Of a stretch of DNA of 36,825 nt, positions 1 through 36,825 are shown piece by piece (positions within the stretch are counted from its first letter, which is position 1; the number at the start of each line of letters is the position of its first letter). Both the position numbers and the translations under genes were made by a program. Under the pieces are notes generated by a model that did not search any database, was not told where the DNA came from, and was given only the letters and a program-made list of their open reading frames with translations. The stretch comes from Alphaproteobacteria bacterium (lineage in GTDB: Bacteria > Pseudomonadota > Alphaproteobacteria > Reyranellales > Reyranellaceae): positions 1-36,825 of the forward strand of contig JAHCJT010000008.1 of assembly GCA_026126245.1 (NCBI GenBank), given 5' to 3'.

Positions 1-1
1 G

Positions 2-352
2 CCGACCGAAGCCGCGCCCGCCAAGGTGCCGCCGGCCACAGGAACCGACGCGGCGGCCGGCAAGGTGGCGTTCGAGAAGCGGTGCGCGACATGCCACACG
101 CCGGACAAGGGCGGCGCCAACAAGGTCGGTCCCAACCTGTTCGGTGTCGCCGGCGGCAAGAAGGCCCATCTGGACGGCTTCAGCTACTCGACGGGCATGA
201 AGGGCAAGGGCGGCGAATGGACCGATGAGGACCTCAACGAGTTTCTCTACAAGCCGGCCAACTTCGTGAAGGGCACCAAGATGGCGTTCGCCGGCGTACC
301 CAACGACAAGGAGCGCGGCGACATCATCGCCTTCATCAAGAGCCTGAAATAG
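2..352 (+). CDS. c-type cytochrome (class I), 5' partial
   Basis: This is the C-terminal part of a class I c-type cytochrome, an electron carrier that works in the periplasm or at the periplasmic face of the membrane. The reading frame is open to the left edge, so the true start lies outside the window. A GTG at 26 could be read as a start but gives no signal peptide, so I treat the gene as partial. The visible part begins with an Ala/Pro-rich linker, then has the haem-attachment motif CATCH, a conserved GPNLFG turn, and a late Met in GTKMAFAG that is the expected sixth haem-iron ligand. The family layout fits cytochrome c2 or membrane-anchored CycM-like proteins, in which a linker like this follows an N-terminal anchor; the anchor itself cannot be seen. 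A probable terminator follows at 375-396. Confidence 0.88.
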   Translation, partial: PTEAAPAKVPPATGTDAAAGKVAFEKRCATCHTPDKGGANKVGPNLFGVAGGKKAHLDGFSYSTGMKGKGGEWTDEDLNEFLYKPANFVKGTKMAFAGVPNDKERGDIIAFIKSLK

Positions 353-374
353 GCTTGTCCCGGACGTCACCGCG

Positions 375-396
375 CGGGGCGGCCGAGGCCGCCCCG
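375..396 (+). terminator. probable Rho-independent terminator after the cytochrome gene
   Basis: A 9-bp perfect GC stem (375-383 with 388-396) closes a 4-base loop and is followed by the T-rich stretch TTGTCGTTT. It starts 22 bases after the cytochrome stop codon and ends before the HisN-like start at 433. The T-run is interrupted, so termination efficiency is uncertain. Confidence 0.6.
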
Positions 397-432
397 TTGT
401 CGTTTGGGCTGTGGTAGACAGGGTGCCGGCCG

Positions 433-1254
433 ATGAGCAGCTTGCCGTCCATTCCAGACCTCTACGTCGATCTCGCCCAGCGGCTGGCCGATGCTGCCCG
501 GCCGGTCGTGCGCCGCTATTTCCGCACGCCCGTCGGCGTCGACGACAAGCCCGACACGTCGCCGGTCACCGTCGCCGACCGCGAGGCCGAGACGGTCATG
601 CGCGCCATCCTGGACCGCGAGGTCCCCGACCACGGCATCTGGGGCGAAGAGCACGGCAGCGAGCGCATGGATGCCAACTGGGTCTGGGTGCTCGATCCGA
701 TCGACGGCACCAAGGCGTTCATCACCGGCATGCCGGTGTTCGGTACCCTGATCGCGCTGCTCTACCGCGGCCGGCCGGTGTTGGGCGTGATCGACCAGCC
801 GATTCTGCAAGAGCGCTGGCTGGGCGTTTCCGGCCGGCGCAGCACGTTCAATGGCTCGGCGATCGCGACCCGCGCCTGCGATGCGCTGGCCAAGGCCTAC
901 ATGTACTCGACCGCGCCGCTGATGTTCCCCGGCGACTTCGAGCGACCGCACCGCGCGCTGGCCGAAAGCGTCAAGCTGTTCCGCTGGGGCGGCGATTGCT
1001 ACGCCTATGGCCTGCTGGCGTCCGGCCTCGTCGACCTCGTGGTCGAGGCCAGTCTCAAGCTGCACGATTTCTGCGCCCTGGTGCCGGTCATCGAGGGCGC
1101 CGGTGGCCTGATCACCGACTGGCGCGGCCAGCCGCTCGACCGCGATTCGGACGGCACCGTGCTGGCCGCCGGCGACAGGATGGCGCACGCCGCGGCGCTG
1201 GCGGTTCTGGCCGGCGGCGAGGTTGCCGGACGCCGGCGAAAAGGGCTGGGGTGA
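433..1254 (+). CDS. hisN: inositol monophosphatase family protein, histidinol-phosphatase (HisN)-like
   Basis: A 273-residue Mg2+-dependent phosphatase of the inositol monophosphatase superfamily. The metal-binding motifs are all present: GEEHG at residues 71-75, DPIDGTKAF at 88-96, and the second aspartate at 212 in HDFCALVPVIEGAGG. The wording of these motifs (DPIDGTKAFITG, FGTLIAL, DFCALVPV) is that of the HisN branch, which removes phosphate from L-histidinol phosphate in histidine biosynthesis; a true inositol phosphatase or CysQ normally differs here. Length matches the family (about 260-275). There are no other his genes in the window, so the pathway assignment rests on sequence alone. 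The ATG at 433 is the natural start. A 111-base gap separates it from the following transporter operon. Confidence 0.85.
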   Translation: MSSLPSIPDLYVDLAQRLADAARPVVRRYFRTPVGVDDKPDTSPVTVADREAETVMRAILDREVPDHGIWGEEHGSERMDANWVWVLDPIDGTKAFITGMPVFGTLIALLYRGRPVLGVIDQPILQERWLGVSGRRSTFNGSAIATRACDALAKAYMYSTAPLMFPGDFERPHRALAESVKLFRWGGDCYAYGLLASGLVDLVVEASLKLHDFCALVPVIEGAGGLITDWRGQPLDRDSDGTVLAAGDRMAHAAALAVLAGGEVAGRRRKGLG

Positions 1255-1351
1255 CCGGCCGCCCGCGATTAGGCTGTCCCACTGACCCGTTCGTGACCCG
1301 CCGCCCTCTTGGTTTCACCATATTGACGCCGTAGGTTGATGGCAGCGCTTC

Positions 1352-1357
1352 AGGAGG
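1352..1357 (+). promoter_or_regulatory. ribosome binding site that decides the yejA-like start
   Basis: AGGAGG lies 8 bases before the ATG at 1366. In-frame TTG and ATG codons at 1336 and 1339 lack such a site and would add ten residues ahead of the twin-arginine signal. Confidence 0.7.
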
Positions 1358-1365
1358 CTGCACGC

Positions 1366-3237
1366 ATGGTACCGACCGGCATCCGACGCCGCGTCCTTCT
1401 CTCCGGCCTCGCCGCAACGACGGCTCTGCCCCGCCTCGCAATGGCGCAGGACGGCGGCAAGACCATCGTCTCGCACGGCATCGCGATCCACGGCCAGCCC
1501 GGCTATCCGGCCGACGCCAAGCATCTGGCTTACGCCAATCCCGACGCCCCTAAGGGCGGCATGGTGCGCTACGGCGCGCAGGGGACCTTCGATTCGCTCA
1601 ATCCGTTCATCCTCAAGGGCAACAAGGCCGCCGGCATCGGTCAGCTGTTCGAGGCGCTGACCGAGTCAACCTTCGACGAAGCGGCCAGCGAATACGGCCT
1701 GCTCGCCGAATCCATCGAATACCCCGAGAACCGCAGCGAGGTGACGTTCAACCTGCGGCCGGAAGCGCGCTGGCACGATGGCCGGCCGGTGACCGCCGAG
1801 GACGTCGTGTTTTCGTTCGAGATTCTCAAGGAGAAGGGCCTGCCCTTCTACGCTTTCTACTATCACGACGTGCTGAAGGCCGAGGTGCTGGGTGAACGGA
1901 AAGTGCGGTTTGCCTTTCGCTCAGCCAACAACCGCGAACTGCCGGTCATCATGGGCCAGATGTCGGTATTGCCCAAGCACTGGTGGGCGGCGCGCGACTT
2001 CGAAAAAACGACGCTGGAAGCGCCGCTGGGAAGCGGGCCCTACAAGGTCGAGTCATTCGAGCCCGGCCGCCAGATCACCTACCGGCGCGTCGAGGACTGG
2101 TGGGCCAGGGACCTGTGGATCAACCGCGGACGCTACAACTTCGACACGATACGCTACGACTACTACCGTGATGCAACCGTGCTGTTCGAGGCCTTCAAGG
2201 CGGGCAACATCGACCTGCGCGCCGAGAACACAGCGCGCAACTGGGCCACGGGCTATGACTTCCCGGCAGTGAAGTCCGGCGCCGTCAAGCGCGAAGACCT
2301 CAAACACGAGCGTCCAGCCGGCATGCAGTGCTTCGCGTTCAACACGCGGCGCGACATGTTCAAGGACCGTCGCGTGCGGCAGGCGGTCGCCACCATGTTC
2401 GACTTCGAATGGTCGAACAAGAACCTGTTCCACGGCTTCTACACGCGCAACACCAGCTTTTTCAGCAACTCGGAGCTGGCATCCTCGGGCCTGCCGTCGA
2501 CACAAGAGCTTGCGATCCTCGAGCCGTTGCGCGTCCAGTTCCCCGGCGCCGTTCCCGACGAGGTCTTCAAGCAGGAATTCAAGCTGCCCGTCACCGACGG
2601 CTCGGGCAACGTCAGGGACCTTGCGCGCCAGTCGATCGCGTTGCTCAAGGCCGCGGGCTATGACGTCAAGGACGGCAAGATGGTCAATACGGCGAGCGGC
2701 AAGCCGCTGGCATTCGAGATGCTGCTGGACAACGCCGTCTTCGAGCGGATCGTGCTGCCCTACAAGCAGAACCTGCAGCGCATCGGCGTCGAGATGAACA
2801 TACGCACCGTCGACACAGCGCAATTCAAGGAGCGCAGCGATACGTTCGACTTCGACGTGATGTCAGAGGGTTTCGGCCAGTCGCTGTCGCCGGGCAACGA
2901 GCAGCGCGACTTCTGGGGATCGGCGGCCGCCGACAGGAATGGCAGCCGCAATACCATCGGCATCAAGAATTCCGCCGTCGACAAGCTCGTCGATCTCATC
3001 ATTGCCGCCCCCGACCGGCCGGCACTCATCGTCGCTTGCCGCGCTCTCGACCGGGTGCTGCTATGGGGACACTACGTCGTGCCGGCCTGGCACCTCGGTC
3101 GGTCCTGGGTGGCGTACTGGAACAAATTCGCGCGGCCGGCGACGCTTGCCAAGTACAACCCGGTCGCCGTCGACACCTGGTGGATCGACACCGCGAAGGA
3201 CCGAGCGCTGCCGAACCCGGCTTCCGACAAGAAATAA
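1366..3237 (+). CDS. yejA: peptide ABC transporter substrate-binding protein (YejA family)
   Basis: Periplasmic receptor of a family 5 (SBP_bac_5) peptide importer, 623 residues. The start at 1366 is chosen because AGGAGG sits 8 bases upstream and because it gives a clean export signal: RRR at 7-9, a hydrophobic stretch, and a probable cleavage site after AMA (residue 27). The arginines make Tat export likely. After the signal, phrases such as YPADAKHLAYANPDAPKGG and the following FDSLNPF are typical of YejA, which binds oligopeptides and, in enterobacteria, the antibiotic microcin C. The gene opens a yejABEF-type operon; the first permease begins 24 bases after its stop. Family and context agree, but the actual ligand is unknown, and general peptide or muropeptide import are equally possible. 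Confidence 0.9.
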   Translation: MVPTGIRRRVLLSGLAATTALPRLAMAQDGGKTIVSHGIAIHGQPGYPADAKHLAYANPDAPKGGMVRYGAQGTFDSLNPFILKGNKAAGIGQLFEALTESTFDEAASEYGLLAESIEYPENRSEVTFNLRPEARWHDGRPVTAEDVVFSFEILKEKGLPFYAFYYHDVLKAEVLGERKVRFAFRSANNRELPVIMGQMSVLPKHWWAARDFEKTTLEAPLGSGPYKVESFEPGRQITYRRVEDWWARDLWINRGRYNFDTIRYDYYRDATVLFEAFKAGNIDLRAENTARNWATGYDFPAVKSGAVKREDLKHERPAGMQCFAFNTRRDMFKDRRVRQAVATMFDFEWSNKNLFHGFYTRNTSFFSNSELASSGLPSTQELAILEPLRVQFPGAVPDEVFKQEFKLPVTDGSGNVRDLARQSIALLKAAGYDVKDGKMVNTASGKPLAFEMLLDNAVFERIVLPYKQNLQRIGVEMNIRTVDTAQFKERSDTFDFDVMSEGFGQSLSPGNEQRDFWGSAAADRNGSRNTIGIKNSAVDKLVDLIIAAPDRPALIVACRALDRVLLWGHYVVPAWHLGRSWVAYWNKFARPATLAKYNPVAVDTWWIDTAKDRALPNPASDKK

Positions 3238-3261
3238 CCGGACAGCATCCTCGTCCACGAC

Positions 3262-4362
3262 ATGCTCGCCTACATCCTGCGTCGCCTTCTGCTCGTGGTG
3301 CCGACCCTGCTCGGCATCATGGTCATCAACTTCTTCATCATCCAGGCGGCGCCGGGCGGGCCAGTGGAACAGGTGCTGGCGCAGATCCAGGGCACGGCCG
3401 GCGATGCGACGTCGCGCCTGTCCGGTTCGGGCAGCGAGCTCGGCCGCAGCAGCGGCGGGGAAAGCGCCAGCTCGGGCAGCACGTACAGGGGTGCGCAGGG
3501 GCTGCCGCGCGAGCTCATCCAGCGCATAGAGAAGCAGTACGGATTCGATCGGCCGATCCACGAGCGCTTCTATGTGATGCTCAGGAACTACGTGGTCTTC
3601 GACCTCGGCGAGAGCTTCTTCCGCAACGCCCGCGTTGTCGACCTCGTGATCTCCAAGATGCCCGTGTCGATCTCGCTGGGCCTTTGGACCACGCTGCTGG
3701 TCTACCTGATCTCGATTCCCCTGGGCGTTGCCAAGGCGGTGCGCGACGGCTCGCGCTTCGACGTCGCGTCATCGTCAATCGTGGTCGTGGGCAACGCCGT
3801 ACCTGGCTTTCTGTTCGCGCTGCTGCTGGTGGTGCTGTTCGCCGGCGGCAGCTACTGGAAGATCTTCCCGTTGCGGGGTCTGGTTTCGGACAACTGGTCC
3901 GAGCTGTCGTGGGGCGCCAGGATCGCCGACTATTTCTGGCACATGGCGCTGCCGATCATCGCCATGGTGATCGGGGGTTTTGCGACACTGACCCTGCTGA
4001 CCAAGAATTCCTTCCTCGACGAGATCAACAAGCAGTATGTCCAGACGGCCCGCGCCAAGGGTCTCAGCGAAAGGCATGTGCTGTACCGCCACGTGTTCCG
4101 CAATGCCATGCTGATCATCATTGCCGGCTTCCCCAGCGCGTTCGTCTCGATCCTGTTCACGAGCTCGCTGCTGATCGAAGTGATTTTCTCGCTCGACGGC
4201 CTCGGACTGCTGGGATTCGAGGCCGCCATCTACCGCGACTACCCGGTCATGTTCGGCACGCTCTGGGTCTTCGGCCTGCTGGGACTTCTGATGGGCATCC
4301 TCGGCGACCTGATGTACGTCGTGGTCGATCCGCGCATCGACTTCGAGGCTCGAACCACGTGA
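3262..4362 (+). CDS. yejB: peptide ABC transporter permease (YejB family)
   Basis: Inner-membrane permease of the importer, 366 residues, the usual YejB length. It has an N-terminal membrane helix (starting [18 protein letters not shown]), a long periplasmic stretch, and a C-terminal binding-protein-dependent transport domain. The EAA-loop region that contacts the ATPase is visible around [23 protein letters not shown] Ser/Gly-rich insert at about residues 50-75, before the conserved [16 protein letters not shown] segment, is also typical of YejB. Its stop codon overlaps the next gene's GTG start by 4 bases (GTGA at 4359-4362), so translation of the two permeases is probably coupled. It should pair with the following YejE-type permease to form the channel. 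Confidence 0.92.
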
Positions 4363-5384
4363 AGCTGTCGCCGCTCAATCGCCGACGGCTGGCGCTGTTT
4401 CGGAGCAACCGGCGCGGCCTGTGGTCGCTGGTGATCTTCGGCATTCTCTTCGGCCTGTCGCTGTTCGCCGAAGTCATCGCCAACGACCGGCCGTTCCTTG
4501 TCCGCTACGACGGCGCTTTCTACATGCCGGTGTTCCGGACTTATCCCGAGACGACATTCGGCGGCGAGTTCGTCACCGAGGCCGACTATCGCGACCCGGT
4601 CGTTGCCAAACTGATTGCGGACAAGGGCTGGATACTGTGGCCGCCAATCCCCTACAGCTACAGCACGGTCGTGCGCGGCACCGGCCTGACGGCGCTCAAG
4701 CCGCCGTCAGGCAGCAATTGGCTGGGTACCGACGACCAGGCGCGCGACGTCATGGCGCGGCTGATCTACGGCTTTCGCATCTCGGTCCTGTTCGGCCTGA
4801 TCCTCACGGTCCTGAGCTCCGTCATTGGCGTCGCCGCGGGGGCCCTGCAGGGCTATTTCGGTGGCGTGGTCGATCTGCTGTTCCAGCGCTTCATGGAGAT
4901 ATGGTCGAGCCTGCCGGTGCTGTATCTGTTGATCATCCTGGCCAGCATCATCACCCCGAGCTTCTGGACCCTGCTGGCTATCATGCTGCTGTTCAGCTGG
5001 ATGGCGCTGGTCGGGCTGGTGCGCGCCGAATTCCTGCGCGCCCGCAATTTTGACTATGTGCGCGCCGCCCGGGCACTGGGCGTGTCGAACATCAAGCTGA
5101 TGTTCCGCCACATCCTGCCCAATGCGATGGTGTCGTCCCTGACGTTCCTGCCCTTCATCCTCGCCGGTTCGGTCACCACCCTGACATCCCTGGATTTCCT
5201 CGGTTTCGGCCTGCCGCCCGGCTCGCCATCCCTGGGCGAACTGCTGCTGCAGGGCAAGAACAACCTCAACGCCCCCTGGCTCGCCCTGACCGGCTTTTTC
5301 GTCATCGCCATCATGCTGAGTTTGCTGGTATTCATCGGCGAAGCCGTGCGCGACGCCTTCGACCCCCGCAAGATCGTGGCCTGA
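4359..5384 (+). CDS. yejE: peptide ABC transporter permease (YejE family)
   Basis: Second inner-membrane permease, 341 residues, matching YejE length. I place the start at the GTG at 4359, which overlaps the yejB stop by 4 bases and gives the protein start [14 protein letters not shown]; the same frame is open far upstream, but that part only shadows yejA and yejB in another frame. It shows an N-terminal helix, the YejE-type periplasmic segment containing [11 protein letters not shown], and a C-terminal permease domain with the motif [16 protein letters not shown] and the ATPase-contact region [23 protein letters not shown]. Its TGA overlaps the ATG of the ATPase gene by one base (TGATG), again suggesting coupled translation. 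Confidence 0.92.
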
Positions 5385-7048
5385 TGCCTGCCGCCGACGC
5401 CCGTATCGACTCCCATCAGGGACCACTGCTCGAGGTCCGCGACCTCAGCGTCGATTTCGGCAGCGGTCCGGCCGCCGTGCATGCCGTGCGCAAGGCGTCG
5501 TTCAGCATCGATCGCGGCGAGACCCTGGCGCTGGTCGGCGAATCGGGTTCGGGCAAGTCGGTGACGGCACTGTCGGTGCTGCAATTGCTGCCCTACCCGA
5601 TGGCGCGGCATCCCAGCGGCAGCATTCGTTTCCGCGGCCAGGAACTCATCGATGCGCCGGCCGACGCGCTGCGCGCCGTGCGCGGCGATCGCATCGCCAT
5701 GATCTTCCAGGAGCCGATGACCTCGCTGAATCCGCTGCACACCATCGAGCGACAAGTCAGCGAGACGCTGCTGTTGCACAAGGGCCTCACCCGCGACGCG
5801 GCGCGCACCCGCACGCTGGAACTGCTCAGCCAGGTGGGCATCCCGGAAGCCGCCAGGCGACTCGATGCCTATCCGCACCAGCTGTCGGGCGGCCAGCGCC
5901 AGCGCGTCATGATCGCCATGGCGCTGGCCAACGAGCCCGACCTGCTGATCGCCGACGAGCCGACCACGGCGCTCGACGTCACCATCCAGGCGCAGATCCT
6001 GACGCTGCTGAAGACGCTGCAGAAGCGCTACGGCATGGCGCTGCTGTTCATCACCCATGACCTCGGCATCGTGCGCAAGATGGCCGACCGGGTCTGCGTG
6101 ATGAACGACGGCCGGATCGTCGAGCATGGTCCGGTCGAGGAGGTCTTCGACACGCCCTCGCACACCTACACCAAGCACCTGCTGTCGGCCGAACCCAAGG
6201 GCAAGCCGGGCGAGCGCGATCCCTCCGCGCCCGTGGTGATGGCTGCCGACGACGTGAAGGTGCATTTTCCGATCAAGCGCGGCGTGTTTCGCCGCACCGT
6301 CGGCCACATCAAGGCGGTCGACGGCGTTTCGCTGGAGCTGCGCAGCGGCCACACCGTGGGCATCGTCGGCGAGAGCGGCTCGGGCAAGACGACGCTCGGC
6401 CTCGCCTTGCTGCGGCTGGAGCAGAGCCAGGGTGCGATCCGCTTCGACGGCCGAGACCTGCGCGACCTGCCGGCGCGCGACTTGCGGCCGCTGCGCAGGG
6501 AGATGCAGATCGTCTTCCAGGACCCCTACGGCTCGCTCAGCCCGCGCATGTCGGTCGAGCAGATCGTCGGCGAAGGCCTGGACGTGCACGGCATCGCCCG
6601 CGACGCCCAGGAGCGGCGCGATCTGGTCGACTCGGTGCTGAGCGAGGTCGGCCTCGACCCCGGAATGCGCGACCGCTACCCGCACGAATTCTCCGGCGGC
6701 CAGCGCCAGCGCATCGCGATCGCCCGCGCCATGGTGCTGAAGCCGCGCTTCGTCGTGCTCGACGAGCCGACCTCGGCGCTCGACATGAGCGTGCAGGCGC
6801 AGATCGTCGACCTGCTGCGCGACCTGCAGACGCGGCACAAGCTGGCCTACCTCTTCATCAGCCATGACCTCAAGGTCGTGCGGGCGCTGGCCGACGAGGT
6901 CGTGGTCATGCAGGGCGGCCTGGTCGTCGAACGCGGCTCGGCCCGGCAGATTTTCGAGGCGCCGCAGACGCCCTACACCAAGGCGCTGATCGCGGCCGCC
7001 TTCAACCTCGAACCGATCGGCGCCGACGCCGGTATCGTGGCGCAGTGA
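5384..7048 (+). CDS. yejF: peptide ABC transporter ATP-binding protein, two fused ATPase domains (YejF family)
   Basis: Energy-coupling ATPase of the importer, 554 residues, with two complete nucleotide-binding domains in one chain as in YejF. Domain 1 has Walker A GESGSGKS at 52-59, a Q-loop FQEP at 108-111, signature LSGGQ at 167-171 and Walker B LLIADEP at 187-193. Domain 2 has Walker [10 protein letters not shown] at 329-337, signature FSGGQ at 436-440 and Walker B VVLDEP at 457-462. Both sites look catalytically intact. The gene overlaps yejE by one base and the next gene by 4 bases (GTGA at 7045-7048). With the three preceding genes this makes a complete importer. Confidence 0.93.
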
Positions 7049-8013
7049 GGACTGGTCCGGCGTCGATGGCCGCGGCGTTCGCCTACATCAGCAATGCCCA
7101 GGGCGGCGGCGACGCCGCCGGCTGGCGCCAGCGGCTGGGCGCGGCGCTGGGCGAGGCGATCGACCTGCGCGCCTGGCCCGACATCGGCGACCCGGCCGAC
7201 ATCGCCATCGCGCTGGCCTGGAAACCGCCGCCGGGGGTGCTGGCGCGTCTACCCAACCTGCGGCTGATCGTGTCGACCGGCATGGGTGTCGATCACCTGC
7301 TGGTCGATCCCGAATTGCCTGCCGGCGTGCCCATCGTACGCATCATCGATCCCGGCCTGGTCGGGCAGATGGCCGAATACGCAATCTACTGGCTGTTGCA
7401 CCATCACCGCGACATGGATGCCTACGCCGCGCAGCAGCGCTCACGCCAGTGGCACGAAGTGCCGTTCACCGACACGGCGCTGCGACGTGTCGGCGTCCTC
7501 GGGCTGGGCGAGATCGGCGCCAACACCGCGCGCAAGATTGCCGCCCTCGGTTTTCCGACCGCGGGCTGGAGCCGCTCGCCGCGCCGCATCGACGGCATCG
7601 ACTGCCACCACGGTCGTGACGGCCTCGAGGACGTGCTGCGCCGGAGCGACGTGCTGGTCGACGTGCTGCCCATGACGGCGCAGACCGCCGGCCTGCTGGA
7701 TGCCCGCGCGTTTGCGCGCATGCCGCGCGGCGCCTTTTTCGTCAACATGGCGCGCGGCGGCCACGTGGTCGACCGCGACCTGCTGGCGGCGCTCGACGCC
7801 GGCCATCTCGCCGGCGCGGCGCTCGACGTTTTCCATGTCGAGCCGCTACCGCAAGACCACCCGTTCTGGAGCCATCCCAAGGTCAAGGTAACGCCGCACA
7901 TCGCCGGTCCGACCAATCCGCGCACCGCGGCCGAGAGCGTCGCCGAAAACGTGCGTCGTCTGCGCACCGGCCGGCCGCTGCTCAACCTGATCGACCCGGC
8001 GGCCGGCTACTGA
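7045..8013 (+). CDS. D-2-hydroxyacid dehydrogenase, glyoxylate/hydroxypyruvate reductase A-like
   Basis: A 322-residue NAD(P)-dependent 2-hydroxyacid dehydrogenase. The Rossmann motif GLGEIG is at 153-158, and the catalytic trio of the family is visible: Arg 237 in NMARGGH, Glu 266 in VEPLP, and His 285 in TPHIAG. The FWSHP segment just before the His is typical of GhrA-type glyoxylate/hydroxypyruvate reductases, so reduction of glyoxylate or hydroxypyruvate is the most likely reaction; other 2-ketoacids are possible. The start is taken at the GTG (7045) that overlaps the ATPase stop. An ATG at 7066 would shorten the protein by seven residues and cannot be excluded. The 4-base overlap implies it belongs to the transporter transcript. 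Confidence 0.85.
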   Translation: MRTGPASMAAAFAYISNAQGGGDAAGWRQRLGAALGEAIDLRAWPDIGDPADIAIALAWKPPPGVLARLPNLRLIVSTGMGVDHLLVDPELPAGVPIVRIIDPGLVGQMAEYAIYWLLHHHRDMDAYAAQQRSRQWHEVPFTDTALRRVGVLGLGEIGANTARKIAALGFPTAGWSRSPRRIDGIDCHHGRDGLEDVLRRSDVLVDVLPMTAQTAGLLDARAFARMPRGAFFVNMARGGHVVDRDLLAALDAGHLAGAALDVFHVEPLPQDHPFWSHPKVKVTPHIAGPTNPRTAAESVAENVRRLRTGRPLLNLIDPAAGY

Positions 8014-8014
8014 C

Positions 8015-8989
8015 ATGGACATCACGGTCATCGTGCCGACCTACAAGCGGCCTGACGATCTGCGCCGCTGCCTCGATGCGCTCAAGCGTCAGAGCCTGCC
8101 CGCCGCGCGCGTCAACGTGATCCGCCGCGACACCGACACCGCGACCGAAACCATGCTCGCCGCCTACGACGCGACGGGGCTGGCCATGCAGGTGCACGTT
8201 GTCGGCGTACCCGGCGTCGTGGCGGCGCTCAATCTCGGCCTGGAGCACGCCGTCGGCGACGCGGTGGCGATGACCGACGACGACGCCGCGCCGCATCCCG
8301 ACTGGCTCGAACGCATCGTCGGCCATTTCACCGTCAATGCCCGCGTCGGCGGCGTCGGCGGGCGCGACCACATCTTCATGGGCGAGCGCCGCGACGACTG
8401 GCCGCCGCAACCGCGCGTCGGCATCAGCACCTGGTACGGCCGCACCTACGGCAACCACAATGCCGGCTTCGGCCCGGCCCGCGAGGTCGAGGCGCTGAAA
8501 GGCGTATGCATGGCCTTCCGACGCGCCGCCATCGGCGCGCTCCGCTTCGACCGGCGCCTGCGCGGCTCGGGCGCGCAGGTTGCCAACGAATCACTGTTCG
8601 GCGGCGCCATCCGCCGCGCCGGCTGGACGCTGGTCTATGACCCCGCCGTGCTGGTCGACCACTATCCCTCGGTGCGGCCCGATTCCGATCAGCGCAACCA
8701 GATCGACCGCGGCGCGCTGTTCGACCTCGTACACAACGCCAGCCTCGGCCATCTCGAATACATGCCGCTTCACCGCATGCTGGCCCTGTTGCTCTACCAG
8801 CTCGCCTGGGGCAGCCGGATGACGCCGGGACTGGCCGCGGCCGTCGTCTATGGGCTGCGCGGCGAGCGCATGGCGCTGTTCGGCTTCGGCGAGGTTGTGC
8901 GCGGCACGCTGGCGGCCGTGGCCACGTTCTGGCGCACGCGCCGCGTCGCCGTTGCCGAGCGCCGCGCCGTGCCGTATCGGCCGACTTGA
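8015..8989 (+). CDS. glycosyltransferase family 2 protein
   Basis: A 324-residue GT-A fold glycosyltransferase. It opens with the family 2 hallmark ITVIVPTYKRP (residues 3-13). The metal/nucleotide-sugar binding region is TDDDAAPHPDWLE at about 87-99. A C-terminal hydrophobic stretch near 245-275 could associate with the membrane. The sugar donor and acceptor cannot be predicted. The ATG comes one base after the stop of the GhrA-like gene, so it appears to be the last gene of the six-gene transcript. There is no polysaccharide cluster around it, which makes its link to a peptide importer and a hydroxyacid reductase unusual. It converges on the aminopeptidase gene, 31 bases away. Confidence 0.85.
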   Translation: MDITVIVPTYKRPDDLRRCLDALKRQSLPAARVNVIRRDTDTATETMLAAYDATGLAMQVHVVGVPGVVAALNLGLEHAVGDAVAMTDDDAAPHPDWLERIVGHFTVNARVGGVGGRDHIFMGERRDDWPPQPRVGISTWYGRTYGNHNAGFGPAREVEALKGVCMAFRRAAIGALRFDRRLRGSGAQVANESLFGGAIRRAGWTLVYDPAVLVDHYPSVRPDSDQRNQIDRGALFDLVHNASLGHLEYMPLHRMLALLLYQLAWGSRMTPGLAAAVVYGLRGERMALFGFGEVVRGTLAAVATFWRTRRVAVAERRAVPYRPT

Positions 8990-9020
8990 CGCCCCGCGGC
9001 GGCGGAACTGCCGCGACGGT

Positions 9021-10400
9021 TCAGCGCCGCGCCGGGTATTTCGAAGCCAGCATGCCGTAGATGGCGCGCGCGCCCATCGCCTCGCCGCCTTCGGGGCGGC
9101 CGGGCTGGCTCTGGTTCCACGCCATGGTGTCGATATGCGCCCACGGCACGGAATCGGGCACGAAGGTCTGCAGGAACAGCGCCGCCGTGATAGCGCCGCC
9201 CATCGGTGACTGGCCGGCGTTGTTGATGTCGGCCACCTTGCTCTCCAGGAACCGCCGGTAGCCGCGCCACAGCGGCATGCGCCACAGCGGATCCTCGTTG
9301 TCGTCGGACGATTTGAGAAGGGCGTTGGCCAGGCCATCGTTGTTGCAGAACAGCGCCGGCACGTCGGGGCCCAGCGCCATGCGCGCCGCGCCGGTGAGCG
9401 TGGCCACGTCGATGATCATCGCCGGCTCCTCGCGCACCGCCTCGGCGAGCGCATCGCATAGGATCAGGCGGCCCTCGGCGTCGGTGTTGCCGATTTCAAC
9501 GGTGACGCCCTTGCGCGAACGGATGACGTCGAGCGGCCGGAAGGCGTTGCCCGAAACGCTGTTTTCCACAGCCGGTATCAGCACCCGCAGGCGCACGTTC
9601 AGCCGTGCCGCCATCACCATGGACGCCGCCGCCAGAACGGTTGCGGCGCCGCCCATGTCCTTCTTCATCATCAGCATGCCGGTGGCCGGCTTCAGGTCCA
9701 GTCCGCCGGAGTCGAAGCAGACACCCTTGCCGACCAGCGTGATCTTGGGCGCGCTTGGACGGCCCCAGACGATATCGATGAGCCGCGGCGCGCGCGTCGA
9801 GGCGCGGCCGACGGCGTGAATGACCGGATAGTTGCGGCGCAACAGCTCGTTGCCGGCGATCACCGAGAAGCGCGCGCGGTGCCGGCGGGCCAGCTGGCGC
9901 GCCGCCGCCGCCAGCTCGGCCGGGCCCATGTCGTTGGACGGAGTCGTGATCAGGTCGCGTGCGAAGCAGACGCCGTCGCTAACGCGCTCAACCGCGCCGC
10001 GATCGCACTTCGCCGGCCACACCAGCCGCGGCCGATGCTTGCGGTCCTCGCGATAGCGCGTGAACCGCCACGACCCCAAAGCAAAGGCGACGCAGGCATC
10101 GGCGGCCGAGACCGGTGCCGTATCGCCGACCAGACAGTAGTCGCCGGCCGGCAATTTGCCCGCCAGTGCGCCATAGTCCCACATCGTCGGTGTCGCCGAC
10201 CGAACGAGCACCGCCAGACCGGCGCGTCCCTCGTCGCCGGGCAGCAGCGCGAACTCGCCGGGCTTGCCACTGATGCCGGACGTCTGCAGCCACGATCGCG
10301 CCGTCGCTGATTGCCGCTTCAGCCACGCCGGCCAGACGTTTGGTGCGACGACCGCGACCGGGACAGCGGCGGGCGCGCGATCGAGGAACGGCAGCGACAC
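9021..10400 (-). CDS. leucyl aminopeptidase family protein (peptidase M17)
   Basis: A cytosolic two-metal aminopeptidase of family M17, 459 residues. The metal and catalytic residues are all visible: Lys 225 and Asp 230 in VGKGVCFDSGG, Asp 248 in MKKDMGGA, and Asp 307, Glu 309 and Arg 311 in the signature NTDAEGR (305-311). The start is set at the GTG at 10400 because GGAGG (10406-10410) lies 5 bases upstream; the frame stays open to 10493, but that part has no family similarity. The N-terminal domain is the shorter, divergent type common in alphaproteobacterial M17 proteins rather than E. coli PepA. It releases N-terminal residues during peptide turnover, and could process peptides brought in by the nearby Yej-type importer (inference). 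It is divergent from a glutathione S-transferase gene. Confidence 0.92.
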   Translation of the reverse strand: MSLPFLDRAPAAVPVAVVAPNVWPAWLKRQSATARSWLQTSGISGKPGEFALLPGDEGRAGLAVLVRSATPTMWDYGALAGKLPAGDYCLVGDTAPVSAADACVAFALGSWRFTRYREDRKHRPRLVWPAKCDRGAVERVSDGVCFARDLITTPSNDMGPAELAAAARQLARRHRARFSVIAGNELLRRNYPVIHAVGRASTRAPRLIDIVWGRPSAPKITLVGKGVCFDSGGLDLKPATGMLMMKKDMGGAATVLAAASMVMAARLNVRLRVLIPAVENSVSGNAFRPLDVIRSRKGVTVEIGNTDAEGRLILCDALAEAVREEPAMIIDVATLTGAARMALGPDVPALFCNNDGLANALLKSSDDNEDPLWRMPLWRGYRRFLESKVADINNAGQSPMGGAITAALFLQTFVPDSVPWAHIDTMAWNQSQPGRPEGGEAMGARAIYGMLASKYPARR

Positions 10401-10405
10401 GGTAT

Positions 10406-10410
10406 CCTCC
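10406..10410 (-). promoter_or_regulatory. ribosome binding site that decides the M17 aminopeptidase start
   Basis: GGAGG on the minus strand, 5 bases before the GTG at 10400. It argues against the 31-residue longer reading frame that begins at 10493. Confidence 0.65.
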
Positions 10411-10502
10411 GTGTTGTTATGCTTAGGCAATGAACTTCCAGCATGGTCGGGAATCGGTCGCGCTGGCAATTCCAATGTTGGGCCCAGCGACACGAGGACG
10501 CG

Positions 10503-11171
10503 ATGAGTGAATTCACGCTGGTGATCGGCAACAAGAACTACTCGTCATGGTCGCTGCGGGGATGGCTGATCTGCAAGGCCGCCGGCATCGAGTTCGACGA
10601 AGTGCTGGTGCGGCTCTACGAACCCGACACCAAGGCACAGATCGCGCGCTACTCGCCGTCCGGCCTGCTGCCGGTGCTGGTGCATGGCGGGCTGTCGATC
10701 TGGGATTCGCTGGCGATCGGCGAGTATCTGAACGAATTGCGACCGCAGGCCGGTCTATGGCCGGAAGCGGCCGCGGCGCGCGCCGTGGCGCGTTCGGTGG
10801 CGCAGGAAATGCACGCCGGCTTCCTCGATCTGCGCCGCGAGATGCCGATGAATATCCGGGCCTCGTTCCCCGGTCACGGCCACACGCCGGAAGTGCTTGG
10901 CCAGGCCCAACGCATCGCCGGCATGTGGCTCGATTGCCGCAAGCGCTTCGCCGGGTCCGCGGCGCGCGACGACGGTTTCCTGTTCGGCACCTTCACCGTC
11001 GCCGATGCCATGTTCGCGCCGGTCGCGACGCGCTTCCAGACCTACGGCGTCAAGCTCGATGCCCAGGCGCAACGCTACTGCGAGGCGTTGCTGGAGCACG
11101 CCGCCATGAAGGAGTGGTCCGACGCGGCCCGACACGAGCCGTGGCTGGTGGCCGAGTACGAGTTCCGTTGA
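10503..11171 (+). CDS. glutathione S-transferase family protein
   Basis: A 222-residue soluble glutathione S-transferase. The N-terminal thioredoxin-like domain starts TLVIGNKNYSSWSLRGW, where the SSWS segment (residues 14-17) is the place of the catalytic serine. SGLLPVLVHGG (residues 52-62) contains the cis-proline of the glutathione site, and IWDSLAI supplies the Glu/Asp-Ser pair region that binds the gamma-glutamyl group. The C-terminal all-helical domain includes FTVADAMFAPVATRF. I use the ATG at 10503 because GAGG at 10494-10497 lies 5 bases upstream and the domain begins immediately; the frame is open to 10443. The substrate is unknown. It is divergent from the M17 aminopeptidase over about 100 bases. 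Confidence 0.88.
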   Translation: MSEFTLVIGNKNYSSWSLRGWLICKAAGIEFDEVLVRLYEPDTKAQIARYSPSGLLPVLVHGGLSIWDSLAIGEYLNELRPQAGLWPEAAAARAVARSVAQEMHAGFLDLRREMPMNIRASFPGHGHTPEVLGQAQRIAGMWLDCRKRFAGSAARDDGFLFGTFTVADAMFAPVATRFQTYGVKLDAQAQRYCEALLEHAAMKEWSDAARHEPWLVAEYEFR

Positions 11172-11191
11172 GCGTCCCCGATCGACACCGG

Positions 11192-11213
11192 CCGCGCCCC
11201 CAAACCGGCGCGG
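11192..11213. terminator. GC-rich hairpin between convergent genes
   Basis: CCGCGCC (11192-11198) pairs with GGCGCGG (11207-11213) across an 8-base loop, in the 48-base gap between the glutathione S-transferase stop and the TAXI receptor stop. There is no T-run on either strand, so it may be only a transcript-end stabiliser. Confidence 0.35.
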
Positions 11214-11219
11214 GGGGTA

Positions 11220-12230
11220 TCAGTCCTTGATCAGACCGCGCTCGCGGTAGAAACGGGTGGCGCCGTCGTGCAGCGGCACGGCGAGGCCCTCCATCGCCGT
11301 CTCCAGGCGGATTGCGGCGGCGCTGGGATGGCCATGGTCGAGCCGGGCACGCATGGCGGGGTGAAATAGCGCCCGCAGACTACCGTAAACGATGTCCGAC
11401 TCGACCTGTTCCGCCACCAGCCACTGCGCGTTGACGGACACCGACGTGCGGTCGCCGACGCCGTCGTAGACGCCGGCGGCGATTGCAGTCGGCGCCAGCC
11501 ACGGCTCGCTCTGGCGCATCCGCTCGACGACGTCGGCCGGCACTGACATCAGGTCGATCGGCGACTGCCGCGCCATGGCCGCCAGCAACGGCACGGGCTG
11601 GCCGGCGATCATGATGAAGGCGTCGATCGTGCCTTCCCGCAGACGGGCACTGGCGGCCTGCGGCGACAGATACAGCGCATCGATGTCGCGCCGGCCCAGC
11701 CCATAGGCCGCCAGCAGCCGCTGCGACATCGAGAGCGCCCCCGATTCCCGCTCGCCCAGCGAAACCGCGCGACCACGCAGATCGGCGATGCTCTCCAGAC
11801 CGGTATTGCGCCGGATGACGATGTGAACCGTTTCGGGAAACAGGTTCGCCATGGCGCGCAGACCGCCCAGCGCCTGGCCCGCGAAGACATCCTCGCCCTT
11901 GAAGGCGGCAGCCGCGACGTCGGCCTGCGCGAGGCCCGACTCGAGGCCGCCGTCGGCGATCTTGCGCAGGTTCTCGACCGAGCCCTGGGTAGCCAGCACG
12001 TCGGCCACGAGACCGGGATAGCCGCAATTGCCGCCCACTTCGCACGGCCGGCCGCCGGGCGGATTGCTGATCACCGTGGCGATCATGCCGGCGACCGGGA
12101 AATAGGTTCCGCCGATCGGCCCGGCGCCGATCCGGAAATGCCGCTCCGTCACCGGCTGGGCGCGCGCCATGCCGCCGGCGACGAGGGTCGCGGCAAGGCT
12201 CGAAGCGATGAAACGGCGGCGGCTGGACAC
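11220..12230 (-). CDS. TAXI family TRAP transporter solute-binding protein
   Basis: A 336-residue periplasmic receptor of the TAXI (TRAP-associated extracytoplasmic immunogenic) family. From the GTG at 12230 the protein opens MSSRRRFIASSLAATLVAGG, a Tat-type signal with cleavage expected after ARA. That start has AGAGG (12237-12241) 6 bases upstream; the frame is open to a TTG at 12299, which I reject. The mature part shows RIGAGPIGGTYFPVAG, the typical TAXI opening, and the segment containing CEVGGNCGYPGLVADV with the Gly-Ser loop that follows. Known partners are the fused DctQM-type membrane proteins, but none is encoded nearby, so this is an orphan receptor whose membrane partner must lie elsewhere. 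The ligand is unknown; glutamate and other dicarboxylates have been reported for TAXI systems. Confidence 0.88.
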   Translation of the reverse strand: MSSRRRFIASSLAATLVAGGMARAQPVTERHFRIGAGPIGGTYFPVAGMIATVISNPPGGRPCEVGGNCGYPGLVADVLATQGSVENLRKIADGGLESGLAQADVAAAAFKGEDVFAGQALGGLRAMANLFPETVHIVIRRNTGLESIADLRGRAVSLGERESGALSMSQRLLAAYGLGRRDIDALYLSPQAASARLREGTIDAFIMIAGQPVPLLAAMARQSPIDLMSVPADVVERMRQSEPWLAPTAIAAGVYDGVGDRTSVSVNAQWLVAEQVESDIVYGSLRALFHPAMRARLDHGHPSAAAIRLETAMEGLAVPLHDGATRFYRERGLIKD

Positions 12231-12236
12231 GGGCGG

Positions 12237-12241
12237 CCTCT
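12237..12241 (-). promoter_or_regulatory. ribosome binding site that decides the TAXI receptor start
   Basis: AGAGG on the minus strand lies 6 bases before the GTG at 12230, directly ahead of the Tat signal. It favours the short start over the TTG at 12299. Confidence 0.55.
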
Positions 12242-12641
12242 GCAGCGCGGGGCGCGCGCTGAAACTACATCGTGAGTCGGACACGAACAACGCGTCCAAA
12301 CATCGCCGCGCCCGGAATTGCGATCACAACGCCGAGACGATCGACGCGATGCGCCAACATGGATGGCGCAGGATTGTGGCGATCTTCCGTCGCCGCGATC
12401 ATGCGCAGATGGGCCCCGTCGACAGCCGCCCGGATGCTGCAGGTGGCCGATCGCGCGGCACCGCCTGCTCGGCCGCCGGCGACGGTCGGGGCGGTCTTTG
12501 ATCATCGGTGACACGGGCCGACGGAACAGCCGCTTGCCGCGACCCCGTTCGCCGCCGCCCGGGCGCCGGATGGCGCGTCATTTTGATCCGCTGGCTTGCG
12601 ATTTCTGATACCTGCTGGCCGACACCTGCTAGTCCATACGC
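12242..12641. other. intergenic region between divergent TAXI receptor and DUF924 genes
   Basis: About 400 bases without a convincing gene. Several short frames are open here, but none has a ribosome binding site or family resemblance. I see no tRNA-like fold and no clear -35/-10 pair. The promoters of both flanking genes must lie here. The last part (12580-12640) is relatively AT-rich and is the likeliest site for the DUF924 promoter. Confidence 0.5.
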
Positions 12642-13214
12642 ATGACCGATCTCACATGCCGCGTTCTCGCCTACTGGTTCCTGCCGCCCGGTCATCCCGC
12701 GCATGGCCGGCAGCGGGCACAGTGGTTTACCAGCACGCCGGCCCTCGATGCCGACATTGCCCGTCGGTTCGGACCGGCGATCGATCTTGCCCTGCGCGGG
12801 CGCTACAACCATCTGGCCGGCACGCCGCGCGGCGCCCTGGCGCTTTGCGTGCTGCTCGATCAGATGACCCGCAACGCCTTTCGCGGCAGCGCCCGCGCCT
12901 TCGCCGGCGATGCCCGCGCCCGGCAAATCGCCATGGCGGCCCTCGCGCGCGGCTTCGACCGGAGGCTGCCGGTCTTCCAACGCATTTTCCTGTACCTGCC
13001 GTTCGAGCACAGCGAAGCGCGCGGCGATCAGGGGCGCTTCATGGGCCTGGTGAGCCGACTGGTCCGCCGCAACGGCCTGAAATACGCCGTGCAGCACCGC
13101 GACATCATTGTGCGCTTCGGCCGCTTCCCGCACCGAAACGCGGCGTTGGGCCGTTCCGATACGCCCGCCGAGGCCGCGTATCTCGCGGTCGACCATCCGC
13201 GGTTCGGGCAATAG
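12642..13214 (+). CDS. DUF924 family protein
   Basis: A 190-residue soluble protein of the DUF924 family, which has a helical TPR-like fold and no firmly assigned reaction. Family hallmarks in order are VLAYWFLPP near the N terminus, WF at 28-29, LLDQMTRNAFRGSARAFAGD around 70-90, the PFEHSE motif at about 121-126, and the C-terminal IIVRFGRFPHRNAALGR block. Length matches the family (about 180-200). It begins at the ATG at 12642 and ends 6 bases before the convergent macro-domain gene. I cannot suggest a specific role beyond a conserved soluble protein. Confidence 0.88.
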   Translation: MTDLTCRVLAYWFLPPGHPAHGRQRAQWFTSTPALDADIARRFGPAIDLALRGRYNHLAGTPRGALALCVLLDQMTRNAFRGSARAFAGDARARQIAMAALARGFDRRLPVFQRIFLYLPFEHSEARGDQGRFMGLVSRLVRRNGLKYAVQHRDIIVRFGRFPHRNAALGRSDTPAEAAYLAVDHPRFGQ

Positions 13215-13220
13215 CCGCCC

Positions 13221-13745
13221 TTACGTGTCCCGCGTGTCGGCGAGTTCGCGTTGGTACAGATCGAACATCTCGCGACCGAAGCAGCAGAAGATGACGCGCT
13301 CAATCGTCCCGCGAGCGGCCTGGAGATGCTTCGAGACCTCGCCGACCGCGATGCGGGTCGCCGCCTCCCAGGGGTAGCCGTAGACGCCGGTGCTGATCGC
13401 CGGAAAGGCGATCGAGCGCAGCCCATGGGCGTCAGCCAGCGCCAGTGACGTGCGGTAGCACGACGCCAGCAGCTCGGCCTCGGCACCGCTGCCGCCATGC
13501 CATACCGGCCCCACCGTGTGAATGACGTGCCGTGCCTTCAGGCGATAGCCGGCGGTGATCTTCGCCTGCCCGGTCAGGCAACCGCCCAACGTGCGGCATT
13601 TGGCCAGCAGCTGAGGACCGGCGGCGCGGTGGATGGCACCATCAACGCCGCCGCCGCCCAGCAGGGATTCGTTGGCGGCGTTCACGATGGCATCGACATC
13701 GAGTTTGGTGATGTCGCCTTCGACGACCTCGATGCGATCCGTCAT
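13221..13745 (-). CDS. ymdB: macro domain protein, O-acetyl-ADP-ribose deacetylase (YmdB)-like
   Basis: A 174-residue single-domain macro protein, close in length to E. coli YmdB (177). The domain opens with [20 protein letters not shown] and [14 protein letters not shown], placing Asn 25 and Asp 35 exactly where YmdB has its catalytic pair, and the phosphate loop STGVYGYP is present. Such enzymes hydrolyse O-acetyl-ADP-ribose, and many also remove ADP-ribose from proteins; YmdB additionally modulates RNase III in E. coli. GGGAGG (13751-13756) lies 5 bases before the ATG. It follows the BKACE gene by 13 bases on the same strand, so the two are probably cotranscribed. Confidence 0.92.
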
Positions 13746-13758
13746 CGATGCCTCCCGT

Positions 13759-14640
13759 CTAGGCGGCTTTCAATGCCGCCCGCACATGAGCTGCGCCGGC
13801 CAGCGTGCCGCCGGCCGCCTCGATCCGTCGGCGGGCCGCCTCGACCAGGGCGCGATTGGTGGCGGCATTGCCCAATGGCGCATCTTCCAGACCGACGCGC
13901 ACATGACCGCCGCGGGCGACTGTCATGTCGATCAGCGGTTCGATGTCAACGCCCAGCCCGGCCACCATCCACGGCGCACCCGGCGCCTCGTCGGCCAGCA
14001 GATGCAGATAGGCCTCCAGCGCCCAGTCGGTCGGCGGAAAGCCGAACAGCATGTCGCGCGAGAACATGAAGCGGTAGACCGGAATCGGCGTGCCGGCAAC
14101 GGCGCGGTGCAGCGCCGCGCCGAGCCGCAGGAAGCCGGGTTCGTAGATCGCATATGACGGCGTCGCGCCGTGGCGCCGCGCCAACTCGAGGGCATGACGG
14201 ATATGGCTCTCGGGATTCGCATAGACGACGCCAGCCGCACCGGTGCCAATGGCGGCGCGGTGCGCCAGGTTGGTCGAGCCCGGGTCGACTCCCGCCCATT
14301 CGATCAGGCCGGCTTGCAGCAGCTTTTCCACTGCGGCGAAGCGCGCCGTAGGTGTCAGGAACGCCGGCGCCTCGACACTGCCGGCATAGGGAATGGTCGG
14401 ATAGCACACGACATCAGCCGCGGCCCGGATACGCGCGATGATCGGCGCATAGATGTCGTAGTCTTCGCGTTGCCGGCCGGTTGCGGGATCGTAGGCATGG
14501 AAGTGCACGATGGCCGCGCCGGCCTCGGCGCAAGCCATGGCGTCGGCCACGATCTCGTCGGCCGTCACCGGGATATTGGGTTGCCGCCGCCGCGACCACG
14601 GGCCGTTCAGCGCGACTTCCAGCCAGACAGAGTGCGTCAT
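13759..14640 (-). CDS. beta-keto acid cleavage enzyme (BKACE, DUF849) family protein
   Basis: A 293-residue TIM-barrel enzyme of the BKACE family, which condenses a beta-keto acid with acetyl-CoA to give acetoacetate and a new CoA ester; the founding member Kce acts on 3-keto-5-aminohexanoate in lysine fermentation. His 46 and His 48 in VHFHAY are the metal ligands, and Arg 248, Glu 252 and Asp 253 in RVGLED reproduce the catalytic R-x3-E-D pattern of Kce. The substrate cannot be told from the sequence, since specificity varies widely within the family. The start at 14640 has GGGAGA (14645-14650) 4 bases upstream; the frame is open to 14724 but without family similarity. It leads a two-gene unit with the macro-domain gene. 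Confidence 0.9.
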
Positions 14641-14644
14641 CCAA

Positions 14645-14650
14645 TCTCCC
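14645..14650 (-). promoter_or_regulatory. ribosome binding site that decides the BKACE start
   Basis: GGGAGA on the minus strand, 4 bases before the ATG at 14640. It supports this start over the 28-residue longer frame. Confidence 0.6.
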
Positions 14651-14787
14651 GCCCCGACCGCGCGGCATACCCGCGCCAAGCCTCCCCGAATCCTCACTAC
14701 AGGCGGGCGGGTGGCGCAAGGCAAGGATCGCGGCGAGGCACGTCCGGCGGCATGTCACCGGCCGGACCTGCTGCAACGCCCAAACGA

Positions 14788-14811
14788 AAAGGCCGGCTGA
14801 CGCCGGCCTTT
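14788..14811 (-). terminator. Rho-independent terminator after the DUF882 gene
   Basis: A perfect 10-bp stem AAAGGCCGGC / GCCGGCCTTT encloses a 4-base loop. Read on the minus strand it ends in TTTTCGTTT and lies 33 bases past the stop of the DUF882 gene. On the plus strand only three T follow, so it acts mainly for the minus strand. Confidence 0.75.
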
Positions 14812-14844
14812 GCCAATTCGCGAAACGCTGCGGCGGATACGTCG

Positions 14845-15730
14845 TTACCAGTAACGTACCGGCCCGGTGTCGATGTGAACGAAACCCGAGCGCGCGTAGT
14901 AACCGACGCCGCCCTGGCTCAGTGACCACGCCGCCTGGCGAATCTGGTAGGGGGTACGGCCGGGTAACCGCACATCAATCGCCTGTCCGCGCATGTGCAG
15001 GCTGTCCCATGCCACGCCGCGGCTGGCGCTCGCCAGCCAGGCGTTCGTCTCCGGCGAGCGGTAGGCCGACAGCACCTGATAGGGCGCATCGGTGCCCAGA
15101 ACCCGCCGGACCTGCCACAGGATGTCGAACAGCTGCGGGTCCATCTGCACCAGATCACCGTTGCGCGAATCGCGCAGGAAGGCGTTCAGGCGATCGAGTT
15201 CGGACTGCACGTAGCGGCCGTTCTGGCGGAACGTGACGGTGATCGATTCCTGGGTGTTCAGATTGTGGAACGACAGCGTCCGCGGGCTACCGTCATCCGC
15301 CGGCGGCGGCAGTTTCTCGCGCGGCGGCGCGTAAGGCGAGCTCATCACCGGCACGGCGCCGTAGCGCGTGCCGCGGAGAGTCGATGGCGGCCGCGAGCTC
15401 ATGGCCCGGCCACCATTGGTCGTCCGCACCACGGGACGCCAGACGCGCGGCGATGCCGACGCCTGCTGTTGCTGCTGGGCGGCCGGCCTGGGCGCCGCCA
15501 CCTTGGCCGCGGCCGCCGGCTTGGCGCTCGTGGAGGCCGCCTGCGCCTTCTGCGGCGAGCGCACCACCGCCTTGGGCGACGCCGTGGCATTCTTCGGCGG
15601 GGTCGACTTCGGCGCCGTCTTGGCCGCGGGTCGACGGCAGCGACACCGTCGTCTGGGCCATCCCTTGCGAGACGAAGGACATGCCGACGGCACACGCCAG
15701 CAACGCCGTTGCAACCTTTGCCGCCGTCAT
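14845..15730 (-). pseudogene. DUF882 (YcbK/MepK-like, M15-type) exported protein, apparent +1 frameshift
   Basis: The C-terminal two thirds encode a DUF882 domain of the M15 peptidase fold, related to YcbK/MepK murein endopeptidases. Candidate zinc ligands are visible in SLHMRGQAIDVRLPG (His, Asp) and GFVHIDTG (His), and the protein ends VRYW. In this frame the N terminus would be Arg/Cys-rich with no signal. A different frame starting at the ATG at 15730 gives a perfect Sec signal (MTAAKVATALLACAVGMSF, then a cleavage site near GMAQ) and runs into the same region. Removing one base near 15628-15630, a CCC on the coding strand, joins SLPST to AAKTAPKSTPP and yields a 294-residue exported protein with a Pro/Ala/Lys/Gln-rich linker. 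It is therefore either a recent pseudogene, a sequence error or, less likely, a recoding site. A terminator follows. Confidence 0.78.
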
Positions 15731-15776
15731 GAAATTTTCGCCTCGGTGCAAGGAGGTGTTGCAGAATTGCAACTCA

Positions 15777-15804
15777 TTTGTACCAACCAAGGCCTTGATG
15801 GCAA
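15777..15804 (-). promoter_or_regulatory. candidate sigma70-type promoter for the DUF882 gene
   Basis: On the minus strand TTGCCA (15799-15804) and TACAAA (15777-15782) are separated by 16 bases. They lie 47 bases upstream of the ATG at 15730, in a stretch clearly more AT-rich than its surroundings. This is a consensus match only. Confidence 0.4.
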
Positions 15805-15824
15805 ACGGAATTTTACCTCAATAG

Positions 15825-15836
15825 ATGAGTGCTCAT
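15825..15836. promoter_or_regulatory. small inverted repeat upstream of the DUF882 promoter
   Basis: ATGAG-TG-CTCAT is a 12-base inverted repeat lying 20 bases upstream of the candidate -35 box, a suitable place for an activator or repressor site. A related half-site (TGAGTG) recurs at 35939-35956. It is short enough to arise by chance. Confidence 0.25.
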
Positions 15837-15898
15837 TTTTGATGCAAATATCGGGTTTTGCTGCCTGATCGCGATCGACGCGCCAAGCCATGGCAGCC

Positions 15899-18370
15899 TC
15901 AGCCGCGTCGCTGCGCCGCCACCGTTTCGATCTCACTGCGCATGTCCGGTCGCTCCGCCAGAAGTCGCCGGAAATCGCGGGCTCGCAGCTGCAGCAAATG
16001 ACAGACGCCGACCGCCACCACGTCGGCGTTGCGCGGCTTGTTCTCCAGCAGCGCGACTTCGCCGAAGAAGGCCCCTTCGCCCAGTTCAACGTCGCCCATC
16101 GCCAGCTTCACCCTGGCCACACCGGCGGCGATAAAATACATCGCATCGCCGCGCTCGCCGCGCGCCACGATCGTCTGGCCGGGCAGCGCCACGCGCGCCT
16201 GCAGCAGCCGGCCGACGGCGGCCACTTCACCGGCGTTGAGCCGCGCGAACAGCGGCACGCGCCCGATCATCGCCGCCAGTTTCAGGCCCAGCCGCAGCGG
16301 TGGGCGCCGGCCGGCCTCCGTCCGACGCTCGTCGAGTGCGCGCTGCAGGTCGTTGTGGACCTCCAGGCTGATCGCCGAGTTGCTGCGCTGGCGATCATAT
16401 TCCGCCGCCTCGAGCCGGATGGCGGCGCGCTGCAGGTGCTGGGTGCGGATGGTGTCGGCGTAGTCGCCATACTGCAACGACAGTGCCTTGAGCGCGCCTT
16501 CGATGCCGTCCAGCCGCTCGTCGAGCAGCGCCTTCAGCTTGCCGGCGACGACATCGCCCAGCAGCTCGGCGACCTCTACGCCGTTGAAGGTGCGCAACTC
16601 GTGCAGCACCACCCGCTCGACCAGCAGCGTCTCGAACCGGTCGGCCAGCCGGCTGGCCAGCGGCCGCTCAAAGCCGAACCGCTGGTGCAGCCACAGGGCG
16701 ACGCGGAAGCCGCGGTCGGCGACGACGTCCTGGCGTAGCGCCAGCGCATAACCCGCGACACCTTCGGTCTGGACCTGGTCGATCAGGCGGTCGGCCGCGA
16801 CCACCAGCACGGTGGCGATATGGCGCGAGATCGTCTGCTGCTCGAACTGCTCGAGATAGAGTTCGCGCTCGCGGGCACACAGCGTGCGCAGGCCATAGGC
16901 CAAACGCTTGTCGAGCGGCAGCGCGACATCGGCGTGCGGTGCCGCCATGGCGGCGCGGCCGGCTTCCAGATGCGGCAGGCGCTGCGCCAGGTCGGCGTCG
17001 GCGCCATAAACCTTGGCGACGTCGCGCACCTGCGTGGCCACCGACGCCCAGGACAGCAGCAGCACCCGGTCGCGCAGGGCCCTGTCGGTCTCGTCCAGCT
17101 CATTGAGCCGGAAGAAGCGCATCAACGGCCGCAGCGTCGGCGCGTTGACGAACAGGGTCATGAGCACGAACAGCGTTGCCAGGATGGCGACGAAATCGCG
17201 CACGTCCTGCGGCAGCCGGCTGTTGCCGTAGGCGACCAGCGCCAGCGCCACGGTGACGGCGCCTCGCAGGCCGCCCCAGACGATCATGGTCTTGTAGCGG
17301 CGGTCGACCGGCTGCACGCGGCCCAGCGCCTCCAGCGCCGGCAGCAGCCCGAACAGCACCAGCGTCCGCGCCCCGAAGGCGCCGACATAGACGGCCAGCA
17401 CCGCGCCCAGGTGCCACCAGCGACAGGCCTCAAGCACGCGCACCGCCACGATCGCCGCCAGCAGGAAGATCAGCGAACTGGCCCAGAACTCGAGCTGGTG
17501 CCAGGTGTGCAGCAGCGCCTCCCACTGGCGCGGCTGCAGGCGCGTTGGCCCCAGTGCCGCCAGGGTCAGCGCCGCCACCACCACTGCGACCACGCCCGAG
17601 ACGTGCAGGTAGTTGTCGCCCAGGATGTAGGCGACATAGGCCAACCCGACCGTGACGGACGCCATGCCGGCGGTCGAGCCGCCCAGCCGCGTAACGATCA
17701 ACAGCGCGACATGCGCCAGCACAATGCCGAGCGCGATGCCGCCCAGGAACTCACGCAGGAAATCAAGGCCCGGCGCGGCGGCATTGGGCACGACCTGCCG
17801 CACCAGCACGTCGATCAGAACGGTGAACGTGGCGATGGCGGCGGCATCGTTGAACAGCGACTCGCCCTCGGCCAGGATCGACAGCCGCTTGGGCGCGCCG
17901 ACCTCGCGCAGGATGCCGATGACGGCGGCCGGATCGGTGGTCGAGACGATCGCGCCCAGCAGCAGGCAAACATAGATGTTCACGCCGGTCGCCACATGCA
18001 CCACGCCACCGACGACGGCGATGCAGACGAATACCGCCACGATGGCCAGCAGCAGCACCGCGGCGATCTCGTCGAACAGCCGGCGAACGTCGATCGTCAG
18101 GCCGGCGGTGAACAGTAGCGGCGGCAGGAAGATGTAGAGAAACGCCTCGGGGCTGGCACCGATGGCCGCCAGGCCCTCGAAAATGTCGCCCATCAGCCCG
18201 AAGCGCCCGGTGTCGCCGGCTAGGCTGGCGCCACCGATTCCAAGCGCGATGCCGACCACCGCCAGCAGCACGGTGTGCGGCACGCGCAGGCGTTCGGCCA
18301 GTGGGAGCAGCAGGCTGACCAGGACCAGCGCCAGTGCAATGGCCAGAATCGCGACGACGATCTGTGTCAA
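15899..18370 (-). CDS. CPA1-family Na+/H+ antiporter with C-terminal cyclic-nucleotide-binding domain
   Basis: An 823-residue inner-membrane cation/proton exchanger. Residues 1 to about 410 are a CPA1 transport domain with roughly a dozen helices and the ion-site motifs TDPAAV (145-150) and EGESLFND (168-175). A long, mostly helical cytoplasmic region follows. The last 123 residues (701-823) form a cNMP-binding domain with the phosphate-binding cassette FGEVALL and PRNADV (Glu 771, Arg 780). That arrangement predicts gating by cAMP or cGMP; this is inference, since some such domains bind other ligands or none. The start is a TTG at 18370 with a weak purine stretch before it; no better start is visible without removing the first helix. 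It lies 45 bases downstream of the kinase gene on the same strand and is probably cotranscribed with it. Confidence 0.9.
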   Translation of the reverse strand: MTQIVVAILAIALALVLVSLLLPLAERLRVPHTVLLAVVGIALGIGGASLAGDTGRFGLMGDIFEGLAAIGASPEAFLYIFLPPLLFTAGLTIDVRRLFDEIAAVLLLAIVAVFVCIAVVGGVVHVATGVNIYVCLLLGAIVSTTDPAAVIGILREVGAPKRLSILAEGESLFNDAAAIATFTVLIDVLVRQVVPNAAAPGLDFLREFLGGIALGIVLAHVALLIVTRLGGSTAGMASVTVGLAYVAYILGDNYLHVSGVVAVVVAALTLAALGPTRLQPRQWEALLHTWHQLEFWASSLIFLLAAIVAVRVLEACRWWHLGAVLAVYVGAFGARTLVLFGLLPALEALGRVQPVDRRYKTMIVWGGLRGAVTVALALVAYGNSRLPQDVRDFVAILATLFVLMTLFVNAPTLRPLMRFFRLNELDETDRALRDRVLLLSWASVATQVRDVAKVYGADADLAQRLPHLEAGRAAMAAPHADVALPLDKRLAYGLRTLCARERELYLEQFEQQTISRHIATVLVVAADRLIDQVQTEGVAGYALALRQDVVADRGFRVALWLHQRFGFERPLASRLADRFETLLVERVVLHELRTFNGVEVAELLGDVVAGKLKALLDERLDGIEGALKALSLQYGDYADTIRTQHLQRAAIRLEAAEYDRQRSNSAISLEVHNDLQRALDERRTEAGRRPPLRLGLKLAAMIGRVPLFARLNAGEVAAVGRLLQARVALPGQTIVARGERGDAMYFIAAGVARVKLAMGDVELGEGAFFGEVALLENKPRNADVVAVGVCHLLQLRARDFRRLLAERPDMRSEIETVAAQRRG

Positions 18371-18415
18371 TCCGCCCCCGTGCGTCGCCGCGCCGGCAAC
18401 GCGCGCCGGCCTGCC

Positions 18416-20701
18416 CTACTCGTCGCGACGCACCGGTGCACCGGCGCGCCAGTCGCCGGACGACATGGCGCCGTCGCGCATCACCACCACACCGTAGCCG
18501 TCAGCGACTCCGTCGACAAACGTTCCATGAAAGCGCGTGCCGTCGGGTGCCAGCAGCGTGCCCTGGCCGTGGCGCTTGCCGGCGTGGAAGCTGCCTTCGT
18601 AGCGCCAGCCAGATGTCGTGGTCTCGACTCCTGGCCCTTCCAGCACGCCGTTTTGCCAGGCGCCGGCGCGGGTTGTGGTATCGCGCCCGTCGCCGATCAC
18701 GCGTACCCCGAGGCCCTGCGGCTGGCCGCTCCTGACCTCGCCGAGGTGACGCTCCTGCGGTCCCAGGCGGAAGAGGCCGACGCCATCGGGCGAGCCGGCT
18801 TTCCACTCGCCCTCGTATCCGCGGCCATCGCCGGTGCGCAGCACGCCCAGGCCGTCCAACCGGTCGCCCTTCCAATCGCCGGCCTGGCGTTCGCCGCCGC
18901 GCAACTCGGCCACACCCAGGCCATTGCGATGGCCGTCACTCAGCTGGCCGACATAGCTGGCGCCATCGTCGAACGTCAGCCGCTCGGCTCCCGGCAGGTC
19001 CGGTTTGCCGGCTTCGGCGGCCCGGATGCGTGCCGCGCCAGCCCGTTCCAGCGCCCGCTCCTGCGCCTGCGCTGCCTGCGCCGCCACCGCTCGCGCCTGC
19101 TCGGCGGCCTGACGCGTGGCGTCGAGAAGCTTGTCGCGCGCCGCCTTGACCGCCGCCGGTACCGGCGCCGGCGTCGAGGTGGCCACGGTGGGTGCGCCCG
19201 CCTCGCCCTTGCGCAACAGGTCATCGATGGTCGCGACCTTGCCTTCGGGCGGCTCGCCACCGCCCGGCGGCTGGATCGGCACCGGCTCGCCTTTCGGCTC
19301 GATGGTGCGCGACTCGGGTGGCGCCGGCGACCCACCGGCCGGCGTGGGCGCTGCAGGCGTAGGGGCTGCCGACGTGGGTGCTGCTGACGTGGGCGCTGCT
19401 GCCTTGGGCGCTGCTGCCTTGGGCGCGGCAGACGTAGAGGATGGCACCGCGACGGACGACGGCGGCACTGGCGCGGGCGGCGGCGCCGGTGGCCGCGCGT
19501 CAACCGTTTTGGGATCGCCGCTGACTGGCGGACGCGCCTGCCACGCGTAGAGGGCTCCGGCGCCCAGCAGCAGCACCACGGCGATGCCGGCCATGGCGCG
19601 GCCCGGGCCACGTCGTCGCACCGCGGCCACGGGTCGCACGCGGTCGCTGGCATCGACGCCTGCCAGGCGTCGCACCGCCTCGCCGGCCGGCAACGCGTCG
19701 TCGACCGCCCGAAGATCCGGAGCGCGGCTGGAGGGCGTCACCCGGGTCAGCGGCGCCTGCATCACCCGGGTCCGCGCCGCCGCCGGGATCGCCTCCGCCA
19801 GGCCGTCGGCCGACGCCGCGGCGGGCGGCGCCGTGCCCATGGTCTGGCGCCAGGCGGCGATGGTCTGCGGCCGCTCCTCGGGATGCACGGCCAGCCCCCG
19901 ATCGATGGCGCCGAGGAAGGCCTCGCTGTAGCCGGCAATCTCCACCTCGGCCAACCGGCGGCAGGGATCCTTGCGCACCCGCGCCGGCGCCTCGGGCGGC
20001 GCCTCGCCGGTGACGGCGTGGAACGCCACCGCCGCCAGCGCGTAGATGTCGGTCCACGGCCCCTGCTCGGCGTCGGCCTGGTATTGCTCCAGCGGCGCAT
20101 AGCGCGGCGTGACGATGCTGGTCAGGGTGACGTCGCCGCGCCGCAACGCCTGTCGGGCGGCGCCGAAATCGACCAGCACCGGCGTGCCGTCCTCGCGCAC
20201 GATGATGTTGGACGGCTTGATGTCACGGTGCAGAAAGCCGGCGGCATGGACCTGCGCCAGCCCGTCCATCAGACCCTCGAGCAGTGCCCGTACCCGGGCC
20301 GGCGGCAGACGCCCGGGACCGGCCAGCAGGTCGGCCAGCGAGCGACCTTGCTCGTACTCCATCACGATGTAGGCGGTACCGTTGGCCTCGAAGAAACGCA
20401 GCACCGGCACGATGTTGGCGTGGCGGAAGCGCGCCAGGGTGCGCGCCTCGTCGAGGAAGCGGTCGAGGCCCCAGCGATAGTCGTCCGCCAAGCGCCGGGT
20501 GCGCGGCATTACCGTGGCGCCGGCGGCACGCACGGCGAACTGGGCCGGCAGGTATTCCTTGATCGCCACCTGCTTGCGCAGCGTGGTGTCGTCGGCAAGG
20601 TAGGTGATGCCGAAGCCGCCATGCCCCAGCACGCGCACGATGCGGTATTCGTGCAGCGCGTGGCGTGGAGGCAGGGCGATGGGATAGTCGGTGCCGGGCA
20701 T
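18416..20701 (-). CDS. membrane serine/threonine protein kinase with C-terminal MORN repeats
   Basis: A 761-residue Hanks-type kinase. In order: the kinase domain at about 19-290, with glycine loop GHGGFG (26-31), Lys 48 in VAIK, catalytic HRD with Asp 160 followed by IKPSN, DFG at 178-180 and APLE at 202-205, all expected of an active kinase; one membrane helix at about 371-388; a Pro/Ala-rich linker with six 5-residue repeats (426-455); an Ala-rich helical, possibly coiled-coil stretch (about 515-565); and seven MORN repeats plus part of an eighth (583-757), the best being YEGEWKAGSPDGVGLF and YEGSFHAGKRHGQGTL. With one helix the MORN tail should be periplasmic. I use the ATG at 20701, where kinase similarity begins; the frame runs on to 21748 only as a shadow of the LtrA gene. 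No strong ribosome site is visible. Targets are unknown. Confidence 0.9.
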   Translation of the reverse strand: MPGTDYPIALPPRHALHEYRIVRVLGHGGFGITYLADDTTLRKQVAIKEYLPAQFAVRAAGATVMPRTRRLADDYRWGLDRFLDEARTLARFRHANIVPVLRFFEANGTAYIVMEYEQGRSLADLLAGPGRLPPARVRALLEGLMDGLAQVHAAGFLHRDIKPSNIIVREDGTPVLVDFGAARQALRRGDVTLTSIVTPRYAPLEQYQADAEQGPWTDIYALAAVAFHAVTGEAPPEAPARVRKDPCRRLAEVEIAGYSEAFLGAIDRGLAVHPEERPQTIAAWRQTMGTAPPAAASADGLAEAIPAAARTRVMQAPLTRVTPSSRAPDLRAVDDALPAGEAVRRLAGVDASDRVRPVAAVRRRGPGRAMAGIAVVLLLGAGALYAWQARPPVSGDPKTVDARPPAPPPAPVPPSSVAVPSSTSAAPKAAAPKAAAPTSAAPTSAAPTPAAPTPAGGSPAPPESRTIEPKGEPVPIQPPGGGEPPEGKVATIDDLLRKGEAGAPTVATSTPAPVPAAVKAARDKLLDATRQAAEQARAVAAQAAQAQERALERAGAARIRAAEAGKPDLPGAERLTFDDGASYVGQLSDGHRNGLGVAELRGGERQAGDWKGDRLDGLGVLRTGDGRGYEGEWKAGSPDGVGLFRLGPQERHLGEVRSGQPQGLGVRVIGDGRDTTTRAGAWQNGVLEGPGVETTTSGWRYEGSFHAGKRHGQGTLLAPDGTRFHGTFVDGVADGYGVVVMRDGAMSSGDWRAGAPVRRDE
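19337..19426 (-). repeat. 15-bp tandem repeats (six units) in the kinase linker
   Basis: Six 15-bp units encode APKAA twice, APTSA twice and APTPA twice (residues 426-455). Units occur as near-identical neighbouring pairs, which points to recent slippage-type duplication within the periplasmic linker. Confidence 0.75.
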
Positions 20702-20815
20702 TGCAAGAGCGACCGGTCGAACGCGGCGCGCGTCCCCAGACAGCCCAGTTTGACCAAGAGAATCGGGCGGGAAAAGGGCGCCGCCCGGCGTACCATTGCC
20801 GCGGAGACCCGATGA

Positions 20816-22009
20816 ATGCCCGCCAGCGAGACGTCCCGGAACCTGCTGCGCCAGCGCACGCCACATGCGCATGGCAAGGTGACCTTCATCGAGCTGTTTT
20901 TCGACCTGGTGTTCGTCTTCGCCGTCACCCAGCTGTCGCATTCCTTTCTTGAGCATCTGAGCGTCGCCGGCGCGCTGCTGACGACCCTGCTGCTGATGGC
21001 CGTGTGGTGGGTGTGGATCTACACCTCGTGGGTCACCAACTGGCTCGATCCCGAGACATGGCCGGTCCGTCTGCTGCTGCTGGTCCTGATGCTGGCCGGG
21101 CTGGTACTGTCGACCTCGCTGCCCAAGGCCTTCGAGTCGCTCGGCCTCGCCTTCGCCGGCGCCTATGCCTTCATGCAGGTCGGGCGCACCGCCTTCACGT
21201 TGTGGGCGGTCGGCACCGGGAATCCCGGCCTGGTGCGCAATTTCCAGCGCATCCTGGCATGGCTGACGCTGTCGGCCGTGTTCTGGATCGCCGGCGGCAT
21301 CGCCGAAGGTCCGGTGCGGCTCGCGCTCTGGGTCGTCGCGCTGGCCATCGAGTATCTCGCGCCGTCGGTTGGTTTCTGGGTGCCCGGCATCGGCCGGTCG
21401 CTGACCCGCGACTGGAACGTCGAAGGCGGCCACATGGCCGAACGTTGCGGGCTGTTCATCATCATCGCGCTGGGCGAGTCGATCCTGGTGACCGGCGCCA
21501 CCTTCGAGAAGCTGCCATGGACCTTCGCCGTCGTGGCGGCCTTCGCGGTATCGTTTGTCGGCAGCGTCGCCATGTGGTGGATCTATTTCGACACCGGGCA
21601 TGAGCGCGGCAGCCACCACATCTCGACGTCCGACGATCCCGGACGCCTGGCGCGCATCGCCTATACCTATATGCACCTGCCGATCGTCGCCGGCATCATT
21701 GTCGCGGCGGTCGCCGACGAGCTGGTGCTGGCCGACCCGGCCGGCCACGCCGAAGCGCCGGCGATCGCCGTCATTCTCGGTGGCCCGGCGCTCTATCTGC
21801 TGGGCAACACACTGTTCAAATGCGTCATCGCCGGCCGCCTACCGCTGTCGCACCTGATCGGACTGGCGCTGCTGGCGGCGCTGCTGCCGCTGGCCTGGTC
21901 GCTGTCGCTGCTGGCGCTGGCCAGTGCCACCACCGCTGTCCTGATCGTGGTGGCGGTGTGGGAAATGGTGTCGCTGCGCGCCGGCCGGACGGCAGCCACG
22001 CGCCCCTGA
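20816..22009 (+). CDS. low temperature requirement protein A (LtrA) family membrane protein
   Basis: A 397-residue integral membrane protein of the LtrA family, with about ten to eleven predicted helices. Diagnostic stretches are VTFIELFFDLVFVFAVTQLS near the N terminus, the central VEGGHMAERCGLFIIIALGESI, and WWIYFDTGHERG with its following YTYMHLPIV. LtrA was named from a Listeria mutant that grew poorly at low temperature; its molecular activity is not established. The start is the ATG at 20816; an overlapping ATG at 20812 is in another frame. The gene is divergent from the kinase across 114 bases and converges on the LytTR gene. Confidence 0.88.
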   Translation: MPASETSRNLLRQRTPHAHGKVTFIELFFDLVFVFAVTQLSHSFLEHLSVAGALLTTLLLMAVWWVWIYTSWVTNWLDPETWPVRLLLLVLMLAGLVLSTSLPKAFESLGLAFAGAYAFMQVGRTAFTLWAVGTGNPGLVRNFQRILAWLTLSAVFWIAGGIAEGPVRLALWVVALAIEYLAPSVGFWVPGIGRSLTRDWNVEGGHMAERCGLFIIIALGESILVTGATFEKLPWTFAVVAAFAVSFVGSVAMWWIYFDTGHERGSHHISTSDDPGRLARIAYTYMHLPIVAGIIVAAVADELVLADPAGHAEAPAIAVILGGPALYLLGNTLFKCVIAGRLPLSHLIGLALLAALLPLAWSLSLLALASATTAVLIVVAVWEMVSLRAGRTAATRP

Positions 22010-22042
22010 CCACCGGGCCGCGCGGCCGCCACGGCACGGTGC

Positions 22043-22942
22043 TCAGGTCTCACCCCAGCGCGCGGCCTTGACCGCGTCGCGATAAGTCTTGCTGACCGGC
22101 ACGCGCAGCCCGTTGCGCAGCACCAGCACCAGCTTGCCGCCGTCGCGCTCGGTATGCGCCACCGCATTGTGCGCCACCCACCACGAGCGATGGACCTGCA
22201 GACCGCTGTCGTCTCCCAGCTCGGCCACCGCGTCGCGCAGGCGCAGCAGGATCAGCGTACTGCCCAACGCCGTGTGCACGCGCGCGTAGTGGTCCTCCAT
22301 TTCCAGGGCCAGCAGGTCGCGTCCCAGCGGCGCGGGCAGCCGGCGCAGGAAGGCGTCCGACTGGGTCGACGCCGGTGTCGGCGCCGCGGCAGGAATTGCG
22401 GCTGCGGACGGCACCGCGGCGGGGTCCGACGTGACGGCCGCCGGCACGGCGGCAGATGACGCCTGGTCGCTGACTGTTGCCGGCGCGTCGGGCTGCGCCC
22501 GCTCCGCCATCAGCTCGGCTGCGCCGGCCCGCGCCCGCAGGCGCATCTCGACGACCTGGCCAATGGCGACCGCCACCACGATGGCCAGCACGGTTGTGTT
22601 CATGAACAGTTCGGGCACGGCCTCCAACGGCAGTGGCCGGCGGAACAGGGCCTCCAGCAGCCAGACGATGCCGGCCATCGGCGCGGCGCCGATGAAGCCG
22701 GCCAGCGCCATGCGGCCGGCCACCGGCCAGGCCTGCAGCGGCTCGATCCGGTCAATGGCGGCAGCGACGTTCACCATCAGGATCCAGCCAGTCACCATGC
22801 TGGCCGTCCAGAATCCCAGGCGCTTGCCGAACGGCAATTCAACATACGTTCCGTAGGGGCCGATCATCGTCAGCACGCCGGCGGCGATCAGCACGCAGAC
22901 GAGCTGGAATGGCAGCGCCTTGAAGAACGACGATTCACGCAT
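22043..22942 (-). CDS. membrane-anchored LytTR-type transcriptional regulator
   Basis: A 299-residue regulator. Four hydrophobic segments occupy roughly residues 10-30, 42-62, 77-97 and 113-132. An Ala/Pro-rich, low-complexity linker follows (about 150-200), and a LytTR DNA-binding domain occupies about 205-295, with LLALEMEDHYARVHT, LRLRDAVAEL, HRSWWVAHNAV and the terminal RNGLRVPVSKTYRD block. LytTR domains bind direct-repeat DNA sites; here the domain has no receiver, so sensing is presumably done by the membrane part. The gene is divergent, across 142 bases, from a row of three small membrane-protein genes, which are its most likely targets and possible signalling partners (inference). 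Confidence 0.88.
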   Translation of the reverse strand: MRESSFFKALPFQLVCVLIAAGVLTMIGPYGTYVELPFGKRLGFWTASMVTGWILMVNVAAAIDRIEPLQAWPVAGRMALAGFIGAAPMAGIVWLLEALFRRPLPLEAVPELFMNTTVLAIVVAVAIGQVVEMRLRARAGAAELMAERAQPDAPATVSDQASSAAVPAAVTSDPAAVPSAAAIPAAAPTPASTQSDAFLRRLPAPLGRDLLALEMEDHYARVHTALGSTLILLRLRDAVAELGDDSGLQVHRSWWVAHNAVAHTERDGGKLVLVLRNGLRVPVSKTYRDAVKAARWGET

Positions 22943-23084
22943 CGCGAACCGATGAATGCCGGCGTTTGGCGCAAAATGCCAGCCATTCCACGAACATGGC
23001 GTAGCCGGCCGGCGACTCGCGGCGCCATATCGCGAGGCGCCGCCGCCCCTGGGGGCAGCGCGCTACTCGCAAGGTAACGGTTCC

Positions 23085-23624
23085 ATGACGATGCTGTGGC
23101 AGATTGTTATTCATACGCCGGTCTGGGTCTGGGGCCTGCTGCTGCTGGTGTTGTGGCTCGGTTGGCGCGACCTGCAGGACCGCGCGATCGCACCGGCCCG
23201 GCTGGCCATCCTGCCGGCCGTGGCCACCTGCGTTTCCCTGGTCAACATCCTGACCTCCGCCACGCCGGCGCTCGCCCTGCCGGCCTGGCTCGTGGCCGTG
23301 GCGCTGGCGATGCCCTTGGGCGCCGTGATCGGCGCGCACCGCCGGCTTGATGCTCAGGCCCAGCCGCGGCGGCTGGTGCTGGCCGGCAGCTGGTTCTCGA
23401 TGGCCCTGGGTCTGACAATCTTCTGCGTGCGCTACGCCATGGGTGTTGCCGTCGCCCGCCAGCCCGCGCTGGCCGCCGACACGCTGTGGATCATCGCCGC
23501 CAATGCCGTCGGCGGCGCGATGACCGGCATCGGCGCCGGCTGGCTGGCCTGCCTGGTGGTGCGTTACCGGCGCGCCCTGCGGGCCGGCGCGGCATCGCCG
23601 GTTGCCGCGACCAGCGCGGCTTGA
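23085..23624 (+). CDS. small integral membrane protein, uncharacterised (possibly DUF6622-like)
   Basis: A 179-residue protein with about five hydrophobic segments and no soluble domain. It opens MTMLWQIVIHTPVWVWGLL. The short HTP-x-W motif followed by a helix and GWRDLQDR resembles small membrane proteins annotated as DUF6622, but I recognise this only loosely. I use the ATG at 23085; the frame is open to 22956 but that part looks non-coding. AAGG sits about 10 bases upstream. It is the first of three same-strand membrane-protein genes divergent from the LytTR regulator, with the next gene only 14 bases downstream. Confidence 0.75.
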   Translation: MTMLWQIVIHTPVWVWGLLLLVLWLGWRDLQDRAIAPARLAILPAVATCVSLVNILTSATPALALPAWLVAVALAMPLGAVIGAHRRLDAQAQPRRLVLAGSWFSMALGLTIFCVRYAMGVAVARQPALAADTLWIIAANAVGGAMTGIGAGWLACLVVRYRRALRAGAASPVAATSAA

Positions 23625-23638
23625 CGCAGGAGGCGCAC

Positions 23639-23989
23639 ATGTCCGACCGTTTCGATGCCGCCATCCCGGTTTCCGACGACGAGATCGCCCGCCGCGCCCG
23701 TCGCCGGCTGGTGCGGCTGAAGGCCTTCTACGGCCACCTGGCGGTCTATGTGGCCGTCAACGTCCTGCTGCATGCCATCAACCTGATGACGGCGCACCGC
23801 TACTGGGCGATCTGGCCGCTGCTGGGCTGGGGCCTCGCCATCGCACTGCAGGCGTCGGCGACGTTCGACTGGCCGGCGCGCCTGCTGGCGCCGGACTGGG
23901 AGGACCGCAAGCTGCGCGACTTCGTCGACGACGAACGCCGCAAGGCCGGCATGGCGGCGGCACGACCGCCGGCGCCGGCCCGCGACTGA
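23639..23989 (+). CDS. 2TM domain-containing protein
   Basis: A 116-residue membrane protein with the 2TM domain pattern: a basic amphipathic start (RRARRRLVRLKAFYGHLAVY), a first helix ending in NVLLHAINL, a short loop with YWAIWPLLGWG, and a second helix. A charged C-terminal tail follows. The domain is often found fused to LytTR regulators or histidine kinases, where it may transmit or anchor signals; here it stands alone beside a LytTR gene. AGGAGG (23628-23633) lies 5 bases before the ATG at 23639, which fixes the start. The gene begins 14 bases after the preceding stop. Confidence 0.82.
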   Translation: MSDRFDAAIPVSDDEIARRARRRLVRLKAFYGHLAVYVAVNVLLHAINLMTAHRYWAIWPLLGWGLAIALQASATFDWPARLLAPDWEDRKLRDFVDDERRKAGMAAARPPAPARD

Positions 23990-24028
23990 TCGCCATCGCG
24001 TCGCGTCGTCACGAACCCGGAGCCCGCC

Positions 24029-24673
24029 ATGACGCTGTCCCTGCCCTTCCTGGTGCTGCACATCGCCGCCGGCTTCGCGGCGCTGCTCGCCGGCCTCGTG
24101 GCGATGCTGAGCCGCAAGGGCGGCGTCACCCACATCCGCGCCGGCATCGTCTTCTATTGGAGCATGGTCACGGCCGGTGCCACGGCCTGCGTGCTGGCGT
24201 CGCTGCGGCCCAACGTGTTCCTGTTCCTGATCGGCGTCATGACGCTTTACCTCGTGCATGCCGGCCGCCGCGCCGTGGCACCCGGTGAGCCGGACTGGCG
24301 CGACCACGGCGCCGCCGTTGCGATGCTGGTGGCCGGCACAGCCATGGTCGGGCTGGGCGCCCTGGGCAGCGCGGGTCTCGATCTGCTGCCCCTGCCCGCC
24401 GGACTAGCGATTGTGCTGGTGGTGTTCGGCGGCATCAGCATGGCGCTCGCGGCCGCCGATCTGCGCGACTTCCGCCGCGATCTGCAGTGGCCCGACAAGG
24501 TGGCGCGCCACCTGCAGCGCATGACCGGCGCCTACATCGCGACGTCGACGGCCTTCGTCGTGGTCAACGCCACGTTCCTGCCGCCGCTGGTCCGCTGGCT
24601 GGGACCGACGGCCCTGCTGGTGCCGGTCATCTTCTGGTTCACCGCCCGGCTGCGCCGCACCGGCACGGCGTGA
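24029..24673 (+). CDS. DUF2306-like multi-pass membrane protein
   Basis: A 214-residue protein with about six to seven hydrophobic helices. The opening LVLHIAAGFAALLAGLVAM, followed by KGGVTHIRAGIVFYWSM, has the His-rich helix pattern of DUF2306-type membrane proteins (one His in the first helix, another after the KGG turn). A later MTGAYIATSTAFVVVN helix completes the set. Function is unknown; the histidines hint at metal or haem contact, but that is speculation. It starts 39 bases after the 2TM gene with GGAG upstream, so it belongs to the same run of genes. Confidence 0.7.
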   Translation: MTLSLPFLVLHIAAGFAALLAGLVAMLSRKGGVTHIRAGIVFYWSMVTAGATACVLASLRPNVFLFLIGVMTLYLVHAGRRAVAPGEPDWRDHGAAVAMLVAGTAMVGLGALGSAGLDLLPLPAGLAIVLVVFGGISMALAAADLRDFRRDLQWPDKVARHLQRMTGAYIATSTAFVVVNATFLPPLVRWLGPTALLVPVIFWFTARLRRTGTA

Positions 24674-24732
24674 GGCCCGCGCCGGCGCACCGCCCGATGG
24701 ACGCCGCCGGCCGGACCGGCTAACACCGGCGC

Positions 24733-25686
24733 ATGCCCGATACCCCGACTCTTGCGCCGGCCCTGTCACCGGATGCCGTCGCCGCCGCCTATGTCCGGAT
24801 CAAGCCGCATATCCGCCAGACGCCGACCATCGAGCTGCCGGCCGGTAGCTTCGACCTGCCCTGCAGGCTGGCGCTGAAACTGGAATCGCTGCAATGCAGC
24901 GGCACTTTCAAGGGCCGCGGCGCCTTCCACAAGCTGCTGGTGCGCACGCCGGGGCCGGCCGGCGTGATCGCCGCCTCGGGCGGCAACCACGGCGCCGCCG
25001 TCGCCTATGCCGCGCGCGCGCTGGGCCATCGCGCCGAGATCTTCGTGCCGACGATTTCGGCACCGGCCAAGGTGGAGCGCCTGAGGAGCTATGGCGCCAC
25101 CGTGCACCAGGTCGGTGCCGTCTACGCCGAGGCGCGCGCCGCCAGCGAGGCCCGCGCCCGCGAAACCGGGGCGCTGACGGTAGCGGCCTACGACGATCCC
25201 GAGGTCTTCGTCGGGGCCGGTACGACCGCCCTGGAATTCGAGCTGCAAAGTACCTTCGACACGCTGATGGTGGCGGTCGGCGGTGGCGGGCTGATTGCCG
25301 GCTGTGCGCTGTGGTGCGGCGCACGCGTCAAGGTGATCGCGGTCGAAACCGAGGGCACGCCAACCCTGCACGCCGCCCTGGCGGCCGGTGCGCCGGTCGA
25401 CGTCGAGGTCACCGGCCTGGCAGCCGACGCACTGGGCGCCAGCCGCATCGGCGCGCCCAATTTCGCGATCGCGCGCGAGCGCGTCAGCGGCAGCGTGCTG
25501 GTCACCGACGAAGCGGTGCGCGACGCGCAGCGCGCCCTGTGGCGTGAGCTGCGCGTGATGGCCGAGCCTGCCGGTGCCGCCGGCCTGGCGGCGCTGCTCA
25601 GCGGCGCGTACAAGCCGGCGTCGGACGAGAAGGTCGGCGTGCTGGTCTGCGGCGCCAACCTTGATCCGGCGTCGCTGGGCTCATGA
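24733..25686 (+). CDS. threonine/serine dehydratase family PLP-dependent enzyme
   Basis: A 317-residue fold-type II PLP enzyme. Lys 60 in SGTFKGRGA is the Schiff-base lysine, SGGNHG at 82-87 binds the cofactor and substrate carboxylate, and a GGGGL loop near 190 binds the phosphate. The overall pattern is that of catabolic threonine/serine dehydratases without the ACT regulatory domain, giving a 2-oxo acid plus ammonia. Related enzymes act on other hydroxyamino acids, so the substrate is open. The usual pre-lysine Ser is Thr here (GTFK instead of GSFK). The start is the ATG at 24733. The stop falls inside the left arm of a symmetric hairpin shared with the convergent gene. Confidence 0.85.
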   Translation: MPDTPTLAPALSPDAVAAAYVRIKPHIRQTPTIELPAGSFDLPCRLALKLESLQCSGTFKGRGAFHKLLVRTPGPAGVIAASGGNHGAAVAYAARALGHRAEIFVPTISAPAKVERLRSYGATVHQVGAVYAEARAASEARARETGALTVAAYDDPEVFVGAGTTALEFELQSTFDTLMVAVGGGGLIAGCALWCGARVKVIAVETEGTPTLHAALAAGAPVDVEVTGLAADALGASRIGAPNFAIARERVSGSVLVTDEAVRDAQRALWRELRVMAEPAGAAGLAALLSGAYKPASDEKVGVLVCGANLDPASLGS

Positions 25687-25718
25687 TCCCCTCTCCCGCA
25701 CAGCGGGAGAGGTCATGA
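25681..25718. terminator. symmetric hairpin between convergent genes, REP-like
   Basis: CCTCTCCCGC (25690-25699) pairs perfectly with GCGGGAGAGG (25703-25712) across a 3-base loop. Both sides are flanked by TCATGA (25681-25686 and 25713-25718), so the pairing can extend with a 3-base bulge. The left TCATGA supplies the TGA of the dehydratase and the right one supplies the stop of the CMP-sugar synthetase-like gene. No T-run follows. Similar CTCTCCCGC-GCGGGAGAG elements are common as dispersed repeats in proteobacteria. Confidence 0.65.
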
Positions 25719-26423
25719 TGTTCGCGCCGCCAGCCAGCGGGCGATGTCGAGCTCGAAGGGATCGTCGATGTTCACGATCGGTCCGTCGATCGGCACGCCG
25801 ACGCAATCTTCCTCGACGATGTGGCGGCGCTCAACCACGGTGCGCCGCAGCGCGGCGTAGCAATAGCCGTTGCGGTACCAGTAGGCGGGGATGGTCTGGC
25901 GATTCTTGTGCCGCGCCCCGTCGGCGGCAAAGAACGACAGCGTGCCGGCCTCGTCGCGCAGCAACAGCTTCTGCGGCGTGAAATGGCCCGGCACGCGGCT
26001 GACGGTACAGGCCGCGGCCCGCTTGCCCTCGACCAGCGCCCGCATCGTGGCCTCGACATGCGCCGGCGTACGAAAGGGGCTGGTGGGCTGCAGGTAAAGC
26101 GCGGCGTCGAAACGCAGTGCGTGTTGTGCTTCGGCCGCCAGCCAGGCGTGCGCCCAGACGTCGGCGGCGGCCGCGTCGTCGGTGGCCAGCTCGGCCGGAC
26201 GCAGAAACGGGGCGTCGAGTTCGTGGCGCCGCGCCTCGTCGGCGAAATCCGGATCGTCGGTGCTGATCAGCGCCCGGTCGATCCACGGCAGGGCCTTGAT
26301 GACGGCGGCGGTGCGCGCGATCAGCGACAGGCCGCCGACCTCGGCGATGTTCTTGCGCGGCACGCCCTTGCTGCCGCCGCGCGCCGGCACCACCGCCAGA
26401 ACCGTCCTGCCGTCCCACGCCAT
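25713..26423 (-). CDS. acylneuraminate cytidylyltransferase family protein (CMP-sugar synthetase-like)
   Basis: A 236-residue nucleotidyltransferase of the NeuA/PseF group, which activates nonulosonic acids by transfer of CMP from CTP. The nucleotide-binding start is VPARGGSKGVPRKNI (residues 12-26), followed by STDDPDFADEA, the LQPTSPFRT motif at about 118-126, and the metal-binding end NIDDPFELDIA. Start at the ATG at 26423, with GGGAGA 8 bases upstream; the frame is open to 27026 only as a shadow of the next gene. No nonulosonate synthase or sugar epimerase is encoded nearby, so the sugar is unknown and the gene is isolated. Confidence 0.85.
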   Translation of the reverse strand: MAWDGRTVLAVVPARGGSKGVPRKNIAEVGGLSLIARTAAVIKALPWIDRALISTDDPDFADEARRHELDAPFLRPAELATDDAAAADVWAHAWLAAEAQHALRFDAALYLQPTSPFRTPAHVEATMRALVEGKRAAACTVSRVPGHFTPQKLLLRDEAGTLSFFAADGARHKNRQTIPAYWYRNGYCYAALRRTVVERRHIVEEDCVGVPIDGPIVNIDDPFELDIARWLAARTS

Positions 26424-26481
26424 GCGGCCAGTCTCCCTGCTGGCGGCGCTATCGCACGACCGGCGGCGCAGGAAAAGGGGC

Positions 26482-27375
26482 TCAGCGATGGCGCTCGAGA
26501 AATGCCTGCACGTAGCGCGACCAGATCGGCACGCCGTCGGCGGCGCTGAACAGCCCATGGCCGTCCTTGCCGAACGCCGGCAGAAGCTCAAACTGCACGA
26601 CGCCGCCGGTTTCGCCATACGCCCTGGCCATGCGCCGGCTGAGGTCCGGCGCGAAGAACGTGTCATTGACGGTGTAGATCCACAGCGTCGGCACGCGCGC
26701 CGTGCGGCCGAACTCGCCGGCGCTCTGCACCAGCCTTTCCGGCGAGCAGTTGTAGTTGGGGATGTTGTGGCGCCAGCCGCCGCGGCCGCCGGCAAAGTTG
26801 ACCATGGCCGGCACGCCGGCCGGATTGCGGCTGGCATAGGCGATGGTCGCCCAGCCGCCAGCCGACTGGCCGACGATGATCGTGCCGTTGGGGCGCACGA
26901 AGGGCTGGCGGCGCATATAAGAAACGACGGCGGCGATGTCGCGCGCCCCTTCGCGGCCGGCCGTCGTGAAGTCGGCGTTGTCGCACGCGCCATAAGCCTC
27001 GTTCTGCCGGCCGCCGGTCTCGCCATAGCCGCGGCGCTGCGGCACCACGACGACGTAGCCGCGCGCGACGAACCAGGCCGAGGCTGACGAAAAGCGCGGC
27101 TGCGGCGCCGTGGCCGGGCCGCTCGTCGGCGCGCCGTGGTTGATCACCACCAGCGGACGCGGCGCGTCGCCCGTCGGGCGGTAGACCACGGTGCGCATCA
27201 GGCGGGCCGAGCCGTCGTCGGTCGGGACCAGCCAGCGTTGCTCGCGGTACTCACCCTGTTCCCGGCCTTGCGGGCCGGGCGACTGGGCCGCTGCCGGCAC
27301 CACCGCAAGCACCAATAGAAATCCGGCCGCCAGCAGGCAACGATTACGCCGCGAATCAGAGAGCCTGTTGCGCAT
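26482..27375 (-). CDS. secreted alpha/beta hydrolase, dienelactone hydrolase/peptidase S9-like
   Basis: A 297-residue exported hydrolase. The N terminus is a Sec signal (basic start, LLAAGFLLVLAVV, cleavage near AAAQ at about 31). The fold is alpha/beta hydrolase: oxyanion segment VVINHGAP, nucleophile serine in GQSAGGW, a probable acid in YTVNDTFF, and the histidine in GKDGHGLF. The RRGYGETGG stretch resembles prolyl-oligopeptidase-like and acetyl-esterase-like members; the substrate is not predictable. The ATG at 27375 is used; an in-frame ATG at 27411 would add 12 residues ahead of the signal. Neither has a clear ribosome site. Divergent from the acyl-CoA dehydrogenase gene. Confidence 0.82.
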   Translation of the reverse strand: MRNRLSDSRRNRCLLAAGFLLVLAVVPAAAQSPGPQGREQGEYREQRWLVPTDDGSARLMRTVVYRPTGDAPRPLVVINHGAPTSGPATAPQPRFSSASAWFVARGYVVVVPQRRGYGETGGRQNEAYGACDNADFTTAGREGARDIAAVVSYMRRQPFVRPNGTIIVGQSAGGWATIAYASRNPAGVPAMVNFAGGRGGWRHNIPNYNCSPERLVQSAGEFGRTARVPTLWIYTVNDTFFAPDLSRRMARAYGETGGVVQFELLPAFGKDGHGLFSAADGVPIWSRYVQAFLERHR

Positions 27376-27459
27376 GCCGAAAGGATGCCACGTCAGGTGC
27401 CGGCGTGCCATGCGCCGAGAACGCTTGAGCCACTGGCCGGCCGCCTCTAGCGTTGCACC

Positions 27460-28620
27460 ATGAGCATCACCGCCGAATTCGACGCCACGTTGCGCCAGCC
27501 CGAGCGCGACCTGATCGCCCGCGCCCGTGCCTTCGCTGAGACGCATGTCGCGCCCAACGCCGCACAATGGGAATGGGAGCGCCGCCATCCGACCGAGGCG
27601 ATTCGTGCCGCCTGTGCCGAGGGCCTGCACACCGTCGAGTTGCCGGCGGCACAGGGCGGCCACGGCATGTCGTTCTCGACCAAGCTGCGCATGTGCGAGG
27701 AGATGGCGCGCCACGACTACGCGTTTGCCTTCTCGCTGGTGAACCACGCCAACGCCACGACGCGGCTGGCGCGCGACGGCAGCGCCGGCTTGGTCGGACG
27801 GCTGCTGCCGCGCATGCTGAGCGGCGAGGTGATCGGCTGCGCCGGCCTCAGCGAGCCCGGTGCCGGCAGCGACTTTGCCGCCATCACGACCCGCGCCCGC
27901 AAGGTCGACGGCGGCTGGATGCTCGACGGCGCCAAGGCCTGGATCGGCAACGCCGCGGTCGCCGGCGTGATCGCCACCTACGCCCAGACCGACCCGTCGC
28001 TGGGCTCGCGCGGCATCGGCTGCTTCGCCGTCGAGGCCGAGCGACCGGGCTTCCATCGCGAGGCGCCCTTCGCACTGCACGGCGGTCACGCCCACGGCGC
28101 CGGCGGCTTTCGCATGGAGGGCTATCTCGCGCCCGACGATGCGGTGCTGCAGCTGCCCGGCGAGGCCTTCAAGATGGCCCTGACCGGCATCAACGGCGCG
28201 CGCGCCTATGTCGCGGCGATGTGCTGCGGCATGCTGGCGGCCTCGATCGATGTCGCCACCGCCTACACCAACGAGCGCAAGACCTTCGGGCGCCACGTGA
28301 TCGAGCACCAGGGCGTGCGCTGGAAGCTGGTCGACGCGCTGACCGACCTGGAGGCGGCGCGGCTGCTGACCTATCGTGCCGCGCGCCTGATCGACCAGAA
28401 GGCCGATGCCGTGCTGCCGGCGGCGCACGCCAAGAAGTTCGCCACCGAGATGGCGCTGCGGCGCATTGCTGATTGCATCCAGGCGATGGGCGCCAATGGC
28501 CTGCGTGCCGAATACCCGCTGGCGCGCCACCTCGCCTGCGCCAAGATCGCCTGCTACACCGACGGCTCGATCGAGATGATGAACGAGCGCATCGGCCAGT
28601 CGCTGCGGCGCGGCAAATAG
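27460..28620 (+). CDS. acyl-CoA dehydrogenase family protein
   Basis: A 386-residue flavoprotein of the acyl-CoA dehydrogenase family. Recognisable parts are the FAD/substrate segment AGLSEPGAGSDFAAITTRA, WMLDGAKAWIGNA, and the C-terminal helical domain with RKTFGRHVIEHQGVRWKL and CIQAMGANGLRAEYPLARH. The end reads CYTDGSIEMMNERIG where most members have IYEGTSEI, so the usual catalytic Glu appears to be Asp 368; nor is there a Glu at the alternative position used by isovaleryl-CoA dehydrogenase (here INGARAY). It may thus be a divergent dehydrogenase or a nitroalkane-oxidase-like flavoenzyme, which also uses Asp. The start is the ATG at 27460. No ETF or beta-oxidation genes are adjacent. Confidence 0.87.
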   Translation: MSITAEFDATLRQPERDLIARARAFAETHVAPNAAQWEWERRHPTEAIRAACAEGLHTVELPAAQGGHGMSFSTKLRMCEEMARHDYAFAFSLVNHANATTRLARDGSAGLVGRLLPRMLSGEVIGCAGLSEPGAGSDFAAITTRARKVDGGWMLDGAKAWIGNAAVAGVIATYAQTDPSLGSRGIGCFAVEAERPGFHREAPFALHGGHAHGAGGFRMEGYLAPDDAVLQLPGEAFKMALTGINGARAYVAAMCCGMLAASIDVATAYTNERKTFGRHVIEHQGVRWKLVDALTDLEAARLLTYRAARLIDQKADAVLPAAHAKKFATEMALRRIADCIQAMGANGLRAEYPLARHLACAKIACYTDGSIEMMNERIGQSLRRGK

Positions 28621-28651
28621 GATCCGCGCGGTCGCGGCGGGGAGACGATCG

Positions 28652-28963
28652 TTGTCCGATATCGGCCTGAAGTTTCCCTGGTGGTCGTACCTGCTGCTGC
28701 CGCCGGCCTTTCTCGCCGACGTTGCCGGCTGGGGCGCCGTGGCGCTGGCTGCCGTCGTGGCGATCGCCTGGCTGTGGCTGGGCCGGCGCGCGCTCGACGC
28801 GGCATTGCTCATGGTGGCGGCAGTCGCGGCGGCGACGATCACCCTGGCGGTGGTGCCCGGCGGCCCCGGTGCACGCGCCATTGCCAGCAGCGCCAACTTC
28901 GTCTGGGTCGCGGCGATCCTGTTGCCGGTGCGCTGGCTCGTTGCCCGCCTGGTGCGGCGCTGA
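28652..28963 (+). CDS. small membrane protein, first of a tandem paralogous pair
   Basis: A 103-residue protein of almost entirely hydrophobic character, with about three to four helices. I do not recognise a named family. The start is a TTG at 28652 with GGGGAG about 7 bases upstream, giving MSDIGLKFPWWSYLLLPP. It closely resembles the next gene: both have GLKF-x-W-x2-Y and PP in the first segment, an AWLW-x-G-x-R-x-LD turn in the middle, and end AAILLPVRWLVAR. It follows the acyl-CoA dehydrogenase by 31 bases and could be read from the same transcript. Confidence 0.72.
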   Translation: MSDIGLKFPWWSYLLLPPAFLADVAGWGAVALAAVVAIAWLWLGRRALDAALLMVAAVAAATITLAVVPGGPGARAIASSANFVWVAAILLPVRWLVARLVRR

Positions 28964-29000
28964 CCGAGCGCCGCCAAGCTCTCGAAAGGTTTCCGGCACG

Positions 29001-29321
29001 ATGGGATTGAAGTTCCACTGGTCGATCTATTTCTTCTTCCCGCCGATCCTGCTGGCCAGGGCGGCCGGCATGCTGGTGGTGCCGCTGGCGATCATCGTGG
29101 CCGCGGCCTGGCTGTGGTTTGGCTGGCGACGGCTTGATGTGTTGCTGCTGGCGGTCGCCTTCGTGGCGGCGATCGGTGTGACGTGGCTGGTCAACAATGA
29201 ATCAACGGCGCTCGCCGCCGCCGACAGGATGATCCTGTTCGGTTGCGCGCACTTCATATGGTTCGCCGCGATCCTCCTGCCGGTGCGCTGGCTGGTCGCC
29301 CGCTTCCTGCTGGTCGAATAG
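29001..29321 (+). CDS. small membrane protein, second of a tandem paralogous pair
   Basis: A 106-residue hydrophobic protein with about three to four helices, clearly paralogous to the gene just upstream (shared GLKF-x-W, PP, AWLW-x-G, ILLPVRWLVAR). It begins at the ATG at 29001, 37 bases after the first copy ends, and opens MGLKFHWSIYFFFPP. The two copies have diverged at many positions, so the duplication is not recent. The middle part carries a polar segment (NNESTALAAADR) where the first copy has a Pro/Gly-rich one, the main difference between them. Function unknown. Confidence 0.75.
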   Translation: MGLKFHWSIYFFFPPILLARAAGMLVVPLAIIVAAAWLWFGWRRLDVLLLAVAFVAAIGVTWLVNNESTALAAADRMILFGCAHFIWFAAILLPVRWLVARFLLVE

Positions 29322-29524
29322 GTCAACGCGACAGGGCGAGTCCCTGCCGCATCAAACCGGTCACGTCGACGCGGGCCGTTGCTGCTGATCGTTGTGAGCG
29401 ACCAGTCAAGAACGGCGCTGCCCATATCGCGTTGCGTCGCGGACCATCTTCCCGATTCGTGCTACGGCCGCCGATCAGGATGCAGCCATCTGCACGGTTT
29501 GTGCTTCCGGCCGCGGGATCGGAC

Positions 29525-29539
29525 TGACGCAAGGCGTCA
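29525..29539. promoter_or_regulatory. inverted repeat upstream of the P-type ATPase
   Basis: TGACGC-AAG-GCGTCA is a perfect 6-bp inverted repeat with a 3-base centre, about 100 bases before the ATPase start. It could be an operator for a dimeric regulator; chance occurrence is possible. Confidence 0.3.
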
Positions 29540-29630
29540 AGTTCTTGCCACGCTTGCTTCCTATCTTGTGCTCACAGCTGCAGACGAAGACTCGAAACTC
29601 CGGCCGGATCGGCGCGGAGCGGACGCCTAT

Positions 29631-29634
29631 GAGG
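29631..29634 (+). promoter_or_regulatory. ribosome binding site that decides the P-type ATPase start
   Basis: GAGG lies 5 bases before the ATG at 29640, the start that gives the length usual for the family. The frame is open 87 codons further upstream without family similarity. Confidence 0.55.
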
Positions 29635-29639
29635 TCGCC

Positions 29640-32105
29640 ATGGCACTGCGACACGCGACAAGAGAAAGAGAAGATGCATCGGCCGAGGTTGTCGACCAGG
29701 TCATCACGGATGGCGCGGGGTTGAGCGAGGCCGAAGCCGCACAACGCCTCGCCCGCTACGGCGAAAACGCCCTGACGGAACACCATATCGGCGTCTTGCA
29801 GCGCCTCGCGCAGTTCTTCTGGGGGCCGATCCCGTGGATGATCGAAGCCGCCGCCGCCCTGTCCGCGGTTCTCGGCCACTGGGCCGACCTCGCGATCATC
29901 CTGACGATGCTGTTCGTCAATGCCGGTGTCGGCTTCTGGCAGGAGTTCAAGGCCGACACCGCCATCGCGCTCTTGAAACAGCGCCTCGCCCTCAAGGCCC
30001 GCGTGCGCCGCGACGGTCAGTGGAAGGAGATCGCCGCTCGCCTTCTGGTGCCAGGCGACGTGGTCGGTATCAAACTCGGCAGCATCGTGCCGGCCGACGT
30101 CCGGCTCCTCGAGGGCGCCTATCTCAGCGTCGATCAGTCGGCGCTTACCGGCGAGTCGCTGCCGGTCGACAAGAAGCCGGGCGATGTCGCGTATTCCGGT
30201 TCCGTCGCCAAACTGGGCGAAATGACGGCCGTGGTCACGGCCACCGGCATGAACACCTACTTCGGCAAGACAGCGCACCTTGTCGAGCAGGCCAGGACCG
30301 TTTCGCATTTCCAACGTGCCGTGCTGCGCATCGGCAACTTCCTGATCCTGGTCACCGTCGGCCTTGTGGTCCTGATCGGCTTTGCGGCCCTCTTCCGCCA
30401 CGATCCGCTGATCGAGACCGCGCAGTTCGCGCTGATCCTCACCGTGGCGTCGATACCAGTGGCGCTGCCGACCGTGCTGTCGGTCACCATGGCCGTAGGC
30501 GCCGAGCGCCTCGCGCGCATGCGTGCCATCGTCTCGCGGCTCGTCTCCATCGAGGAGATGGCCGGCATGAACGTGCTGTGCACCGACAAGACGGGCACGC
30601 TTACAAAGAACGAACTGACGCTCGGGGCTCCCCGGCCCGCCGTCAACGTGGCGCGCGACGATCTGCTGCTCGCCGCCGCGCTGGCGACGCAGCCCGTCTC
30701 GCCCGACGCGATCGACACCGCAGTGCGCGCCGGCGTTCCCGACAGCCGGCCCCTCGATGGTTTCAAGGTGAAGGCGTTTCGCCCCTTCGATCCGGTCGCG
30801 AAGCGGGCCGAAGCCGAGATCGAACGCGACGGCAACACGTTCAGGGTCGCCAAGGGCGCGCCCCAGGTGATCATCGATCTCTGCGCGCCGGACATCGGGC
30901 AACGCCGCGCCATCGCAGCGCAGGTCGAGGATGACGCGGCAAAGGGCTATCGCACGCTCGGCGTGGCGCGCACGGATGGCGCCGGTCGGTGGAAGTTTCT
31001 CGGGCTGTTGCCGCTGTTCGACCCGCCGCGCGACGACAGCGCCGCTACCATCGCGTCGACCCGCGCCATGGGGCTCGACATCAAGATGGTGACCGGCGAC
31101 CACGAAGCGATCGCGCGACAGATCGCCGGTCAGCTCGACCTCGGCAAGAACATCGTCGTCGCCGACACCGTTTTCGGCAAGGAATCGCCCGACGACCGGC
31201 TGTCCGCCATCATGAACGCCGACGGTTTCGCCCGCGTCTTTCCCGAGCACAAGTTCGAGATCGTCAAGACACTGCAGGGCGCCGGGCACATCGTCGGGAT
31301 GACCGGCGATGGTGTCAACGACGCGCCGGCACTGAAGCAGGCCGACGTCGGCACGGCGGTCAGCGGCGCGACGGATGCGGCGCGCGCCGCTGCCGATCTG
31401 GTGCTGACCGCACCGGGGTTGTCGACCATCGTACGCGCCATCGAGGAAGCGCGCCGCATCTTCGAGCGCATGACGGGATACGCCGTCTACCGGATCGCCG
31501 AGACGATGCGCATCCTGCTGTTCATGACCGCCAGCATCATCGCATTCAACTTCTATCCGGTGACGGCGGTCATGGTCGTGTTGCTGGCCCTGCTCAACGA
31601 CCTGCCGATCATGATGATCGCCTATGACAACGCACCGGTTGCGTCGCTGCCGGTCCGCTGGGACATGACCCGCGTTCTGGTGATGTCGTCGGTTCTCGGC
31701 CTGTTCGGCGTGTTCAGCAGCTTCGGCATTTTCTGGATCGCCAGGGACTACCTGAGGCTGGCGGCACCGCTGGTCCAATCTCTGGTCTTCCTGAAGCTGC
31801 TTGTTGCCGGCCACATGACGATCTACCTGACGCGCAACAAGGGAGCCATCTGGGAGCGCCCCCTGCCGAGCTGGAGGCTGGTGGTGCCCTGCGAACTGAC
31901 GCAGCTGGCAGGGACGCTCGCCGTGGTCTACGGCTGGTTCATGGCGCCAACAGGGTGGGGCTTGGCAATCCTGGTCTGGGCCTATGCCCTTGTGTCGTTC
32001 TCGGTCGCCAGCGCGGTCAAGGTCGCGGTCAGCCGGCTGCTGGAGCACCGGCCGACCCGGCAGTTCCGGCATCTGGCGCGGGTCGAACGACACGTGGGGG
32101 CGTAA
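29640..32105 (+). CDS. plasma-membrane proton-efflux P-type ATPase (P3A)
   Basis: An 821-residue P-type ATPase of the P3A proton-pump type, which expels H+ at the cost of ATP. In order: N-terminal cation-ATPase segment (LSEAEAAQRLARYGENAL), actuator loop TGES at 170-173, SIPVALPTVLSVTMAVGA in the fourth helix, phosphorylation site DKTGT with Asp 316, nucleotide-binding KGAPQ at 405-409, and hinge TGDGVNDAP from 555. In the sixth helix LLNDLP places Asp 654 at the position of the proton-binding aspartate of plant and fungal pumps, and the IPVALP wording favours H+ over Ca2+ or heavy metals. All core motifs are intact. Followed 76 bases later by the PhaC-like hydrolase on the same strand, so the two may be cotranscribed. 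GC content and codon choice look a little less extreme than in neighbouring genes, which may reflect later acquisition. Confidence 0.92.
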   Translation: MALRHATREREDASAEVVDQVITDGAGLSEAEAAQRLARYGENALTEHHIGVLQRLAQFFWGPIPWMIEAAAALSAVLGHWADLAIILTMLFVNAGVGFWQEFKADTAIALLKQRLALKARVRRDGQWKEIAARLLVPGDVVGIKLGSIVPADVRLLEGAYLSVDQSALTGESLPVDKKPGDVAYSGSVAKLGEMTAVVTATGMNTYFGKTAHLVEQARTVSHFQRAVLRIGNFLILVTVGLVVLIGFAALFRHDPLIETAQFALILTVASIPVALPTVLSVTMAVGAERLARMRAIVSRLVSIEEMAGMNVLCTDKTGTLTKNELTLGAPRPAVNVARDDLLLAAALATQPVSPDAIDTAVRAGVPDSRPLDGFKVKAFRPFDPVAKRAEAEIERDGNTFRVAKGAPQVIIDLCAPDIGQRRAIAAQVEDDAAKGYRTLGVARTDGAGRWKFLGLLPLFDPPRDDSAATIASTRAMGLDIKMVTGDHEAIARQIAGQLDLGKNIVVADTVFGKESPDDRLSAIMNADGFARVFPEHKFEIVKTLQGAGHIVGMTGDGVNDAPALKQADVGTAVSGATDAARAAADLVLTAPGLSTIVRAIEEARRIFERMTGYAVYRIAETMRILLFMTASIIAFNFYPVTAVMVVLLALLNDLPIMMIAYDNAPVASLPVRWDMTRVLVMSSVLGLFGVFSSFGIFWIARDYLRLAAPLVQSLVFLKLLVAGHMTIYLTRNKGAIWERPLPSWRLVVPCELTQLAGTLAVVYGWFMAPTGWGLAILVWAYALVSFSVASAVKVAVSRLLEHRPTRQFRHLARVERHVGA

Positions 32106-32181
32106 GCCATCGAACGCGATCATTGGGACAGAGCGCCGCAGCCGGCGCGCCTCAACGTGATCGCAGACGCAAGGACATGCC

Positions 32182-33300
32182 ATGACGTACATGCCACCCG
32201 TCAAACCGGCCGATCTGGCGCTGGCAAGCGTACCGGCCTTCTGGCCGATGGCGATGGCGGCAGCGCTGGCCGAACAGGGCGCGGCGCTCTACGCACGCAA
32301 CCTGAAATTCGTCGAGGAGGAAATCCGGATCCACGAAGGTTTGCGGCCACGACTTGCGACGCCGAACCGGCTGCGCCTCGACCTGCGGACGATGGCGCTG
32401 CGCGACTACGGCACGCCCGGCCATGGCCTCGCGACCCTCGTCGATGCGCCGCACGCCGGGCATACGGCGATGATCGCCGACTATCACAAGGGTCAGAGCC
32501 TGATCGAAACCCTGCTGGCCAACGGGGTCGGGCACGTCGCCTTGACCGACTGGAAGGCCGCAACCGACGACATGAAGGATCTCGAGATCGACAATTATCT
32601 TGCCGACATGATCGTCGCGATCGACGACCTGGGCGGGCGGGTCAATCTCGTCGGTCTGTGCCAGGGCGGTTGGGTATCAGCCATGCTGGCGGCGCGGTTT
32701 CCCGACAAGGTCAATTCGCTGGTTCTCGCCGGCGCGCCGATCGACACCGATGCCGGCGATGGCCCGATCAAGCGCATGGTGCATCAGTCGCCGATGTCGT
32801 TCTACGAAGAGCTGGTGGCGCTCGGCGGCGGCCTGATGCGCGGCAAGTTCATGCTGCAGGGCTGGAAGAACATGCACCCCGAGCAGCACTACATTCAGGA
32901 TCATGTCGATCTCTACGAGCACATCGACGATCCGCAATACCGCGCCAAGCGCGAGACGTTCGAGAGCTGGTACGAGAACCCCATCGATCTGCCGGGGCGC
33001 TGGTACCTGCAGGTGATCCAGCAGCTGTTCATGGAGAACCGGCTGGCCAGGGGCCGCTTTGTCGGCCTAGGGCGCAAGCTCGACCTGCACGATATCAGAT
33101 GTCCGGTCTACCTGCTGGCCGGTGCGGACGAAGACATCACGAGCCCGGAGCAGGTCCTCGATGCCGCGAAGTATCTCGGGACGCCGCCGGATCGCATCGT
33201 GCGCAGAACCGTCCCCGGTGGCCATATCGGCCTGTTCATGGGCGCGCGCACGCTGAAGGAACATTGGCCGCCGGTGGCGCGCTGGATTGCCACGCAATAG
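32182..33300 (+). CDS. PHA synthase/depolymerase-like alpha/beta hydrolase
   Basis: A 372-residue alpha/beta-fold protein. The nucleophile elbow is GLCQGG with Cys 160 instead of serine, the lipase-box variant of polyhydroxyalkanoate synthases and intracellular depolymerases. Asp 316 or 318 (in AGADEDIT) and His 348 (in PGGHIG) complete a triad, with spacings close to those of class III PhaC (Cys 149, Asp 302, His 331 in Allochromatium). LTDWKAATDD and the Cys elbow context VNLVGLC also fit. It lacks the long N-terminal domain of class I synthases, and no phaE, phaA, phaB or phasin gene is nearby, so synthase, depolymerase or another thioester-handling role are all possible. Start at the ATG at 32182, with AAGGA upstream. 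Confidence 0.8.
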   Translation: MTYMPPVKPADLALASVPAFWPMAMAAALAEQGAALYARNLKFVEEEIRIHEGLRPRLATPNRLRLDLRTMALRDYGTPGHGLATLVDAPHAGHTAMIADYHKGQSLIETLLANGVGHVALTDWKAATDDMKDLEIDNYLADMIVAIDDLGGRVNLVGLCQGGWVSAMLAARFPDKVNSLVLAGAPIDTDAGDGPIKRMVHQSPMSFYEELVALGGGLMRGKFMLQGWKNMHPEQHYIQDHVDLYEHIDDPQYRAKRETFESWYENPIDLPGRWYLQVIQQLFMENRLARGRFVGLGRKLDLHDIRCPVYLLAGADEDITSPEQVLDAAKYLGTPPDRIVRRTVPGGHIGLFMGARTLKEHWPPVARWIATQ

Positions 33301-33389
33301 GCCCTCGCCAGAGCGCCGACCGCGGGCGCCATCGACTGCGGCGCGGTTCATGCTGGTCCTGCCGCGCCCGGCGCGCTGTAATCGCCGCC

Positions 33390-34392
33390 ATGACCGCCCG
33401 CCTGCGTACCATCGACATGCATACCGGCGGCGAGCCGACGCGCATCATCGTCGACGGCTGGCCGGCATTGGAAGCGCCCACCCTGCTGGGCAAGCGGCGC
33501 GAAGCGCAAGGCCAGGCACGACCACCTGCGCCGCGCACTGATGCACGAGCCGCGCGGCCACGCCGACATGTACGGCGCGCTGCTGGTGCCGCCGGATCAT
33601 CCCGAGGCCGATCTCGCGGTGCTGTTCCTGCACGGCGAGGGCTACAGCACCATGTGCGGCCACGCCACGATCGCGCTGGCGCGCTGGGCCGTCGACACTG
33701 GCCGCGTCGCGCGAGTCGAGCCGGAGACTGTGGTACGGCTGCAGTGCCCGTGCGGGCTGGTCGTGGCGCATGTCGAGGTCAGGAACGGCAAGGCCGGCCG
33801 CGTGCGCTTCGACAGCGTGCCCTCCTTCGCCTTCCAGCTCGATGCCATCGTACTGACCCAGACCTGGGGACCGGTGCATGTCGACATCGGCTATGGCGGC
33901 GCGTTCTACGCCATCCTCGACGCCGCCACCATCGGGCTGGACGTGCGCGCCACGCCGCTGCCGGCGCTGGTCGACGCCGGCGCCACCATCGCGGCGGCGG
34001 CGCAGTGCACGCTGCGGCTGGAGCATCCCGACGATCCCGACCTCGCCTTCGTCTACGGCTCGATCCTGACCGACGGCGGCTGCGGCGCCGACGCACCCAG
34101 CCGCAACGTCTGCATCTTCGCCGGCCGCCAGGTCGACCGCAGCCCGACCGGCAGCGGCGTGTCGGCGCGCATCGCGCTGCAGCTGGCGCGGCGGCAGACG
34201 CGCGTGGGCGAGCTCTGCACCTATGAGAGCCTCACCGGTGCGCACTTCACCGGCCGCGCCGTGCGCGAGGCGACCGCCGGCCAGCGTCGCGCGGTGATCG
34301 TCGAGGTCGGCGGCGAGGCGCACTACACCGGCGAGAGCGTCTTTCGCCTGGAAGACGACGACCCGCTGAAATGGGGGTTCACGCTGGGCTGA
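33390..34392 (+). pseudogene. trans-3-hydroxy-L-proline dehydratase (proline racemase family), apparent +1 frameshift
   Basis: The reading frame from the ATG at 33390 gives the family N terminus (MTARLRTIDMHTGGEPTRII through LLGKRREA) and then loses similarity. A second frame picks it up at about 33508 (KARHDHLRRALMHEPRGHADMYG) and continues to the stop at 34392. Omitting one base between about 33501 and 33510 restores a protein of about 333 residues, with the KRR to HLRR spacing typical of the family. The first catalytic Cys is present in MCGH (codon at 33655). The second position reads DRSPTGSG, with Thr (codon at 34147) where racemases and epimerases have Cys. A Cys/Thr pair marks the dehydratase branch, which converts trans-3-hydroxy-L-proline to pyrroline-2-carboxylate. 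No partner reductase gene is adjacent. The 3' end overlaps the convergent ChaC-like gene by 14 bases. Confidence 0.83.
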
Positions 34393-34963
34393 GGCGGTGG
34401 TCGCGCACCGCGTCGAGCAAGGCGTGCAGCGACGGATTGCGAAAGCCGTGCGCCTCGAGCTGCTCGACGGTGTTGACGAGATAGTCGAGGTTGCGGCCGG
34501 TGGCGCCGACGCCCTGGCGGATCAGCCGTGCCGCCTCGGCGTGCGGCAGCTTGCCGGCGTATTGCAGATGGCTGCGGTTGGCGAGATAGACCAGCGCCTC
34601 GATGCGCGTGCCGTCGGCCAGGATCACCGGCCGCACGGTCTCGAGATAGACGCCGTCGTTGAGGATCTCGCGGTCCCAGAGATACGTACGTACGCGCGCG
34701 TAGTCGTCGGCCGGCAGGCGATGGACCATGCCGCGGCAGACGCCGCCCGGTAGCAGGCCGAGGATCAGGCCGGGCTTCTCCCGGGTGCCGCGATAGTGCT
34801 CGGAGCGGATGCAGAAGGCGCGGTGCCAGCCCGGCAGCCGCGCCGGCAGGCTGCGCGGTGTGGCGAAGCCGGGGTTCCACATCAGCGAGCCGTAGGCGAA
34901 CACCCAGTCCGGCCGCGCCGCGATCGGCGCCGTGCTGGAGGCGGGATAGACCGGACGGGCCAT
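34379..34963 (-). CDS. gamma-glutamylcyclotransferase, ChaC-like
   Basis: A 194-residue protein of the ChaC family, cytosolic enzymes that cleave glutathione to 5-oxoproline and Cys-Gly. The substrate-binding loop FAYGSLMWNPGF (about residues 22-33), the block HYRGTREKPGLILGLLPGG and the later LANRSHLQYAGKLP are characteristic. The C-terminal IRQGVGATGRNLDYLVNTVEQL matches the conserved helical end. The ATG at 34963 follows the EamA stop by 2 bases (TGA-GC-ATG), so the two are almost certainly translated from one message. The frame is open to 35782 only as a shadow of the EamA gene. Coupling with an exporter suggests a shared substrate pool such as glutathione or its breakdown products, which is inference. 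Confidence 0.88.
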   Translation of the reverse strand: MARPVYPASSTAPIAARPDWVFAYGSLMWNPGFATPRSLPARLPGWHRAFCIRSEHYRGTREKPGLILGLLPGGVCRGMVHRLPADDYARVRTYLWDREILNDGVYLETVRPVILADGTRIEALVYLANRSHLQYAGKLPHAEAARLIRQGVGATGRNLDYLVNTVEQLEAHGFRNPSLHALLDAVRDHRLSPA

Positions 34964-34965
34964 GC

Positions 34966-35853
34966 TCAGCGCCGCGTCGCCAGCGCCACGCCCACGACGG
35001 TGATGGCCATGCCGATCAGCGCCAGCGCGCCCAGCCTTTCGTCGAACAGCAGCCACGCCATCACCGCCGTGCTGGGCGGCACGAGGTAGAACAGCGCCGC
35101 CACGCCGGTCGCCGCGCCGCGGCGGATCAGCCACAGCAGCAGGCTGACGGCGCCGACGCTCATGGCCAGCACCGACCACGCCAGCGCGATCGCGAAATCG
35201 GCGGTCCAGGCGACGCTGAGCGGCTCGAACAGCAAGGCGCAGAGCGTGTAGGCCAGCGCCGTGAAGCCGTACTGCACCGAGGCGCCGGCGCGCAGGTCGA
35301 CGCCGCCGAGATAGCGCTTCTGCCACAACGTGCCGGCCGTGATGCCGAGCAGCGCGGCGATGCAGAACAGCACGGCCAGCGGCGAGGCGGCGCCGAGCTG
35401 CGCCTTCTCCCACACCACCAGCCCCGTGCCGACCAGGCCCAGCGCCAGGCCGAGCCACTGCCAGCGCGTCACGCGCTCGCCCAGCAGCGGCCCGGCCGCG
35501 ATCGCCGTCAGCAGCGGTTGCAGCGAGACGATCAGCGCCGAGACGCCGGCCGGCAGGCCGCGCTCGATCGAGGCGAAGACGCCGCCGATATAGGCGAAGT
35601 GCATCAGCAGGCCGGCGACGGCGCTGTGGCCGATGTCGCGCGCGCGCCGCGGCCAGGGCGCCGCGCCGGCCAGCGCGACGAGCCCCAGCAGCGCCGCCGC
35701 CAGCCAGTAGCGCAAGGTCAGGAACGTCGCGCTCTGGGCGTAAGGCAGACCCAGCTTGGCGACGATGAAGCCGGTGCTCCACAGGAAGACGAAGATCGCG
35801 GGCGGCAGGATGGCGCGGGCAGTCACGGTGGCGGCGGCAGGCAGAAGCGGCAC
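34966..35853 (-). CDS. EamA family (drug/metabolite transporter) exporter
   Basis: A 295-residue membrane protein with ten predicted helices, two EamA repeats and no other domain. Typical features are PPAIFVFLWSTGFIVAKLG in helix 1, ALIVSLQPLLTAIAAGPLLGERVT at the end of the first repeat and LVPPSTAVMAWLLFDERL at the end of the second, each with the family's Glu-Arg. Members export amino acids, nucleosides or other small metabolites; the substrate is not predictable. The start is taken as the GTG at 35853; an in-frame GTG at 35826 is a possible alternative, and neither has a clear ribosome site. Its stop is 2 bases from the ChaC-like start. An inverted repeat lies 86 bases upstream. Confidence 0.87.
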   Translation of the reverse strand: MPLLPAAATVTARAILPPAIFVFLWSTGFIVAKLGLPYAQSATFLTLRYWLAAALLGLVALAGAAPWPRRARDIGHSAVAGLLMHFAYIGGVFASIERGLPAGVSALIVSLQPLLTAIAAGPLLGERVTRWQWLGLALGLVGTGLVVWEKAQLGAASPLAVLFCIAALLGITAGTLWQKRYLGGVDLRAGASVQYGFTALAYTLCALLFEPLSVAWTADFAIALAWSVLAMSVGAVSLLLWLIRRGAATGVAALFYLVPPSTAVMAWLLFDERLGALALIGMAITVVGVALATRR

Positions 35854-35938
35854 TGTTGGGGACGATCGGCGATGCCGGGAGGGGAATTTACCGCCCTTAA
35901 AGGAGCAAAAACCACTTTCGGGGGCGAATCCGTCTTTA

Positions 35939-35956
35939 TGAGTGTTAACTCACTCA
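35939..35956. promoter_or_regulatory. 18-base inverted repeat upstream of the EamA gene
   Basis: TGAGTG-TTAACT-CACTCA is a perfect 6-bp inverted repeat in an AT-rich stretch between the OmpA-like stop and the EamA start, both on the minus strand. It has the size of an operator for a dimeric helix-turn-helix regulator and would control the EamA/ChaC-like pair. No regulator gene is adjacent. Confidence 0.4.
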
Positions 35957-35964
35957 AATACAGG

Positions 35965-36615
35965 CTAGGCCGAGACCCGGGTCGAGACGCGCCGGTTGGT
36001 GCGCCGCGCCTTGTCGTCCTTCTTCTCCTTCTTATCCTTCTTGGTCGAGTCCGCCGTCTTGGCGTCGGGTTTGCCCGCGTCAGGCTTGCTCGCATCGGGC
36101 TTGGTCGCGCCGGGTTTGGGCGCGCCCGGCTTGCTCGCGTCGGACTTGCTGTCGTCGGCCTTGACGTTGCGCCGCGGCGCCTGCGTGTCGTCGAAGGCGA
36201 TCAGCGACATGCGCTCCGACGCCACGCCCTGCTTGACCAGGTAGTCGCGCACCTCGCGCGCCCGCGACAGGCAGAACTCGCTTGCCCTGGCCGGCTCGAT
36301 GTCGTCGTCGCAATAGGCTTCGATGGTGATCTTCAGCTCGGGCCGCGCCTTGAGCCACTTGGCCTGGTTGTCGAGGATGCGCAGCGAGCGCAGCGTCAGG
36401 TCCTTGGACTGGTAGGGAAACAGCACCGTGTCGCCGGCCGCGACCGCGAATTCGCTCTGTAACTGGCTGGTCGGCGTCGGCACCGCCGCCGGCGCGGCCG
36501 GCTTGGGCGCGATCTGCGGCGGCGCGGTAGGCGGGATGGTCGGCGGCGTCTGCGCCACCGCCGGCGCGGCCAGCGCGAGGACGATCAACGGCACGAGGAC
36601 GATGCGAGGGCCCAT
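35965..36615 (-). CDS. exported OmpA-like protein with a repeat-expanded insertion
   Basis: A 216-residue exported protein. A Sec signal (residues 1-22, cleavage after AVA) is followed by a Pro/Ala-rich linker (23-50) and an OmpA-like peptidoglycan-associated domain (about 58-145), recognisable from TVLFPYQSKDLT, LKARPELKITIEAYCDDD and LSRAREVRDYLVKQGV. The domain is interrupted after FDDTQAP by five 5-residue repeats (159-183) and a Lys/Asp-rich stretch. It then resumes with the usual domain end, RRTNRRVSTRVSA. Cys 102 and Cys 115 could form a disulfide. The first region lacks the G-HTD wording of a standard OmpA domain (AYCDDD instead), so peptidoglycan binding is uncertain. Start at the ATG at 36615. 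Confidence 0.82.
   Translation of the reverse strand: MGPRIVLVPLIVLALAAPAVAQTPPTIPPTAPPQIAPKPAAPAAVPTPTSQLQSEFAVAAGDTVLFPYQSKDLTLRSLRILDNQAKWLKARPELKITIEAYCDDDIEPARASEFCLSRAREVRDYLVKQGVASERMSLIAFDDTQAPRRNVKADDSKSDASKPGAPKPGATKPDASKPDAGKPDAKTADSTKKDKKEKKDDKARRTNRRVSTRVSA
36067..36141 (-). repeat. 15-bp tandem repeats (five units) in the OmpA-like gene
   Basis: Five imperfect 15-bp units encode DASKP, GAPKP, GATKP, DASKP and DAGKP (residues 159-183). They lie inside the OmpA-like domain, just before its last strand. Confidence 0.75.
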
Positions 36616-36716
36616 GGTCCGTCACTCCACCCGGTGGACCGGGTCTTGACCGCCAGCCTTGTGGCCGGCAATTGCGGCGAAATCGCGCCCGGGCGCCGTA
36701 TCCGGCACGACGTCCC

Positions 36717-36825
36717 TCACGCCTGCTTCATGTCGATCAGCGCCCGGCGGATGGCGCGGGTGCGGCTGAACAGCTCGAACAGCTTGTCGCCCTCGCCCCA
36801 GCGGATGGCGCGCTGCAGGTAGAAC
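36717..36825 (-). CDS. C-terminal fragment of an unidentified protein
   Basis: A minus-strand frame is open from the right edge to a TGA at 36717-36719 and gives 35 residues. They include RWGEGDKLFELFSRTRAIRR and end in RRALIDMKQA. The stretch is helical and charged, with no low-complexity bias, so it is a plausible protein C terminus, and it stops about 100 bases before the OmpA-like start. I do not recognise the family; the gene's main part lies outside the window. Confidence 0.5.
   Translation of the reverse strand, partial: FYLQRAIRWGEGDKLFELFSRTRAIRRALIDMKQA

Follow-up and report, generated by a model that had tools for sequence, protein, structure and literature searches.

Can phosphorylation and cyclic-nucleotide binding converge on a single bacterial ion exchanger? 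The question is raised by two neighbouring genes in a 36,825-nt stretch of DNA (the window) from a draft genome (4.98 Mb, 87.7% complete) of a soil-type bacterium placed in Vineibacter (Reyranellaceae). One gene encodes a membrane-bound Ser/Thr kinase with MORN repeats, and the other a CPA1 antiporter with a C-terminal cyclic-nucleotide-binding domain (CNBD). A preliminary description of the locus had proposed that both signals could act on the antiporter. In the structural and evolutionary literature, the exchanger-plus-CNBD combination is treated as an invention of plants and algae (SOS1) or of animal sperm (SLC9C1), and a 2020 review denies that bacteria possess it (PMC7573149). In the open-access literature, no studies of MORN-kinases or of bacterial CNBD antiporters were found. 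The families of the individual parts are already known; what appears to be new is the conserved kinase–antiporter pair and the bacterial spread of the SOS1/SLC9C1 domain order.

Organization of the locus

The features of the locus are collected in Table 1. As had been described, the kinase gene lies exactly 45 nt upstream of the antiporter gene. Both genes are on the minus strand, which the preliminary description had left unstated, and the reading frame of the kinase opens with ATG at 20701 and ends at 18416. The nearest named relative at the locus, Vineibacter terrae, carries an antiporter 84% identical to that of the window, and the 45-nt gap recurs both there and in Reyranella sp. CPCC 100927. 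A scan of the gap revealed no sigma-70-like promoter or terminator above chance, although such a scan has little power in an alphaproteobacterium of high GC content. The two genes may be co-transcribed. An LtrA (low temperature requirement A) gene at 20816-22009 (+) diverges from the kinase start, with 114 nt between them, and is placed outside the kinase–antiporter unit because V. terrae has a different gene upstream of its kinase. In addition, four other loci (L164, L166, L167 and L168) have a CCTTCCCCCGGAGGGGGAAGG-type palindromic repeat inside the kinase–antiporter gap; it is absent from the gap in the window, V. terrae, G007 and G037, and resembles a family of mobile intergenic repeats.

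Table 1. Features of the kinase–antiporter locus, in window coordinates and in minus-strand order
Feature	Position	Strand	Evidence
Ser/Thr (Hanks/PpkA-like) kinase, single TM helix and MORN repeats, 761 aa	18416..20701	-	Pfam, PDB matches, AlphaFold
Kinase domain, residues 1-300, catalytic motifs all present	19802..20701	-	Pfam, PDB match, orthologue alignment
Transmembrane helix, residues 366-389, arginine-rich N-terminal flank	19535..19606	-	hydropathy, AlphaFold
Long alpha helix preceding MORN sheet, residues 516-564	19010..19156	-	AlphaFold, pLDDT 95-98 over most
MORN-repeat beta-sheet, residues ~572-761, 7 full units and a half	18419..18988	-	Pfam, PDB match, AlphaFold
Gap from kinase stop to antiporter start, 45 nt	18371..18415	-	coordinates
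CPA1 Na+/H+ antiporter, SOS1/SLC9C1 architecture, 823 aa, TTG start	15899..18370	-	Pfam, OsSOS1 profile match, Foldseek
Exchanger membrane domain, residues 17-417, invariant N174-D175 (CPA1 electroneutral ND motif)	17120..18322	-	Pfam, alignment
Cytosolic helical domain, residues ~418-700, SOS1 alpha-CTD equivalent	16271..17119	-	profile match, AlphaFold, Foldseek
Cyclic-nucleotide-binding domain, residues 701-823; phosphate-binding cassette FFGEVALLENKPRNAD (~768-783)	15902..16270	-	Pfam, alignment
MepK-type peptidoglycan L,D-endopeptidase (M15/DUF882), next downstream gene in g1 and g5	14845..15714	-	domain and synteny

Architecture of the antiporter

The antiporter matches Na_H_Exchanger (PF00999, 5.2e-51) and cNMP_binding (7.5e-18) in Pfam. 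The CNBD occupies residues 701-823, where the preliminary description had correctly placed it. The N174-D175 motif is present in 53/53 antiporter homologues. The best PDB sequence matches of the antiporter are plant SOS1 proteins. A profile built from the 53 sequences covers residues 14-831 of rice SOS1 (OsSOS1; 7.5e-112), running colinearly through the membrane domain, the helical cytosolic domain and the CNBD, and its best sequence stretch in SLC9C1 is the exchanger part only. Furthermore, the best Foldseek matches of an AlphaFold model (pLDDT 82) are SOS1 (7y3e) and SLC9C1 (8pcz). Both the profile match and these Foldseek hits (rank 1 and 2) show a helical domain followed by a CNBD or CNBD-like domain, as in SOS1/NHX7. 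Residues 418-700 contain no hydrophobic membrane segments and form helices in the model. The pairing had been left without a name in the preliminary description, but the antiporter type does have one, namely the SOS1/SLC9C1 architecture.

With its last residue, 823, the protein stops where the CNBD does. By the profile match to OsSOS1, the beta-CTD and the C-terminal autoinhibitory tail with the SOS2 phosphosite are not present, and the Pfam scan detected no voltage-sensing domain separating the exchanger from the CNBD. The antiporter is expected to work like SOS1/SLC9C1 but is not filed as either, because a search for the autoinhibitory tail and for the voltage sensor found both absent. The phosphate-binding cassette follows the pattern FGE(x)nPR(x)A with both Glu and Arg in place (FFGEVALLENKPRNAD), and all 53 bacterial homologues have the binding Glu 771, 49 of them also Arg 780. 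The equivalent stretch of SOS1, GLYEVLIGKPYICD, is without the Arg, and the SOS1 structure paper reports that the conserved CNBD arginine is not kept in SOS1 (PMC10372031). Cyclic nucleotides are probably plentiful in the host, because 38 class III cyclase domains are encoded in its genome; with the many PpkA-like kinases, they amount to an ample repertoire for Ser/Thr and cyclic-nucleotide signalling.

Both Pfam domains were recovered in 53/53 of the bacterial antiporter homologues scanned, which, according to their record titles, span Alpha-, Beta- and Gammaproteobacteria, Acidobacteriota, Nitrospinota and Planctomycetota. Contrary to PMC7573149, the domain order of the SOS1/SLC9C1 type is widespread in bacteria, and the nucleotide pocket is mostly intact. 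These homologues provide small, expressible models of a CNBD gating an exchanger.

Architecture of the kinase

The kinase matches Pkinase (7.8e-32) and MORN (1.2e-19) in Pfam. In a PDB search, the closest solved structure to residues 9-283 was PpkA (5hnv, 1.2e-63), and residues 571-758 matched MORN1 (6t4r, 9.6e-25). K48, HRD (158-160), N165, DFG (178-180) and the activation-loop residues T194 and T198 are invariant among the orthologues (n=26). Judged by these motifs, the kinase is catalytically complete, and it contains one hydrophobic segment (366-389), in keeping with the complete Hanks-type kinase with a single membrane helix that had been described. The N-terminal side of this segment is the more positive one in most orthologues, and because of this charge the C-terminal half is predicted to be periplasmic; the flank charge and the AlphaFold model thus both support the earlier placement of the MORN part in the periplasm. 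In the hydropathy scan, six Reyranella orthologues scored low (1.0-1.4), and most retain a short hydrophobic run.

In the AlphaFold model (26 sequences, mean pLDDT 74), the kinase is followed by a helix at 367-388, a disordered Pro/Ala linker, a helix at 516-564 and a MORN beta-sheet at 572-760, which is continuous and has a pLDDT mostly >90. The orthologue alignment shows a conserved Ala-rich segment at helix 516-564, which, in the model, could possibly be a dimerising coiled coil. Repeats of 23 residues with GxG, folded as a beta-hairpin sheet, are indicated by PF02493, the 6t4r match and the model. The units start at about residues 583, 606, 629, 652, 678, 701 and 724, and another half unit follows at 747, so that the seven-plus repeats noted earlier were counted as seven full units and a half. 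A role of the MORN part as a lipid sensor had also been suggested. This idea is weakened by a structural study of the best-studied MORN protein, in which vesicle binding was absent and dimerisation was pointed to (PMC7725318), and it was set aside; by analogy, the module more likely serves dimerisation or protein contact than lipid binding.

Conservation of the kinase–antiporter pair

Genome searches were run with the MORN part and the kinase domain as separate queries. The antiporter was found in 37 of the 38 genomes searched of the family and its sister family (36 and 1, respectively), and the MORN kinase in essentially the same 37. The sole family member without the antiporter, G004, is also without the MORN kinase, which is a single case. 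Among the other genomes of the class, the antiporter occurred in 2 of 23, and outside the class genomes searched, a pattern scan returned hundreds of antiporter relatives.

The preliminary description had staked its proposal on conservation of the pair in relatives, which is indeed observed. The kinase precedes the antiporter on the same strand, with a gap of 41-243 nt, in 9/9 genomes of g1 (Vineibacter-type; 4/4), g5 (4/4) and the sister family (f2), the last sampled by a single MAG (G037, 81% complete). Across the paired genomes, identity falls to 45% for the kinase and 54% for the antiporter, and G037 shares with the window neighbourhood only the kinase, the antiporter, MepK and one loosely clustered family. 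Reyranella (g3) and g4 retain the two genes at separate places, the antiporter adjoining gatC-gatA and the kinase lying elsewhere. In the kinase-domain tree, the MORN kinases cluster together with support 97/94; G037 takes the basal position, g1 is joined to g5, and g3 to g4. The antiporter tree has the same branching order, again with the sister family basal. Since the two gene trees agree, the pairing probably dates back to the ancestor of the order. In the most parsimonious scenario, the genes came together before the two families diverged and were separated once, in the common ancestor of g3 and g4; that they came together twice, independently and at one and the same position, is less probable.

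Other antiporter loci were also scanned (n=78, 60 of them flanked on either side by 1.5 kb or more), and no kinase neighbour was found outside the family among these ~60 loci. The sole kinase-neighbour match among the other antiporter loci came from a 'Reyranella' MAG (L076) and was a different kinase with a peptidoglycan-binding domain. This PpkA-like kinase (1287-3806, +) directly follows the antiporter, where other Reyranella have gatC-gatA. It was rejected as another copy of the pair, as it falls into a different paralogue group in the kinase tree and carries PG_binding_1 and not MORN, and it is plausibly one chance neighbour, given several such kinases per genome.

Cell-wall genes in the neighbourhood

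Every paired genome has a MepK gene downstream of its kinase; in g1 and g5 the pair is also followed by a DUF924/sulfatase cluster. At 3/6 of the Reyranella kinase loci examined, MepK and parts of this cluster (DUF924, sulfatase) still follow the kinase, the antiporter being gone; at L174, L180 and L182, the kinase has neither the antiporter nor MepK. The order in the sister family is kinase, antiporter, transpeptidase and endopeptidase, with a YcbB-like L,D-transpeptidase (Scaffold, YkuD, PG_binding_1; L163, 2636-4336, -) between antiporter and MepK. In the window, the MepK gene (14845-15790, -) appears frameshifted near its signal peptide (MTAAKVATALLACAVGMSFVSQGMAQ), with the M15 domain in another frame. 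Signal peptide and M15 domain share one frame in V. terrae, and the apparent frameshift is probably an assembly indel.

Proposed mechanism and alternative explanations

The two genes are best explained as a two-gene unit that has been conserved across the order (Reyranellaceae and its sister family). Tentatively, and with somewhat less than even confidence, it is proposed that an envelope-sensing kinase and a cyclic nucleotide both tune one electroneutral antiporter. The antiporter would be a bacterial member of the SOS1/SLC9C1 type that exchanges Na+(K+) for H+ electroneutrally, with cAMP or cGMP as its basal switch via the C-terminal domain, because this domain has kept the residues that bind them. 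The kinase would read the envelope state through its periplasmic helix-plus-MORN module, which would dimerise or make contact with peptidoglycan or a protein of the envelope, not with lipid, and would pass the signal inward as Ser/Thr phosphorylation. The most likely target would be the cytosolic helical/CNBD part of the antiporter, in functional resemblance to plant SOS2 acting on SOS1. Tuning by the kinase could be direct or occur via a shared partner, with the cyclic nucleotide as second input. Such two-input control is favoured because the pair is equipped for either input, with a catalytically complete kinase, an antiporter of SOS1/SLC9C1 fold that retains the binding Glu and Arg, and a host rich in cyclase domains. 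Each input also has a precedent: SOS1 is activated through phosphorylation by the SOS2-SOS3 kinase complex (PMC10372031), and cAMP binding to the CNBD gates SLC9C1 (PMC6052114, PMC10620091). The link between kinase and antiporter is favoured because of the short same-strand gap in all nine paired genomes, the congruent trees, the few genes that G037 shares with the window neighbourhood and the joint absence in G004.

Several results weigh against control by this kinase. The linkage appears dispensable, because both genes are kept far apart in Reyranella and g4. Kinase control is further disfavoured because antiporter loci outside the family have no kinase neighbour, because the SOS1 autoinhibitory tail with its phosphosite is absent, and because the kinase also adjoins MepK, and an L,D-transpeptidase in the sister family. 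The genome also encodes several related kinases (nine matches), and the sister family is represented by a single MAG. An alignment scan found no Ser/Thr conserved in all paired antiporter lineages yet missing elsewhere. T428, T520 and T581 occur in 8/9 paired and 1-2/10 unpaired antiporters and were dropped as phosphosite evidence, since shared ancestry can explain the enrichment. The earlier idea of two converging inputs is supported in so far as the cNMP-binding pocket is intact; its phosphorylation half is not established, given the unlinked genes of Reyranella and g4 and the lack of kinase neighbours outside the family. A full bacterial counterpart of SOS2-SOS1, in which an envelope-sensing transmembrane kinase phosphorylates an SOS1-architecture antiporter that is still cAMP-gated, is considered somewhat unlikely. 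If true, a single transporter would receive both the phosphorylation and the cyclic-nucleotide signal, and the role of the SOS1 CNBD before ligand loss would be revealed. The pair may parallel the plant kinase–SOS1 salt pathway in bacteria, with cyclic AMP as a second input, and the conserved kinase partner makes bacterial kinase control of such an exchanger directly testable.

The main rival to the proposed two-input unit is a cell-wall target for the kinase, an alternative of real weight that nevertheless falls short of likely. The kinase would then be an envelope or peptidoglycan stress kinase acting on cell-wall enzymes or other proteins, and the antiporter would be a co-operonic non-substrate, the operon being shared since both genes serve the same envelope/osmotic response. 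Envelope systems are common targets of PpkA/PknB-type kinases, and the constant presence of MepK behind the pair, its persistence at half of the examined Reyranella loci without the antiporter, the transpeptidase of the sister family and the PG_binding_1 domain of the L076 kinase all point the same way. However, the immediate partner of the kinase in g1, g5 and f2 is the antiporter and not MepK, and three Reyranella loci have the kinase with neither gene.

It is unlikely that the adjacency was merely inherited by descent, the antiporter having arrived behind the kinase a single time and remained there with no functional link. All paired genomes fall within one taxonomic order, g3 and g4 lost the linkage with no visible consequence, and kinase neighbours are lacking outside the family, as such a history would have it. 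Yet the pair has outlasted both its own sequence divergence and the loss of the surrounding gene order, the genes are still together in four genomes with palindromic repeats in the gap, and G004 lacks both. A more improbable reading still concerns the CNBD, which could be a structural relic that binds no nucleotide, as in plant SOS1, leaving control to phosphorylation or pH only. The SOS1 CNBD-like domain, having lost the conserved Arg, is thought not to bind cAMP (PMC10372031), but the near-universal cassette Glu and Arg of the bacterial homologues and the abundant cyclases of the host speak against such a loss here.

Comparison with known systems

Like plant SOS1 (NHX7), the antiporter has an exchanger domain, a cytosolic helical domain and a CNBD in the same order, and a Ser/Thr kinase, the known type of SOS1 activator, is encoded by the adjacent gene, a circumstantial likeness. 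Unlike SOS1, it keeps the nucleotide-binding Glu/Arg and is without the beta-CTD and the autoinhibitory phospho-tail. The kinase differs from SOS2 in being a membrane PpkA-like protein with a periplasmic part and not a soluble CIPK, and the two are not orthologous. Sperm SLC9C1, which is cAMP-gated (PMC6052114), is among the best fold matches of the antiporter model; unlike SLC9C1, the bacterial antiporter has no voltage-sensing domain.

The PASTA kinases PknB and StkP share with the kinase a cytosolic kinase domain, one TM helix and extracytoplasmic repeats, their PASTA sensor being tied to cell-wall state. Here, MORN repeats stand in place of PASTA repeats: none of the latter were found in the kinase by Pfam, and NCBIfam NF033483 scored 129 bits against a cut-off of 450. 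PpkA, a type VI secretion kinase, provides the closest solved kinase domain and likewise has one TM helix and a periplasmic part, but the periplasmic domain of the present kinase consists of MORN repeats. No type VI secretion genes were found among the neighbours scanned (LtrA, LytTR, MepK, DUF924 and the antiporter). PpkA-like kinases are abundant in these genomes, with 9 matches in the window genome and 15 in G002.
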